A model generated the notes under the pieces. The model saw only the letters and a program-made list of their open reading frames with translations. It searched no databases and was not told the DNA's origin. A DNA stretch of 64,000 nucleotides, taken from Leucobacter triazinivorans. GTDB taxonomy: Bacteria; Actinomycetota; Actinomycetes; Actinomycetales; Microbacteriaceae. Each line of letters begins with the position of its first letter. The first letter of the stretch is position 1. This document shows positions 1-64,000 of this stretch, piece by piece. A program made the translations under genes and the position numbers. The DNA lies in NCBI RefSeq assembly GCF_004208635.1, contig NZ_CP035806.1:620001-684000 (forward strand). Direction: 5' to 3'.

Positions 1-1258
1 AGGGCGGGAAGTTGTAGTGGTGCATGTAACGCTTCGACGTGGTGGGCGACAGCGAGTCGATCTGCTGCTCCATCTTCAGCATGTTCAGCGTGGAGACGCC
101 CAGGATCTGGGTCTCGCCGCGCTGGAAGATCGCCGAACCGTGCACGCGCGGGATCACCTGGACCTCGGCGTCGAGCGCGCGGATGTCGCGCAGGCCGCGA
201 CCGTCGATGCGAGCACCCTCGGTGAGGATGCGGCCGCGCACGATCTTCTTGGTGACCGACTTGTAGGCGCCCGACACCTGGCCCTCGGCCTCGGCCGGCA
301 GCTCACCGGCCGCGACCTTGGCCGCGACCGTCTCCTTGACGCGCGCCTTCAGTGCGTCGTCGGCGGCCTGGCGCTCCTGCTTGTCGGCGATCTGGTAGAT
401 GCCGGCGAGCTCGGTTTCAGCGAGCTGTGCGACCGCCGCGTAGACCTCATCGGAGTAGGGCAGGAACACGGGATACTCCTGCACCTCCTTGGCCGACTGC
501 GCCGCGAGCTGCTCCTGCGCCTTCACCAGCTGGGTGAGGAAGGGCTTCGCAGCTTCCAGGCCCTGTGCGACGACGGCCTCGTCGGGCTTGGTCGCGCCCG
601 CCTTGATGAGGTTCCACGACCCCTCGGTGGCCTCGGCCTCGACCATCATGATCGCGACATCCTCGGTGCCGTCGGCCTTCGTGATCACGCGGCCGGCGAC
701 CATCAGGTCGAACACGGCCTCCTTGATCTGCGCCTCGTTCGGGAACGCGACCCACTGGTCGCCGATGAGCGCCAGGCGCACGCCCGCGATGGGGCCGGAG
801 AAGGGCAGACCCGAGATCTGCGTCGACGCCGATGCGGCGTTGATCGCGAGGGCATCGTAGTACTCGCCCGGAGCGATGGACAGCACGGTCACGACGATCT
901 GCACCTCGTTGCGCAGGCCGTCGACGAACGACGGGCGCAGGGGGCGATCGATGAGACGGCAGACGAGGATCGCCTCGGTCGAGGGGCGGCCCTCGCGCCG
1001 GAAGAACGAGCCGGGAATCTTGCCCGCGGCGTACGAGCGCTCCTCGACATCGACGGTCAGCGGGAAGAAGTCGAAGTGATCCTTCGGCTGCTTCGACGCG
1101 CTGGTGGCCGAGAGGAGCATGGTCTCCTCGTCGAGGTAGGCGGCGACGGCGCCCTGCGCCTGCTGCGCGAGGCGGCCGGCCTCGAAACGGATGGTGCGCT
1201 TGCCGAACTTGCCGTTGTCGAGCACGGCCTCGGCGAACTTGATCTCAGGACCCTCCAC
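1..1258 (-). CDS. pnp: polyribonucleotide nucleotidyltransferase (PNPase), 5' part
   Basis: Phosphorolytic 3'-to-5' exoribonuclease of RNA turnover. Translated on the minus strand it gives about 419 residues beginning [16 protein letters not shown] and running off the window edge. The first RNase PH domain (about residues 10-145) carries the [15 protein letters not shown] segment and [10 protein letters not shown]. An all-helical linker follows, and the second RNase PH domain begins near [14 protein letters not shown]. The KH and S1 RNA-binding domains would lie outside the window. I chose the GTG at 1256-1258 because GAAGGAG sits 5-6 nt upstream and the product then begins as other actinobacterial PNPases do. 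The gene has a roughly 200-nt leader with a hairpin at its predicted 5' end. Its usual neighbour rpsO is about 46 kb away on the same strand. Identification is secure; only the 3' end is unseen. Confidence 0.95.
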
Positions 1259-1439
1259 GGGTACTCCTTCGTGTCAGAGGAGCGCGCGACGGGCAGCTCG
1301 AAGCGCTGCGAGCGTTCGCTGCGCAGCCGCCACGGGTGCTGATGTTCAGTAGACGAACACCCTGCACGGCGGAGGCGCGCAGGGGGATCCACCACCGAAG
1401 ACCAGCCCGCCAGCCGACGCGCTCGATATCTTCGTGATC

Positions 1440-1468
1440 GTGGGCGGAACGCCCACTCGTCCAGACTA
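1440..1468 (-). promoter_or_regulatory. candidate pnp promoter and 5'-terminal leader hairpin
   Basis: On the minus strand a TAGTCT box (1463-1468, fits TANNNT) is followed 6 nt later by a perfect 7-bp hairpin, GTGGGCG-TTC-CGCCCAC (1440-1456). If transcription starts about 7 nt after the -10 box, the mRNA begins with the first base of the hairpin, about 198 nt ahead of the pnp GTG. No good -35 is visible. In E. coli, pnp is autoregulated through a leader hairpin cut by RNase III; a parallel here is only inferred. Confidence 0.4.
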
Positions 1469-1522
1469 CCACCCGGCGCCCTGAAAGGCCCGAAACACCC
1501 TCAGGCTCGGAGAAGCGCGCGC

Positions 1523-2002
1523 CTACGCGTAGAACCCCTCCCGAAGGTTGATGCCGTACTCGAGCCAGGCTTTCATCGCCGCGAGCATGCCGGTCCAGCC
1601 CATGCAGTTGCCGAAGGCGGCTTCGGCTCCGGCGTCGGTGGGCCTCCAGGCCCGCTCCGTCACCCGCACCTCGGTGCGGGCACCGTCGCCGACCGGGCGG
1701 AACTCGAACGCCACCTCCGTGCCGTCCGTCTCCTGCGTGGTCGCCGGATCCCCGTCCCACCGCAGCACGATCCGCTCCGGTGCCCGGGCCTCGAGAACTC
1801 GCACCGGGAACGCTCCCGGGAAGTCGGCGAAGTCCCACTGCACGGCGACCCCGGGTTCGAGACGCCCCTCTGCTCCGCCCGTCGTGAAGTAGCGGCTGAG
1901 GATCGCGGGATCCGCGACGGCCTCGTAGACCTCCGCAGGCGGCCTCGAGACGAAGCCGAACACGGTGAACTGGAGCTCGGTCAGGTCTGCGTCTGCGCTC
2001 AT
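1523..2002 (-). CDS. SRPBCC (AHSA1-like) family protein
   Basis: Protein of 159 residues with a START/Bet v1-like fold of the activator-of-Hsp90-ATPase type. It shows an N-terminal FGFVSRPPAEVYEAVADP helix, the central VAVQWDF and RIVLRWDG strands, and a C-terminal WTGMLAAMKAWLEYGIN helix. Such proteins bind hydrophobic ligands or act in stress responses; the ligand cannot be read from sequence. No signal peptide or membrane segment is visible. There is no Shine-Dalgarno sequence. A TAGAGT -10 box ends exactly 6 nt before the ATG, so the mRNA is probably leaderless. It stands alone between pnp and serA. Confidence 0.8.
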   Translation of the reverse strand: MSADADLTELQFTVFGFVSRPPAEVYEAVADPAILSRYFTTGGAEGRLEPGVAVQWDFADFPGAFPVRVLEARAPERIVLRWDGDPATTQETDGTEVAFEFRPVGDGARTEVRVTERAWRPTDAGAEAAFGNCMGWTGMLAAMKAWLEYGINLREGFYA

Positions 2003-2008
2003 GCCGCG

Positions 2009-2014
2009 ACTCTA
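2009..2014 (-). promoter_or_regulatory. -10 box of a leaderless promoter (SRPBCC gene)
   Basis: TAGAGT on the minus strand, then CGCGGC, then ATG. A gap of 6 nt places the start site at or next to the first base of the codon. Confidence 0.5.
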
Positions 2015-2068
2015 CGCCGATCCACGGACCGAGTCACCCCTCGCACCAGCCTCTGCGAGGCTCAGATG

Positions 2069-2127
2069 GGCGATCGACACCCAGGAGGACGATTCTGCAG
2101 ATCGTGTACTCCTGGGCGCCGATCGCC
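2069..2127. repeat. palindromic intergenic repeat (GGCGATCGA family), copy 1
   Basis: Inverted repeat with 19-bp arms (2069-2087 and 2109-2127; 17 of 19 pair), arm ends GGCGATCG and CAGGAG. It lies just downstream of serA, so it can act as a serA terminator. A clearly related copy with the same arm ends and spacing occurs at 31832-31894, so this is a repeat family and not only a terminator. Confidence 0.6.
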
Positions 2128-2153
2128 TCCCCGAGTGCGAGTGCGTACCGCGA

Positions 2154-3746
2154 CTACAGCGCGTCGACGTCGATCGTCACCAGCCGCTCGGCGCCGATGG
2201 CCTCGCGCAGCCGCTCGATGATCGACTCATCGACCAGCGCGTCGACCGAGAGCACCGAGAGCGCGGTGCCCTTCTTCTCGTCGCGGGCGATCTGCAGTCC
2301 CGCGATATTGACGCCGGCCTCGCCGAGCAGGCTGCCGTAGACGGCGACGATGCCCGGGCGGTCCGTGTAGCTGAAGACGACGAGGTGCTCGGGGATGGGC
2401 AGCTCGACGTCGTAGCCGTTGATCTCGACGATCTTCTCGATCTGCTTCGGACCGGTGAGCGTACCCGAGACCGAGACTTGGGTGCCGTCGGTCAGCGAAC
2501 CGCGGATCGTGATGACGTTGCGGTAGCTCTCGGAGAGCGCGTCGACGGTGAACCGCACCTCGACGTCCCGCTGCTCGGCGAGCAGGGGCGCGTTGACGTA
2601 TGAGACCGGCTCGCTGACGATCTTCGAGAAGATGCCCTTGAGCGCGGCGAGCCGCAGAGCCTCGACGTTGCGCTCGGCGAGCTCTCCGTGCACCTCGATG
2701 TCGAGCGAGGCGAGCGGGCCGTCCGCGAGACCCGCGAAGACCTGTCCGAGCTTCTCCGTGAGCGGCAGGCCGGGGCGCACGTACTCGTCGATGACGCCGC
2801 CGGCCACGTTCACCGCATCGGGCACGAGATCGCCGGCGAGCGCGAGGCGCACCGACTTCGCCACCGAGACGCCCGCCTTCTCCTGGGCTTCGGCGGTCGA
2901 CGCGCCGAGGTGCGGAGTGACGTTGACGTTCGGCAGTCCGGTCAGCGAGGTGTCGGCCGGCGGCTCGTGCATGAACACATCGAGCGCCGCGCCGGCGATC
3001 TGGCCCTCGTTCAGCGCCTCGGTGAGCGCGTGCTCGTCGATCAGGCCGCCGCGTGCCACGTTCACGACGTAGGCGGAGGGCTTCATGGCACGCAGCTGCT
3101 CGGCCCCGATCATCCCGAGGGTCTCGGGAGTGCGGGGCATGTGGATTGTGAGGAAATCGGCGCGCTCGACCAGCTCGTCGAGGGTGACGAGCTGCACCCC
3201 GAGCTGCTGGGCGCGCGTCGCGGTGACGTAGGGGTCGTAGGCGACGAGCTCCACCCCGAAGCCGCGCAGACGTTCTGCGACGAGCGCTCCGATGCGACCG
3301 AGACCGATGATCCCGACCGTCTTCTCGTAGAGCTCGACGCCGGTGAACGACGAGCGCTTCCACTCCCCCGCGGAGAGCGAGGCGTGGGCCCGCGGCAGGT
3401 GACGCGCGAGTCCCAGGATGTGCGAGACGGTGAGCTCGGCGGCGCTGATGATGTTGGATGTGGGGGCGTTGACCACCATGACGCCCGCCTGGGTGGCGGC
3501 CTTGATGTCGACGTTGTCGAGGCCGACACCCGCCCGGGCCACGATCTTCAGCCGCGGCGCCCAGCCGAGCGCCTCGGCGTCGATCTGCGTGGCGGAGCGC
3601 ACGAGCACCGCGTCGGCTGCCTGGAGCGCCGAGCGCAGCGCGTCGCGGTCGGTCCCGTCGACGTGCACCACCTCGAAGTCGGGGCCGAGCGCGGCGATGG
3701 TGGCGGGCGAGAGTTGTTCGGCGATCAGCACGACCGGCGCAGACAT
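2154..3746 (-). CDS. serA: D-3-phosphoglycerate dehydrogenase
   Basis: Catalyses NAD-dependent oxidation of 3-phosphoglycerate, the first committed step of serine synthesis in the cytosol. The 530-residue length fits the long actinobacterial form. It contains a split substrate-binding domain, the Rossmann domain with GLGRIG at 148-153, and the catalytic Arg in NVARGGLIDE. The catalytic His is in TPHLGAST. An intervening ASB domain (about 315-450) and a C-terminal ACT domain (FSYTDRPGIVAVYGSLLGEA) follow, the ACT domain being the usual serine sensor. The ATG at 3744-3746 is preferred over the adjacent TTG because GAAGGAA lies 7 nt upstream. It is monocistronic, with a TAGACT -10 candidate about 60 nt upstream. 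Confidence 0.96.
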   Translation of the reverse strand: MSAPVVLIAEQLSPATIAALGPDFEVVHVDGTDRDALRSALQAADAVLVRSATQIDAEALGWAPRLKIVARAGVGLDNVDIKAATQAGVMVVNAPTSNIISAAELTVSHILGLARHLPRAHASLSAGEWKRSSFTGVELYEKTVGIIGLGRIGALVAERLRGFGVELVAYDPYVTATRAQQLGVQLVTLDELVERADFLTIHMPRTPETLGMIGAEQLRAMKPSAYVVNVARGGLIDEHALTEALNEGQIAGAALDVFMHEPPADTSLTGLPNVNVTPHLGASTAEAQEKAGVSVAKSVRLALAGDLVPDAVNVAGGVIDEYVRPGLPLTEKLGQVFAGLADGPLASLDIEVHGELAERNVEALRLAALKGIFSKIVSEPVSYVNAPLLAEQRDVEVRFTVDALSESYRNVITIRGSLTDGTQVSVSGTLTGPKQIEKIVEINGYDVELPIPEHLVVFSYTDRPGIVAVYGSLLGEAGVNIAGLQIARDEKKGTALSVLSVDALVDESIIERLREAIGAERLVTIDVDAL

Positions 3747-3805
3747 CAAGCGGTTCCTTCGGAGTCGGCGGCAAAAAACGACCCGGCGCGCAGCACCGGG
3801 GTTTC

Positions 3806-3811
3806 AGTCTA
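3806..3811 (-). promoter_or_regulatory. candidate serA -10 box
   Basis: TAGACT on the minus strand inside GGGGTAGACTGAAACCCC. It would give a leader of about 53 nt carrying the GAAGGAA ribosome site. No convincing -35. Confidence 0.35.
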
Positions 3812-3980
3812 CCCCGCGAAGGGTTCCCGAATCTTCCGGGCACGGCGGATTCCCTCTCGCCGCACCCGCTCGAGTCTCGTCAGGACCCTCGCTGCGCCGA
3901 GGGGGGATCCGACGCATCGCTGCACTCCTCGCTCCATCTGCGTCCCGAGAGTCTCCGCGATTCGGATATCGCAGCGACGC

Positions 3981-4304
3981 TCAGGAGGCGAAGAACCCGG
4001 ACTGGGGCACGAGGTGCATCACTTCGAGCTGCACAGCGGCGACCACGCCGAGGCCCGCGGCGAGCACCAGCACCCGCAGCGCCGCCGTCCGCCCCCTGGC
4101 GAGGAAGAGCGAGAGCGAGAACACCACCACCGGCAGCAGCACCCCGAATCCCAGCCAGAACCATCCGGCGGGGGTCATCGACAGCCCCATCGTCGCCGCC
4201 ATTTGGGGCAGCAGCACGAGGTTGCCGATCCCCGCGACCACGGTGGAGATGTACAGACCGGTGAGCAGGATGCCGATAGTCCAGGCGAAGATCCGGCCCG
4301 CCAT
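3981..4304 (-). CDS. small membrane protein, unknown function
   Basis: Protein of 107 residues with three predicted membrane helices (about 5-30, 42-66 and 74-96) and almost no soluble part. I do not recognise the family. Its ATG overlaps the stop of the upstream membrane-protein gene (TGATG), so the two are translationally coupled and probably act together in the membrane. The last codons lie in CGACGCTCAGGAGG, which resembles one arm of the palindromic repeat at 31832-31894; this may be coincidence. Confidence 0.7.
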   Translation of the reverse strand: MAGRIFAWTIGILLTGLYISTVVAGIGNLVLLPQMAATMGLSMTPAGWFWLGFGVLLPVVVFSLSLFLARGRTAALRVLVLAAGLGVVAAVQLEVMHLVPQSGFFAS

Positions 4305-4801
4305 CAGGAACCGCCCCCCGCGAAGACCGGAAGCGGCAGCAGCACGACCGCTCCGATCACGATCCAGAGCGCCATCCTGCGGGCGCCCGCCTCGCGATTG
4401 AGCAGCAGCGCGGCGAGGAACCAGAGCAGGGGCGCGAGCGGCGCCGCCCAGAACACGAGCTGCTGCAGCAGGGCGCCGAGCGCCCCGCTCGCAGCGGCGA
4501 GCTCGGCGTTCACACCGGCGTAGAACTGCGCCCAGCTCAGCCAGATCCAGGCGTAGAGCAGATAGAGGCCGCCGAAGACCCCGAGCATCACGAGCGCACC
4601 GTTGCTGAGCTCTGGGCGCGCCGCGACGTCCGATTCGTCGTCACGGGGCACCGCACCCGCGTCGGCATCGGCATCGGCATCGTTCGGGGACTCGGCAGGG
4701 GCGGCGCCCGCTGCGGGTGCCGCGGTCTCGGGATCGGCCTCCACCGTCCAGCCGCTCGCGAGCACACTCTCGCGCGTCTCGCGGGCCGTCTTCTTTCGCA
4801 T
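4304..4801 (-). CDS. membrane protein with acidic, Ala/Asp-rich N-terminal tail
   Basis: Protein of 165 residues. Residues 1-65 are polar and of low complexity (DADADADAG). Three hydrophobic helices follow (about 68-90, 105-130, 143-162). Function unknown; proteins like this occur in Microbacteriaceae without assigned roles. It is the first gene of a two-gene unit with the 107-residue membrane protein. The ATG is preceded by TAGGGT and a 6-nt gap with no Shine-Dalgarno, suggesting a leaderless transcript. Confidence 0.7.
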   Translation of the reverse strand: MRKKTARETRESVLASGWTVEADPETAAPAAGAAPAESPNDADADADAGAVPRDDESDVAARPELSNGALVMLGVFGGLYLLYAWIWLSWAQFYAGVNAELAAASGALGALLQQLVFWAAPLAPLLWFLAALLLNREAGARRMALWIVIGAVVLLPLPVFAGGGS

Positions 4802-4807
4802 GGTTCC

Positions 4808-4813
4808 ACCCTA
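4808..4813 (-). promoter_or_regulatory. -10 box of a leaderless promoter (two-gene membrane operon)
   Basis: TAGGGT, then GGAACC, then ATG on the minus strand; a 6-nt gap as at the other leaderless genes of this window. Confidence 0.5.
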
Positions 4814-4954
4814 GCGATCCGCGGCTCGGAGACCCCGGTGAGCGCGGAGCGGCTGCGCACCGGCCTGCGGGTGCGGGTCCGCCTCGCGCACACCCGGGCG
4901 GCCTTCCCGGGCAGCCTTCCCAGGCGGCCTTCCCGGGCGGCGCCGACGCGGCTC

Positions 4955-4960
4955 TAGGCT
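4955..4960 (+). promoter_or_regulatory. -10 box of a leaderless promoter (hrpB)
   Basis: TAGGCT, then 6 nt, then GTG (4967-4969). The spacing favours the second of two tandem GTG codons as the start. Confidence 0.5.
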
Positions 4961-4966
4961 GGTGTG

Positions 4967-7654
4967 GTGCACCTCTTCGACCTCGACGCGATCGGTGCGG
5001 GCCTGCCCGTCGGCGCCTCCCGCGCCGAACTGGAGTCGGCTGCGGCGTCGGGCGCCATGGTCGTCACGGCGCCGCCCGGCACCGGCAAGACCACCCTCGT
5101 GCCGCCGCTCGTGGCGAATCTGCTCGCGGCGCGCGGGATCGGATCCGACCGGGTGCTCCTCACCCAGCCGCGCCGGGTGGCCGTGCGGGCCGCGGCCTCG
5201 CGCATCGCGGAACTCGACGGGAGCGCGCTGGGCGGGCACGTCGGTTTCACGGTGCGCGGCGAGCGACGGGTCGGCGACACCACCCGGATCGAGGCGGTCA
5301 CGCCCGGCGTGCTGCTGCGCAGGTTACTCGCCGATCCGTCGCTCGCGGGCGTCGGCGCCGTCATCCTCGACGAGGTGCACGAGCGCTCGCTCGACGGCGA
5401 CCTGCTGCTCGGCATGGTCTCCGAGCTGCGGCAGCTGCGGGAGGACCTGATCGTGGTGGCGATGTCCGCGACGCTCGACTCGGCCCGCACCGCGGAGCTG
5501 CTGGGCTCTGCCGGGGATGCCGGGGATGCCGGGGATACCGGGACTGCCGGAGATACCGGGACTGCCGGGGATACCGGGACTGCCGGGGATGCCGGGACTG
5601 CCGCGGGCGCCGGGACTGCTGGATCCGTGCCCGCGCGTGTCGTCGACGTCCCGTCCCCGCTGCACCCGCTGCGCCTCGACTACGCCCCGTTCACCGGCGA
5701 GCGTGTGGACCGGCGGGGCGTCGCCCGGGAGTACCTCGCGCACCTCGCCCGCGTCACCGTCGCTGCGCAGCGGGCCGAGCGGTGCGACGCGCTGGTATTC
5801 GTACCGGGCGCGCGCGAGGTGGACGAGGTCGTGCGACTGCTGAGGACGGAGGCTCTTCCAGAGGGACGGGAGCCGGCCGTCGAGATTCTGGCGCTGCACG
5901 GACGCCTTCCCGCGCGCGAGCAGGATCGCGCGGTGCGCGGCCGAGGACCGGGGGATCCCCCGCGCATCGTGGTGAGCACCGCACTGGCCGAGAGCTCGCT
6001 CACCGTTCCCGGAGTGCGCCTCGTGGTCGATTCAGGCCTCGCGCGCGAGCTGCGCCGCGACCGGGCGAGGAGCATGACCGGACTCGTCACCGTGAGCGCC
6101 TCGCAGGCGAGCGCCGAGCAGCGCGCCGGGCGCGCGGCCCGTCAGGCGCCGGGACGCGCCGTGCGCGTGTACTCCGAGGCCGACTACGCCCGAATGCCGG
6201 CCGCGGCGATGCCCGAGATCTCCTCCGCCGACCTCACCGATGCGGCTCTGCTGCTCGCCGCGTGGGGCACGCCCGAGGGTGCCGGGCTGGCCCTACCGAC
6301 ACTCCCACCGGCAGCGGCCATGCGAGAGGCCGTGGCGGTGCTGGGTGCGCTGCAGCTGATCGACGCAGCGGGCCGCCCCACCTCACTGGGCGCGCACATC
6401 GCGCGGCTGCCGGTGGGCGTCCGAGAGGCGAGAGCCCTGCTCGAGGGCACGGCCCTCCTGGATGACGCGCGCACCGTCGCCGAGGTTGTGGCGGCGATCT
6501 CGGACGACCACCGCGATCCGGGCGCCGACCTGCCCCGACTGCTCCGAGAACTGCGCTCCGGCCGCGCACCCGGGTCGGCTCGCTGGCGCCGAGAGAGCCG
6601 GCGCCTCGAGCGCATCGCGGAGGCCGAGACGCCCGCGGGCCGCGCTGCGGCTCGCACAGGCCTTCCCGGCGTCGTCGTGGCGCTGGCCAGGCCCGAGTGG
6701 ATCGCGCGAAGAGTGGGAGACGGGTCCCGCGCCTACCTGCTTGCGAGCGGCACCCGGGCAGCCCTTCCGGAGGGCAGCGGGCTCCTGGCGAGCGAGTGGG
6801 TCGCGGTGCGGGAGGTGCAGCGCGTCGACGGCCGCGTCGCGGACGGGACGGGTGCGGTGATCCGGCTCGCCGCACCGCTGACCGAGGAGCACGCTCTGCA
6901 CTGCGCAGGGCGGCTCGTCACGCGTCAGCGATCCGCGCGCATCGAGGACGGCCGGGTGCGCGTGCGCGAGCAGCGCCGGCTCGGCGCGATCCTGCTCGTC
7001 TCAACGCCCGTGAGCCCCACGGCCGAGGATACCGGCCCGGCGTTCGCCGCCCACCTGCGGGAGGCGGGTCTCGGAGCGCTGCAGTGGTCAGAGGCGGGAT
7101 CCGCCCTGCGGGCCCGTCTCGCGCTGCTGCACCGCGAGCTCGGCGCGCCCTGGCCGGCGATGGACGACGCGTCCCTGCTGCGCGGGATCGAGGACTGGCT
7201 CGGGCCGGACCTCGAGCGATTGCGACCGGACGCCTCCCTCCATCGCATCGACGCGGCCGCGGCCCTGCGCCGCCTGCTGCCCTGGCCCGACGCGGCGCGA
7301 CTCGACGAGCTCGCACCCGAGCGCCTCGCGGTGCCCTCGGGATCGACGGTGCGGATCGAGTATCCGGACCCGAACGGGGGCGCCGATGCAGGGCGACCCG
7401 TCGTCGCGGTGAAGCTGCAGGAGCTCTTCGGCCTCGCGCAGACCCCGCGGCTGATCGACGGACGGATTCCGATCCTGTTCCACCTGCTCTCCCCCGCACG
7501 CCGCCCGCTCGCCGTCACCGACGACCTGTCATCGTTCTGGAACGGCCCGTACCAGCAGGTGCGCCGCGAGATGCGCGGCCGCTACCCGAAGCACCCCTGG
7601 CCAGAGGATCCCTGGACCGCCGAGGCCACCGCGCGCACGAAGCGCCGCTCCTGA
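4967..7654 (+). CDS. hrpB: ATP-dependent helicase HrpB
   Basis: DEAH/RHA-type helicase of about 895 residues; the biological role of HrpB in bacteria is poorly known. Motif I is APPGTGKTT (about 35-43), motif II DEVH in VILDEVHERS (about 130-137), and motif III SATLD. The helicase C domain has VSTALAESSLTVPGVRLVVDSG and the motif VI-like QRAGRAARQAPGRAVRVYS. The C-terminal HrpB domain ends GPYQQVRREMRGRYPKHPWPED-like, as in the family. Between the two RecA domains (residues about 182-217) lies a Gly/Asp/Thr/Ala repeat encoded by a 9-bp tandem array, an insertion not needed by the fold. The leaderless promoter sets the start at 4967; GTG 4964 is the alternative. Confidence 0.93.
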   Translation: MHLFDLDAIGAGLPVGASRAELESAAASGAMVVTAPPGTGKTTLVPPLVANLLAARGIGSDRVLLTQPRRVAVRAAASRIAELDGSALGGHVGFTVRGERRVGDTTRIEAVTPGVLLRRLLADPSLAGVGAVILDEVHERSLDGDLLLGMVSELRQLREDLIVVAMSATLDSARTAELLGSAGDAGDAGDTGTAGDTGTAGDTGTAGDAGTAAGAGTAGSVPARVVDVPSPLHPLRLDYAPFTGERVDRRGVAREYLAHLARVTVAAQRAERCDALVFVPGAREVDEVVRLLRTEALPEGREPAVEILALHGRLPAREQDRAVRGRGPGDPPRIVVSTALAESSLTVPGVRLVVDSGLARELRRDRARSMTGLVTVSASQASAEQRAGRAARQAPGRAVRVYSEADYARMPAAAMPEISSADLTDAALLLAAWGTPEGAGLALPTLPPAAAMREAVAVLGALQLIDAAGRPTSLGAHIARLPVGVREARALLEGTALLDDARTVAEVVAAISDDHRDPGADLPRLLRELRSGRAPGSARWRRESRRLERIAEAETPAGRAAARTGLPGVVVALARPEWIARRVGDGSRAYLLASGTRAALPEGSGLLASEWVAVREVQRVDGRVADGTGAVIRLAAPLTEEHALHCAGRLVTRQRSARIEDGRVRVREQRRLGAILLVSTPVSPTAEDTGPAFAAHLREAGLGALQWSEAGSALRARLALLHRELGAPWPAMDDASLLRGIEDWLGPDLERLRPDASLHRIDAAAALRRLLPWPDAARLDELAPERLAVPSGSTVRIEYPDPNGGADAGRPVVAVKLQELFGLAQTPRLIDGRIPILFHLLSPARRPLAVTDDLSSFWNGPYQQVRREMRGRYPKHPWPEDPWTAEATARTKRRS
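5510..5617 (+). repeat. 9-bp in-frame tandem repeat inside hrpB
   Basis: Twelve contiguous 9-bp units of the form GCCGGGGAT / ACCGGGACT encode Ala-Gly-Asp and Thr-Gly-Thr tripeptides. Because the period is a multiple of three, copy-number change keeps the frame. Confidence 0.9.
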
Positions 7655-8003
7655 CGCGGATCCCGCTTCTCCCGCTTCTCCCGCGGATCCGCTTCTCCCG
7701 CTCCTCCCGCGGATCTCGCTTCTCCCGTTCCTGACGCGGATCCCGCTTCTCCCGCTCCTGACGCGGATCCCGCTTCTCCCCCTTCTCCCCCTTCTCCCCT
7801 CTCGCCGTCCGCTGAGATCCTGGTCTCACCCCTACCGCCGAGATCCCGTTTTCTGTCGCAATCGAGGACGCCCTGCGACAGAAAACGGGATCTCGGGAAG
7901 GAATCATTCCGGGCAGGAGTCCTTCCGGCAGGAGTCCTTCCGGCAGGAAACCTCTCCGGCAGGAATCATCTCAGGCAGGAAACCTCTCCGGCAGGAATCC
8001 GCA
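7655..8003. repeat. repeat-filled intergenic region with a 22-bp perfect palindrome
   Basis: No gene is seen between hrpB and the ABC permease. 7655-7800 is a tandem array of GCGGATCCCGCTTCTCCC-like units. 7839-7895 is a perfect inverted repeat with 22-bp arms (CGAGATCCCGTTTTCTGTCG plus CA) and a 13-nt loop. 7912-8003 is a 15-16 bp tandem array of GGCAGGAGTCCTTCC-like units. The palindrome belongs to a family with a second copy at 28356-28412. It could also act as a bidirectional terminator between the convergent neighbours. Confidence 0.75.
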
Positions 8004-8023
8004 GGGGCTCCCCACGGATCGTC

Positions 8024-8797
8024 TCAGTCGACCTTCCGCCGGTAGACCGCCATCGCGACGGCGTAGGCGACGACCAGCGCACCGAGGCACCAGACGAGCG
8101 CGATCCAGATGTCGGCGCCGACCGGCTGCCCCGCGAGCAACCCGCGGAGCGCGTCGACGATCGCCGTCACCGGCTGGTGCTCGGCGAACCATCTCACCGG
8201 ACCGGGCATGGAGTCCGTGGGCACGAACGCGGAGCTGAGGAACGGCAGGAAGATGAGCGGGTAGGAGAATGCGCTCGCGCCGTCGACGGTCTTCGCGGTG
8301 AGCCCCGGGATCACGGCGACCCAGGTCAGAGTAAGGGTGACCAGCAGGAGGATGCCCGCGACCGCGAGCCATTCCAGGAGCCCGGCACTCGAGCGGAACC
8401 CCATGAGGATCGCCGCGCCGGTGACGATCACGAGCGAGACGAGGATCGCGACGAGCGAGGTGAGCACGTGCGCCCACAGCACGCTGGAACGCGCGATCGG
8501 CATGGACCGGAAGCGCTCGACGATCCCGCCCTGCATGTCGGTGAACAGCCGGAACGCCGTGTACGCGATGCCGGAGGCGACCGTGATGAGGAGGATCCCC
8601 GGCAGCAGGTAGTCCACGTAGCCGACGCTTCCCGCGCCCTGGCCGGTGTCGATGGCGCCGCCGAACACGTAGACGAACAGCAGCAGGAAGGCGATCGGCA
8701 TGACCGCCGTGGTGATGATGGTGTCCGGGCTGCGCAGGACGTGGCGCAGGGACCGGCCCGTGAGCACGGCCGTGTCGCCGAGCGCGTGAGCGGTCAT
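8024..8797 (-). CDS. ABC-2 type transporter permease
   Basis: Protein of 257 residues with six predicted membrane helices, of the DrrB/ABC-2 family (GGIVERFRSMPIARSSVLWAH and FLSSAFVPTDSMPGPVRWFAEHQPVT are typical). It would form the membrane channel of an exporter with the ATPase encoded just upstream; the two genes overlap by 4 nt (ATGA). The PadR-controlled context and DrrAB similarity suggest efflux of a drug or lipid-like compound, but the substrate is not visible. It is the last gene of the operon. Confidence 0.9.
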   Translation of the reverse strand: MTAHALGDTAVLTGRSLRHVLRSPDTIITTAVMPIAFLLLFVYVFGGAIDTGQGAGSVGYVDYLLPGILLITVASGIAYTAFRLFTDMQGGIVERFRSMPIARSSVLWAHVLTSLVAILVSLVIVTGAAILMGFRSSAGLLEWLAVAGILLLVTLTLTWVAVIPGLTAKTVDGASAFSYPLIFLPFLSSAFVPTDSMPGPVRWFAEHQPVTAIVDALRGLLAGQPVGADIWIALVWCLGALVVAYAVAMAVYRRKVD

Positions 8798-9603
8798 GAT
8801 GGGATCCCCTCCTCGCCGCCTCGGGCGTTCCCGGTCCGGCCGTCCGCGTCTCGCTCGCCGCCGACGATCGACAGGAAGATCTCTTCCAGGGAGGGCTGCT
8901 TCTCGACGTACTCGACCTTTGCCGGCGGCAGCAGGCGCTTCAGCTCGTCGAGGGTGCCCTCGACGATGATGCGGCCCTCGTGCAGGATCGCGATGCGGTC
9001 GGCGAGCTGCTCGGCCTCCTCGAGGTACTGCGTGGTGAGCAGCACCGTGGTGCCGCCCCGGGCGAGCTCGGCGACGGCGCGCCAGACCTCGATGCGCGCC
9101 CGGGGGTCGAGTCCCGTCGTCGGCTCGTCGAGAAAGACCACGGCGGGATCGCCGATGAGGCTCATGGCGATGTCGAGGCGGCGGCGCATGCCTCCCGAGT
9201 AGGCGGCGACCCGTTTCTCCCCCGCCTCGGCGAGCGAGAAGCGGGCGAGCATCTCGTGCGCGATCGCGCCCGGGGCTGCCTGATGCCGGAGCCGCGCGAT
9301 CATCGCGAGGTTCTCGCGGCCGCTGAGCACCTCGTCGACTGCCGCGAACTGCCCGGTGAGGCTGATCGACTGGCGCACCCGATCCGGTCGGGCGGCGACG
9401 TCGAAGCCGGCGACCTCGGCCGTGCCCGCGTCGGCGCGCAGCAGGGTGGACAGGATCCGCACCGCCGTCGTCTTCCCCGCCCCGTTCGATCCGAGCAGCG
9501 CGAAGACGCTGCCGCGGCTCACCTCGAGATCCACGCCGCGAAGCACCTCCACGCCGGCGAAGGCCTTCCGCAGGCCCCGCACGCGGATGGCCGCCTCCGT
9601 CAT
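8794..9603 (-). CDS. ABC transporter ATP-binding protein, DrrA type
   Basis: ATPase of 269 residues that energises the adjacent permease. Walker A GSNGAGKT (38-45), the signature-like AAYSGGMRRRLD, Walker B VVFLDEPTTGLDP, and the switch His replaced by Gln in LLTTQYLEEAEQLADR, as usual in DrrA proteins. The C-terminal VEKQPSLEEIFLSIVG element is the DrrA-type tail. Start chosen at 9601-9603, overlapping the end of the DUF1048 gene by 4 nt. Part of the operon padR, DUF1048, ATPase, permease. Confidence 0.92.
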   Translation of the reverse strand: MTEAAIRVRGLRKAFAGVEVLRGVDLEVSRGSVFALLGSNGAGKTTAVRILSTLLRADAGTAEVAGFDVAARPDRVRQSISLTGQFAAVDEVLSGRENLAMIARLRHQAAPGAIAHEMLARFSLAEAGEKRVAAYSGGMRRRLDIAMSLIGDPAVVFLDEPTTGLDPRARIEVWRAVAELARGGTTVLLTTQYLEEAEQLADRIAILHEGRIIVEGTLDELKRLLPPAKVEYVEKQPSLEEIFLSIVGGERDADGRTGNARGGEEGIPS

Positions 9604-9986
9604 GCCCCCACGCTTCCTCGCCCGCCCTGCGCGCGCCGGGCCTCGTCGACGGCCCGCGTGAGGCGCTCGCGCTCCTTGTCGATCCAGCGCTTCCCGCCGT
9701 AGGCCAGCGCGAAGCTCTCGACGAACTCGACCGGATCCTCGCCGACGATGTCGGCCACGGGCGTGCCGTCGACCGCCGCGCGCTCCCACAGGTCGACGAG
9801 GTCGGTGCACATCTGCACGAGCGTGTCGCCATCGGTGACCCCGCCGGAGTAGGTGAGGTAGCGATTGCACGCGCTCGCGGCACCGCGATACGGCTCGGGC
9901 AAGCCGTCGAGCCGCGCCTTCGCCAGGCGGTACTGCTTCTTCTGCTCGAGCGGCCCGGTGAGGGCCTCGATCCACTTCGCGGCCAT
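9600..9986 (-). CDS. DUF1048 family protein
   Basis: Helical cytosolic protein of 128 residues (MAAKWIEALTGPLEQKKQYR) with a conserved-looking YRGAASACNRYLTYSGGVTDGD segment. DUF1048 genes typically sit between a PadR regulator and an ABC-2 exporter, as here. Function unknown; the constant linkage suggests a role in exporter assembly or in modulating the regulator. It overlaps the ATPase gene by 4 nt and follows padR after 2 nt. Confidence 0.85.
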   Translation of the reverse strand: MAAKWIEALTGPLEQKKQYRLAKARLDGLPEPYRGAASACNRYLTYSGGVTDGDTLVQMCTDLVDLWERAAVDGTPVADIVGEDPVEFVESFALAYGGKRWIDKERERLTRAVDEARRAQGGRGSVGA

Positions 9987-9988
9987 GT

Positions 9989-10318
9989 CTATTCCTCTTC
10001 CTCTCGGAGGTGCTCCAGTCGCTCAGCGAGAAAGCCCCAGGTCTCCCAGAACTCGTCGAGTCGCGCACGGCCCGACGCATTGAGCGCGAACACCTTGCGC
10101 GGGGGCCCTTTCTCGGACGGGACCTTCTCCACGTCGACGTACCCTCGCTGCTCGATCCGCACCAGGAGCGCGTACACCGTCCCCTCGGCGATATCGGCGA
10201 AGCCCCGCTCGCGCAGGGCCGCGGTGATCTCGTAGCCGTACGCGGGGCGCGCGGCGATGATCGCGAGCACGATCCCCTCGAGCACGCCCTTGAGCATCTC
10301 CGTCATCTGCCGGACCAC
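9989..10318 (-). CDS. PadR family transcriptional regulator
   Basis: Winged-helix regulator of about 109 residues: MTEMLKGVLEGIVLAIIAARPAYGYEITAALR, the recognition region GTVYALLVRIEQRGYVDVEK, and a C-terminal dimerisation helix ending LAERLEHLREEEE. The GTG at 10316-10318 is chosen because GGAGG lies 4-5 nt upstream; the ATG at 10304-10306 is the alternative. It probably represses its own exporter operon through the nested palindromes directly upstream. Confidence 0.9.
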   Translation of the reverse strand: MVRQMTEMLKGVLEGIVLAIIAARPAYGYEITAALRERGFADIAEGTVYALLVRIEQRGYVDVEKVPSEKGPPRKVFALNASGRARLDEFWETWGFLAERLEHLREEEE

Positions 10319-10325
10319 CGCACCT

Positions 10326-10375
10326 CCACTACTCACTGTCACTGATTACCACTACACAGTAACACTGAGTAGTGG
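10326..10375. promoter_or_regulatory. nested palindromes, candidate PadR operator
   Basis: A perfect 10-bp inverted repeat, CCACTACTCA (10326-10335) and TGAGTAGTGG (10366-10375), encloses a second one, TGTCACTG (10337-10344) and CAGTAACA (10357-10364, 7 of 8). A TACTGT -10-like box on the minus strand lies inside, so binding would cover the promoter. Confidence 0.55.
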
Positions 10376-10423
10376 TAGTGAGCAACACTGAATACCGCGC
10401 CGGCCGAAACCTCCGGAAACGCA

Positions 10424-10456
10424 ACAGGCGCCCGGGGAGCATCCCCGGGCGCCTGT
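10424..10456 (-). terminator. strong hairpin terminator of the ilv operon
   Basis: Perfect 15-bp stem (ACAGGCGCCCGGGGA with its complement) and GCA loop. On the minus strand it is followed by TTGCGTTT. It separates ilvC from the PadR operon. Confidence 0.8.
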
Positions 10457-10465
10457 CACGAGAGG

Positions 10466-12492
<2,027 letters not shown>

Positions 12493-12494
12493 GA

Positions 12495-14294
12495 TTACTC
12501 CTCTCCCCACTCGGGGCTGTGCTCGAGGGCGTACTGGATGTCGCTGTTGGAGGTGCCCTGACGCACCATCGGCCATACCATCGCGTCGGCGCTCACGACG
12601 AAGTCGATGACGACGGGGCGATCGTTGGTCTCGAGCGCGAGCTTGATCGCGTCGTCGACCTGGTCCTCGCGCTCGACGCGGATCGAGAGGCAGCCGTATG
12701 CTTCGCCCAGCTTGACGAAGTCGGGCACCCGGCGCGAGCCGTGACCGGTGTTGAGCTCGGTGTTGGAGTACCGGCCGTCGTAGATGAGCGTCTGCCACTG
12801 GCGCACCATGCCCAGCGACGAGTTGTTGATCACCGCCACCTTGATGGGGATGTCGTTCACCACGCAGGTGGCGAGCTCCTGGTTGGTCATCTGGAAGCAG
12901 CCGTCGCCGTCGATCGCCCACACGGTGCGCTCGGGCTCGGCGACCTTCGCGCCCATCGCGGCGGGCACCGCGTATCCCATGGTGCCGGCGCCGCCGGAGT
13001 TCAGCCACGCGTTGGGGCGCTCGTACTTGATGAACTGGGCGGCCCACATCTGGTGCTGCCCCACGCCCGCGGCGTAGACGCCCTCCGGCCCCGTGAGCTC
13101 GCCGATGCGCTGGATCACGTACTGGGGCGAGAGCAGGCCGTCGCTCGTCTCCTGGTAGCCCAGCGGGAAGCGATCCTGCAGCAGACGCAGGCGCTCCCAC
13201 CACGCGCTGAGATCGGCGAATTCGCGGCCGAGCCTGGCGGTCGACACCGCGGCGATCAGGTCCGAGATCACCTCTGCGGCGTCGCCCACGATCGGCACGT
13301 CGGCCGTGCGGATCTTGCCGATCTCGGCGGGATCGATGTCGGCGTGGATGACCTTCGCATCGGGCGCGAACAGCGCCGCGCGGCCGGTGACCCGGTCGTC
13401 GAAGCGCGCACCGAGGGTGATGAGCAGATCGGACTCCTGCAGCGCGAGCACCGCGGGGACGGTGCCGTGCATGCCGGGCATGCCGAGGTGCTGCGGGTGC
13501 GAGTCGGGGAAGACGCCGCGGGCCATGAGCGTCGTCACGACGGGCGCGCCCACGAGTTCGGCGAGCTGCAGCAGTTCGTCCGATGCGCCGGCGCGGCCCA
13601 CGCCGCCGCCCACGTAGAACACGGGTCGCTCGGCGGAGGCGATGAGGTCTGCCGCAGCCTGGATCTGCTTGCTGTTCGCCTTCGTGATGGGACGATAGCC
13701 CGCGAGCTCGACGCGGGGATCCCACACGAAGTCGAACTCGCCCTCCTGGGCGTCCTTCGTGATGTCGACGAGCACGGGCCCCGGGCGACCGGTCGACGCC
13801 AGGTGGTAGGCGGCCGCGATCGCGCCCGGCACGTCCTCGGGGCGCTTCACGAGGAAGGAGTGCTTCGTGATCGGCATCGTGATGCCCACGATGTCGGCTT
13901 CCTGGAAGGCGTCCGTCCCCATGAGGTGGGAGAAGACCTGCCCCGTGATGGCGAGCATCGGCACGCTGTCCATGTAGGCATCGGCAATCGCCGTGACGAG
14001 GTTCGTGGCGCCGGGGCCCGAGGTGGCGATGCAGACGCCGACCTTGCCGCCGGCGGCCGCGAAGCCCTCGGCGGCGTGGCCGCCGCCCTGCTCATGGCGC
14101 ACGAGCACGTGGCGCAGCGATCCGGCATCCATGAGGGTGTCGTAGAGGGGCAGCACCGCGCCGCCCGGCAGCCCGAAGACGTCGCCGACGCCGAGCGCCT
14201 CGAGGCTGCGCACGACCGCCTGGGCGCCGGTGATCCGTTCACCGCGAGGAGTTGCGGAGGCCGGTGAGGGTGTTGCACTCGAATCCGAGGTCAT
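12495..14294 (-). CDS. ilvB: acetolactate synthase, catalytic large subunit
   Basis: TPP- and FAD-dependent enzyme that condenses pyruvate to acetolactate, or with 2-oxobutyrate. 599 residues. The catalytic Glu is in [15 protein letters not shown], the FAD domain is central, and the TPP/Mg motif is [16 protein letters not shown]. The start ATG (14292-14294) precedes a short variable tail, [13 protein letters not shown], before the conserved [18 protein letters not shown]. The 135-bp gap from ilvD shows no obvious leader peptide rich in Val/Leu/Ile codons, so attenuation is not evident. Confidence 0.96.
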
Positions 14295-14429
14295 TGCTTG
14301 CTTTCTCACTAGAGGTTTCGGGCGATGGGACGGGGTGCCGGCGAACGGCGGCGGGATCCGTGCGGGGCGCGGCATCGATCCGGATCCTCGCCGCAGCGAG
14401 CGATCCCGATCGAACCCGACCGGGCCGGA

Positions 14430-16121
14430 TCAACCGGTGACGGCACCCTCGGAGGCCGAGCGCACGAGCTTCGCGTACTTCGCCAGAACACCGCGCGTGT
14501 ATCGCGGGGGAAGCGGGGCCCAGCGGTCTCGTCGGGCCTCGAGCTCAGCGGGATCTACCAGCAGATCGAGCGTTCGTGCGACGATATCGACCCGAATCAG
14601 GTCTCCGTCGCGGACCAGGGCGATCGGACCGCCGTCCGTCGCCTCGGGTGCGATGTGGCCGATGCAGAGGCCGGTTGTGCCGCCCGAGAATCGTCCGTCC
14701 GTCAATAGTAGTACATCTTTTCCGAGCCCCGCGCCCTTGATGGCCGCCGTGATCGCGAGCATCTCGCGCATCCCCGGCCCGCCCTTCGGGCCTTCGTAGC
14801 GGATCACCACGATGTCGCCCTTCTGGATGCGCCCCTGCTCGAGGGCGTCCATGGCCGCTCGCTCGCGCTCGAAGACCCGCGCCGGGCCCTCGAACCGCTC
14901 CGCGTCGAAGCCCGCCGTCTTCACGACCGCACCCTCGGGGGCCAGCGATCCGCTGAGGATCGTGAGGCCGCCGTTCGCGTGCAGCGGATCGTCGAGCGTG
15001 CGGATGACCTTGCCGTCGAGCGTCGAGTCGACGTCTGCGAGGTTCTCGGCCACGGTCCGACCGGTCACGGTGAGCGCATCGCCGTGCAGCAGCCCGGCGT
15101 CGAGCAGCGCCTTCATGATCACGGGCATACCGCCCACTCGGTCGAAGTCCTCGGCCACGTACTGACCGAAGGGCTTCATGTCGGCGAGGTGAGGCGTCTT
15201 CGCACCGATGCGTGTGAAGTCGTCCAGCGTCAGCTCGACCTCGGCCTCCCGCGCGATGGCGAGCAGGTGCAGCACGGCGTTCGTCGAGCCCCCGAGCACC
15301 ATGGCGACGGTGATCGCGTTCTCGAACGCCTGCTTCGTCAGGATGTCGCGAGTGGTGATGCCCTGGCGCAGCATGTTGACCACGGCCTCCCCCGAGCGAT
15401 GCGCGTAGTAGTCGCGACGGCGGTCGGCGCTCGGCGGCGCCGCCGAGCCGGGGAGGCTCATGCCGAGCGCCTCGGCGACGCAGGCCATCGTGTTGGCCGT
15501 GTACATGCCGCCGCAGGCGCCCTCGCCCGGAGCGATCGCGCACTCGACCCGCTTCAAGTCCTCTTCGCTGAGCGTGCCGGCGACGCAGGCACCGACGGCC
15601 TCGAACGCGTCGATGATCGTGACCTGCTTCTCGGTACCGTCAGAGAGCTTGACCCAGCCCGGCGCGATCGATCCCGCGTACAGGAACACCGACGCCAGAT
15701 CGAGGCGGGCGGCCGCCATGAGCATGCCCGGCAGCGACTTGTCGCAGCCCGCGAGCACGACCGTGCCGTCGAGACGCTCGGCCATGACGACCGTCTCGAC
15801 CGAGTCGGCAATGACCTCGCGGGAGACGAGGGAGAAGTGCATGCCCTCGTGCCCCATCGAGATGCCGTCGGAGACCGAGATCGTGCCGAACTGCAGCGGG
15901 TAGCCGCCACCGGCGTGCACGCCTTCCTTCGCCCCCTGGGCGAGACGATCGAGGCTGAGGTTGCACGGCGTGATCTCGTTCCACGAGCTCGCGATGCCGA
16001 TCTGGGGCTTATCCCAGTCCTCGTCCCCCATGCCGACGGCTCGGAGCATGCCCCGAGCCGCGGCCTTCTCGATCCCGTCGGTGACGTCGCGGCTCCGCGG
16101 CTTCATATCGATCTCTGACAT
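14430..16121 (-). CDS. ilvD: dihydroxy-acid dehydratase
   Basis: Fe-S dehydratase giving the 2-keto acids of valine and isoleucine synthesis. 563 residues, with cluster and Mg ligands in AGCDKSLPG and [17 protein letters not shown], and the C-terminal [18 protein letters not shown]. First gene of ilvD-ilvB-ilvN-ilvC, an order that puts the third enzyme of the pathway first. The ATG at 16119-16121 ([16 protein letters not shown]) has no ribosome site, but a TAGACT box ends 7 nt before it, so the operon mRNA is probably leaderless. Confidence 0.95.
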
Positions 16122-16128
16122 GGCCCCC

Positions 16129-16134
16129 AGTCTA
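16129..16134 (-). promoter_or_regulatory. -10 box of a leaderless promoter (ilvDBNC)
   Basis: TAGACT, then GGGGGCC, then ATG on the minus strand. Gap of 7 nt. Confidence 0.5.
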
Positions 16135-16224
16135 TGCCCTCGCCCATGCGGCACGGGCGCGCGCGACCGCGATATCCCATGTCGGGCCGTGCGGCCACCC
16201 CTCCCCCGCCGTCGCCCCACCCGG

Positions 16225-16230
16225 TAGGCT
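16225..16230 (+). promoter_or_regulatory. -10 box of a leaderless promoter
   Basis: TAGGCT, then GTCGAC, then ATG. It is divergent from the ilvD promoter, with the two -10 boxes about 90 bp apart. Confidence 0.5.
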
Positions 16231-16236
16231 GTCGAC

Positions 16237-16485
16237 ATGTCGATCGGCAAGTACGTCACGAATCCCGGCGTCATCGGCGCGGCCCTGGGCGCCGTCAGCA
16301 CGGCGCGCCGCACGCAGTCCATGCGCCAGGATTGGCGGCGGTGGCTCGTCTGGGGCGCGTGGCTCGCGGGCCTCGCCCTCGCGATCGCCTCCGTCGCCAT
16401 GCACGAGCAGGATGCGGAGTTCGATTCCGCCCAGAATGCCGAACGGGAGCTCGCCAAACGGCGCAAGAAGCAGCGCGGACGCTAG
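16237..16485 (+). CDS. small single-span membrane protein, unknown function
   Basis: Protein of 82 residues with a polar N-terminus, one strong hydrophobic helix (about residues 37-55, [16 protein letters not shown]) and a basic C-terminus (KRRKKQRGR), suggesting a cytosolic positively charged tail. No family recognised. It is supported by coding character and a well-placed leaderless promoter (TAGGCT, 6-nt gap). It sits between ilvD and tRNA-Lys. Confidence 0.65.
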
Positions 16486-16609
16486 CCGCGCTCCGTCTCC
16501 GTACTCCCGGAGGCGCGCAACACCGCCGCCACGCCCGGGCAGGATGCCCTGATTTCTCACGCCGGGCCGAGCCGTGTTAGAGTATTCTTCGTTGCTCAGC
16601 GAGCAGCAG

Positions 16610-16682
<73 letters not shown>

Positions 16683-16688
16683 CGCACT

Positions 16689-16723
16689 GCGAAAGGCCCG
16701 ACACCTCGTGTCGGGCCTTTCGC
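16689..16723 (+). terminator. terminator after tRNA-Lys
   Basis: Perfect 16-bp inverted repeat GCGAAAGGCCCGACAC with its complement and a CTC loop, starting 7 nt after the tRNA. No long T-run, as often in high-GC actinobacteria. Confidence 0.75.
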
Positions 16724-16780
16724 GTACCCGGCGGTGCCGTTCACCTCCGGTTCAGTTCCGACTCGAGGAAGCCGAGGCCG

Positions 16781-17587
16781 ATGACCCAGCCGCCGCCCAC
16801 CCCCTCCGCAGACCTCGCCTTCGCGCTGCGGCTCGCCGACGCGGCCGACGCCGTCTCGCTCCCCCGCTTCCGCTCGGCCGACCTCGCGATCGAGACCAAG
16901 CCGGACCGCACGTTCGTGACCGACGCCGATCGGGACGTCGAGGCCGAGATCCGCTCGCGCATCGCGGCCGAACGACCCGATGACGGCTTCTTCGGCGAGG
17001 AATCGGGCAGGGAGGATCGGGGCGCGCGCCGCTGGATCGTCGACCCCATCGACGGCACCGCGAACTTCCTGCGCGGCGTGCCGAACTGGGCCACGCTCAT
17101 CGCGCTCGAGGTGGACGGCACGCCCACGGTCGGCGTGGTGTCGGCCCCGGCGTTCGGCGCCCGATGGTGGGCCGAGACCGGCGGCGGATCCTGGGGACAG
17201 CGGGCGGGCGAGCCGGCGCGGCGCCTCCGGGTCTCCGGGGTGCAGCAGCTCGAGCACGCCTCGCTCAGCTTCCAGAGCATCGAGCAGTGGGATCAGGCGG
17301 GCCATCTCGAGCCGCTCATCGCACTGACCCGAGCGGTGTGGCGCGACCGCGCCTACGGCGACATGTGGTCGTACATGCTGCTGGCAGAGGGCCTCGTCGA
17401 CATCGTCGCCGAGTTCGACGTGAAGGCCTACGACCTCGCCGCGCTGATCCCGATCGTGCGCGAGGCCGGCGGCCGCTTCACCGACATCGCCGGCTCGGAG
17501 AGCGCGTGGAACGGCAGCTCGCTCGCCACGAACGGCGCGCTGCACGATGCGGTGCGGGAGACGATCGCCGCGTCGCGGGGGCACTGA
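16781..17587 (+). CDS. hisN: histidinol-phosphatase, inositol monophosphatase family
   Basis: Protein of 268 residues of the Mg-dependent IMPase fold, with metal sites GEESGRED, WIVDPIDGTANFLRG and the late Asp in VKAYDLAALIPIVREAGG. The NWATLIAL, AYGDMWSYMLLAEG and VDIVAEFDVKAYDL segments are those of actinobacterial HisN, which dephosphorylates histidinol phosphate in histidine synthesis. A general inositol or 3'-phosphoadenosine phosphatase is the alternative. The ATG has a GAGGAAG site about 9 nt upstream. The next gene follows after 1 nt. Confidence 0.85.
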   Translation: MTQPPPTPSADLAFALRLADAADAVSLPRFRSADLAIETKPDRTFVTDADRDVEAEIRSRIAAERPDDGFFGEESGREDRGARRWIVDPIDGTANFLRGVPNWATLIALEVDGTPTVGVVSAPAFGARWWAETGGGSWGQRAGEPARRLRVSGVQQLEHASLSFQSIEQWDQAGHLEPLIALTRAVWRDRAYGDMWSYMLLAEGLVDIVAEFDVKAYDLAALIPIVREAGGRFTDIAGSESAWNGSSLATNGALHDAVRETIAASRGH

Positions 17588-17588
17588 G

Positions 17589-17981
17589 ATGCCCGGCGCA
17601 CCGCTGCGCCGCGCGCGCCCGGCGACGATCGCGTTCGCCGCGGTGTGCGACGCGCTGCTCGTGACCCTGTTCGCGGGCATCGGCCGCAGCGAGCACGAGC
17701 GCGCGGCGACGCTCGCGGGCCTCCTCGAGACGGCCTGGCCGTTTCTCGCGGGCCTCGCGATCGCGTGGTGCGCGACGTTTGCGTGGCGGCGGCCGCTCAG
17801 TGTGATGCGCACGGGCATCCCCCTCTGGATCGGCTCCGTGGCCATCGGCATGGTGCTGCGAGCGCTCACCGGCGCGGGCACCGCACTCCCATTCGTGATC
17901 GTGGCGACGCTGACGCTGGGCGCCTTCCTGCTCGGCTGGCGCGCCCTCGCAGCCCTGATCGCGAGGCTCCGCCGCGCGTAG
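17589..17981 (+). CDS. DUF3054 family membrane protein
   Basis: Protein of 130 residues with four predicted membrane helices (about 12-30, 42-62, 72-95 and 100-122); the GLAIAWCATFAW and TGIPLWIGSVAIGMVLRAL segments fit DUF3054. Function unknown. The ATG is 1 nt past the hisN stop, so it is translationally coupled to hisN. Its stop lies inside the left part of the downstream terminator. Confidence 0.75.
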   Translation: MPGAPLRRARPATIAFAAVCDALLVTLFAGIGRSEHERAATLAGLLETAWPFLAGLAIAWCATFAWRRPLSVMRTGIPLWIGSVAIGMVLRALTGAGTALPFVIVATLTLGAFLLGWRALAALIARLRRA

Positions 17982-18003
17982 CGCGAACGCGCGGCGGAGC
18001 CTC
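17963..18003. terminator. bidirectional terminator between DUF3054 gene and gap
   Basis: Perfect 16-bp inverted repeat, GAGGCTCCGCCGCGCG and complement, with a 9-nt loop. It lies between convergent genes and overlaps the DUF3054 stop codon. Confidence 0.75.
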
Positions 18004-18013
18004 GCCGCCGGGG

Positions 18014-19015
18014 TCAGCTCGCGAGCTTCGCGAGCATCTGGGCGGCTCGATTCGAGAAGCCCCACTCGTTGTCGTACCAGGCCACGACCTTCACGTAGCG
18101 CCCGTCGACCTGCGTGAGGTCGGAGTCGAAGATCGACGAGTACGGGTTGCCGACGATGTCGGACGACACCAGCGGATCCTCCGAGTACTGCAGCACCCCC
18201 GCGAGCGGACCCTCGGCCGCTGCGTCGCGATAGGCTGCGAGCACCTCGTCGAGGGTCACCTCGCGCGACACGGTCGCGTTGAGCTCGACGATGGATCCGA
18301 CGGGCACGGGGACCCGGATCGACGTGCCCTCGAGCTTGCCGTCAAGCTGCGGCAGCACGAGACCGATCGCCTTCGCGGCTCCGGTCGTGGTCGGCACGAT
18401 GTTGAGCGCGGCCGCCCGCGCGCGGCGCGGGTCGCCGTGCGGCCCGTCGATGAGGTTCTGATCCTGCGTGTACGCGTGCACGGTGGTCATGAAGCCGTGC
18501 TCCACTCCCGCGAGCCTGTCGAGCACGTCGGCGAGCGGCGCGAACGCGTTCGTGGTGCACGAGGCGTTCGAGACGATGACGTGCTGCTCGGGATCGTAGA
18601 GATCGTCGTTGACGCCGTAGACGACGGTGAGGTCGGCACCGGTCGCCGGCGCGCTGATGAGCACGCGCCGCGCGCCCGCCTCGACGTGCTTGCGGGCCCC
18701 CTCGGCCCGGGTGAAGCGTCCCGTCGACTCGAGCACCACGTCGACGCCGAGCTCGCCCCAGGGCAACTGGGCCGGATCGGCGGAGGCGAACACCTTGATG
18801 CGACGGTCGTCGACCCGCAGCTCGCCGTCCGCGAAGGAGATCTCGCGTCCCAGGCGCCCGTAGACGCTGTCCCACTCCAGTAGGTGCGCGAGCGTGGCAC
18901 CGTCGGTGAGATCGTTGATGGCGACGACCTCGAGGTCGCTCCTCTCCGCGAGGAGGGCGCGGAGCACGCCGCGTCCGATGCGTCCGAAGCCATTGATTGC
19001 TACACGACCGGTCAT
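18014..19015 (-). CDS. gap: glyceraldehyde-3-phosphate dehydrogenase, type I
   Basis: Glycolytic and gluconeogenic enzyme of 333 residues. The N-terminal NAD domain is VAINGFGRIGRGVLRALL, with AINDLTD favouring NAD. Catalytic Cys153 is in SNASCTTNAFAP, and the C-terminal region contains WYDNEWGFSNRAAQM. A ribosome site AAAGGG lies about 11 nt before the ATG. It is not beside pgk or tpi. A second GAPDH may exist elsewhere; that cannot be judged here. The upstream 130 bp contains its promoter, but I see no clear -35/-10 pair. Confidence 0.94.
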   Translation of the reverse strand: MTGRVAINGFGRIGRGVLRALLAERSDLEVVAINDLTDGATLAHLLEWDSVYGRLGREISFADGELRVDDRRIKVFASADPAQLPWGELGVDVVLESTGRFTRAEGARKHVEAGARRVLISAPATGADLTVVYGVNDDLYDPEQHVIVSNASCTTNAFAPLADVLDRLAGVEHGFMTTVHAYTQDQNLIDGPHGDPRRARAAALNIVPTTTGAAKAIGLVLPQLDGKLEGTSIRVPVPVGSIVELNATVSREVTLDEVLAAYRDAAAEGPLAGVLQYSEDPLVSSDIVGNPYSSIFDSDLTQVDGRYVKVVAWYDNEWGFSNRAAQMLAKLAS

Positions 19016-19144
19016 GAATTCAGGGTCCCTTTCAGAAGCGCGTTCAGAGGTGTCGGAGTCCAGACTGGCGCACTCCTGCGCGCACGACCAGTGGCTGTAA
19101 TGCCATAGTTCGAATGGATCACGCCAAAGTCGCCGGAGCCCGGC

Positions 19145-20083
19145 TCACGACTCCGAGAAGGTGCGCCGGTACTCCGTCGGGGTGGTCCCGAGCACGCGCC
19201 GGAAGTAGCGCCGCAGATTGGTCGCGGTGCCGAGACCGACCGTCGCGGCGATCTCCTCGATCGCGAGATCCGTCTCCTCGAGCAGCTCGCGGGCCCGGTC
19301 GACGCGCGCCCGCATGATCCACTGCATCGGCGTATAGCCGGTCTCATCGCGGAATCGGCGGGAGAAGGTGCGTGGAGACACGCTCGCATGCCCCGCGAGG
19401 CGCTCGATCGTCAGGGGCTCGCCGAGGCGGCGCAGGGCCCACTCCCGCGTGCGCGTGAAACGCTCCCCGTGCGACTCCGGGACGCTCTGGGGCACGTACT
19501 GGGCCTGGCCGCCGCTGCGATACGGCGCGGCGACAAGGCGCCGGGCCGCATGATTCGCGCCGGCCACCCCCGCCTCCTTGCGCAGGATGTGCAGGCAGAG
19601 ATCGATCCCCGACGCCGCCCCGGCCGAGGTGAGCACGGATCCCTCGTCGACGAAGAGCACGCGGTCGTCCACCTGCACCTGCGGGTAGCGCTCCGCGAGG
19701 CTCCGGGCGTAGTGCCAGTGCGTCGTGGCGCGGCGGCCGTCGAGCAGTCCCGTCTCGGCGAGCGCGAAGGCGCCGGTCGAGATCGCGGCGAGCCGTGCCC
19801 CGCGCTCATGCGCGCGCTGCAGCGCGCGGGTGAGCGCCTCCGGCGGACGCTCGCGATCCGGATACCGGTATCCCGGCACGAACACGAGGTCCGCCTCCTC
19901 CAGCGCCTCGAGCCCGTGCGCGACGTGATATGACAGGCCGTCGCCGCCGGCGATGAGCCCGGGCCGTACCCCGCAGACGTCGACGGAGTAGGGCATGCTG
20001 GCACGGGTCGTGAAGACCTGGGCCGGGATGCCGACGTCGAGAGGCTTCGCCCCCTCGAGCACGACGACTGCGACTCGCCTCAT
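19145..20083 (-). CDS. GlxA-type AraC family transcriptional regulator
   Basis: Protein of 312 residues. The N-terminal DJ-1/PfpI domain (about 3-165) keeps the fold, but the nucleophile elbow reads AISTGAFALAETGLL without Cys, so it is a sensor and not an enzyme. The C-terminal AraC double HTH (about 215-305) has LAGHASVSPRTFSRRFRDETG and EEIAATVGLGTATNLRRYFRR. The ligand is unknown; the nearest possible targets are gap and the divergent HerA-like gene. A TACACT box ends 8 nt before the ATG, a leaderless-type layout. Confidence 0.88.
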   Translation of the reverse strand: MRRVAVVVLEGAKPLDVGIPAQVFTTRASMPYSVDVCGVRPGLIAGGDGLSYHVAHGLEALEEADLVFVPGYRYPDRERPPEALTRALQRAHERGARLAAISTGAFALAETGLLDGRRATTHWHYARSLAERYPQVQVDDRVLFVDEGSVLTSAGAASGIDLCLHILRKEAGVAGANHAARRLVAAPYRSGGQAQYVPQSVPESHGERFTRTREWALRRLGEPLTIERLAGHASVSPRTFSRRFRDETGYTPMQWIMRARVDRARELLEETDLAIEEIAATVGLGTATNLRRYFRRVLGTTPTEYRRTFSES

Positions 20084-20091
20084 GGTGCCTC

Positions 20092-20097
20092 AGTGTA
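20092..20097 (-). promoter_or_regulatory. candidate -10 box (GlxA-type regulator)
   Basis: TACACT, then 8 nt, then ATG on the minus strand. It lies about 25 bp from the divergent TAAGAT box of the HerA-like gene. Confidence 0.4.
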
Positions 20098-20119
20098 TCG
20101 GGGCGCTCCTCCGCCCTCG

Positions 20120-20125
20120 TAAGAT
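20120..20125 (+). promoter_or_regulatory. -10 box of a leaderless promoter (HerA-like gene)
   Basis: TAAGAT, then GGGGCC, then ATG. Gap of 6 nt. Confidence 0.5.
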
Positions 20126-20131
20126 GGGGCC

Positions 20132-21250
20132 ATGCCCGCACAGATGCCCATCGGCACTCGACTCGCCAGCGCCGATGCCGAACCGCTCGTCGACACCGGG
20201 GAGCCGGCCGCACTGCACGCGCCGCGCCTCAACCGCCACACGTTCTGGTGCGGGCAGAGCGGCTCCGGCAAGACCTACGCCCTGGGCGTGCTGCTCGAGC
20301 AGGTGCTGCTGCACACGCGACTCCCGATCGTGGTGCTCGATCCCAACTCCGATTTCGTCCACCTGGGCAGTGTGCACGAGGGCACCTCTGAAGAGGCTGC
20401 GGCGGAGCTCGCGCAGCGCGATATCCGGGTGCTGCACTCGGCACCGCCGCGCGACGGCGACGGCGACCGGCTGCGCGTGCGCTTCGTCGACATGGACGTG
20501 AGATCCCGCGCTGCGGTGCTGCAGATGGATCCCGTGCGCGACGCCGACGACTTCAACGCGGTGCTGCGCGTCGAGGCCGACTTGCTCAACCACCTCGACC
20601 GCCCGCTCGTCGAGTGGCTGCGCGAGAGCGGCGACCCTTCGGCGGATCGGATCGCAACGCTGCTCGAGAATCTCGGCATCTCCGACTGGGATCTCTGGGC
20701 CTACGGCGAGCGCGACGTCACCGACGTGATCAACGACCGGGCCGATGCGACGGTGGTCGACCTCGGCCGCTTCTCGTCGGCGGAGCAGATGCGCACGGCC
20801 GCGCTCGCCGTGCTCGACCGGCTGTGGGCGCAGCGCGAGGAGCGCGTCGGGCGCCTCATCGTGATCGACGAGGCGCACAATCTCTGCTCCCCCGACGCCG
20901 CAACGCCGCTCGAGCGCCTGCTCGCGGAACGCATCATCCAGATCGCGGCCGAGGGCCGCAAGTACGGCATCTGGCTGCTGCTGTCGACGCAGCGCCCGTC
21001 GAAGCTCCACCCGAACGTCATCTCGCAGTGCGACAACCTCGCACTCATGAAGATGAGCTCGGCGAGGGATCTCGCGGAACTGGCTCAGATCTTCGGGTTC
21101 GCGCCCCAGGATCTGCTGGAGCGCGCCCCGTCGTTCGCGCAGGGCCAAGCGCTCTTCGCCGGCGGCTTCTCACCCGAGCCGCAGCTCGTGCAGATGGGGG
21201 CCCGCCTCACGCGGGAGGGCGGCTCGGACGTGCCGATCGAACTCCGCTGA
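20132..21250 (+). CDS. HerA/VirB4-like AAA ATPase (helicase HerA central domain)
   Basis: Protein of 372 residues with Walker A GQSGSGKT (41-48), Walker B LIVIDEAHN (about 241-249), a sensor-like LLLSTQRPSKLHPNVISQCDNLALMKM segment and an arginine-rich C-terminus. This is the FtsK/HerA superfamily core without a clear HAS barrel or transmembrane part, so it should be a soluble hexameric DNA-pumping or remodelling ATPase. No NurA nuclease or conjugation genes are adjacent. It could be part of an orphan DNA-processing or defence function; its real role is unknown. Leaderless promoter. Confidence 0.8.
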   Translation: MPAQMPIGTRLASADAEPLVDTGEPAALHAPRLNRHTFWCGQSGSGKTYALGVLLEQVLLHTRLPIVVLDPNSDFVHLGSVHEGTSEEAAAELAQRDIRVLHSAPPRDGDGDRLRVRFVDMDVRSRAAVLQMDPVRDADDFNAVLRVEADLLNHLDRPLVEWLRESGDPSADRIATLLENLGISDWDLWAYGERDVTDVINDRADATVVDLGRFSSAEQMRTAALAVLDRLWAQREERVGRLIVIDEAHNLCSPDAATPLERLLAERIIQIAAEGRKYGIWLLLSTQRPSKLHPNVISQCDNLALMKMSSARDLAELAQIFGFAPQDLLERAPSFAQGQALFAGGFSPEPQLVQMGARLTREGGSDVPIELR

Positions 21251-21315
21251 ACCGGACGGCGCGTCGGGCCGCGGCAGGGCCGTGAGCGGCTGCGCACATC
21301 GGGGGCGCGAATGCG

Positions 21316-22677
21316 CTACGGGTGCAATGGACGGATGAGCCGATGCCCGACCGCACGCCGACGCTCCGCGGACCAGAGCGCGATGCGCAGATCGACGGCG
21401 CCCATCGGCGACAGCGGATCCCGACCGCTCAGCTCGCGAATGCGCTTCAGCCTGTGCCGCACCGTGTTGACGTGCACGAACAACCGATCCGCGGTCTCCT
21501 GCAGGCGCTGATCCGAGGCGAGGAAGGCCGCGAGAGTCTTCACGAGGTCCCCGCGTCCGAGCTCATCGGCCTCGACGATCGGGGTCATCAACTGCTCGAT
21601 GAAGGGGTCGAGCCGCTCGCTGGGCTGCTGTTCGAGGAGCGCCCCGAGCGATGCCAGCTGACTGGGCCCGGCCACGCCTCCCCGGCTTCGCGCGAGCCGC
21701 AGCGCCGACCTCGACTCGTTGAGGGCGCGCCGCAGTTCACCGATCTCCACCACGGAGCTGAATCCGCACACGAGTCCGAGTTCACGCAACGAGGTCTCGG
21801 ATCCCGGTGCGTCGATCACCAGGACCTCGTGCGCGGTGACCCCGATGAGCGCGCCCTGCCAGCGACGCCCGAGCGCCCCCTCGCTTCCGCTCGGCCAGCT
21901 GGAGACCCGCAGCCGCTCCTGATCGAGCCCCCGCGACAGGATCTCCGGCAGGATCGCCGCCGGAAGCGCCAGTCCTCCGGCGATCAGATCGAGCAGCTGC
22001 CCCAGGCGCAGCTGCTGCTCGGACGACTCCCGCGCGTGCTCCAGACCGGAGAACTCGAGCACGCTCTGCAGCTGCTCGACGAACTCATCCGACACGCCGC
22101 CCGGCTCGCCCAGCCACTCGAGACCGCGATCGGATCCGGCCCGACTCAGGCGACCGCCGAGCGCTTCCCCGGCTTCCCGCAGCAGATCGTCTTCGCTCGC
22201 CCCCTCCCTGGCCGTTGCCAGGAGGCGGGAGAGCAGCGCGGTCTCCCGCTTCCTCGCCTCGCCCTCGATCTCACTCCGTCGCCTCAACACCGTGTCGTTC
22301 ACCGCCAGGAACGGCACGCCGTGATCGAGCAGCAGCAGCGGCATGCCCGCTCGCTCGCACGCCGCGACGAGCTCGCCCGGAGGTGCGAGGTGCACCTCCC
22401 CGAGTCCCAAGGCGATCCCGGCGACGCGCGCCTCCGACAGGGCTGCGACGAACGTCTCGGCAGAGCGGGGACGCACGAGCGCACTGCCCAGCGTGCAGAC
22501 GAGCTCGTGGCGGCGAAGATGCGGTCTCGGATCGATCTGTTCGGTCGCGTGCACCCAGGAGATCCGGCGCGCTGCTGCCCCCTCCGGCAGGACAGCCGCC
22601 GTGATCTCGAGCGTGCCGTCCGTGATCAGGTCGCCTATCGTGACGAGCGCGCCAGACGCCGCAGCATCGAGGATCAT
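21316..22677 (-). CDS. PucR family transcriptional regulator
   Basis: Protein of 453 residues. The N-terminal PucR sensor domain (about 12-130) is followed by a GGDEF-like middle and a C-terminal helix-turn-helix, TLAAFLASDQRLQETADRLFVHVNTVRHRLKRI, typical of PucR/CdaR activators. It is divergent from the permease-SDR-SDR-ureohydrolase-deacetylase cluster and is the obvious regulator of it. PucR proteins commonly sense purine-breakdown or amino-acid-like catabolites. The ATG at 22675-22677 has a TACAAT -10 box exactly 6 nt upstream. Confidence 0.88.
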   Translation of the reverse strand: MILDAAASGALVTIGDLITDGTLEITAAVLPEGAAARRISWVHATEQIDPRPHLRRHELVCTLGSALVRPRSAETFVAALSEARVAGIALGLGEVHLAPPGELVAACERAGMPLLLLDHGVPFLAVNDTVLRRRSEIEGEARKRETALLSRLLATAREGASEDDLLREAGEALGGRLSRAGSDRGLEWLGEPGGVSDEFVEQLQSVLEFSGLEHARESSEQQLRLGQLLDLIAGGLALPAAILPEILSRGLDQERLRVSSWPSGSEGALGRRWQGALIGVTAHEVLVIDAPGSETSLRELGLVCGFSSVVEIGELRRALNESRSALRLARSRGGVAGPSQLASLGALLEQQPSERLDPFIEQLMTPIVEADELGRGDLVKTLAAFLASDQRLQETADRLFVHVNTVRHRLKRIRELSGRDPLSPMGAVDLRIALWSAERRRAVGHRLIRPLHP

Positions 22678-22683
22678 GGATAG

Positions 22684-22700
22684 ATTGTACCTTCATACAA
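22684..22700 (-). promoter_or_regulatory. pucR leaderless promoter with overlapping palindrome
   Basis: TACAAT (22684-22689, minus strand) lies 6 nt before the pucR ATG and overlaps the inverted repeat TTGTA-N6-TACAA (22685-22700). This suggests autoregulation or a shared operator for the divergent cluster. Confidence 0.5.
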
Positions 22701-22802
22701 CCATTTCGGCGCAAGTTAGAGGTACTTCCCCTTGTAGTCACACCAAGAGTGGAGAAGTGCATAATGATTGCGTTCGCCTCGTCCTGGCCAAAGGAGACCA
22801 TC

Positions 22803-24296
22803 TTGACTACGAGCACCGCTCGCCCGGCAGCGGGCACGAACACGCTGCGCAGAGAGTTCAGCTTCGGCGCCGCATTCGCCTTCGCGTTCGCATTCATCTC
22901 CCCGATCGTTGCGCTCTACGGCATCTTCGGTCTCGCCATCGCCACCGCGGGGCCCTCGTTCTGGTGGGGCTTCCTGATCGTCTTCGCCGGGCAGTTCCTC
23001 GTGGCGCTGGTCTTCGCGATGCTGGTCTCGAAGTGGCCGCTCGAGGGGTCGATCTACCAGTGGGCCAACCGTCTGCTGGGCGCAGGATTCGGCTGGTTCG
23101 CGGGCTGGTTCTACATCTGGACACTGGTGATCGCCATGGCCACGGTCGCGCTGGGAGCCGCGGGGTTCATCGCGAACATCATCGGCATGCACGGCGCGAG
23201 CGGCACCCAGATCGCACTGATCGCGTTCATCGTCCTGGTGCTCGGCACCGTGATCAATCTCTCGGGTCGCGGGATCCTCAAGGGGTTCATGATCGCGAGC
23301 ATCATTGCGGAAGTCATCGGCTCCATCGGGCTGGGAATCTGGCTGCTCATCGCGCACCGCGAGCACGACCTCTCGATCCTGTTCGACGGAGGAGCGAGCA
23401 TCGGCGCGTCGGAGGGGTTCTTCTCGCTCGGAGGCCCGTTCCTGCTCGCGATCGTGTTCATCGGATTCTCCTTCGTCGGATTCGAGAGCGCAGGGTCGAT
23501 CGCCGAGGAGGTCCACGAGCCCCGCCGCAATCTGCCGAAGGCCGTGCTCTTCTCGATCAGCTTCATCGCCGCGGTCGTCATGTTCTCGAGCCTCGCGATC
23601 ATCCTCGCAACGCCGGAGAACGCCACCGAGCTCCCCGACTACGACGTGGATCCGGTATACGCCGTGCTCACCGCGCAGCTGGGCTCGCACCTCGCGATCC
23701 CCATCCAGGCGCTCTTCGCCATCGGTTTCGTGGCCAGCTTCCTCGCCCTCCAGACCTCCGCCTCCCGCCTCATCTGGGCCAAGGCGCGAGATCGCGCACT
23801 GCCGTTCTCGAACGCGCTGTCGCGGCTCAGCCGCACGCAGCGCCAGCCCGTGGGCCCGATCCTCATCACCACGGCGATCGGCACCGCCCTCTTCCTCCTG
23901 AGCAACGTCGCCGAGAACCTGTACACGATGATGGTGAACTTCACCTCGGGCGGCTTCTACCTGAGCTTCCTCTTCCCCGTGTTCGCGTTCGCCGTCGCCG
24001 TGGTGCGCCGGCGCTGGCGCCCCGGGCCGTTCTCGATCGGCCGGTGGACCGGAGTCGTCGCGATCGCCGCACTGGTGTGGGTGGTGCTCGAGCTCGTGAA
24101 CATCGCCTGGCCCCGCGCGGTCAACGGCAACACCTGGCTCGACTGGTCGGTGATCCTGGGCGCAGCGGCGCTCACGATCGTGGGCGGGGTGATCTATGCG
24201 CGCGTACGCGGTCGGATCGAGAATGTCGAGACGTCAGCGGTGGTCGTCGATGCAGATGCGGGCGATGCGGCGCGGGATCTCGAGGAGCCGCGATGA
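22803..24296 (+). CDS. APC superfamily amino acid/amine permease
   Basis: Protein of about 497 residues with 12 predicted membrane helices (N-terminal FSFGAAFAFAFAFISPIVALYG; GFSFVGFESAGSIAEEVHEP is the APC helix 6/loop signature). It imports an amino acid, amine or related solute by proton symport. A TTG start at 22803-22805 is chosen because AAAGGAG lies exactly 6 nt upstream; the in-frame upstream ATG has no ribosome site. First gene of a five-gene cluster whose later members suggest a guanidino- or amide-type substrate. The stop overlaps the next ATG. Confidence 0.9.
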   Translation: MTTSTARPAAGTNTLRREFSFGAAFAFAFAFISPIVALYGIFGLAIATAGPSFWWGFLIVFAGQFLVALVFAMLVSKWPLEGSIYQWANRLLGAGFGWFAGWFYIWTLVIAMATVALGAAGFIANIIGMHGASGTQIALIAFIVLVLGTVINLSGRGILKGFMIASIIAEVIGSIGLGIWLLIAHREHDLSILFDGGASIGASEGFFSLGGPFLLAIVFIGFSFVGFESAGSIAEEVHEPRRNLPKAVLFSISFIAAVVMFSSLAIILATPENATELPDYDVDPVYAVLTAQLGSHLAIPIQALFAIGFVASFLALQTSASRLIWAKARDRALPFSNALSRLSRTQRQPVGPILITTAIGTALFLLSNVAENLYTMMVNFTSGGFYLSFLFPVFAFAVAVVRRRWRPGPFSIGRWTGVVAIAALVWVVLELVNIAWPRAVNGNTWLDWSVILGAAALTIVGGVIYARVRGRIENVETSAVVVDADAGDAARDLEEPR

Positions 24297-24985
24297 GCCG
24301 GGTCGCAGTGGTGACGGGCGCCGCAGGGGGCGTGGGATCCGCCGTATCGCGACGACTGCGCGGCGCCGGGTGGCTGGTCGCCGGCGTGGATCGCGCACCG
24401 GCCCCCGGCGCCGATCTCTCGCTGCCGTTCGACGTGTCGGATCACCGCGAATTCGCGGCCGCCGTCGTATCGGTCGAGCGAGAGCTCGGCCCGGTCGACG
24501 CGCTGGTGAGCGCCGCGGGGCACTATGAGAGCATTCCCTTCGCTGAAGTGACCGATGACCAGGCCGAGCGGATGCTGCGGGTGCACCTGGGCGGGTTCTT
24601 CGCGGGATCCCGCGCGGTGCTGCCCGCGATGCTCGAACGCGGTACCGGCGCCATCGTCGCGATCGCGAGCGAGCTGGCGGTCGGGGGCGGCGCGCGGGAT
24701 TCGCACTACGCCGCGGCGAAGGGAGCGGTGCTCGGCGCGGCGAAGAGCCTCGCCGCCGAGGTCGCCCCCGCGGGGATCCGCGTGAACGCGGTGGCGCCCG
24801 GGCCGACCGACACCCCCATGCTGCCACCGGATTCCCCCTGGCGCGACACGGCCTACCTCTCGACGCTGCCCGCCCGTGCGCTCGCCCATCCCGACGAGGT
24901 CGCACTGTGCGTTCACTACCTGCTCGACTCGGCCGATTTCGTCACCGGTGAGACGCTGCACCCCAATTCGGGGGCGGTGATCTGA
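24293..24985 (+). CDS. SDR family NAD(P)-dependent oxidoreductase (first of two)
   Basis: Short-chain dehydrogenase of 230 residues: cofactor motif TGAAGGVGSAV near the N-terminus, SAAGHYESIPFAEV, the active-site Ser in AIASELAVGGG, and Tyr/Lys in HYAAAKGAVLGAAKS (YxxxK). C-terminal VTGETLHPNSGAVI. Oxidises or reduces a hydroxyl or carbonyl group on an unknown substrate. The ATG overlaps the permease stop (ATGA) and its own stop overlaps the next SDR start, so the cluster is one operon. Confidence 0.87.
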   Translation: MSRVAVVTGAAGGVGSAVSRRLRGAGWLVAGVDRAPAPGADLSLPFDVSDHREFAAAVVSVERELGPVDALVSAAGHYESIPFAEVTDDQAERMLRVHLGGFFAGSRAVLPAMLERGTGAIVAIASELAVGGGARDSHYAAAKGAVLGAAKSLAAEVAPAGIRVNAVAPGPTDTPMLPPDSPWRDTAYLSTLPARALAHPDEVALCVHYLLDSADFVTGETLHPNSGAVI

Positions 24986-25773
24986 TGGCGCCGCTCTCCA
25001 CCTCACCGTCCTCCATTCTGCAGGGATCGAGCGCACTGGTCACGGGCGCCGCCGGCGGCCTCGGAGCGGCCCAGACGGCTGCGCTCGCCTCCGCGGGCGC
25101 CCGCGTGCTCGCCCACGCCCGGTCGCGTGGAGCAGCGCTGCAGGCCGTTCTCGAAGCGACCGGCGCGACCGGTCTCACGAAGGATCTGAGCACGCCCGAG
25201 GCGTGCCGCGAGCTGATCCGGGACGCCGTCGCCGCAGCAGGACGACTCGACGTCCTGGTCGCCAACCACGCCACCATGACGATGGGTCCGCTCGTGGACG
25301 CGGATCCCGCGGACTGGTGGCGCGTCGCGCACACCAATCTCCTCGGGACGTTCGCCATGATCCAAGAGGCCGTTCGTGTCATGCGGGAGCAGGGCAGCGG
25401 CGGGCGGATCATCGTCATCTCGAGCGAATGGGGCGTCATCGGCTGGCCCGAGGCCACCGCCTACGCGGCGTCGAAGGCCGGACTCATCTCACTCGTGAAG
25501 TGCCTCGGGCACGAACTCGCCCCGGAGGGCATCATCGTCAACGCGATCGCGCCGGGGGTGATCGATACCCCGCAGCTGAACGTCGACGCCGACGCCGCGG
25601 GCATCCCGCTCGGAGAGATGCACGATCGGTACGCCGAAGGCATCCCGCTCGGCCGCATCGGTCGCGCCGACGAAGTGGCCGCTGCGGTGGCATTCCTCGC
25701 CGACCCCGCGCTGCGCACCATGGTCGGGCAGACCATCCAGGTGAACGGCGGCTCGACCCGCAGCCGGGTCTGA
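24985..25773 (+). CDS. SDR family NAD(P)-dependent oxidoreductase (second of two)
   Basis: Short-chain dehydrogenase of 262 residues: VTGAAGGLGAAQ cofactor loop, VANHATMTMGPL (NNAG equivalent), active-site Ser in VISSEWGVIG, and YAASKAGL (YxxxK). C-terminal GQTIQVNGGSTRSRV. It differs clearly in sequence from the preceding SDR, so the pair probably performs two successive or alternative redox steps rather than being a recent duplication. Start overlaps the previous stop (TGATG). Confidence 0.87.
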   Translation: MAPLSTSPSSILQGSSALVTGAAGGLGAAQTAALASAGARVLAHARSRGAALQAVLEATGATGLTKDLSTPEACRELIRDAVAAAGRLDVLVANHATMTMGPLVDADPADWWRVAHTNLLGTFAMIQEAVRVMREQGSGGRIIVISSEWGVIGWPEATAYAASKAGLISLVKCLGHELAPEGIIVNAIAPGVIDTPQLNVDADAAGIPLGEMHDRYAEGIPLGRIGRADEVAAAVAFLADPALRTMVGQTIQVNGGSTRSRV

Positions 25774-25779
25774 CGTCGA

Positions 25780-25785
25780 TAGACT
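25780..25785 (+). promoter_or_regulatory. candidate internal -10 box before the ureohydrolase gene
   Basis: TAGACT 24 nt before the GTG start. It would give a leader of about 18 nt containing AGGA. An internal promoter could uncouple ureohydrolase expression from the upstream genes. Confidence 0.35.
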
Positions 25786-25809
25786 GCATCAAGAGAACAG
25801 GATCCTCCA

Positions 25810-26769
25810 GTGACCACCAGCTCCCCCGCCCCCGTCCCTCCGATCGACGGACAGAGGTCTCCGCGCTACGCGGGCTTCACGACCTTCGCCAGACTGCCCC
25901 GGATCGGAGACGCACCGCAGCACGACGTCGCGGTCGTCGGGGTGCCGTTCGACACCGGCGTCACCTTCCGCCCGGGCGCTCGATTCGGTCCGGGCGCCAT
26001 CCGCGAGGCGTCCCGCCTGCTCCGCCCCTACAACCCGGCGCTCGACGTCGCTCCGTTCGACTCGGTGCAGGTCGTGGACGCGGGTGATGTCGACTGCAAT
26101 CCGTTCGACATCACCACGGCGCTCCGCGAGATCGAGGCAGGCGTCGCGGCGCTGACCGAGGGGGGTCGCCCGGTCGTGGTGCTGGGCGGAGACCACACCA
26201 TCGCGCTCGCCTCGCTCCGCGCCCTGCACCGCGAGCACGGACCGATGGCGCTCGTGCATTTCGATGCGCACCTCGACACCTGGGGGCCGTACTTCGACAC
26301 GCCGGTCACGCACGGCACCCCGTTCCGGGTGGCCATCGAAGAGGGGCTGCTGCTCAAGGAGCACTCCGCGCACGTGGGGATCCGCGGTTCGCTCTACAGC
26401 GCGGAGGACCTCACCGACGATGCCGAACTCGGCTTCACCATCGTGCACGCGCGCGAGTTCCACACGACGCCGTTCACCGAGATCATCGAGCGCATCAGCA
26501 GCCGGGTCGGCGACGCTCCGCTCTACATCTCCATCGACATCGACGTGCTGGATCCCGCCCACGCCCCGGGCACCGGAACGCCGGAGGCCGGAGGGCTGAC
26601 CAGTCGCGAGCTCCTCGAGCTGCTCCGCGGCCTGCGCGACAAGCACCTCGTGGGAGCGGACGTGGTCGAGGTGGCGCCGGCCTACGATCATGCGAGCATC
26701 ACGGCGGTCGCAGCGGCCCACTGCGCCTACGACCTGGTGTCGATCATGAGCGGTCGTGTGAGCGCATGA
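25810..26769 (+). CDS. agmatinase/guanidinobutyrase-family ureohydrolase
   Basis: Mn-dependent ureohydrolase of 319 residues that splits urea from a guanidino compound. All family metal motifs are present: GGDHT (about 126), HFDAHLDT (about 150) and [19 protein letters not shown] (about 240). The fold is that of agmatinase, guanidinobutyrase and guanidinopropionase; the substrate among these (or an unlisted guanidino acid) cannot be told by eye. GTG start at 25810-25812. Neighbours (APC permease, two dehydrogenases, amide-type hydrolase) fit uptake and degradation of a modified guanidino compound. No urease is seen in the window. Confidence 0.9.
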
Positions 26770-27719
26770 CCCGACTCGCGGCGACCGGGTCGCCGGACCC
26801 GCCGATCGGCTGGCCCGGCACTGCGCGTTGCGCGGCCTCCTTCTCGTTCGACGTCGACGGCGAGTCGGCCGCTCTCGCTGCGGCGCCGGCCACCGCCCGG
26901 AGCATGAGCGCGATGACGCATCAGGCGTACGGACCTCGCGTCGGCGTGCGCCGGATCCTCGACATCCTCGAGCGAACGGGCGTGCGCAGCACCTTCTTCG
27001 TTCCGGGGCTGACCGCCGATCTGCATCCCCGCGCCGTGCGCGACATCGCGGCTGCCGGGCACGAGATCGCCCACCACGGCTACCATCATCTGAAGCCGAG
27101 CGGTCTGAGTCCTGTCGAACAGGCCGAGCAGTTGGATCGCGGCAGCGATGCGCTGGAGCGCCTCACCGGCGAACGACCGGTCGGATATCGCGCACCGATG
27201 TGGGATCTCTCGTGGGAGATGCCCGAGCTGCTCGCGGAACGCGGCTTCCGCTACGACTCCAGCCTGATGGACGACGACTCCCCCTACGTCCTCTCGACGG
27301 CGGGCGTGCGAGGCTCGGCGGAGGCCGAGGGCCCCGCCGAGCAGACGATCGTCGAGATCCCGATCCAGTGGTCGCTCGACGACTGGGAGCAGTACTGCTT
27401 CCTGCCTGAGGTCACTGAGCTCGGCCCCATTCAGACCCCGGCGCACGCGATCGAGCTCTGGCGCAGCGAGCTCGAGGGGGTACGTCGCTTCGGCGGATGC
27501 TGGGTGCTCACCAACCACCCGTTCCTCTCGGGGCGGCCGGGCCGCGCCGCCGCACTCGAGGACCTCATCGCGGAGGTGGCGGGACTGCAGGACGTGTGGC
27601 TGGCGTCGCTGCTCGAGATCGCCGAGCACGTGGAATCGCTGGCCCCGGCACCCCGGACGATCGATCGGAGCACGCCTCGCCGATCTGAGACGGGCGGCGG
27701 CAGGCCCTCGCCGATGTGA
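26766..27719 (+). CDS. polysaccharide deacetylase-like hydrolase, HpPgdA/cyclic-imidase type
   Basis: Protein of 317 residues with a NodB/CE4 fold: motif 1 SFDVDGES, motif 2 AHHGYHH, motif 3 YRAPMWDLS, then [10 protein letters not shown] and [11 protein letters not shown]. The closest remembered relatives are H. pylori PgdA and the cyclic imide hydrolases/PuuE allantoinases, which cut C-N bonds in small molecules. No signal peptide is visible, so cell-wall deacetylation is unlikely. The start overlaps the ureohydrolase stop, so the two should act in one pathway. The substrate may be a cyclic or N-acylated intermediate. Last gene before the 3' end of ssrA. Confidence 0.82.
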
Positions 27720-27727
27720 TCGGCGAG
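27707..27727 (+). terminator. candidate terminator of the PucR cluster
   Basis: Perfect 8-bp inverted repeat CTCGCCGA-TGTGA-TCGGCGAG overlapping the stop codon of the deacetylase-like gene. Confidence 0.4.
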
Positions 27728-27834
27728 CCGCGCCGGGCCGCGGGCACTCCCGAAGCCCGGATCCCCCATCGAGGCGACGCGGTCCTGCTTCCCGCCCTCG
27801 GGGCGGCTGCTCACAGCGCGTGATGCGAATGCTC

Positions 27835-28207
27835 TGGTGGAGCCGCGGGGAATCGAACCCCGGTCCACTTCGACGATTCCGTGCCTTCTACGAGCGTAGT
27901 TCGTGCAGACGTTCTGCTCGGCCCCATCCTTTGCCACGAACACCTAGGATGACAGGCCCAGCCTCAGTGAAAGTCCCGGTGCGCCCTGAGACGCGACGCA
28001 CCAGCAAGCCCCCTTGATGACGCCAGGAAACCGGGGCGGAGGCCCACCCGACCTGACGGACTCGGTCTTACTGCTTAGGCAGCGAGAGCGAAGTCGGTGC
28101 GCTTAGCGTTGGCACCTATGGTTTGCGAAGGGCGTTTACGAGATAACTCCGCGTCCTCGGCCCGCTTCTCACAGTCTCAAATCGACGTGTCGAAACCGAT
28201 CGGCCCC
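27835..28207 (-). ncRNA. ssrA: transfer-messenger RNA (tmRNA)
   Basis: About 373 nt on the minus strand. The 5' end GGGGCCGATCGGTTTCGACA pairs with the 3' CGGCTCC-ACCA to form the tRNA-like acceptor, and the T-arm is GGGGTTCGATTCCCC. The tag reading frame at 28075-28113 encodes ANAKRTDFALAA and then TAA, the expected actinobacterial proteolysis tag. It rescues stalled ribosomes together with SmpB, whose gene is 3.7 kb upstream instead of adjacent. The 3' end faces the last gene of the PucR cluster. Confidence 0.96.
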
Positions 28208-28240
28208 GTGCGATGCGCCTCGTCGGCGCAGTCTGGGGGC

Positions 28241-28269
28241 ATTCGCATCACGCGCTGTGGAATTGTCAA
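28241..28269 (-). promoter_or_regulatory. candidate ssrA promoter
   Basis: Perfect -35 TTGACA (28264-28269 on the minus strand), 17-bp spacer, weak -10 GCGAAT (28241-28246), about 34 nt upstream of mature tmRNA, leaving a short precursor for processing. A TATCCT box further upstream (near 28297) is an alternative. Confidence 0.45.
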
Positions 28270-28355
28270 CCCGGGATCGCTCCCGGCCTTACAGGATAGC
28301 AGTTCCGGAGGGCGAAGTGAAGGCTCCGGCGGCGCACCCCTCATCCGGGCTGCGA

Positions 28356-28412
28356 CGAGATCCCGATTCTTGTCGTCGAGCCGCCGCGGGAGCGACAGGA
28401 ATCGGGATCTCG
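28356..28412. repeat. palindromic repeat (CGAGATCCCG family), copy 2
   Basis: Inverted repeat with 20-bp arms, 28356-28375 and 28393-28412 (19 of 20 pair), and a 17-nt loop. Left arm CGAGATCCCGATTCTTGTCG, against CGAGATCCCGTTTTCTGTCG in the copy at 7839. Located between ssrA and the TetR gene. Confidence 0.8.
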
Positions 28413-28456
28413 GCAAGGTGATGGGGCGTGCGGGAGCCCGTTCGCGTGCGCTGGGA

Positions 28457-29098
28457 TCAGAGCCGGCTGCGCACCGCGGCGCGCAGCTCCCCCGCCTCGA
28501 GTCCGAGAGCCCACGCGCAGACGTCGACGACGAACCGCTTGTAAGCCTCGTGTTCGAACGGCGTAGTGTTGTTCGCGTACGTGCCGAATCCATCGACCGC
28601 CATGAAGATGCGCACACAGGCGCCGAGCACATCGTCGACCACGAACGCGCCCTCGGCCGCCCCGTCCTCGATCAGCTCGGTCAACAGAGCACGGTCGAGG
28701 GCCTCCTGCCGCTCGATGGCGTCGACGAGGGCCGGCATGAAGCGGGCGAGGTGGCGCGCGTTGAGCCAGAGCCTCGCGAGCTCGACCGCCTCCTCCGACT
28801 CGACCCGGCGCACGAATCCGATCAGTCGCTCCATCGCGGTGCCGCGAGCGCTGAAGAGCCACTCGCGCTCCGTCGTGATGGCGAGCTCGAACGCCGCGAT
28901 CACGAGATCCTCCGCGGCGGGGAAATAGTGACTGATCAGCCCCGGTCTCACCCCGAGGCGCTCGGCGACCGCGCGCAGCGTGATCCGCTCGAGACCGTCC
29001 TCGAGGGCGATCCGCGCCGCCTCGGCGAGGATCTCCGCGCGACGCTCCTCGGGCGGTTTGCGCACCCTCGGAGCCTTCCGGCTTGACACCGCATCCAT
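28457..29098 (-). CDS. TetR family transcriptional regulator
   Basis: Regulator of 213 residues. The N-terminal HTH (about 20-65) has ILAEAARIALEDGLERITLRAVAERLGVRPGLISHYF, with a helical ligand-binding domain after it. Divergent from the NCS1 permease-hydrolase pair and so probably its repressor. I chose the ATG at 29096-29098 (MDAVSSRKAPRV) because the TACAAT -10 box ends 6 nt before it, as at other leaderless genes here; the ATG at 29102-29104 is too close to the box. Palindromes lie just upstream of the promoter. Confidence 0.88.
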   Translation of the reverse strand: MDAVSSRKAPRVRKPPEERRAEILAEAARIALEDGLERITLRAVAERLGVRPGLISHYFPAAEDLVIAAFELAITTEREWLFSARGTAMERLIGFVRRVESEEAVELARLWLNARHLARFMPALVDAIERQEALDRALLTELIEDGAAEGAFVVDDVLGACVRIFMAVDGFGTYANNTTPFEHEAYKRFVVDVCAWALGLEAGELRAAVRSRL

Positions 29099-29104
29099 CT
29101 TCAT

Positions 29105-31815
<2,711 letters not shown>

Positions 31816-31831
31816 CCGCGGCGCGCCCCAG

Positions 31832-31894
31832 CAGGCGATCGACGCTCAGGAGGACAAGAACTGCGGAATCGTCTTCCTGGGCATCGATCGCCTG
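31832..31894. repeat. palindromic intergenic repeat (GGCGATCGA family), copy 2
   Basis: 24-bp arms, 31832-31855 and 31871-31894 (21 of 24 pair), arm start CAGGCGATCGA. Same arm ends, loop length class and central CTGC as copy 1 at 2069-2127. Lies between the convergent hydrolase gene and smpB. Confidence 0.6.
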
Positions 31895-31920
31895 TCCGGG
31901 ATCTCCAGCCACCCGGACAG
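31892..31920 (-). terminator. candidate smpB terminator
   Basis: Perfect 9-bp inverted repeat CTGTCCGGG-N11-CCCGGACAG just beyond the smpB stop. Confidence 0.5.
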
Positions 31921-31935
31921 CACCGTGCCGCGGAG

Positions 31936-32415
31936 CTACTCCCCCATGCGGTTGCGGGTGCGCATCGCGCGCTCGGCCTCCCGCTTGTCCTGCCGCTCGC
32001 GCAGCGTCTGCCGCTTGTCGTACTCCTTCTTGCCCTTGGCGAGGGCGATCTCGACCTTCGCGCGGCCGTCGAGGAAGTACAGTCGCAGCGGCACGATCGT
32101 CATGCCGCCCTCCCTGGTCTTCTGGTAGAGCTTGTCGATCTCCTGCCGGTGGAGCAGCAGCTTGCGCTTGCGGCGCGGCGCGTGGTTGGTCCAGGAGCCG
32201 TTGAGGTACTCGGGAATGTACGCGGCGTCGAGCCAGGCCTCGCCGCGCTCGATGAAGACGTAGCCGTCGACCAGCGAAGCCCGTCCCATGCGCAGCGACT
32301 TCACCTCGCTGCCGGTGAGCACCAGCCCCGCCTCGTAGGTGTCGAGGATGTGGTATTCGTGGCGCGCCTTCTTGTTCGAGGCGATCAGCCGCTCGCCCGT
32401 CTCCTTGGGGCTCAT
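31936..32415 (-). CDS. smpB: SsrA-binding protein
   Basis: Protein of 159 residues that binds tmRNA and brings it to stalled ribosomes. Typical [35 protein letters not shown] start, [30 protein letters not shown] and the basic C-terminal tail [24 protein letters not shown] that enters the mRNA channel. Ribosome site GAGAGGA before the ATG. Follows prfB-ftsE-ftsX, the usual actinobacterial order, but ssrA, normally next, lies beyond the inserted TetR cassette. Confidence 0.96.
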
Positions 32416-32779
32416 GTCACATCCTCTCTCGGCCGGGGCGGATGGGCCCGGCGAGAAGTCCCGGGCCCCGCGCTCACGCGCGAAGAACCAGCCTATCGCA
32501 CACCGCGCCCGCTCCGCCCGCCGCGTCGAGCCGCCCGGCCCCGCGGGGCCCAGACCGAGCCGATCGTTCGAGCCCGAACGGATTTGCGGCGCCGGAGGGC
32601 TCGCGCTCGGGCAACGCGCTCGCGCTCGCGCAAGAGTTTGGGCTCGCCGAGATCCGGATCCCGGCTCCCATCTCCCGGATCCCGGTGTCCGGATCCGGTC
32701 CCGACTCCGGATCCGGTCCCGACTCCGGATCCCGCATCCGGGCGCGCCCGCTCAGACCAGAACCTGCGGCGACGGCCCG
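32416..32779. other. intergenic region ftsX-smpB: promoter candidate and GGATCC-rich repeats
   Basis: No gene seen. A TAGGCT -10 box on the minus strand (32490-32495) lies 75 bp before smpB and could give smpB its own promoter. 32689-32724 holds two perfect 18-bp tandem units CCGGATCCGGTCCCGACT, with degenerate GGATCC-containing copies on both sides. Confidence 0.55.
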
Positions 32780-33690
32780 CTACACGCGCAGGTAGCGGGT
32801 GATCGCGATCTTCGCCGCGATCGCAGAGAGGATCACGCCCACCAGGATGAGCACGGGTGGCACCACGAGCGCCTGCTCGACGGTGATGTAGCTCGTGAAG
32901 GGCACTTCACTCGCGAGGAATCCCTGCACGAAGAAGCGCACGATCGACACCGAAGCGGCGCTCGCCAGCACCGCCCCGAAGAGCGCGGCGATGATCCCCT
33001 CCAGGATGAAGGGGGTCTGGATGAAGCGGTTCGATGCACCGACGAGGCGCATGATCCCGATCTCCCGCCGGCGCGAGAACGCCGAGAGCCTGATCGTCGT
33101 CGAGATCAGCAGCATGGCGGCGACGAGCATGAGCCCGGCGATCACGATCGCCGTGTAGCTGGCCACCCCGAGGAAGAGGAAGATGCGGTCGAGCAGGCTG
33201 CGCTGATCTGAGACGCTCTGCACGCCGGGGATCCCCGAGAAGGTCTCGGTGATGATGTCGGATCGGGAGGGATCCGAGAGCTTGATCCAGAACGTCTGGT
33301 TGAGCTGCTCGGGCTGGGTGATGTCGACGATCGGATTGCCGTCGAACTGCTGCACGAACTCCTCGTAGGCCTGCTCGTGGGTCACGAAGAAGAAGTCGTC
33401 GACGTAGGGCCGCAGCGTATCCGACTGCAGCGCATTCTCGACCGCGGAGATCTCCTCCTCCCCGGCGTCTTCCCCTGCGCAGGTCGCGCTCTCGTCGTAT
33501 TCGGTGCAGAGGTAGATGGCCACCTGGGCGCGGTCGAACCAGAAGGTCTTCATCTGCTGGATCTGCAACTGCATCAGGATCGCGGCGCCCACGAAGGTGA
33601 GCGACACGAAGGTCACGAGCACCACGGAGATGACCACCGACATGTTGCGGCGCAGGCCGTTCCAGACCTCGCCGAGCACCAGTCCCGCCC

Positions 33691-33694
<4 letters not shown>
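32780..33694 (-). CDS. ftsX: cell division protein FtsX
   Basis: Membrane partner of FtsE (304 residues) that transmits ATP-driven changes to peptidoglycan hydrolases at the septum. Membrane helix 1 (about 19-42), a large extracytoplasmic domain (about 43-175), then three C-terminal helices; the juxtamembrane [25 protein letters not shown] is diagnostic. The ATG overlaps the ftsE stop. Confidence 0.95.
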
Positions 33695-34929
<1,235 letters not shown>

Positions 34930-34989
34930 GACGCCTCGACAATACGCCCCGCAGCCGGGGGCGCAGCGCAGGCGCGCGGTTCGATGCTC

Positions 34990-35068
34990 GTCATTCTGCG
35001 CGAAGTCGCAGAAACCGCTCAGGTGGATCCTGCGACTCCGGCCGCGGGCGGCCTCTGCGCAGGATGAC
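34990..35068. repeat. dispersed repeat (GTCATYCTGCG family), copy 1
   Basis: Outer arms GTCATTCTGCGC (34990-35001) and GCGCAGGATGAC (35057-35068), with internal TCTGCG-N5-CGCAGA and GGATCCTGCGACTC. Located between prfB and ftsE; another copy at 51964-52071, and partial units between ilvN and ilvC. Confidence 0.7.
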
Positions 35069-35185
35069 GGGCTGGAGCCCGCCCTTCAACAGCAGCTCTC
35101 CCGCAGCGGCAGCGCTCCCGAGCCGGCGGAGAGAGCGGCGCCGGTCGTTCTCGGCATCGCGCCCCAGCAGGGGACGGAGCGGCCG

Positions 35186-36295
35186 CTAGTCGCCCTTCGA
35201 CAGAGAGCGCCAGCGGATGCCCGCGGCGATGAACCCGTCGAGGTCGCCATCGAAGACGGCGTCGGGCTGCGACGACTCGTGCCCGGTGCGCAGATCTTTC
35301 ACGAGCTGCTGCCCGTAGAGGAAGTACGAGCGGATCTGATCGCCCCAGCTCGCGGTGATGCTGCCCGCGAGCTCCTTCTTCTTCGCTGCCTCCTGCTCCT
35401 TCTGCAGCAGCAGCAGGCGGGTCTGCAGCAGGCGCATCGCCGCGGCGCGATTCTGGATCTGACTCTTCTCGTTCTGCATCGAGATGACGATCCCGGTCGG
35501 GATATGGGTGATGCGCACTGCGGAATCGGTGGTGTTGACCGACTGCCCGCCGGGACCGCTCGAGCGGAACACGTCGACGCGGATGTCGTTCTCGGGGATG
35601 TCGACCTCGGTCGCCTCCTCCAGGAGCGGGATCACCTCGACGCCGGCGAAGCTCGTCTGCCGCTTGTCGGCCGAGCCAAACGGGCTGATGCGCGCGAGGC
35701 GATGCGTCCCCGCCTCGACCGACAGGGTGCCGAACGCGTACGGCGCGTCGATCTCGAAGGTGGCCGATTTGATCCCCGCGCCCTCGGCGTACGAGGTGTC
35801 GAGCACCTTCGTCGAGTAGTCGTGCTGCTCGGCCCAGCGCAGATACATGCGCAGCAGCATCTCGGCGAAGTCCGTCGCGTCGTCGCCCCCGGCACCGGAG
35901 CGGATCGTGACGACGGCGGCCCGCTCGTCGTACTCCCCCGACAGCATGGTCTGCACCTCGAGATCCTGCACGACCGCCTCGATCGCGGCGAGCTCCTCGG
36001 CCGCCTCGGTCGCCGAGTCCTCGTCGTCCATCTCCTGCGCCAGTTCGACCAGCACCTCGAGGTCGTCGATGCGCTGTTCGACGGCGCGCAACCGCTTCGC
36101 CCGCGCCTGCCGATGCGAGAGGCCGCTGGTCACCTTCTGCGCCGCCGCGGGGTCGTCCCACAGGTCCGGGGCCGCGGCCTGCTGCTCGAGCTCGGCGATC
36201 TCACGATCGAGCCTCGGCAGGTCCGTCACCGCCGCGATGTCGGCGTAGGTGGAGCGGACCGCGCGGATGCGTGCACTGAAATCAACTTCGAGCAT
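35186..36295 (-). CDS. prfB: peptide chain release factor 2
   Basis: Recognises UGA and UAA and triggers peptide release. 369 residues with the SPF tripeptide in [17 protein letters not shown] and the catalytic GGQ in [20 protein letters not shown], plus the acidic [14 protein letters not shown] region. The frame is continuous from [13 protein letters not shown]; there is no in-frame UGA, so the E. coli-type programmed frameshift is absent. A TAAGCT box ends 9 nt before the ATG, with an AGGGGG stretch between. First gene of prfB-ftsE-ftsX-smpB. Confidence 0.96.
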
Positions 36296-36350
36296 GATCC
36301 CCCTAGCTTACCGGGCCGCCCGCCTGCCGGGCCGCCGCATCGCGAACGGC

Positions 36351-37787
36351 TCAGATCACGACGAGATCGCGGGCGGGCGGCGGTGCGATTGCGGCGTCGG
36401 ACCCCCACGCCTCGGAGAGCCGCTCCACCGCGTCGACGAGGGCGTCCTCCGGAGCGGAGAACGGCAGACGCACGAACCGCTCGAACACCCCGGGACTGCC
36501 GAAGCGAGCCCCGGGCACGAGGCGCACACCGCGCCGGGCGCTCTCGCGACTGAGTGCCGTGCTGCGGTGCTCCCCGAGATCGACCCATACGCTCACCCCT
36601 CCCTCGGCGAGCGAGGGGCGCCAGCTCGGCAGCCGGGCCCGCAACTGCTCGATCAGCACCCGGTGGCGCGAGGTGAGCGCGCGCGACCGGTCGTCGAGCA
36701 CATCGTCGTAGCGTTCGAGCACGAGTTCGGCGAGCACCTGCTCCCAGGCACCCGTGCCGAGGTCGCCGATCCGGCGCGATACCTCCAACCGGCTGATCAG
36801 CTCGGGGGTCGTGCGGATCCAGCCCACCCGCAGTCCGCCCCATACGGTCTTGCCGAGCGATCCCACGGTGATGATCGCGTCCCGCTGGTGCGGGCGATCG
36901 GCGGACGCGGCGAAGGGCACGATCGTCCGGGCCTCCCCCAGGGAGAGCTCCGCCGTGGTCTCGTCCGCGATCACATAGCTGCCCCGGGCGCTGAGCTCGG
37001 CGATCAGACGCGTGCGCAGTGCGCCCGGCATGCTGCCACCGGTCGGGTTGTGGTGATCGGGGATGAGGTAGGCGAGCCGGGGCGAGGTGCGGGCGACGAT
37101 GTCGAGCATTTCCGGCGCGCCATAGCCGTCGTGCCCGATCGGCAGCTCGGCGACGAGGGCGCCCGTCGCCGCGAGCGCCTCCCGCGCGTGCGGGTAGCTG
37201 GGCGACTCGATCAGGCTGCGGTCGCCGCGCGCGAGCAGCGTGCGCGCGAGCAGGAAGATCGCGTGCTGCGCGCCGAGGGTGACCATGATCTGGTCGGGCG
37301 AAGTGGGCAGGCCGCGCCGGGTGTAGCGTTCGGCGATGGCCTCGCGCAGGGCCGGGCGACCGAGCGTGTCGTAGCCGGGGAGGAGGAAGGTCTCGGGGTG
37401 CTCGGCCATCGCGCGACCGCCGAGAGCAGTGAGCCCCTCCCACGGCTCGGGGCAGGCCGTCGAGAGATCGATGTCGGCCGTGCCGGTCGCCGGATCCGCA
37501 TCGCCGTCCGGCCGCCGCGGTGCGCGCACCACGGTGCCCGAGCCCTGGCGCGAGAGCGCGATCCCGGATTCGCGAAGCCTGCGGTAGCAGGCGCTGATGG
37601 TCGTGCGGCTGACGCCCAGGGTCTCGGCGAGGGGGCGTTCGGCGGGGAGCGCGGTGCCCGCCGCGATCGCCCCGTCGCGCACGAGCATCTCGATGCTCTC
37701 GCTCAGTTCGAGGTACCCGTGGCCGGCGCCGCGCCAGTTGCCGAGCAGTCGCCGCAGTCGAAGTGCGGAGAGTCGCTGCGCAATCAT
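36351..37787 (-). CDS. MocR/PdxR-type (YczR-like) GntR regulator with aminotransferase domain
   Basis: Protein of 478 residues. The GntR winged helix (about 25-95: LPAERPLAETLGVSRTTISACYRRLRESG) is joined to a fold type I aminotransferase domain. The PLP lysine sits in TVGSLGKTVWGGLRVGWIR and the PLP-ring contact is in PDHHNPTGGSM. MocR proteins sense PLP or an amino-compound adduct. Divergent from a YczE-type membrane gene, a known pairing (YczR/YczE). The ATG at 37785-37787 has a TACAGT -10 box 6 nt upstream. Confidence 0.9.
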   Translation of the reverse strand: MIAQRLSALRLRRLLGNWRGAGHGYLELSESIEMLVRDGAIAAGTALPAERPLAETLGVSRTTISACYRRLRESGIALSRQGSGTVVRAPRRPDGDADPATGTADIDLSTACPEPWEGLTALGGRAMAEHPETFLLPGYDTLGRPALREAIAERYTRRGLPTSPDQIMVTLGAQHAIFLLARTLLARGDRSLIESPSYPHAREALAATGALVAELPIGHDGYGAPEMLDIVARTSPRLAYLIPDHHNPTGGSMPGALRTRLIAELSARGSYVIADETTAELSLGEARTIVPFAASADRPHQRDAIITVGSLGKTVWGGLRVGWIRTTPELISRLEVSRRIGDLGTGAWEQVLAELVLERYDDVLDDRSRALTSRHRVLIEQLRARLPSWRPSLAEGGVSVWVDLGEHRSTALSRESARRGVRLVPGARFGSPGVFERFVRLPFSAPEDALVDAVERLSEAWGSDAAIAPPPARDLVVI

Positions 37788-37793
37788 GGGGCC

Positions 37794-37842
37794 ACTGTAT
37801 GCGATTGGCATCTTGCGCACCAGTCCAATGTCGACTGGACTG
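37794..37842. promoter_or_regulatory. divergent leaderless promoters with operator palindrome (mocR/yczE)
   Basis: TACAGT (37794-37799, minus) ends 6 nt before the mocR ATG. The inverted repeat CAGTCCA-N8-TGGACTG (37821-37842) ends 5 nt before the yczE GTG. Its right arm coincides with the -10 position for yczE (TGGACT, 6-nt gap), so binding would block that promoter. Confidence 0.6.
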
Positions 37843-37847
37843 ATGAG

Positions 37848-38525
37848 GTGACCTTCCGCATCCTCCGACTCATTCCGGGACTCCTGCTCTACGGCGTCGC
37901 CGACGCGTTCATGATCCGCGCTGCAATCGGGGTCGACCCGTGGACCGTATTCGCGCAGGGGCTGTCGCTGCGCACCGGGCTCGGGATCGGACTCCTCACG
38001 AACCTCATCGGACTGCTCGTGCTGCTGCTCTGGATCCCGCTGCGCCAGCGCCCCGGCATCGGCACTGTGCTGAACATCCTGCTCGTCGGGCCCGGCATCG
38101 AGCTGGGCCTGTGGCTGCTCCCGGTTCCCGAGGCGCTGTGGCTGCGGGTGGTGTTCTTCGCGATCGGACTGGTGCTGCTCGCCCTGGCGAGCGGGATCTA
38201 CATCGGCGCCCACCTCGGGCCCGGCCCGCGCGACGGGCTGATGACCGGCATTCACGCGCGCTTCGGCACACCGATCTGGGTGGGCCGCACCGCCGTCGAG
38301 GTGACGGTGCTCGCGATCGGCTGGGTGCTCGGCGGCGACGTCGGCCTCGGCACGGTCGCGTTCGCGCTGCTCATCGGCCCGCTGTGCTCGGTCACGCTGC
38401 CCCTCTTCGACCCGAAATCGCGTCGAGCACGGAGCGCACCGGCCGAAGTCGAGACGGCTTCGGCCGATGCGGCGGCACGTGCTGACGGCAGCGCTCGGCC
38501 CGCACCGGGGCCGGCGCAGGGGTAG
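37848..38525 (+). CDS. YczE/YitT-type integral membrane protein
   Basis: Protein of 225 residues with six predicted membrane helices (MTFRILRLIPGLLLYGVADAFM; GLTNLIGLLVLLLWIPLRQRPGIGT-like loop; GPGPRDGLMTGI after helix 4) and a polar Ala/Pro-rich C-terminal tail. GRT-type conserved Gly-Pro loops match the YczE family, usually encoded next to MocR regulators; its transported compound is unproven. The GTG start is set by position relative to the palindromic operator and by the conserved N-terminus; no ribosome site is seen. It ends 30 nt before tRNA-fMet. Confidence 0.85.
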   Translation: MTFRILRLIPGLLLYGVADAFMIRAAIGVDPWTVFAQGLSLRTGLGIGLLTNLIGLLVLLLWIPLRQRPGIGTVLNILLVGPGIELGLWLLPVPEALWLRVVFFAIGLVLLALASGIYIGAHLGPGPRDGLMTGIHARFGTPIWVGRTAVEVTVLAIGWVLGGDVGLGTVAFALLIGPLCSVTLPLFDPKSRRARSAPAEVETASADAAARADGSARPAPGPAQG

Positions 38526-38537
38526 GCAGCCGTGTGG

Positions 38538-38543
38538 TAGAGT
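38538..38543 (+). promoter_or_regulatory. candidate -10 box for tRNA-fMet
   Basis: TAGAGT 12 nt before the first tRNA base, just after the yczE stop. Confidence 0.4.
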
Positions 38544-38555
38544 CGATTCTCGTGC

Positions 38556-38632
38556 CGCGGGGTGGAGCAGTTCGGTAGCTCGCCGGGCTCATAACCCGGA
38601 GGTCGTAGGTTCAAATCCTGCCCCCGCAACCA
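38556..38632 (+). tRNA. initiator tRNA-Met (CAT)
   Basis: Complete cloverleaf with encoded CCA. Initiator marks are visible: unpaired C1/A72 at the top of the acceptor (CGCGGGG against CCCCGCA) and three G-C pairs in the anticodon stem, GGG-CTCATAA-CCC. T-loop GGTTCAAATCC. Confidence 0.97.
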
Positions 38633-38633
38633 G

Positions 38634-38673
38634 CAGAGGCCCCGACCCGGAGAAATCCAGGTCGGGGCCTCTG
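38634..38673 (+). terminator. terminator after tRNA-fMet
   Basis: Perfect 14-bp inverted repeat CAGAGGCCCCGACC and complement with a 12-nt loop, followed by GCGTTCTCT. Confidence 0.7.
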
Positions 38674-38835
38674 GCGTTCTCTCCCGGTTCCGCCCGTGCA
38701 CCTCTCCCCCGCGTTCGGCCCTGCCCGGGCCCTCCTCGGTCTCGATGCCCCCGGATTGCAGGGGGCGCCCGGCCGGTGCGTGCGGCTCTCGCGCGCCAGG
38801 CGCCGCTCCGAGCACCGACCGGGCCGCCTCGGCGC

Positions 38836-40266
38836 CTACCCCTCCTCGGCAGCGGTCTCGGCGGGAACCTTGTTGAAGCCGGTCACGGGCTGCGACTCAT
38901 CGAACGAGGCCACCTTACGGCGGAAGCCCCGCGTGATGACGGCGAGATAGACCACACCCAGGCCGGACCAGATGAGGCCCACCACGAGCGCGTGCCCGTC
39001 GAGGTTGACCCAGAGCAGCCCGGTGAGCAGCGTGCCAAGCGCCGGCATCACGATGTACGTGAAGATGTCCCTCGGCGTGCGGCGACGACCCTTGCGGACC
39101 GCGAACCAGGCGATCACCGAGAGGTTGACGAAGGTGAACGCCACCAGGGCCCCGTAGTTGATGTAGGCGGCGATCATCTCGAGCGTGAAGGAGATGGCGA
39201 GCAGCGAGATGGCCCCGGTCAGCACGATGTTGAACGTGGGCGTGTGGGTCTTCGCGTTGATGTAGCCGAAGAAGCGTTTCGGAAGCACGTTGTTGCGCCC
39301 CATCACCAGCAGCATGCGCGACACCGAGGCGTGCGAGGCGAGACCGGAGGCCAGCGTCGCCGCGAAGCCCGCCGCCGTGAGCACCGCCGCGAAGCCCTTC
39401 CCGCCGACGAACTCGCCGATGAGCGGCAGCGTGCTGTCCTCGATGTACTGCATGTCTCCGCCGGGCGCGAACTCCTCCCACGCCGGGAAGCGCGCCTGGG
39501 TGAAGTAGCCGGCGATGAGGAAGATCGCTCCGCCCAGCACGACGGTGAGCAGGATCGCCTTCGGCATGATCCTCGGCGTCTTCGCCTCCTCCGCGTACAT
39601 CGTCACGGCATCGAAGCCGATGAACGAGAAGCAGACGATGGTCGCCCCGGCGAGCACCGCGCCGAACTCGACCCCGCTGTGGAAGAACGGCTGGATCGTC
39701 ACCACGCCGCCCACGCCGGCGCCGCCGGAGAGCTGCACGAACACCATGACCACGAACACCGTGATCACGACGATCGAGAACACGAGCAGGATCATGTTGA
39801 CGTTCGAGGTGCCCTTCATCGTCAGATAGATGATGCCGGTGACGAACACGACGTAGACCACCACCCACACGGCCCCCGGCACGCCGGGGAAGAACGCCTC
39901 GAGATAGCTGCGGATGATGAGGCAGTTCACCATCGGCAGCAGCATGTAGTCGATGAGCGCCGTCCACCCCACCACGAAGCCGACGTTCGGGTGCATCGAC
40001 TCGCGGGCATAGGTGTACGCGGAGCCCGCGCTGGGAATGGCGCCGGCGATCTTGCCGTAGCTGATGGCGGTGAAGATCATCACCGTGAGGGCCACCGCAT
40101 AGGCGAGCGGGACCACGTTGTCGGTGTCGCGGGCGACGAGCCCGAAGGTGTCGAACACGACGGTCGGGGTCATGTATCCCAGGCCCAGGCCCACGATGGC
40201 CCAGAGCCCGAGGCTGCGCTTGAGCGTCGCACGACGCGCGACGACGGAGGGGGTGGGAGTCGCCAT
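38836..40266 (-). CDS. puuP: putrescine importer PuuP-like, APC family
   Basis: Membrane permease of 476 residues with 12 helices, strongly like E. coli PuuP: TLKRSLGLWAIVGLGLGYMTPTVVFDTFG, GSAYTYARESMHPNVGFVVGW, GATIVCFSFIGFDAVTMYAEE, TLASGLASHASVSRMLLVMGRNNVLPKRFFGYI and the late INYGALVAFTFVNLSV. Imports putrescine or a close amine by proton symport. Start ATG with GAGGAG about 4 nt upstream. Next to an ABC polyamine transporter and an amine transaminase, it completes a polyamine-use block. Two palindromes lie in its leader. Confidence 0.9.
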   Translation of the reverse strand: MATPTPSVVARRATLKRSLGLWAIVGLGLGYMTPTVVFDTFGLVARDTDNVVPLAYAVALTVMIFTAISYGKIAGAIPSAGSAYTYARESMHPNVGFVVGWTALIDYMLLPMVNCLIIRSYLEAFFPGVPGAVWVVVYVVFVTGIIYLTMKGTSNVNMILLVFSIVVITVFVVMVFVQLSGGAGVGGVVTIQPFFHSGVEFGAVLAGATIVCFSFIGFDAVTMYAEEAKTPRIMPKAILLTVVLGGAIFLIAGYFTQARFPAWEEFAPGGDMQYIEDSTLPLIGEFVGGKGFAAVLTAAGFAATLASGLASHASVSRMLLVMGRNNVLPKRFFGYINAKTHTPTFNIVLTGAISLLAISFTLEMIAAYINYGALVAFTFVNLSVIAWFAVRKGRRRTPRDIFTYIVMPALGTLLTGLLWVNLDGHALVVGLIWSGLGVVYLAVITRGFRRKVASFDESQPVTGFNKVPAETAAEEG

Positions 40267-40588
40267 GCTCTCCTCTTTCGAGATCCGGATCTCACCGAGC
40301 AGACGTCTGCGATCCGCTTCGGCGAGGGGCGCTGACCGGCGGACAGCAATCAGAACCATACACCCGATTCACGTGGCCGCCGCACCGCAGCCGACTCATG
40401 GGCGGCACAGAGCCCGCACACGCGCAACGGCGCGGGCGGATCGGGCGGCACCGGCATCGCGGGCGGGTACGCCGAAGCGGCCCGGGACCTGGTCCCGGGC
40501 CGCCCCCGACGTGCGTTCCGCTCCGCTCACGTTCTCCTGCGGCGGCCGCACCGCGGGCGTGAGCGCACCGCGCTGCGTTCCGCTGCGC
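40267..40588. other. intergenic region potC-puuP: leader palindromes and terminator
   Basis: No gene seen. GAGATCCGGATCTC (40280-40293) and GCAGACGTCTGC (40299-40310) are perfect palindromes 14-44 nt before the puuP ATG, so candidate operators. TATGGT (40354-40359, minus) is a possible -10. GCGGCCCGGGACC-T-GGTCCCGGGCCGC (40477-40503) is the likely terminator of the pot operon. Confidence 0.55.
40477..40503 (-). terminator. terminator of potDABC
   Basis: Perfect 13-bp inverted repeat about 85 nt past the potC stop. No T-run. Confidence 0.6.
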
Positions 40589-41389
40589 TCAGGCCCGCGA
40601 CAGGCGCTTCTGCTTGTTGATGTTGATCACCTGAACGATGATCACGAGCAGCAGCGCCCCGACGAACACGATCGACGCCAGCACGTTCGCCTGCGCGGGC
40701 ACGCCCTTCAGCGCTGAGACGTAGATGAACTTCGGGAACGTCGTCGCCGTGCCCGCGTTGAAGTTCGTGATGATGAAGTCGTCGAACGACAGCGCGAAGC
40801 TCAGCAGCGCGGCACCGATGATGCCGGGGGTGAGCATCGGAAGGGTGATCCTCCAGAACACCTGCGCGGGAGAGGCGTAGAGATCGCGCCCCGCCTCCTC
40901 GATCGCGGGATTGAGGCTCGCGACGCGCGCCTTCACGGCCACGACGACGTACGAGACGCAGAACATCGTGTGGGCGAGGATGACGGTCCCGATGCCCTTC
41001 TCGACGCCGGCGAGCAGGAACTGCGCCGCGAGTCCGGCGCCGAGCACGACCTCCGGGGTGGCCATCGGGGTGAACAGCAGCAGGCTGACCGTCGAGCGGC
41101 CGCGGAAGCGGTACCGCACCAGCGCGATGGCGATCATCGTGCCCAGCACGGTCGCGATGACGGTCGCCACCACGCCCACCAGGATGCTGTTGCCGAAGGC
41201 GGTGCACACCTGCGGAGCACCGCACGGGTTCTGCCAGTTGTCGAGCGTGAACCCGCGCCAGATGATGTTGTTCCGACCCGCGTCGTTGAAGGAGAAGACG
41301 ATGACGTGCGCGATCGGCAGCAGCAGGTAGATGAGGGCGATCGCGCCGACGACCGGGACGAAGGCCTTCCCGAGACTGAAGTTCTTCAC
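40589..41389 (-). CDS. potC: spermidine/putrescine ABC transporter permease, PotC type
   Basis: Inner-membrane permease of 266 residues with six helices and the binding-protein-dependent EAA loop EEAGRDLYASPAQVFWRITLPMLTPGI. The N-terminal VVGAIALIYLLLPIAHVIVFSFND fits PotC. Forms the channel with PotB. The ATG overlaps the potB stop. Distal gene of potD-potA-potB-potC on the minus strand. Confidence 0.92.
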   Translation of the reverse strand: MKNFSLGKAFVPVVGAIALIYLLLPIAHVIVFSFNDAGRNNIIWRGFTLDNWQNPCGAPQVCTAFGNSILVGVVATVIATVLGTMIAIALVRYRFRGRSTVSLLLFTPMATPEVVLGAGLAAQFLLAGVEKGIGTVILAHTMFCVSYVVVAVKARVASLNPAIEEAGRDLYASPAQVFWRITLPMLTPGIIGAALLSFALSFDDFIITNFNAGTATTFPKFIYVSALKGVPAQANVLASIVFVGALLLVIIVQVININKQKRLSRA

Positions 41390-42246
41390 AGCAGATCCTC
41401 CGCCCCGCTCTTGCGCACGTACGTCGCCACGATCACCAGGATGATCACCATGAGGATGATCGAGAGCGTGGCCGCCATCGGATAGTTCTGCGTCTGCAGG
41501 AAGTTCGACTCGATGACGTTGCCGATCATCGTCGTGCCGGTGCCGCCGAGGAATTCGCGCGACGCGTTCACGTAGTCACCCGACATCGGGATGAAGCTGA
41601 GCAGCGTGCCCGAGACGACGCCGGGCATGGACAGCGGCAGCGTGACCTTGCGGAACACCGTCACCGGCGACGCGTAGAGATCCGAACCCGCTTCGATCAG
41701 GCGAAGATCGAGCGCCTGCAAGGAGGCGAACATCGGGAGCACCATGAAGGGGATGAAGTTGTACACGAGGCCGAAGATCACCGAGAAGTGCGTGCCGATG
41801 AGGTCGCTCGGCAGGATCGACTTCCACGCCAGCGTGCGCAGCAGGAAGCTGATGAAGAACGGCGCGACCACGAGGATCAGCAGGATGCCCTGCATCATCG
41901 GCCGGTGCCGTACCTTCACCCCGATGAGGTACGCGAGCGGATAGCTGATGAGCAGTCCGATGATCGTCGCCGTCAGGGCGTAGACGAACGAGCGCAGCAG
42001 CTGCGGCCAGTACTCCTGCAGCGCGGCCCAGTAGTTCGAGAACTGCATCGCGGCGACGTACTGGCCGATGCCCCCGCTCTCGGCCGGAGCCTGCAGCGAG
42101 GTGATCGCGAGCTGGATGAACGGCGCCACGAAGAACAGCAGCATGTAGGCGATGCCCGGCGCGAGCAGCAGCAGCGCCACCCACCCGCGTTTGCGCGGCG
42201 CCTGCTCGACCGCTTTCGCGCCGGTCGAGAATGCGGTGAATGCCAT
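41386..42246 (-). CDS. potB: spermidine/putrescine ABC transporter permease, PotB type
   Basis: Permease of 286 residues with six helices and EAA loop IEAGSDLYASPVTVFRKVTLPLSMPGV. The extended N-terminus with KRGWVALLLLAPGIAYMLLFFVAPFIQLAITSL is typical of PotB. Ribosome site GGGGAG before the ATG, 10 nt after potA. Pairs with PotC. Confidence 0.92.
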   Translation of the reverse strand: MAFTAFSTGAKAVEQAPRKRGWVALLLLAPGIAYMLLFFVAPFIQLAITSLQAPAESGGIGQYVAAMQFSNYWAALQEYWPQLLRSFVYALTATIIGLLISYPLAYLIGVKVRHRPMMQGILLILVVAPFFISFLLRTLAWKSILPSDLIGTHFSVIFGLVYNFIPFMVLPMFASLQALDLRLIEAGSDLYASPVTVFRKVTLPLSMPGVVSGTLLSFIPMSGDYVNASREFLGGTGTTMIGNVIESNFLQTQNYPMAATLSIILMVIILVIVATYVRKSGAEDLL

Positions 42247-42256
42247 GAGGGCTCCC

Positions 42257-43426
<1,170 letters not shown>

Positions 43427-43431
43427 CGCCG

Positions 43432-44625
43432 TCAGAGCCCCAGCACGCCCTGGAACAGCGTCGAGTACTTGTTGTCCTCTTCGGCCGTGAGCGTGCGGAA
43501 GTTGTGCAGGCGGGACTGCATGTCGTCGTCCGGGAAGATGAGGGGGTTGTCGACGTTGTCCGGGTTGATCTTCTCCATCTCCTCCTGCGCGCCCTTGACC
43601 GGGGTGACGAACCAGACGTAGTCGGCGACCTGCGCCGCGACGGCGGGATCGTAGTAGTAGTCGATCATCTCCTCGACCATGGCCTTGTTCTCGGCCGAGG
43701 TTCCGTTGGGCACCGTGAACGAGTCGGCCGTGATCATTCCGCCGCTCTCGGGCACCTCGAGCACCCACTGGTCGCCGTTCTCGGCGTTCAGCGTCGCGAC
43801 GTCACCGGTCCACGCCATCGCGGCGAGCGTCGTTCCGGTCTGCAGATCCTGCGTGTAGGAGTTGCCCTTCACGTTGGCGATCTGCCCGCTCTTCAGCGCG
43901 TCGTCGAGCCAGGCCAGGGCAGCGTCGAACTCGGCGTCGCCCCAGTCTCCGGCGGGGTCGGTGCCCAGACCCGCCATGATCATGCCCATCGTGTCGCGCA
44001 TCTCGCTGAGCACGCCGACCTTTCCGTGGAGGTCGGGGCGCAGGAAGTCGTCGAGCTCGCGGATGGGGTCGACGTCCTTCTGCCAGACCCAGCCCGAGGC
44101 CGGCAGCTGCCAGGGAATGGTGAACTTGCGCCCCGGATCGACGTCGAGCGCGTCCCACTGGGCGTCGATCAGGTTCGCCGTGACCGTGGGCAGGTTGGCG
44201 TAGTCGAATTCCTGGATCTGACCGGCCTCGAGCAGACGGCCGTTCATCCAGTCCGTCAGCGTGATCACGTCGTAGCCCGTGAACTGGTCCTGCGCGAGCT
44301 GATCCTTGATCTTGCCGTAGAAGGTGTTGTTGTCGTCGATGTCCTCGATGTAGTCGACGGAGAACCCCGCCTGCTCGACGAATGCGTCGAGGCTCGGGTA
44401 CCCGCCCGTGGCCTCGTCGAAGTCGAGGTAGTAGGTCCAGTTGCCCCAGACGATGCCGCCACCGCCACCACCGCCGGAACCTCCGGCGCACGACGCGAGA
44501 CCGAGCGTTCCGGCACCGGCGGCGCCCACCGCTGCGCCGCGGAGGAGCTGCCGGCGGCTGACCTGTGCGCCCCGAATCATGTTGACGATGCTGCGTACGA
44601 TCGGATCTTCAGGCTGACGTGCCAT
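43432..44625 (-). CDS. potD: polyamine-binding lipoprotein, PotD type (first copy)
   Basis: Extracytoplasmic solute-binding protein of 397 residues. Twin-arginine signal SRRQLLRGAAVG (RR at 24-25) with lipobox LASC (Cys46) indicates Tat export as a lipoprotein. The mature part begins with a Gly-rich linker and WGNWTYYLDFDEATGG, and contains YIEDIDDNNTFYGKI, GNSYTQDLQTGTTLAAMAWTGDVATL and IDYYYDPAVAAQVADYVWFVTPVKGA, all family-typical. ATG with AAGGAG 7 nt upstream. First gene of potDABC, divergent from the Lrp gene. Confidence 0.93.
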   Translation of the reverse strand: MARQPEDPIVRSIVNMIRGAQVSRRQLLRGAAVGAAGAGTLGLASCAGGSGGGGGGGIVWGNWTYYLDFDEATGGYPSLDAFVEQAGFSVDYIEDIDDNNTFYGKIKDQLAQDQFTGYDVITLTDWMNGRLLEAGQIQEFDYANLPTVTANLIDAQWDALDVDPGRKFTIPWQLPASGWVWQKDVDPIRELDDFLRPDLHGKVGVLSEMRDTMGMIMAGLGTDPAGDWGDAEFDAALAWLDDALKSGQIANVKGNSYTQDLQTGTTLAAMAWTGDVATLNAENGDQWVLEVPESGGMITADSFTVPNGTSAENKAMVEEMIDYYYDPAVAAQVADYVWFVTPVKGAQEEMEKINPDNVDNPLIFPDDDMQSRLHNFRTLTAEEDNKYSTLFQGVLGL

Positions 44626-44694
44626 GAGATATCTCCTTCGGTTCTCCCTGGTCCGGTAACCGACACATGCGCACGAACGGCAACATCGCCGGAG

Positions 44695-44718
44695 TCTGTG
44701 CCTCGAATATGGCACAGA
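44695..44718. promoter_or_regulatory. palindrome at the potD promoter
   Basis: TCTGTGCC-N8-GGCACAGA (44695-44702, 44711-44718), perfect 8-bp arms. On the minus strand a CATATT -10-like box (44706-44711) lies in it, with TTGTCG 18 nt upstream, so this looks like an operator over the potD promoter about 70-95 bp before the start codon. Confidence 0.5.
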
Positions 44719-45072
44719 GTGGGAATGCACGACAACAACACACCCCAGGTGATACGAATTCTTCACGAAACAGTTATTTTTCGATGCCGGCCCGACGAAA
44801 ACTGTGGTCGATATCCACAATCGCCTGCGCTTTTCGTGCCCGTTCGCGCTATAGACGCCGAGAACCGAAGCAGCACGGCCCGTCACCCGCGCACAGGCGC
44901 ATCGACGGGGAAGGCGTGCACGCGCAGATCGCCGACAGACGGACTCGACGCGCGCGAGCGCGCGTGCGCGAGCGACGACACCACGCGGGATGAAGTGGAG
45001 ATTGGCAGGATTCCAACCCGATATCTTCGGATTCCTTTGCATTTTCGACGTTTCACTGCAAGAATCAGTGGC
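44719..45072. other. divergent intergenic region potD-lrp
   Basis: No gene seen. Noticeably more A/T than its surroundings between 44740 and 44830 (GAATTCTTCACGAAACAGTT, CAGTTATTTTTCG, GATATCCACAATC), and again at 45000-45070. Lrp-type regulators favour such flexible A/T tracts, so multiple Lrp sites are plausible. A clear lrp promoter is not visible; AAGAAT 7 nt before the GTG is the best -10 candidate. Confidence 0.45.
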
Positions 45073-45540
45073 GTGAGCAGCAAACGTACAACGCCAGCGC
45101 TCGACGCCACGTCGAAAGCGATCATCGAGCAACTCCAGCGCGATGGCCGCCGTTCGTACGCGGAGATCGGGAAGGCGGTGGGCCTCAGCGAGGCCGCCGT
45201 GCGCCAGCGGGTGCAGAAGCTCACGGATGCCGGGGTCATGCAGATCGTTGCCGTGACCGACCCCATGCGACTCGGCTTCAGCCGACAAGCGATGCTCGGC
45301 ATCCGCGTTTCCGGCGACACCAGGGTCGTCGCCGACCACCTCGCAGAAATGCCGGAGATCAGCTACGTCGTGCTCAGCGCGGGCTCCTTCGACATCCTGG
45401 TGGAGGTCGTCTGCGAGGACAACGACGGGCTCATCGAACTGCTGAACGAAAAGATCCGCGGAATCGACGGTGTCGCCTCGACCGAGACCTTCGTCTACCT
45501 CCAACTCACCAAACAGAAATACGACTGGGGAACACGATAA
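45073..45540 (+). CDS. Lrp/AsnC family transcriptional regulator
   Basis: Regulator of 155 residues. The N-terminal HTH (about 10-60) has AIIEQLQRDGRRSYAEIGKAVGLSEAAVRQRVQKL, and the C-terminal RAM/ligand domain has MLGIRVSGDTRVVADHLAEM and SFDILVEVVCED. The GTG at 45073-45075 is chosen as the last start before the conserved HTH; the open frame upstream lacks family similarity. The aminotransferase gene follows after 2 nt. Probably controls polyamine uptake and catabolism in response to an amino acid or polyamine. Confidence 0.9.
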   Translation: MSSKRTTPALDATSKAIIEQLQRDGRRSYAEIGKAVGLSEAAVRQRVQKLTDAGVMQIVAVTDPMRLGFSRQAMLGIRVSGDTRVVADHLAEMPEISYVVLSAGSFDILVEVVCEDNDGLIELLNEKIRGIDGVASTETFVYLQLTKQKYDWGTR

Positions 45541-45542
45541 CC

Positions 45543-46937
45543 ATGTCTTTTGATCCCACTGCCGCGGTTGACACCGCCGCGCTCCAGGCTTCGGCCCAGC
45601 GTCACATGTGGCCGCACTTCACCAACCGCAAGGTGCTCGACGACGGCATCCCCGTCATCACCCGCGCCGAGGGCCACCACATCTACGACGCGAGCGGCAA
45701 GGCGTACATCGACGGCCTCGCCGGCCTGTTCGTCGTGAACGCGGGCCACGGTCGCGACCGCATCGTGGAGGCCGCCGCCAAGCAGATGAAGCAGCTCGAC
45801 TTCATGCCGCTGTGGTCGTACGGCCACCCGGCTGCGATCGAGCTCTCCGAGCGCCTCTCCTCGTACGCGCCCGGCCAGATGAACAAGGTGTTCTTCACCA
45901 CCGGTGGCGGCGAGGCCGTCGAGTCCGCGTTCAAGCTGGCGAAGCACTTCTGGAAGATCCAGGGCAAGCCGATGAAGCACAAGGTCATCTCGCGCTCGGT
46001 CGCTTATCACGGCACCCCGCAGGGCGCGCTGGCCATCACGGGCATCCCGGACATGAAGAAGTTCTACGAGCCGCTGACCCCGGGCGGGCACCGAGTGCCC
46101 AACACGAACTTCTACCGCGCCGAGGAGATGGGCGCCCCGAGCGACGACCTCGAGGCCTTCGGCCAGTGGGCGGCCAACCGCATCGAAGAGGCCATCCTGT
46201 TCGAGGGCCCCGACACCGTCGCGGCCGTCTTCCTCGAGCCGGTGCAGAACTCGGGCGGCTGCTTCCCGCCGCCCCCCGGCTACTTCAAGCGCGTGCGCGA
46301 GATCTGCGACCAGTACGACGTGCTGCTCGTCTCGGACGAGGTCATCTGCGCCTACGGCCGCGTCGGCGACTTCTTCGCCTCGAAGGCGCTCGGCTACGAG
46401 CCCGACATCATCACGTCGGCCAAGGGCATCACCTCGGGCTACGTGCCCCTCGGGGCGATGATCGTCTCGGACAAGGTGTCGGAGCCCTTCAACTCGGTCG
46501 AGAACACCTTCTACCACGGCTTCACCTTCGCCGGTCACCCCGCGGCGGCGGCCGCGGCGCTCGCCAACTTCGACATCTTCGAGGAGGAGGACCTCAACGG
46601 TCGCGTGCGCGAGAACAGCCCGCTGTTCCGCGCCGAGCTCGAGAAGCTGCTCGACATCGACATCGTCGGCGACGTGCGCGGTGAGGGCTACTTCTTCGGC
46701 ATCGAGCTGGTCAAGGACAAGGCGACCAAGGAGACCTTCAACGAGGAGGAGTCCGATCGGCTCCTGCGCGACTACCTCTCCCCCGCACTGTGGGAGGCCG
46801 GCCTCTACTGCCGCGCCGACGACCGTGGAGACCCCGTCATCCAGCTCGCGCCCCCGCTGACCATCGGTCCGGCGGAGTTCGCGGAGATCGGCGGCATCCT
46901 CCGCAGCGTGCTCAAGGACGCATCCTCCAAGATCTGA
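45543..46937 (+). CDS. class III aminotransferase, putative putrescine/omega-amine-pyruvate transaminase
   Basis: PLP enzyme of 464 residues: TGGGEAVESAFKLAKHFW, SRSVAYHGTPQGALAITG, EPVQNSGGCFPPPPGYF, LLVSDEVICAYGRVGDFFAS and the PLP Lys (about 293) in ITSAKGITSGYVPLGAM. These are the features of SpuC-like putrescine-pyruvate and other omega-amine transaminases. Placement with an Lrp regulator, potDABC and puuP points to putrescine to 4-aminobutanal conversion; beta-alanine-pyruvate transaminase is the alternative. No adjacent aminobutyraldehyde dehydrogenase is seen. A strong terminator follows. Confidence 0.88.
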   Translation: MSFDPTAAVDTAALQASAQRHMWPHFTNRKVLDDGIPVITRAEGHHIYDASGKAYIDGLAGLFVVNAGHGRDRIVEAAAKQMKQLDFMPLWSYGHPAAIELSERLSSYAPGQMNKVFFTTGGGEAVESAFKLAKHFWKIQGKPMKHKVISRSVAYHGTPQGALAITGIPDMKKFYEPLTPGGHRVPNTNFYRAEEMGAPSDDLEAFGQWAANRIEEAILFEGPDTVAAVFLEPVQNSGGCFPPPPGYFKRVREICDQYDVLLVSDEVICAYGRVGDFFASKALGYEPDIITSAKGITSGYVPLGAMIVSDKVSEPFNSVENTFYHGFTFAGHPAAAAAALANFDIFEEEDLNGRVRENSPLFRAELEKLLDIDIVGDVRGEGYFFGIELVKDKATKETFNEEESDRLLRDYLSPALWEAGLYCRADDRGDPVIQLAPPLTIGPAEFAEIGGILRSVLKDASSKI

Positions 46938-46956
46938 GCGCACCGACTCCCGCGGC

Positions 46957-47004
46957 AGCGCGGAACGGCCCCGCACACCTCGGTGTGCGGGGCCGTTCCG
47001 CGCT
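46957..47004 (+). terminator. strong terminator after the aminotransferase gene
   Basis: Perfect 23-bp arms (start AGCGCGGAACGGCCCCGC) around a 2-nt centre, 20 nt past the stop. Confidence 0.8.
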
Positions 47005-47018
47005 CCGGCGCACCGCTA

Positions 47019-47024
47019 TATCCT
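47019..47024 (+). promoter_or_regulatory. -10 box of a leaderless promoter (alpha/beta hydrolase)
   Basis: TATCCT, then GAACCC, then GTG. Gap of 6 nt; it fixes the GTG at 47031 as start. Confidence 0.5.
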
Positions 47025-47030
47025 GAACCC

Positions 47031-47804
47031 GTGCCTGCTTCCCGCCGATCCCGCCACACCCGCCACTCCCGCCTGCGCCGCATCGTCGCCTGGACCGCCG
47101 CGTCGATCGGCGCGATCCTCATCCTCGCGATCGGCGCGTTCCTCGTCTGGGCCGGCATCGGCAGGATGGACGCGGATCCGGCGGCGGTCGCCGCGCTCGA
47201 CGCCGATCCAGCGATCAGCGTGGTCCACGAGGACGGCGCCTGGGTCATGGCCCCGGCCGAGGGCGCCGACGGCACCGGCCTCGTCTTCTTGCCGGGAGCG
47301 AAGGTCGACGCGATCGCCTACGCCCCCACCTTCCGGGATCTCGCGGCCGCGGGCACGACCGTGGTGATCCCGGATCTCCCCCTGCGCTTCGCAATCCTCG
47401 AGACGCGCGACCTGGACGACTTCGCGGCCTACGCGCCAGAGGTCGACCGCTGGGCGATCGGCGGGCACTCGCTCGGAGGCGTGCGGGCGTGCCAGGAGGT
47501 CTCGCGGATCCCCGATGCGGCACTGATCCTGCTCGCGAGCTACTGCGCGGCCGACCTCAGCGACGGCGGCGCCGAGGTCCTCAGCATCTCCGGCACGAAC
47601 GACGGACTGTCCACCCCGGCCGACATCGACGCGGCCTCGAACCTGCTGCCCCCGACCGCCGAGATGGTCGTGATCGACGGGGCCAACCACGCCGCCTTCG
47701 GATGGTACGGAGTGCAGCCGGGCGATGGCGAGGCGACGGTCTCCCGGGAGCAGGTCGCGCGCGAGGTGAGCGCGCGCTCGCGGGAGCTCATCGCGGGAGC
47801 GTGA
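47031..47804 (+). CDS. membrane-anchored alpha/beta hydrolase
   Basis: Protein of 257 residues. A basic N-terminus is followed by one membrane helix (about 17-42, IVAWTAASIGAILILAIGAFLVWAG) and an extracytoplasmic alpha/beta-hydrolase domain. The nucleophile is in WAIGGHSLGGVRA (Ser near 146), an acid is likely in ISGTNDGLSTP, and the His is in VIDGANHAAFGWYG, a complete triad. GVQPGDGEATVSREQ is usual for this hydrolase-5 group. Substrate unknown. It stands alone between the aminotransferase terminator and convergent rpsO. Confidence 0.82.
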   Translation: MPASRRSRHTRHSRLRRIVAWTAASIGAILILAIGAFLVWAGIGRMDADPAAVAALDADPAISVVHEDGAWVMAPAEGADGTGLVFLPGAKVDAIAYAPTFRDLAAAGTTVVIPDLPLRFAILETRDLDDFAAYAPEVDRWAIGGHSLGGVRACQEVSRIPDAALILLASYCAADLSDGGAEVLSISGTNDGLSTPADIDAASNLLPPTAEMVVIDGANHAAFGWYGVQPGDGEATVSREQVAREVSARSRELIAGA

Positions 47805-47835
47805 CGACCGCGATCCACTGCGCGCGCCGGCGACG

Positions 47836-47872
47836 CAGAAGCGCCCCGCCTCCACGTGGGAGACGGGGCGCT
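47836..47872. terminator. bidirectional terminator between hydrolase gene and rpsO
   Basis: Stem GAAGCGCCCCG / CGGGGCGCTTC extended by CTCC/GGAG past one mismatch; lies between convergent stops. Confidence 0.65.
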
Positions 47873-47910
47873 TCGCAGCGGCTATCCGGCGATCACCGGA
47901 CCCGACGTCG

Positions 47911-48180
47911 TTAGCGACGCAGACCGAGACGCTCGATGAGCGAACGGTAGCGGGTGATGTCGACGTCCTGGAGGTAGCCCAGGAGACGGCGACGCTGGCC
48001 GACGAGCAGCAGCAGACCACGGCGCGAGTGATGATCGTGCTTGTGGGTCTTGAGGTGCTCGGTCAGATCCTTGATCCGCTGGGAGAGCATGGCAACCTGC
48101 ACCTCGGGGGAACCGGTGTCGCCGGGCTTGGTCGCGTACTCTTCGATGATCGCCTTCTTGACCTCTGCATCCAGTGCCAT
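47911..48180 (-). CDS. rpsO: 30S ribosomal protein S15
   Basis: Protein of 89 residues of the small subunit, binding the 16S central domain: [53 protein letters not shown], then [12 protein letters not shown]. In most bacteria rpsO is directly followed by pnp; here a terminator-like hairpin follows and pnp is 46 kb away. The leader of about 80 nt after a TAAGCT -10 box (48268-48273) could hold S15 autoregulation, but I see no defined structure. Confidence 0.97.
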
Positions 48181-48267
48181 AGGGATCCCCTCTCTCTTGC
48201 TGCGCGGCGCCGTCAGCGGGATGCTGGGGCTCTCTTTATCCGCGGCCGTTCGAACGGCAACCTGTAC

Positions 48268-48273
48268 AGCTTA
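48268..48273 (-). promoter_or_regulatory. candidate rpsO -10 box
   Basis: TAAGCT on the minus strand, start site expected about 80 nt before the rpsO ATG. Confidence 0.35.
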
Positions 48274-48317
48274 GCACCTCGCGCACGTTCCCGCCCCTGC
48301 CTGACCCCCGCTGCCCC

Positions 48318-48377
48318 GAAACAGGACCGTGACACACATGTGACGCCGGAGAAACCCTGACGAGACGGCGGCGAAAC
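48318..48377 (+). promoter_or_regulatory. candidate GlnR binding array upstream of amtB
   Basis: Six pentamers each separated by exactly 6 nt: GAAAC (48318), GTGAC (48329), GTGAC (48340), GAAAC (48351), GAGAC (48362), GAAAC (48373). The last four have the order and 11-bp phasing of the actinobacterial GlnR box (gTnAc-n6-GaAAc-n6-GtnAC-n6-GaAAc). The array ends 62 nt before amtB, a typical activator position. Confidence 0.75.
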
Positions 48378-48439
48378 AGCCCCGGCGCACACTGGTCACA
48401 CGACAGCGATCCCGGCTGGCCCGAGAGAAAGGCAGCAAC

Positions 48440-49669
48440 ATGGAAGAAATGACTGCACCGGAGGTGTGGACGCTCGCGAGCAGCGCGCTCGTCCTCATCA
48501 TGACCCCGGGCCTGGCCCTCTTCTACGGTGGACTCGTCCGCGTGCGGTCCGTGGTGAACATGATGCTCTTCAGCGTCAGCGCCATGGGCGTCGTCGGCGT
48601 GCTCTGGATCCTCTTCGGGTACAGCATGAACTACTTCGCCGAGGGCGAGAGCGGGTTCGCGGGAAGCCCGTTCAAGGACTTCGGGCTGATGAACACGCCG
48701 CCGGCCGACTTCATCGGGGTCGGCTTCGGCGCCGTCTTCGCCATGATCACCACCGCGCTCATCTCGGGCGCGATCGCCGACCGCGTCGGCCTCGGCTCGT
48801 GGGTGCTCTTCTCGGGGGTCTGGGCGACCCTCGTCTACTTCCCGGTGGCGGCGTGGGTCTGGGGCGGCGGTTGGATCATGAACCTCGGCGCCACGCTCGG
48901 CACGCCCGACGTCATCGACCTCGCGGGCGGCACGGTGATCCACATCAACGCGGGCGCTGCCGCCCTCGCCCTCGCCATCGTCGCCGGCAAGCGACTGGGA
49001 TTCGCTCCTGGCTCGCACAAGCCGCACAGCGTGCCGCTCGTGACCATCGGCGCCGCCCTGCTGTGGTTCGGCTGGATCGGCTTCAACTCCGGCCTCGCGG
49101 CGACTCCGGCGGACGCCGGCCTCATCCTGGTGAACACACTGGGCGCCCCCGCAGCCGGCATCGTCGGGTGGATCCTCGTCGACGTGCTGCGCGGCAAGAA
49201 GCCCGGCGTCATCGGCGCGGCCTCGGGTGCGGTCGCCGGGCTCGTCGCGATCACCCCGTCGGCGCTCAACCTCTCGCCGCTGTGGGCGCTGCTGCTCGGC
49301 CTCATCGCCGGCATCGCCTGCGCCTTCGCCATCGACTGGAAGTACCGTCTGGGCTACGACGATTCGCTCGACGTCGTGGGGCTGCACCTGGTCGCGGGCG
49401 TGATCGGATCGCTCTACCTCGGCTTCTTCGCCTTCGACGACGGCCTGTTCACGGGCGGCGACGCCGGGCTGCTGCTGGTGCAGGCGATCTCGGTGCTGGC
49501 CGTGGCGGTCTACTCCTTCGTGGTCTCGCTCGTCATCGCGATCGGTGTCAAGGCGGTCACGGGGCTGCGGGTGCCCCAGACCGTCGAGGAGGGAGGCATC
49601 GACGCGGCGGCCCACGGCGAGGAGGCCTACGCCATCGATCCCACGACGGAGCCGGTGCCGATGCGCTGA
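48440..49669 (+). CDS. amtB: ammonium transporter
   Basis: Amt-family channel of 409 residues with 11 predicted helices. Phe-gate and twin-His elements are visible: FYGGLVRVRSVVNMM, GGTVIHINAGAAALA and DVVGLHLVAGVIGS. No signal peptide precedes helix 1 (VWTLASSALVLIMTPGLALFYGG). It imports ammonium under nitrogen limitation. A ribosome site GAAAGG precedes the ATG. glnK, which often follows amtB, is not adjacent; a terminator and a phosphatase-family gene follow instead. Probably GlnR-activated. Confidence 0.95.
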   Translation: MEEMTAPEVWTLASSALVLIMTPGLALFYGGLVRVRSVVNMMLFSVSAMGVVGVLWILFGYSMNYFAEGESGFAGSPFKDFGLMNTPPADFIGVGFGAVFAMITTALISGAIADRVGLGSWVLFSGVWATLVYFPVAAWVWGGGWIMNLGATLGTPDVIDLAGGTVIHINAGAAALALAIVAGKRLGFAPGSHKPHSVPLVTIGAALLWFGWIGFNSGLAATPADAGLILVNTLGAPAAGIVGWILVDVLRGKKPGVIGAASGAVAGLVAITPSALNLSPLWALLLGLIAGIACAFAIDWKYRLGYDDSLDVVGLHLVAGVIGSLYLGFFAFDDGLFTGGDAGLLLVQAISVLAVAVYSFVVSLVIAIGVKAVTGLRVPQTVEEGGIDAAAHGEEAYAIDPTTEPVPMR

Positions 49670-49686
49670 CCCGGACGACCCGTCTC

Positions 49687-49722
49687 CGGGGCGGGGGCTC
49701 GCACGCGCGGGCCCCCGCCCCG
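49687..49722 (+). terminator. terminator after amtB
   Basis: 12-bp inverted repeat CGGGGCGGGGGC and complement with a 12-nt loop, 18 nt past the stop. Confidence 0.65.
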
Positions 49723-49731
49723 TCGTGCCGT

Positions 49732-49737
49732 TAGGCT
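49732..49737 (+). promoter_or_regulatory. -10 box of a leaderless promoter (IMPase-family gene)
   Basis: TAGGCT, then CGGATC, then ATG. Gap of 6 nt. Confidence 0.5.
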
Positions 49738-49743
49738 CGGATC

Positions 49744-50604
49744 ATGACCGCTTCGCCCCCCGCCTCCTCCGCATCCTCGTCCGCCGCATCGGCCCCCGAC
49801 TCCTCTCCGGCCGCCCTCGCGCGGATCGCGGCCCGCGTCGCCGTGGAAACCGGGGCGCTGATCGCGGAACTGCGGGGTCGCGGGGTGGCGATCGCCGCGA
49901 GCAAGTCCAGCTCGGTCGACATCGTCACCGAGGCGGATCGTGCGGCGGAGCGCCTCATCGTGTCGGAGCTGCGCGCTGCCAGACCCGAGGACGGCGTGCT
50001 CGGCGAGGAGGGCACGGGAATCGACGGCCGGAGCCCGGTGACGTGGGTGGTCGACCCGATCGACGGCACGGTGAACTACCTCTACGGCATCCCGGCCTAC
50101 GCCGTCAGCATCGCCGCCACCGTGCGCGACGAGACCGCGTACGCGGACGGACGGCGCCCCATCGCGGGTGCGGTGTACAACCCCTGCACGGGCGAACTGT
50201 TCGACGCCTGGGCGGGCGGCGGTGCGCGCCTGAACGGCGACCCCATCGCGGTGACGGGCCTGTCCGACCTGAGCTCGGCCCTGGTCGGCACCGGATTCGG
50301 ATATACCGCCGAGCGACGCGCCGAGCAGGCGCAGATGGTCTCGCGACTGCTGCCGCTCGCCAGGGACATCCGGCGCATGGGCTCGGCCGCGCTCGACCTG
50401 TGCAGCCTCGCTGCCGGCCGCCTCGACGCCTACTACGAGCTCGGGCTGCAGCCGTGGGACTATGCGGCCGGAGTCCTCATCGCGGAGGAGGCCGGCGCCG
50501 CGATCATCGGACGCGATGACGCGACCCGCCCGGGAACCCCGTTCCTCTTCGCCGGCGCGCCCACCCTCGTGGAGCAGCTGCGCACCGTGGTGCTGGGCGC
50601 CTGA
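49744..50604 (+). CDS. suhB: inositol monophosphatase family protein
   Basis: Protein of 286 residues with the Mg-phosphatase motifs GEEGTG (Glu), VTWVVDPIDGTVNYLYGIPAYAVSIA and LQPWDYAAGVLIAEEAG. The GIPAYAVSIAATV and GELFDAWAGGGARLNG segments match SuhB/IMPA-type inositol monophosphatases; in actinobacteria this activity serves inositol for phosphatidylinositol and mycothiol. Not orthologous to the HisN-like protein at 16.8 kb. The Ser/Ala-rich N-terminal 25 residues are variable. Leaderless promoter. Confidence 0.87.
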   Translation: MTASPPASSASSSAASAPDSSPAALARIAARVAVETGALIAELRGRGVAIAASKSSSVDIVTEADRAAERLIVSELRAARPEDGVLGEEGTGIDGRSPVTWVVDPIDGTVNYLYGIPAYAVSIAATVRDETAYADGRRPIAGAVYNPCTGELFDAWAGGGARLNGDPIAVTGLSDLSSALVGTGFGYTAERRAEQAQMVSRLLPLARDIRRMGSAALDLCSLAAGRLDAYYELGLQPWDYAAGVLIAEEAGAAIIGRDDATRPGTPFLFAGAPTLVEQLRTVVLGA

Positions 50605-50625
50605 CGAGCGCCCCGGCGCGCAATC

Positions 50626-50678
50626 GTGTCAATAACATTGACACTCGCGTTTACAGGAGGGGTCGAGTGTGTGAGGAT
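50626..50678 (+). promoter_or_regulatory. promoter and palindrome upstream of second potD
   Basis: Perfect inverted repeat GTGTCAAT-AAC-ATTGACAC (50626-50644) just upstream of a -35 TTTACA (50650-50655), 17-nt spacer and -10 GAGGAT (50673-50678). The palindrome is placed like an activator or operator site. Confidence 0.5.
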
Positions 50679-50726
50679 GGATCCAGACTCACGCCGCGGA
50701 GCGGCACCGTTTCCAAAGGAGGAGAC

Positions 50727-51929
50727 ATGCACCGTCACCCGACCGACCCCGTCGTCCAGGAGCTCATCCGCCGGGCCCGGTCCGCGCAGCTCGACCGTCG
50801 CCAGTTGCTGCGCGGCGCCTCCCTCGGCGCGGCGCTGCTCGGCGCCGGCTCGCTCGCGGCCTGCGCCGGCCCCAGCGGGCCGGGCGACGGCTCGGGCGGC
50901 ACGCTGCGCTGGGCGAACTGGACGTACTACCTCGACTACGACGAGGATGCCGGGGACTGGCCCTCGCTCAATCAGTTCATGGAGCAGTCGGACATCCGCG
51001 TCGAGTACTTCGAGGACATCGACGACAACAAGACCTTCGTCGCCAAGATCAAGGATCAGCTGAAGCTCGAGCAGGACACGGGCTACGACGTCTTCGTCCC
51101 CTCGGACACCACGATCGTGCGGCTGCTCGAGCAGAATCAGCTCATGGAGTTCGAGCGCAGCCGGATGCCCAACGTCGACGCCCAGATGATCGACATGGTG
51201 CAGAACGCCTCCTTCGATCCCGACCGCACCTGGACGATCCCCTACCAGGCCGGCATGACGGGCCTCGTCTACAACACGCAGCGCTATCCGAAGGGCGTGC
51301 GCGAGGTCTCCGACCTGTGGGCCCCGGAACTCGCGGGCAAGGTCAATCTGCTGACCGAGCAGGACGACACCCTGGCCCTCATCATGCTCGAGCAGGGCGT
51401 CGACATCGAGGGCGACTGGGGCGACGACGAGTTCGAGGCGGCGCTCGACGTCGTGCGGCAGCAGATCGGCAGCGGCCAGGTCGCGACGGTCAAGGGCAAC
51501 TCGTACACCCAGGATCTGCAGCAGGAGACCGTCTGGGCGGGCATGGCGTGGTCGGGCGACATCGCGATCCTCAACGAGGAGGCCGGCGAGGAGATCTGGC
51601 GCTTCGTCGTGCCCGACTCGGGCGCGTCCGTCTTCGTCGACTCCTTCGCGATGCCGCTCGCCACGCAGGCCTTCGATCAGGTGCACGAGCTCATCGACTA
51701 CTACTACGAGCCCGAGGTGGCCGCGCAGGTCGCGGCCTACGTGCAGTACGTGACGCCGGTCGCCGGGGCGCGCGAGGCGATGGCGGCGAGCGATACTCCC
51801 GAGCTGGCGGAGAATCCCCTCATCTTCCCGGACGAGGAGATGTCGCAGCGCATCTTCGACATGCGGGCGCTCTCGGCGCAGGAGGACAACCGCTACTCGC
51901 AGGCCTACCAGAAGGTGCTCGGCAACTAG
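50727..51929 (+). CDS. polyamine-binding lipoprotein, PotD type (second, orphan copy)
   Basis: Solute-binding protein of 400 residues, paralogous to the PotD at 43.4 kb: twin-arginine LDRRQLLRGASLG (RR at 24-25), lipobox LAAC (Cys46), WANWTYYLDYDEDAG, YFEDIDDNKTFVAKI, GNSYTQDLQQETVWAGMAWSGDIAIL and DYYYEPEVAAQVAAYVQYVTPVAGA. No permease or ATPase gene is adjacent, so it probably uses PotABC or a distant transporter. Strong ribosome site AAAGGAGG before the ATG. Ligand may differ, for example spermidine against putrescine. Confidence 0.9.
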   Translation: MHRHPTDPVVQELIRRARSAQLDRRQLLRGASLGAALLGAGSLAACAGPSGPGDGSGGTLRWANWTYYLDYDEDAGDWPSLNQFMEQSDIRVEYFEDIDDNKTFVAKIKDQLKLEQDTGYDVFVPSDTTIVRLLEQNQLMEFERSRMPNVDAQMIDMVQNASFDPDRTWTIPYQAGMTGLVYNTQRYPKGVREVSDLWAPELAGKVNLLTEQDDTLALIMLEQGVDIEGDWGDDEFEAALDVVRQQIGSGQVATVKGNSYTQDLQQETVWAGMAWSGDIAILNEEAGEEIWRFVVPDSGASVFVDSFAMPLATQAFDQVHELIDYYYEPEVAAQVAAYVQYVTPVAGAREAMAASDTPELAENPLIFPDEEMSQRIFDMRALSAQEDNRYSQAYQKVLGN

Positions 51930-51963
51930 ACGCCGCCGTCCGTGGTCGTTCCGCGCTTTCGCC

Positions 51964-52071
51964 GTCATCCTGCGCGGAGGGAGCGCAGCGAGTGCAGTCG
52001 CAGGATCCACACGGCCGCATCGCAGGGCCCACCGGTGGATTCTGCGACTCGCTCCGCTCGCGCAGAATGAC
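51964..52071. repeat. dispersed repeat (GTCATYCTGCG family), copy 2
   Basis: Outer arms GTCATCCTGCGCG (51964-51976) and CGCGCAGAATGAC (52059-52071), with internal TCGCAGGATCCAC and TGGATTCTGCGACTCGC facing each other. Longer than copy 1 at 34990. Lies between convergent potD and the DUF6457 gene, so it may also terminate transcription. Confidence 0.75.
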
Positions 52072-52100
52072 CGGACCCGCGCGGCCCGCGGTAGACCCGC

Positions 52101-52391
52101 TCAGCCCGCGGGGTCCGCGTCGCCCGCGGCGGCCTTCCACTCGGCGGCGCGGGCGGTCAATCGGGCGGCGAGTGCTCGCAGCGCATCCGGGTCGTCGGAT
52201 CGCGCGACGGCCAGGCCGAGCAGAAAGGTGGACAGGGGGGCCGCGGGCCGCGCGACGTCGTGCGCCACGTCCCGGGCCACGTCGAGCACGGTGCCGATCG
52301 ACACCGATCCCGGTTCGAGCCCCAGCTCGGCGGCGGCGGCGATCAGCCACTCGTCGAGCGCCTGCGGGGGAAGGTGCTTCGGGTCGCTCAT
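52101..52391 (-). CDS. DUF6457 domain protein
   Basis: Small helical cytosolic protein of 96 residues (PPQALDEWLIAAAAELGLEPG, PLSTFLLGLAVARSDDPDALRALAARLTARAAEW). Such genes commonly lie next to molybdenum cofactor genes in actinobacteria, as here, but no function is assigned. Its ATG overlaps the mobA stop (ATGA). Last gene of moeA-mobA-DUF6457. Confidence 0.75.
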   Translation of the reverse strand: MSDPKHLPPQALDEWLIAAAAELGLEPGSVSIGTVLDVARDVAHDVARPAAPLSTFLLGLAVARSDDPDALRALAARLTARAAEWKAAAGDADPAG

Positions 52392-53089
52392 GTCGGTCTC
52401 CTTCGTTCGGGGTCTGCGGGACGGGTCGGGTTCTGCGGCGGATCGGGCTCCGACCGTTCGTTGCCGCCGCCATCGCCGGTCGAGCGAGCGGAGCGAGTCG
52501 ACACCCCATCGCCGCCCTCGACCGCCCGCTCGAGGTCCGCGGGCTCGTCGATGTCGGCGGTCGTATCCCCCGTCGCGGCGACGCTGCGCAGACGCAGGCC
52601 GTCGAGGAGCCTTCGCAGCGGCGCGTGCGCGAGCTGCCCGTCGAGCGAGTCGACGCGCTCGCGCAGCACCGCGCTGCGGTAGACCCCCGCCAACCACTGG
52701 TCCCGACCGGCGTCGTCCCGCAGCACGATTCCGCCCTCATCGCGCGCGTCGGCCAGCTGGGCGCGCAGCAACGCGCACACCGCATCCGGGCGCACGAGGT
52801 CGCAGGAGAGCAGCAGCATCCACTCGGCGCGCACGTGCGGCAGCGCGGCGGCGAGCGCGGCGAGCGGTCCGGTGAAGGGTGGATCCTCGCGCACGATCAC
52901 CACCCCGCCCGTGCCCGCGTGCGCGGGACCGACCACGACGATGCGTCGCGCTCCCGCCCCGCGAGCCGCCGCCACCGCGCGGTCCACCAGCCGCTCGCCG
53001 CCGAGCCGCAGCACCGCCTTGTCGCGTCCTCCCATGCGCCGCCCGCGGCCGCCCGCGAGCACCACGGCGTCGATATCCGGCCCCGTCAC
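52388..53089 (-). CDS. mobA: molybdenum cofactor guanylyltransferase
   Basis: Nucleotidyltransferase of 233 residues that attaches GMP to molybdopterin. VVLAGGRGRRMGGRDKAVLRLGG (GTP/Mo-cofactor loop), FTGPLAALAAAL and the metal site in MLLLSCDLVRPD. The fold ends near residue 195. The last 40 residues (GDGVSTRSARSTGDGGGNERSEPDPPQ) are low complexity and are encoded by a copy of the GAGCGAGCGGAGCGAGTCGA repeat, so the tail may be repeat-derived. GTG start at 53087-53089 overlaps the moeA stop. Confidence 0.88.
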   Translation of the reverse strand: MTGPDIDAVVLAGGRGRRMGGRDKAVLRLGGERLVDRAVAAARGAGARRIVVVGPAHAGTGGVVIVREDPPFTGPLAALAAALPHVRAEWMLLLSCDLVRPDAVCALLRAQLADARDEGGIVLRDDAGRDQWLAGVYRSAVLRERVDSLDGQLAHAPLRRLLDGLRLRSVAATGDTTADIDEPADLERAVEGGDGVSTRSARSTGDGGGNERSEPDPPQNPTRPADPERRRPT

Positions 53090-54396
53090 GGCGCCACCAG
53101 GATCACGGGCACCGTATCCCCCGGCGCGACGTCGCCCCGGTCCGCCCCGACGAGCGCGTACCCGTTCGCAGCGCCGTGCCCGCCGACGGCGTGCGAGACG
53201 CCGCTCGGGTCGACCGCTGGAACGCAGCTCGGCCCGTCCGGTCCGTCGGCCACGACGACGGGCAGCACCTGCAGGCGTCCCGCGGCTCCGCGCCACCCCG
53301 CCGCGGCTCGGGCCGGCACACGGATCCGCTGCACATCGTCGCGACCCTGCAGCGCCAGGAGGGCAGGGCGCACGAAGAGCTCGAAGCTGACCGCCGCGCT
53401 CACGGGGTTGCCCGGCAAGGCGAAGACGAGCGCGCCGCTCGAGAGCCGGCCCGCGCACTGCGGCTGACCGGGTCGCACCGCGACCCGCACCGCCCGCACC
53501 CGCTCTTCGCGCTCGAGCGCGATCCGGACGACATCGTGCCGCCCCGGCCCCACCCCGCCGGTCGTCACGACGACATCGCTCTCGGCCCCGAGCTCGCGCA
53601 GCTGCCGGGAGATGCCGGGCGCGTCGTCCGCGCTGCGGCGCACCGCCACGGGCTCGATGCCGAGTTCACGCAGCAGTCCGGCGATGAGCAGCGAGTTCGA
53701 TTCGGGGATCCGGCCGCGTTCGAGAGATTCCCCGGGACCGCGCAGTTCCGAGCCCGTCGCGATCACCGCGACCCGGGGCCGTCGCCGCACGCGCACCTGC
53801 TGCGCACCGGCGGCGGCGAGCGCGGCGAGCCTCGCGGCACCGAGCGGCTGCCCCGCGTGCGCGATCGCGCTCCCCGCCGCGACGTCTTCGCCGCGGCGGC
53901 GAATGTTCGTGCCGACTCGAGCGGGAGCCTGCACCCGCACCGCGCGATGCGCCCAGACGTCATCGCTGCGGTCGCTCAGGGTGCTCTCGACCGGCACCAC
54001 GGCGTCGGCCGTGCTGGGGACGGGCGCGCCGGTCATGATCCGCACCGCGGTCCCGGGCGCGATCGTCGGATCGGCGTCGCTGCCGGCAGCGACCTCGCCG
54101 ACGATGCGCAGTTCGACGGGATCGCGCTCGCTCGCGGTCGCGAGATCGGCGGCCCTGAGCGCATATCCGTCCATCGCCGAGTTGTCCCAGAGCGGCAGGG
54201 GGTGCCGCGACCGCACGGTTTCCGAGAGGATCATGCCGTGCGCCTCGTGCACCGCGACGACCCGCTCGGGAAGCGGGGTCGAGGCCTCGAGGATCCACGA
54301 CAGGTGCTCCTCCACAGAGATCCGCATGCCGGCAGCCCCCTTCTTCGCGTCTGCAGCCGCGGACCCGGCCGATGCCGGCCTTGCCCCGACCGTCAT
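53086..54396 (-). CDS. moeA: molybdopterin molybdotransferase
   Basis: Inserts molybdate into adenylylated molybdopterin. 436 residues: [57 protein letters not shown], the [10 protein letters not shown] start of the MPT-binding domain with [31 protein letters not shown], and a C-terminal barrel. The first 23 residues are variable, and a shorter start at MRISVEEH is possible. Divergent from fdhD; operon moeA-mobA-DUF6457. Confidence 0.93.
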
Positions 54397-54415
54397 TCAA
54401 TGCTATCCAAGGAGT

Positions 54416-55321
54416 GTGTCCCGAATCGCTGCTCGTCGCCGAGTGACCCGCCTCTCAGTAGGCGGATCGAGGATGGAACGAGCGGATTTCCTGGCGGTAG
54501 AAGAGCCCCTGGAGATCCGGGTCTCCGGTCGCTCCCTCGCCGTGACGATGCGCACCCCCGGCAATGACATCGATCTCGCGGCGGGTTTCCTGGTCTCGGA
54601 GGGCGTGATCCACCGCTCCGGCGACCTCATGGCGGCCATCCATTGCGCGAGCGACGGCGAGCCCAACACCTACAATGTGCTCGACGTGGCCCTGGGCCCA
54701 GGCGTCCCGCCGCCCGATCCGAGTCTGCAGCGCAACTTCACCACGACGAGCGCCTGCGGGCTCTGCGGAAAGGCCAGTATCGAGGCCGTGCACACAGCCG
54801 CGCGCTACACCGTCGATACGGATCCCCTGACCATCGACGCGGCACGGCTCATCGGTTTTCCCGACGCGCTGCGCGCCGGGCAGGCGGTCTTCGAGCGCAC
54901 CGGGGGGCTGCACGCGGCGGCGCTGTTCGACGGGCGCAGCGGTGACCTGCTCGTGCTGCGCGAGGACGTGGGTCGTCACAACGCCGTCGACAAGGTGGTC
55001 GGCTGGGCCTTGCGGAACGACCGGCTCCCCGCGCGGGGGTGCGTGCTCATGGTCTCCGGGCGCGCGAGCTTCGAGTTGACGCAGAAGGCGCTGATGGCCG
55101 GCATCCCCATGCTCGCAGCAGTCTCGGCCCCCTCCTCCCTCGCCGTCGAACTCGCGGCCGACGCAGGTCTCACCCTCGCCGGATTCGTCCGCGGCCCCTC
55201 GATGGTGCTCTACAGCCGACCCGATCGTGTCACGGACGATGTTGCCGCACCGCCCCCGGACCGTACCGACCCGCGCGCGGAGCACCGCGCGCGCCACCTT
55301 CAGGAAGCAGACCAGTCATGA
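54416..55321 (+). CDS. fdhD: formate dehydrogenase accessory sulfurtransferase FdhD
   Basis: Passes sulfur from a cysteine desulfurase to the bis-MGD cofactor of formate dehydrogenases. 301 residues: [36 protein letters not shown], catalytic Cys pair in [14 protein letters not shown], and [17 protein letters not shown]. The GTG at 54416-54418 ([13 protein letters not shown]) fits the family N-terminus; the MERADF start is too late. A TGCTAT box ends 9 nt before it. The stop overlaps the start of the molybdoenzyme gene, tying the chaperone to its client. Confidence 0.94.
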
Positions 55322-57642
55322 CTCCCCACGCCCCGGAAGAGGATTTCTCAGACGCCGATATCGAGGTGTCCGAGCCGAAGACCTACGCGGCCGGGCTCGG
55401 CGGAGTGTTCCACTCGATGGAGCCGGCGCTCACGCAGATGGGCCTCGCCCGCACGGTGAAGCTCATGACGAAGATCAACCACAAGGACGGCTTCGACTGC
55501 ATGAGCTGCGCGTGGCCGGATCCCGACCATCGCAAGATCGCCGAGTTCTGCGAGAACGGCGGCAAGGCGGTGACCTGGGAGGCGACCCCGCTGAAGGTGG
55601 AACGGTCGTTCTGGCGGGAGCACTCGATCAGCTCGCTCGAGGACAAGACCGAGTACTGGCTCGGCATGCAGGGCCGGCTGATCGAACCCGTGTACAAGGC
55701 GAAGGGCTCGGATCACTACGAGCCGATCGGCTGGGACGCCGCGTACGCGCTCATCGCCGATCACCTGCACGCGCTCGACACCCCGGACGAGGCCGCCTTC
55801 TACACGAGCGGCCGGGCGTCGAACGAGGCCGCCTTCATCTACCAGCTCTTCGCGCGGGTGCTCGGCACGAACAACCTCCCCGACTGCTCGAACATGTGCC
55901 ACGAGTCCACCGGCACCGCCATGACTCACACCGTCGGCATCGGCAAGTCCACGGTCGCCTACAAAGACTTCGAGGAATCCGATCTGATCATCATCATGGG
56001 TCAGAACCCCGGCACCAACCACCCCCGCATGCTCACCGCACTGCAGGAGGCGAAGGAGCGGGGCGCGCGCATCGTCGCGGTCAACCCGCTGCCCGAGGCC
56101 GGCCTGATCGGGTACAAGGATCCTCAGCGGGTGCGGGGCTACGTCGGCAAGCCCACTCAGATCGCCGACCAGTTCATCAAGATCCGCTCGGGCGGGGACA
56201 TGGCGCTGCTCCAGGCCGTCTCCAAGCGCGTGCTCGACGCCGAGCGGGCCGATCCGGGCAAGGTGCTCGACCACGACTTCCTCGAGCGGCACTGCGACGG
56301 CTTCGAGGCCTTCGCCGCGCACATCGACGGGGTCGATGAGCGCGAGGTGGCCCGTGCCACGGGCATCCCGGTCTCGGAGATCGACGAGCTCGCGGAGCGC
56401 TATCTCAACGCCGACCGCGTCATCATCTGCTGGGCGATGGGCATTACCCAGCACCGCAAGGGCGTCGACACGATCCGCGAGATCATCAACCTGCTGCTGC
56501 TGCGCGGCAACATCGGCAAACCCGGTGCCGGCGCCTCGCCGATCCGCGGTCACAGCAATGTACAGGGGGATCGCACCATGGGCGTCTGGGAGCAGATGCC
56601 CGACTCGTTCCTCGATGCGCTGGGCGCTGAGTTCGGCTTCGAGCCTCCTCGCGCGCACGGCGTCGACGCCGTGCATGGGATCCGCGCCCTCGATCAGGGG
56701 AAGATCAAGGTGTGGATGGGCCTCGGCGGCAATCTGCTCGGCGCGATCTCGGACACGAATCTCGCGGAATCGGCGATGCGCAAGACGCGGCTCAGCGTGC
56801 AGCTCTCGACGAAGCTCAACCGATCCCACGTCGTCACCGGAGAGGAGGCGCTGATCCTCCCGGTGCTCGGCCGCACCGAGATCGACATGCAGGTATCCGG
56901 CCCGCAGTACGTCACGGTCGAGGACTCCGTGTGCGCCGTGCACGCCTCGCACGGCCAGATCGCGCCGATCTCGGATCAGGTGCGCTCGGAGACCGCGATC
57001 GTCGCCGGCCTCGGGCACGCGACCTTCGGGGATCGCCACGGCATCGACTGGCGCGCCATGATGCGCGACTACGATGTGATCCGCGATCACATCTCGCGCG
57101 TGGTACCGGGCTGCGAGAGCTACAACGAGAAGACCCGCACCCGGGACGGCTTCGTGCTGCCGAACGGTCCGCGCGACGAGCGCCGCTTCGACACCGACAC
57201 CGGGAAGGCGCACCTCACGGTCAACGAGCTCGAGCACGTCGAGTGCCCGCCCGGGCGCCTGCTGCTGCAGACGGTGCGGTCGCACGACCAGTTCAACACC
57301 ACCATCTACAGCCTGAACGATCGCTATCGCGGCATCAAGAAGGGCCGCTACGTGATCTTCGTGCACCCCGACGACCTCGCGGAGCTCGGCATCGAGGACG
57401 GCCAGAGCGTCGACATCTTCAGCGAGTGGCGCGACGAGCCCGACCGGGTGTTGCGCGGCTTCCGCGCTGTGGCCTTCCCGACGGCGCGCGGCTGCGCCGC
57501 TGCATACTTCCCCGAGGCCAACGTGCTGGTGCCGCTCGACAGCACCGCTCTCGAGAGCAACACTCCGGTGTCGAAAGCAGTCGTGATCCGACTCGAGCCG
57601 TCGCGGTCCCCGGCCGGCGTCGGCCGCCCCGCCGTGGTGTGA
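55318..57642 (+). CDS. FdhF/YdeP-family molybdopterin oxidoreductase, putative formate dehydrogenase
   Basis: Catalytic subunit of 774 residues of the bis-MGD (DMSO reductase) superfamily, cytosolic with no Tat signal. An N-terminal Cys pair (C61/C64 in [10 protein letters not shown]) replaces the usual four-Cys Fe-S motif. SNMCHESTG places Cys194-His195 where formate dehydrogenase H has Sec-His. [36 protein letters not shown] and the C-terminal [13 protein letters not shown]-binding domain follow. YdeP-family function is uncertain; linkage to fdhD and to formamidase argues for formate oxidation. No NADH-binding subunit is nearby. Confidence 0.85.
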
Positions 57643-57765
57643 GCGAGCGCGGCACCGCCGGTTGAGCGAGCGCGGCACCGCCGATTGAGCAAGCGCGGCG
57701 AGTCGAAACCGCGGATACGTGCACCCGGGCTTCGACTCGCCTCCTCCTCACTCAATCGGCGGTGC
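57640..57765. repeat. 23-bp tandem units and nested palindrome after fdhF
   Basis: Starting in the fdhF-like stop codon, two 23-bp units (TGAGCGAGCGCGGCACCGCC plus GGT or GAT) and a third partial one lead into a nested inverted repeat. Outer arms GCACCGCCGATTGAG (57675-57689) and its complement (57751-57765); inner arms GCGAGTCGAA (57698-57707) and TTCGACTCGC (57731-57740). Lies between convergent genes, so it can terminate both. Confidence 0.8.
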
Positions 57766-57778
57766 GCTCAGCACAGTC

Positions 57779-59035
57779 CTACTTGTTCGCCGCGGTGGGT
57801 GCTCCGATCCCCGGATCGATCTGGACCGGCCCCGCCGCCGACGGCCGCGGATCGAAGTCGAAGATCTCCACCGGGAGGTAGACGGTCGAACACGAGTTGG
57901 GAATGTCGACCACGCCCGAGAGCCGGCCCTCGATCGGGGCGGCGCCGAGCAGCAGGTACGCCTGCTCGGGGCTGTACCCGAACTTCGTCAGGTAGTCGAT
58001 CGCGTGCAGACATGCGCGCTGGTACGACAGGTGCGAGTCCAGGTACTTCTGCTCGCCGTCCAGGGTCACCGAGGTGCCCGAGAAGGCCAGCCAGTGGCTG
58101 TACTGCGGATCGACGTTGCCGGGCACGAAGATCGCGTTCTCGCTCACTCCGTAGGTCTCCATCCCGCCCTTGATGATGTCGACGCGCAGGTCGATGAACC
58201 CGCCCATCTCGATCGCTCCGCAGAAGGTGATCTCCCCGTCGCCCTGCGAGAAGTGCAGGTCGCCCATCGATAGGTTGGCCCCGTCGACGAACACCGGGTA
58301 GAACACCCGCGTTCCCTTCGTGAAGTTCTTGATGTCCTGGTTGCCGCCGTTCTCGCGCGGAGGCGCGGTGCGCGCGGCCTCGGAGCCCACACGCCCCCAC
58401 TCATCCCTGGGGACGCCGCCGAGGATCGCGTGCTCGGCCTCGGGCGGCAGCGCGAGCGGCGGCACACGATCCGGATCCGTCGCGATCAACGCACCCTCGC
58501 GCGCGTTCCACTTCGCGAGCAGCTCGGCCGACGGCGCTGTGCCCATGAGGCCGGGATGGATGATCCCGGTGAACGAGACGCCCGGCACGTGCCGGGAAGT
58601 GGCGGTCTGCCCCGAGAAATCCCAGATCGCCTTGTAGGCGTCGGGGAACTGCTCCGTGAGGAAGCCGCCACCGTTGTTCCGTGAGAAGATGCCCGTGTAT
58701 CCCCAGCCCTGTCCCGCGAGGGGACCGGAATCTTCCTGCGGGATCGGACCGACGTCGAGGATGTCGACGATCAGCAGGTCGCCCGGCTTCGCACCCTCCA
58801 CGCGGAACGGACCGCTGAGCGTGTGCACGGTCAGCAGCGGCGCATCGAGGATGTCTTGAGCCGAGTCGTCGTTGCGGATCGCACCGTCGAACCACTCACG
58901 GCAGTCGACCCGGAAACTGTCTCCCGGTTTGACGGTCGCGACGGGCGGGATCTCGGGGTGCCAGCGATTGTGCCCCAGCTTCTCCTGCTCGGTGAACTTC
59001 TTCGACGAGTCGAGCTTGAATACGTGTTCCGGCAT
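57779..59035 (-). CDS. fmdA: formamidase
   Basis: Hydrolyses formamide (and short amides) to formate and ammonia. 418 residues of the FmdA/AmdA acetamidase-formamidase family: HNRWHPEIPPVATVKPGDSFRVDCREWFDG, GYTGIFSRNNGGGFLTEQFP, VSFTGIIHPGLMGTAPS, GANLSMGDLHFSQGDGEITFCGAIEMGGF and YLLLGAAPIEGRLSGVVDIPN. AAGGAG precedes the ATG. Third gene of amiS-fmdB-fmdA. The nearby fdhD/fdhF pair could use the formate it produces. Confidence 0.93.
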   Translation of the reverse strand: MPEHVFKLDSSKKFTEQEKLGHNRWHPEIPPVATVKPGDSFRVDCREWFDGAIRNDDSAQDILDAPLLTVHTLSGPFRVEGAKPGDLLIVDILDVGPIPQEDSGPLAGQGWGYTGIFSRNNGGGFLTEQFPDAYKAIWDFSGQTATSRHVPGVSFTGIIHPGLMGTAPSAELLAKWNAREGALIATDPDRVPPLALPPEAEHAILGGVPRDEWGRVGSEAARTAPPRENGGNQDIKNFTKGTRVFYPVFVDGANLSMGDLHFSQGDGEITFCGAIEMGGFIDLRVDIIKGGMETYGVSENAIFVPGNVDPQYSHWLAFSGTSVTLDGEQKYLDSHLSYQRACLHAIDYLTKFGYSPEQAYLLLGAAPIEGRLSGVVDIPNSCSTVYLPVEIFDFDPRPSAAGPVQIDPGIGAPTAANK

Positions 59036-59101
59036 GGTTACCTCTCCTTGCTTCCTCGGGATCGGCTCCGTCGCCGATCCGTGTTCGTTGGGCTTCGGGA
59101 C

Positions 59102-59389
59102 TCACGACCGCGGCAGTTTTGCGTGCAGCGGGTTGGTGGTGACGGATGGGGGGCGGCCGGGCCCTCGATTCGGCAGCCGATCCACGACGGCCGGCTCGTG
59201 CGCGCTGCGCGCTGCGCCGTCGATGAGGCGATACGCCGACGTTCCGGCTGCAGACAGGTGCGGCGCCGTGATCGCGCGCTTCGCCGACGCGCCGCACGCT
59301 CGGCATCTCGTCTCGTCGGGAACCTCGGACATCGAATACAGGGCGTCGAAGCGGCACCCCTCCGAGCACTGGAACGAGTAACTGGGCAA
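59102..59389 (-). CDS. fmdB: FmdB family zinc-ribbon regulatory protein
   Basis: Protein of 95 residues. The N-terminal zinc ribbon (about 1-45) has ligands C8 and C12 in QCSEGCRFD and a C-x2-C in RCRACGAS. The tail is basic and disordered. FmdB was named as a regulator of formamidase in Methylophilus. A TTG start at 59387-59389 fits the conserved PSYSFQC N-terminus; GAAAGG lies 9 nt upstream. Encoded between the amide channel and fmdA. Confidence 0.88.
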   Translation of the reverse strand: MPSYSFQCSEGCRFDALYSMSEVPDETRCRACGASAKRAITAPHLSAAGTSAYRLIDGAARSAHEPAVVDRLPNRGPGRPPSVTTNPLHAKLPRS

Positions 59390-59429
59390 TGCGATCGGCC
59401 TTTCTCTGGGGGTATTGAGGGATGCGCAC

Positions 59430-60050
59430 TCAGCGTTCGACCGGCACCTCCTGCGACTGCACCGCGGCCGGCTTTCCCAGCACCCACGCGAGTCCCAGGA
59501 GCACGACCCCGATCACCGCGGCGACGGCCCCCTCGATCGCTCCGGTGACGTAGCTGCCCGTGAGCAGCAGCATCGCGGGAACAGCGCCGGTGAAGATGCC
59601 GAGCAGCAGAGTGAACCAACCGGTGCGCCGCGTGAGCGAGTCCTTGCCGCGCGCGAGCACCAGGAAGAAGAGGAACCAGAGCACCGCCCAGGAGAACCAG
59701 ATCATCCCGAATACCGGATCATCGAACTCAGTGAACTGCAGGATCCCGTAGACCACGGCGCACGCCGCAACGAACAGGGAGAACCATCCGAGCCCCTCCC
59801 CCGAGGCTCCCGTGAGCTGATTCCACGCCACGTACAGGTACGTGAATCCGAAGAGATACAGACCGGACGCGCCGAGCACCGCCGCCGGGTCGCCTCCCGA
59901 TTGCAGAATGATCAGTGTGGGAAAGACGACCTGCATCCCGCCCACGAAGAGGTTCATCGCGGCGGCAGACTTCCCGGAAACGGTCCCGAGCAGCATGAGC
60001 CCGTTCACGAACAGTACGGCTCCGACGTACAGCAATCCGACATGACCCAT
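59430..60050 (-). CDS. AmiS/UreI family amide channel
   Basis: Membrane protein of 206 residues with six or seven helices: HVGLLYVGAVLFVNGLMLLG, VFPTLIILQ, LYLFGFTYLYVAWNQL and GEGLGWFSLFVA are the AmiS/UreI signatures for urea and short-chain amide permeation. The ATG at 60048-60050 is preferred to one 21 nt upstream because GGTGGAAG lies just before it and the family starts at this position. First gene of the formamidase operon. Confidence 0.9.
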   Translation of the reverse strand: MGHVGLLYVGAVLFVNGLMLLGTVSGKSAAAMNLFVGGMQVVFPTLIILQSGGDPAAVLGASGLYLFGFTYLYVAWNQLTGASGEGLGWFSLFVAACAVVYGILQFTEFDDPVFGMIWFSWAVLWFLFFLVLARGKDSLTRRTGWFTLLLGIFTGAVPAMLLLTGSYVTGAIEGAVAAVIGVVLLGLAWVLGKPAAVQSQEVPVER

Positions 60051-60163
60051 GGTCTTCCACCCTCGCTCCATTGCGTTGACGAAATCGGGGGTGCGACCCG
60101 TGGGACACTCCCCTGTGGTGCTGGCCCGTCCGCGTCGCGATCGAAGGTCGGCACGTATTTTGG

Positions 60164-60192
60164 ACGCTACGCCTGTTTCACAGGGAAGTCAA
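60164..60192 (-). promoter_or_regulatory. promoter of the amiS-fmdB-fmdA operon
   Basis: On the minus strand: -35 TTGACT (60187-60192), exact 17-nt spacer, -10 TAGCGT (60164-60169). The spacer contains the palindrome CCTGT-GAA-ACAGG. Leader about 105 nt. Confidence 0.65.
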
Positions 60193-60226
60193 CGAGCCCG
60201 CGGTTCCATCTCCGCAGATGCGGATC

Positions 60227-60232
60227 TAGACT
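60227..60232 (+). promoter_or_regulatory. -10 box of a leaderless promoter (mop-modABC)
   Basis: TAGACT, then GCATATC, then ATG. Gap of 7 nt; a weak TTCCAT -35 lies 17 nt upstream. Confidence 0.5.
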
Positions 60233-60239
60233 GCATATC

Positions 60240-60638
60240 ATGACGCATTTCCGGATAAGCGAGGCCGCAGCCCTGATCGGAGTGAGCGACGACACGATCC
60301 GCCGTTGGGCGGCCGACGGGCTCCTGCAGTCCGCCGTCGACGCGTCGGGACGGCAAGTGGTCTCGGGACGTTCGCTCGCCGCCCGGTCGCTCGCGCTGGC
60401 GCCCGAGGCCGATGAGAGCTCGCCGATCCGCCGCAGCGCGAGAAATCGTTTCACCGGGATCGTCACGGCGGTCGAGAGCTCCGGTCTCGTGGCCCAGGTC
60501 GAGCTGCAGTGCGGGCCCAATCGCGTGGTCTCGTTGATGACCGCGGAGGCGCTGCGCGAGCTCGACCTCGATGTGGGCTCCCGCGCGACGGCGATCATCA
60601 AGGCGACCAACGTCGTCATCGAGACCGAGAAGAGGTAA
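60240..60638 (+). CDS. MerR-like HTH plus TOBE (Mop) domain molybdate-binding protein
   Basis: Protein of 132 residues. The N-terminal excisionase/MerR-type HTH (about 1-50) has RISEAAALIGVSDDTIRRWAADGLL. The C-terminal TOBE/Mop domain (about 65-130) has SARNRFTGIVTAVESSGLVAQVELQCGP and DVGSRATAIIKATNVVIE, which binds molybdate. It probably senses molybdate and regulates or buffers the modABC genes that follow after 6 nt, a compact stand-in for ModE. Leaderless start at 60240. Confidence 0.88.
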   Translation: MTHFRISEAAALIGVSDDTIRRWAADGLLQSAVDASGRQVVSGRSLAARSLALAPEADESSPIRRSARNRFTGIVTAVESSGLVAQVELQCGPNRVVSLMTAEALRELDLDVGSRATAIIKATNVVIETEKR

Positions 60639-60644
60639 GTCGGC

Positions 60645-61499
60645 ATGCCCGCTGTTCGACGCGCACATACCCGCGCACGCACCCGCATCGCAGCCGCCGC
60701 CGCGGTAGGCGCCGCCGCGCTCCTGCTGCTCGGCTGCTCCGCCCCGAGCACCTCCGCCCCGAGCACGTCGGCGCCGGCCGAGGGCACGGCGGCCGCCGGC
60801 GGGGAGTTCGAAGGCGAGCTCACGGTATTCGCCGCCGCATCTCTGCAACCCGCATTCGAGCAATTGGCCGAGAGGTTCACGGCGCAGCATCCGCGCGTCA
60901 CGCTCACGCAGACCTTCGACGGATCGTCGGTCCTCGCGACCCAGATCCAGAGCGGCGCCGGCGCAGACGTCTTCGCATCGGCCGACGAGGCCAACATGCA
61001 GAAGGTGGTCGACGCCGGCCTCATCGAGAGCGAGCCGGCGACATTCGCCACCAGCGAGCTGGTGATCGCGGTGGCACCGGACAATCCGCTCGGCATCGAG
61101 ACGCTCGCCGACCTCGCCCGACCGGCGACCGGCGGCGCGCTCCCGGTCGTGGTGGTCTGCGCCGCGGAGGTGCCGTGCGGCACCGCGTCGCGCACACTGC
61201 TCGAGCGCGACGGGGTCGCGCTCGATCCGGCGAGCGAAGAGCAGAACGTGACGGCCGTGCTCACCAAGGTGCGCGGCGGGGAGGCCGACGCCGGGCTCGT
61301 CTATCACTCCGACGTGCTGCGCTCGGGCGACGAGGTCGTGGGCGTGCCGATCCCCGGTGCGGAGGATGCTGCGGGGGCCTACATGATCGCCCCCGTCGTC
61401 GGATCCGCTTCGCCGGAGGCGGCCGCGGCCTTCGTCGATTTCATGGGCTCGGAGGAGGCGCAGCGCGTGCTCGCCGACCTCGGATTCCGGCCGGCGTGA
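60645..61499 (+). CDS. modA: molybdate-binding lipoprotein
   Basis: Extracytoplasmic molybdate/tungstate-binding protein of 284 residues. Signal peptide with lipobox LLLGC (Cys31), a Ser/Thr/Pro linker, then ELTVFAAASLQPAFEQLAERF, TQIQSGAGADVFASAD, FATSELVIAVAPDNPLGI, VRGGEADAGLVYHSDVLR and VDFMGSEEAQRVLADLGF, all typical of ModA. AGAGG lies 8 nt before the ATG. The stop overlaps the modB GTG. Confidence 0.94.
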   Translation: MPAVRRAHTRARTRIAAAAAVGAAALLLLGCSAPSTSAPSTSAPAEGTAAAGGEFEGELTVFAAASLQPAFEQLAERFTAQHPRVTLTQTFDGSSVLATQIQSGAGADVFASADEANMQKVVDAGLIESEPATFATSELVIAVAPDNPLGIETLADLARPATGGALPVVVVCAAEVPCGTASRTLLERDGVALDPASEEQNVTAVLTKVRGGEADAGLVYHSDVLRSGDEVVGVPIPGAEDAAGAYMIAPVVGSASPEAAAAFVDFMGSEEAQRVLADLGFRPA

Positions 61500-62308
61500 C
61501 CCGCTCGAACGGCGGCGAGCGTACGGCGCTGCCCCCCGCGCTCCTCGTGCCCGCGGGACTCGCGGCCGCAGTGCTCCTCCTGCCGCTCAGCGCCCTGTTC
61601 CTGCGGGTCGACTGGGCGCTCGTGCCCGCCACAATCGTCTCCCCCGCCGCGCTCAGCGCGCTGGGGCTGTCGCTCGTCACCGCCACGATCGCCACGGTGC
61701 TGTGCATCGTGCTCGGTCTGCCCCTCGCCCTGGTGATCGCCCGCGCCGACGGACTGCTCGCGACAGTGCTCCGCGCGCTCACGACGCTTCCGCTGGTACT
61801 GCCCCCGCTCGTGGGCGGTCTGGCCCTGCTCTCCCTGCTGGGCCGCGGCGGGGTGCTCGGAGATGCGCTCGAGGGCCTCGGGGTACGGATCCCGTTCACC
61901 ACAGTCGCGGTGGTCATCGCGCAGACCTTCGTCGCTCTCCCGTTCCTGGTGATCGCGGTCGAGGGGGCCCTCCGCGGCATCGACCGCGGCTACGAGCGCG
62001 CCGCAGAGAGCCTCGGGGCACGGCCCTGGACGGTGCTGCGACGCGTAACGCTCCCGCTTCTCGCACCCAGCCTCACTGCCGGTGCGATCCTCTGCTTCAC
62101 CCGCGCGCTCGGCGAGTTCGGAGCGACCGCGCTCTTCGCGGGCAACGCCGCCGGCACGACACGCACCATGCCGCTGGCCATCTACACGGCGTTCAACGGC
62201 GCCGGGGTATCTCAGGACACGGCGCTGACGCTCTCGCTCCTGCTCGTGCTGGTCGCCGTCGTGGCACTGCTCTTCATGCGTTCGCGGCCGGTCGGGGCGG
62301 GGCTGTGA
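61496..62308 (+). CDS. modB: molybdate ABC transporter permease
   Basis: Permease of 270 residues with five or six helices (ALLVPAGLAAAVLLLPLSALFLRV; LSLVTATIATVLCIVLGLPLALVIAR) and EAA loop RAAESLGARPWTVLRRVTLPLLAPSL. RALGEFGATALFAGN matches ModB/CysT-type permeases. The GTG at 61496-61498 overlaps the modA stop, and its own stop overlaps modC. Confidence 0.93.
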   Translation: MTRSNGGERTALPPALLVPAGLAAAVLLLPLSALFLRVDWALVPATIVSPAALSALGLSLVTATIATVLCIVLGLPLALVIARADGLLATVLRALTTLPLVLPPLVGGLALLSLLGRGGVLGDALEGLGVRIPFTTVAVVIAQTFVALPFLVIAVEGALRGIDRGYERAAESLGARPWTVLRRVTLPLLAPSLTAGAILCFTRALGEFGATALFAGNAAGTTRTMPLAIYTAFNGAGVSQDTALTLSLLLVLVAVVALLFMRSRPVGAGL

Positions 62309-63459
62309 GCGGGCGGCTCTCGTTCGAGGCGCGCGTGCAGCGCGGCGCATTCGCGCTGCACGCGACCGGGCACGTCGACCGCGGCGAGGTGCTCGGAGTG
62401 ATCGGGGCGAACGGCTCGGGCAAGTCGACGCTCATCGGGGCGATCGCCGGAACGCATCGCATCACGGCCGGCCGGATCGCGCTCGGCGATCGGGTGCTGT
62501 GCTCGCGCGCGGCGGGCGCACCCGAAATCCAGATGCCTCGATCCGAGCGCCGGATCGGTCATCTCGATCAGCGGGCCAGGCTCTTCCCGCACCTCGATGT
62601 GCGCGCGAACATCGCGTTCGGCCCTCGGGCGCAGGGCGCACGCCGCCGCGCGGCCGACGTCGTCGCCGAAGAGTGGCTGGAGCGCATCGGACTGCCGGAT
62701 CGAGCCCGCTCGCACGCGCATCAGCTCTCCGGCGGGCAGCAGCAGCGCGTCGCGATCGCGCGCGCACTCGCGGCGCGGCCGGATGCCGTGCTGCTCGACG
62801 AGCCGTTCGCCGCGCTCGACGTCGTGAGCAGCGAAGAGCTCCGTGCACTGGTGGCGGCGGAGCTGAGCCGGTCGGGTGTGCCGATGGTGATCGTGACGCA
62901 CGACCCGGTCGATCTCATCGCGCTCGCAGACCGCGTGCTGGTGCTCGAACAGGGGCGGATCGGCCAGTCCGGGCGGGTGGCCGACGTGCTCGCCGCGCCG
63001 TCGAGCCCGTTCGCCGCCGAGTTCACCGGTCGCGTGCTCGTCAAGGGGGTCGCCTCGGAGCGGGGCACGCTGCGTCTCGCCGACGCACCGCTGGACGAGC
63101 TGCACGGACGCGGCGAATTGCCGGCGCCCGGCGAACCCGCGGTGGCGAGCTTCGCGCCCTCCTCCGTGCGCGTCCGGCCCGCGGACACGGCTCACCCGCG
63201 GAGGCTCGAACGGACGCCCCAGGGCCGCACGTGCTGGAACGACACGATCCGCTCCGTATCGGCGAGCGCCGCGGGCGCGGCGGGCGTGCGCCTCGAGTTC
63301 GCCGGCTGGCCCGGATTCGCGGCCGAGCTCCCGCTGTCGGGCGCGCTCGAACGGTGGCTCGCCACCGGCTCGCCCGTGCGTCTCGAGCTCTCGGCGGACG
63401 ACGTGCGCTACGCCGTCCCGAGACGGGCCTCGGAGCCGGGCGAGGTCCCTGCACCGTGA
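62305..63459 (+). CDS. modC: molybdate ABC transporter ATPase with TOBE domain
   Basis: ATPase of 384 residues: Walker [39 protein letters not shown], Walker B LLDEPFAALD, switch His in VTHDPVD, then a C-terminal TOBE region (about 260-375: RTCWNDTIRSVSASAAG and VRLELSADDVRYA). GTG start at 62305-62307 overlapping the modB stop. Completes the modABC molybdate importer. Confidence 0.92.
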   Translation: MSGRLSFEARVQRGAFALHATGHVDRGEVLGVIGANGSGKSTLIGAIAGTHRITAGRIALGDRVLCSRAAGAPEIQMPRSERRIGHLDQRARLFPHLDVRANIAFGPRAQGARRRAADVVAEEWLERIGLPDRARSHAHQLSGGQQQRVAIARALAARPDAVLLDEPFAALDVVSSEELRALVAAELSRSGVPMVIVTHDPVDLIALADRVLVLEQGRIGQSGRVADVLAAPSSPFAAEFTGRVLVKGVASERGTLRLADAPLDELHGRGELPAPGEPAVASFAPSSVRVRPADTAHPRRLERTPQGRTCWNDTIRSVSASAAGAAGVRLEFAGWPGFAAELPLSGALERWLATGSPVRLELSADDVRYAVPRRASEPGEVPAP

Positions 63460-63479
63460 ACCCGCCCAGCGCGCGGTGT

Positions 63480-63485
63480 TAGGGT
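63480..63485 (+). promoter_or_regulatory. candidate moaA -10 box
   Basis: TAGGGT 64 nt before the moaA ATG; suggests moaA has its own promoter 20 nt after modC. The short leader shows no recognisable Moco riboswitch. Confidence 0.35.
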
Positions 63486-63549
63486 CTGGGGACGGGTGCG
63501 GCGCGCACCGAGCCAGCAGTTCGCATTCGAGGATCGAGGTGGAACGGAG

Positions 63550-64000
63550 ATGTCGACAGCTCCGATACCGGGTGCGCGGCGTCTGCCCGCGACCGGCTTG
63601 CGCGATGCGCGCCGCCGGCCGCTCCGGGATCTGCGGATCTCGGTGACCGATCGCTGCAACTTCCGCTGCGTCTACTGCATGCCCAAGGAGATCTTCGGCC
63701 GGGACTACCGCTTCCTCGAGCACGATCAGCTGCTCAGCTTCTCCGAGATCGTGCGCATCGCGCGACTCGCCGTGGGGCTCGGCGTGCGCAAGCTCCGGTT
63801 GACGGGCGGCGAGCCGCTGCTGCGGAAGGGGATCGAGGAGCTCATCGCCGAGCTCGCCGCGCTCCGGACCCCGGAGGGCGCCCCGCTCGATCTAGCGCTC
63901 ACGACGAACGGCTCGGCGCTCCCGGTGAAGGCGGAGGCGCTCCGCCGCGCCGGGCTGCAGCGGGTGACGGTCTCGGTGGACTCGCTCATCGAGTCGCGCT
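63550..64000 (+). CDS. moaA: GTP 3',8-cyclase MoaA, N-terminal part
   Basis: Radical SAM enzyme of the first step of molybdopterin synthesis. About 150 residues before the window ends: [21 protein letters not shown] (the CxxxCxxC cluster motif), [18 protein letters not shown] (SAM-binding GGEP) and [11 protein letters not shown]. The C-terminal Fe-S motif and GG end are outside. The ATG has GAGGTGGAACGGAG upstream. Downstream of modABC, same strand. Confidence 0.95.

Follow-up and report, generated by a model that had tools for sequence, protein, structure and literature searches.

Gene content and coupling

Within the window, the 64,000-nucleotide stretch of Leucobacter triazinivorans DNA analysed here, a gene for a PucR-family transcriptional regulator (21316..22677, minus strand) diverges from five plus-strand genes encoding an APC-superfamily permease and presumed importer (APC, 22764..24296), a short-chain dehydrogenase (SDR1, 24293..24985), a second short-chain dehydrogenase (SDR2, 24985..25773), an agmatinase-family ureohydrolase that may be a 3-guanidinopropionase-like guanidino-acid hydrolase (UREO, 25810..26769) and a NodB-fold hydrolase that may be a cyclic acylguanidine amidohydrolase (NODB, 26766..27719). 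All six gene families score above Pfam cut-offs, with both the PucR ligand domain (PF07905, 66.3 bits) and a C-terminal HTH_30 domain (PF13556, 70.5 bits) in the regulator, PF13520 (139 bits) in the permease, PF00106/PF13561 in SDR1, PF13561/PF00106 in SDR2, PF00491 (326 bits) in UREO and PF01522 in NODB. The original prediction of a divergent PucR gene and five coupled genes was confirmed in its reading frames and in three stop/start overlaps, of 4 nt (APC/SDR1), 1 nt (SDR1/SDR2) and 4 nt (UREO/NODB); a 36-nt gap separates SDR2 and UREO. The tmRNA gene (ssrA, 27835..28207, minus strand; RF00023, 161 bits) provides genomic context only.

The permease reading frame opens at GTG 22749, but ATG 22764 is the likelier start because a Shine-Dalgarno-like GGAG precedes it. 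Its best NCBIfam match is TIGR03428, "permease, urea carboxylase system", at 186 bits, under the cut-off of 740. The two dehydrogenases are as unlike as had been claimed, with 33% identity across 175 aligned positions, and each keeps its own Ser, Tyr and Lys throughout its alignment (SDR1 S126, Y139 and K143 in 75 of 75 rows; SDR2 S147, Y160 and K164 in 64 of 64). The best PDB matches of SDR1 are acetoacetyl-CoA and FabG-type reductases, which are uninformative on substrate, and SDR2 had no PDB match at 1e-35.

An imperfect dyad, TTGTACCTTCATACAA (22685..22700, plus strand; consensus TTGTAGNTTCCTACAA), lies between the PucR and APC genes, and this conserved 16-bp element is a candidate PucR operator. 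In 39 of 54 PucR/APC intergenic regions, the score of the best site is equalled or exceeded by at most five of 100 block shuffles, and in the other 15 by more than five; the consensus was derived from some of these same regions, and two entries, L005 and L239, are one contig. The site is the sole exact match to the pattern in the 3.48-Mb genome, where the only other site, with two mismatches, lies near what by eye is an integrase-like reading frame.

Conservation of the gene set

Gene-neighbourhood comparison bore out the suggestion that the five families would be kept together. Our sample comprised 80 loci kept of 263 NODB relatives, these being the nearest, and the permease, both SDRs, UREO and NODB occur within 9 kb in 73 of them, on a single strand in 71; the gene set is together more than by chance. 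Two of the seven loci without the full set lie on short contigs of 3.8 and 5.3 kb (L030, L037). SDR2 exceeds 180 bits in 63 of the 80 loci and is merely 31–36% identical in 12, while a PucR match lies no more than 9 kb from NODB in 63; in loci of the Rieske variant, the PucR gene sits downstream on the operon strand. Against our proposal, the set decays at greater distance, being whole in three of 12 regions from a phylum-wide draw, and other NODB relatives have quite different partner genes. The operon occurs in many actinobacteria and looks like an uncharacterised guanidine-compound pathway, and a search of open-licence literature by title and abstract start found no description of this gene set.

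UREO resembles guanidino-acid hydrolases

UREO was compared across 77 rows (75 loci, the window's own gene and a paralogue from the same genome). In line with the claim that it retains all metal-ligand residues, H129, D152, H154, D156, D243 and D245, which we take to be the ligands of the binuclear metal site, are invariant in all 77. The best PDB matches are Pseudomonas aeruginosa GpuA (3nip, 263 bits) and GbuA (3nio, 260 bits). The position of GbuA R72 is basic in every row (39 Arg, 38 Lys), but is Ala in 4dz4 and Trp in 7lol, the two agmatinases compared, the latter Trp adjoining a one-residue insertion. R72 of GbuA is described as capping the adjacent active site and as able to contact the carboxylate, and GbuA shares a basic capping residue with the R105 variant of GDAH (PMC9772407). 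With a basic residue in all rows at the place where guanidinobutyrase caps its substrate's carboxylate, UREO is unlikely to be an ordinary agmatinase, and its acting on a guanidino acid has fair support.

The position of GpuA Y157 is Tyr in 75 of the 77 rows, and Y157 and M161 are described as taking part in substrate recognition (PMC10833137). However, the Aspergillus niger 4-guanidinobutyrase also has a Tyr at position 157 (PMC10833137), so this residue is not diagnostic.

In the tree, where the known enzymes have long branches, UREO falls in its own 27-row actinobacterial group (support 99/99) and is joined to neither GpuA nor GbuA, which counts against our proposal; two SpeB enzymes group apart from it. 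In this tree UREO is in a separate clade from GpuA, its best PDB relative, with which it shares the recognition Tyr and, as we infer, the products urea and beta-alanine. Human GDAH (formerly AGMAT) and GbuA are guanidino-acid hydrolases of the agmatinase family; UREO differs from them in having SDRs and NODB as operon partners. To our knowledge, the 3-guanidinopropionate utilisation system of P. aeruginosa includes neither an SDR pair nor a NodB-fold enzyme.

NODB as a possible ring-opening enzyme

NODB keeps D29, D31, H104, H108, R142 and H251 in 81 of 81 rows; these are presumably the metal and catalytic residues of CE4 enzymes, and their retention counts against our proposal, as does the ranking of 3qbu, titled a putative peptidoglycan deacetylase, above the PuuE allantoinase by both sequence and fold. 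NCBIfam scores are nearly equal for a polysaccharide deacetylase family (84.7 bits) and PuuE (84.6), both far under cut-off (424.6 for PuuE). NODB nevertheless belongs to the same fold group as PuuE and is more like it than like most deacetylases, and no obvious hydrophobic N-terminus was seen by eye in its first 30 residues. Several NODB genes lie near NCS1 permeases (L071, L089, L091, L140 and, as a fragment, L143), and a 39% identical paralogue is in a row with hydantoinase/oxoprolinase A and B genes. Ring opening is likelier than deacetylation on account of this likeness to PuuE and of relatives near nucleobase permeases or hydantoinase genes, although NODB differs from PuuE (3cl6) in falling far below the family cut-off and in lying in an operon with no purine gene.

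In one locus (L032), NODB accompanies an NCS1 permease, cytosine deaminase, malonate-semialdehyde dehydrogenase (MMSDH), aminotransferase and UREO, with no SDR1, SDR2 or APC orthologue (best SDR1 score 100 bits). An NmrA-like NAD(P)-binding gene after NODB and a zinc alcohol dehydrogenase gene 2.5 kb further on may stand in for the SDRs, so this locus is weak evidence for the order of steps. Ordering steps from loci without UREO or SDRs was set aside more generally, as the genomes of L028 and L143 carry UREO relatives elsewhere.

Probable link to beta-alanine

An omega-aminotransferase, MMSDH or both lie near the operon in six of the 80 loci, the aminotransferase (>250 bits) in five (L006, L011, L013, L014, L032) and MMSDH in five (L006, L011, L014, L032, L037); by our arithmetic, 45 PRK06062 matches in 60 family genomes would lead one to expect about 0.4 in 80 loci. 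A Rubrobacter plasmid carries a row of MMSDH, alanine dehydrogenase, aminotransferase, agmatinase, permease, SDR, SDR and NODB genes. Together, these neighbours indicate that the amino-acid product of UREO is probably beta-alanine. Counting against this, neither gene was found in 74 of the 80 loci, every mycobacterial one included, in up to 10 kb on each side. In the L. triazinivorans genome itself, MMSDH adjoins an aminotransferase gene, with a divergent PucR gene, away from the operon. The candidate operator is absent before the MMSDH and UREO2 loci of this genome, which also does not favour our proposal; a shared operator was rejected, as best scores at the aminotransferase/MMSDH and UREO2 loci (8 and 7 of 15) are at shuffled level.

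Proposed pathway and alternatives

Building on the gene set, its conservation, the catalytic residues and the neighbouring genes, we tentatively propose, at somewhat less than an even chance, a PucR-regulated catabolic operon converting a guanidino compound whose chain has three carbons to urea and beta-alanine. The APC permease would import the compound, whose identity is conjecture; one SDR might oxidise a hydroxyl, and the resulting aldehyde would form a cyclic hemiaminal with the guanidine, which the second might oxidise to the lactam of 3-guanidinopropionate, the cyclic acylguanidine 2-amino-5,6-dihydropyrimidin-4-one; both steps are conjectural. NODB could then open the ring to 3-guanidinopropionate, a step with less support than the next, in which UREO would split this acid into urea and beta-alanine. 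An aminotransferase and MMSDH, encoded elsewhere in this genome, would yield acetyl-CoA, for which support is fair. The earlier scheme of import, two redox steps, urea release and hydrolysis of a ring or N-acyl group therefore survives in part: a guanidino acid is added as the likely UREO substrate and ring opening is the likelier hydrolysis, while the SDR steps are conjecture. Among the loci examined, no neighbouring gene names the imported compound, which weighs against the proposal, nor are we aware of where a 3-guanidinopropanol-type substrate would come from.

A fuller version of the proposal is doubtful: that the two SDRs make a cyclic acylguanidine from a guanidino alcohol without an aldehyde dehydrogenase, that NODB, in the clade of PDB 3rxz, is the first of a new cyclic acylguanidine amidohydrolase family opening the ring for a dedicated 3-guanidinopropionase, and that in mycobacteria a parallel branch handles a modified substrate with the help of an additional Rieske oxygenase and formamidase. 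The logic would resemble creatinine breakdown to creatine and then sarcosine and urea, in which creatininase opens a cyclic acylguanidine and creatinase splits off urea, but those enzymes are of other families, no SDRs take part, and the product here is probably beta-alanine.

The SDRs and NODB could instead yield 4-guanidinobutyrate via N-amidino-2-pyrrolidinone, and UREO would then form GABA, the starting compound being derived from arginine or agmatine. GbuA and GpuA score alike for UREO, and the UREO clade includes genes outside the operon beside TPP-dependent decarboxylases (L215, L216, L218), neighbours expected for a 4-guanidinobutyrate route; a gene named 5-guanidino-2-oxopentanoate decarboxylase is also located some 4 kb away from a Shinella NODB relative. 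However, in those three TPP loci UREO has no neighbouring NODB or SDR orthologue, and the dehydrogenases near the operon match the MMSDH family rather than succinate-semialdehyde dehydrogenase (in L006 and Rubrobacter, and by similarity in the others), leaving the four-carbon version unlikely. We regard as similarly improbable that NODB is a de-N-acylase. In that case the imported guanidino compound would be N-acylated or amide-linked and carry a hydroxyl; once the SDRs had oxidised this group, NODB would release the guanidino acid for UREO to process. The PuuE likeness and the neighbours of NODB relatives favour ring opening.

Quite unlikely is a reductive nucleobase-like route, in which a 2-aminopyrimidine, for example isocytosine, would be reduced by the SDRs, with NODB in the role of dihydropyrimidinase and UREO in that of beta-ureidopropionase. 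A Nocardia NODB locus with NADH:flavin oxidoreductase, PucR and cytosine permease genes and the cytosine deaminase family gene in L032 fit it. Reductive pyrimidine catabolism also ends in beta-alanine, aminotransferase and MMSDH. That pathway, however, uses a flavin reductase and dihydropyrimidinase and releases carbamate, in contrast to the SDRs, NodB fold and urea considered here; SDRs rarely reduce ring C=C bonds, and the operon permease is APC, not NCS1. Very improbable is a plain agmatinase in an operon for polyamine metabolism: UREO passes the TIGR01230 agmatinase equivalog (231 bits; cut-off 174.3), but the match is not discriminating as GbuA (212) and GpuA (180.5) stretches pass too, and the universal basic residue and the separate grouping of the SpeB enzymes point the other way.

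The names agmatinase and polysaccharide deacetylase, borne by genes of this operon and its relatives, are both probably misleading. If the preferred three-carbon pathway is right, it would assign a function to the NodB clade of 3rxz, a structure available since 2011 that was described as functionally uncharacterised as late as 2024, and an actinobacterial ureohydrolase clade would be identified as guanidino-acid hydrolases. It would also point to an as yet unrecognised guanidine compound met often enough for these bacteria to keep and exchange the operon.

Genomic setting

The slot that the operon occupies, at the 3' end of tmRNA, is variable, and no alignment over it was found in the same-genus regions L221, L223 and L226, the first having other ORFs there. 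In five of six same-genus regions (L221, L222, L223, L225 and, in two pieces, L226; not L224), a TetR–NCS1–beta-lactamase-family block aligns next to tmRNA and smpB, three of these regions being without alignment of the operon slot, so the NCS1 permease (29153..30640) was left out of the system. Recent integration at tmRNA was also rejected, as the first 14 to 25 bases at the tmRNA 3' end are not exactly repeated in the window and GC content does not differ (69.3% versus 69.5%). Still, NODB at no less than 71% identity occurs in only five of 54 same-genus genomes, and its four further copies, one of them L239 (the L. massiliensis contig L005), are located elsewhere.

A conserved catabolic gene set

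An ORF check placed a divergent PucR gene (21316-22677, minus strand) and five tightly packed genes exactly where the original prediction had them, with the claimed overlaps measuring 4, 1 and 4 nt. Their Pfam families are PucR with HTH_30, amino acid permease (APC), SDR twice (SDR1, SDR2), arginase family (UREO, 25810-26769, plus strand) and polysaccharide deacetylase (NODB, 26766-27719, plus strand). Searching genome contigs with NODB gave 263 relatives, the nearest named ones from Leucobacter, and the best 80 were taken as loci, from Microbacteriaceae, Mycobacteriaceae, Streptomyces, Rhodococcus, Pseudonocardia, Geodermatophilaceae and others. The proposed co-occurrence is borne out: in 73 of these 80 closest loci a stretch of at most 9 kb holds APC, SDR1, a second SDR, UREO and NODB, all on one strand in 71, and 63 loci have a PucR match by BLAST nearby (the regulator at locus L024, missed by this count, is also PucR). 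The full set is lacking at L028, L030, L032, L037, L050, L056 and L061, with L030 and L037 on contigs of only 3.8 and 5.3 kb.

In genome draws independent of similarity, NODB was found at a 1e-50 threshold in 14 of 396 phylum genomes, 9 of 299 family genomes and 17 of 54 genus genomes (5 at at least 71% identity, 12 at 38-45%). The phylum draw yielded 16 match places outside the own genome; among the 12 regions examined, three hold the full set (L139, L142 and L144, with L142 matching the annotated Rubrobacter plasmid L090), whereas in the others SDR and NODB occur with no UREO, or NODB stands by itself or beside different genes. Association of the set is thus very strong near the operon and looser with distance (73/80 close loci vs 3/12 phylum-draw regions). 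The operon is real, conserved and catabolic; a search of open-licence papers found no description of it. All its families are known, and the novelty lies in their combination and in a predicted ring-opening step.

A parallel Mycolicibacterium operon is present in 12 of the best 80 loci (L031, L036, L040, L041, L042, L044, L048, L054, L059, L067, L068, L076; at about 6.0-15.9 kb in the locus). It comprises APC, SDR1, a different second SDR (31-36% identity), UREO, NODB, Rieske oxygenase, ferredoxin reductase (family names of these two read in L031), PucR and the formamidase FmdA, plus a zinc-ribbon protein in most loci. Several species, e.g. M. septicum and M. peregrinum, have both versions.

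Genomic location

The operon fills a slot bounded by the 3' end of tmRNA and by a reading frame at 19145-20083, by eye a GATase/AraC-type regulator. Same-genus relatives give no alignment across this slot (20101-27813), which is variable in the genus; in the relative L221 it holds, by eye, Zn-ADH, AKR, TrkH-like, NhaA-like and carboxylesterase-like frames. The other four genomes of the genus that have NODB at 71% identity or more carry it away from tmRNA, each time beside UREO, APC and PucR. SDRs were recognised at three of these sites; at the fourth, L237, the SDR frames were not called. Patchy presence and changing location suggest that the operon has been gained and lost by transfer. Between tmRNA and smpB, a block of TetR, NCS1 permease and beta-lactamase-family hydrolase (28457-31815) looks like genus core, since 5 of the 6 same-genus regions that were compared retain it.

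The PucR/APC intergenic region contains a candidate operator, TTGTACCTTCATACAA (22685-22700), whose common mycobacterial form is TTGTGCGATCNTCCAA. For 39 of the 54 regions of this kind, no more than 5 out of 100 block shuffles scored as high as the best match to the consensus TTGTAGNTTCCTACAA, and for 15 more than 5 did; the count overstates independence because the consensus came from part of the regions, many are close relatives and one contig appears twice. The own genome (3.48 Mb, single contig) has no second exact site.

A proposed pathway through 3-guanidinopropionate

SDR1 and SDR2 both keep the Ser-Tyr-Lys triad. Some SDRs oxidise hemiacetals to lactones, and by analogy the pair might convert an alcohol to a cyclic hemiaminal and then a lactam. 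This route fits the SDR pair, the lack of an aldehyde dehydrogenase in the operon and the ring hydrolase next in line, and is the weakest part of the proposal. NODB would then open the cyclic acylguanidine to 3-guanidinopropionate, which UREO would split into urea and beta-alanine. Four proteins suffice for testing this prediction.

Neighboring enzymes fit beta-alanine and malonate semialdehyde, pointing to 3-guanidinopropionate as the UREO substrate. A class III aminotransferase (PRK06062 type) lies near the operon at L006, L011, L013, L014 and L032, and a CoA-acylating (methyl)malonate-semialdehyde dehydrogenase (MMSDH) at L006, L011, L014, L032 and L037 (family names from L006; Pfam for L032). 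Together these are 6 of the best 80 loci, with fewer independent cases since L013 and L014 are both Cryobacterium; neither enzyme was found near a mycobacterial locus among the 80, and the background is 45 PRK06062 matches in 60 family genomes. The Rubrobacter radiotolerans plasmid carries the whole chain plus alanine dehydrogenase, its aminotransferase scoring best with another subfamily, PRK07678. In the own genome, aminotransferase and MMSDH stand together behind a divergent PucR gene (C1:2492789-2495916).

NCBIfam names UREO an agmatinase, and the same model also accepts stretches of the guanidinobutyrase GbuA and the 3-guanidinopropionase GpuA. In the PDB ranking GpuA, GbuA and proclavaminate amidinohydrolase come first, with agmatinases after. 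An excerpt of PMC9772407 describes GbuA R72 as capping the neighboring subunit's active site, where it could interact with a carboxylate; this position is R or K in all 77 rows of a UREO alignment (75 of the 80 loci, the window's own gene and its own-genome paralogue). At the position of GpuA Y157 and GbuA M161, 75 of the 77 rows have Tyr, which is not decisive alone because, in the excerpted text of PMC10833137, the A. niger guanidinobutyrase has Tyr there too. A tree of 36 rows joins 27 actinobacterial enzymes in a single group (support 99/99), separate from two SpeB agmatinases; the ureohydrolases of the Rubrobacter and Roseovarius operons lie outside this group, on branches that are long and uncertain. 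At face value, more than one ureohydrolase lineage would have become a partner of the SDR-SDR-NODB unit.

Related gene neighborhoods

Elsewhere, UREO-clade ureohydrolases adjoin TPP-dependent decarboxylases (L215:6411-9376, L216:7367-9903, L218:8421-10669) with PF02776 and PF00205, plus PF02775 in two; an XRE-cupin-type regulator occurs at two of these loci, which are possibly a 2-ketoarginine to 4-guanidinobutyrate route. The own genome's second ureohydrolase, 63% identical to UREO, neighbors a SnoaL-like protein and an NCS1-type permease (L112:5991-9727 = C1:1420990-1424726), with a divergent XRE-cupin-type regulator read by eye. At L071 these ureohydrolase, SnoaL-like and NCS1-type families are joined to APC, SDR1, SDR2 and NODB. 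At L240:4963-10748 a NODB paralogue follows the A and B genes of hydantoinase/oxoprolinase and precedes a gene of the acyl-CoA:6-APA acyltransferase family; downstream lie another gene of that family and a family 5 solute-binding protein.
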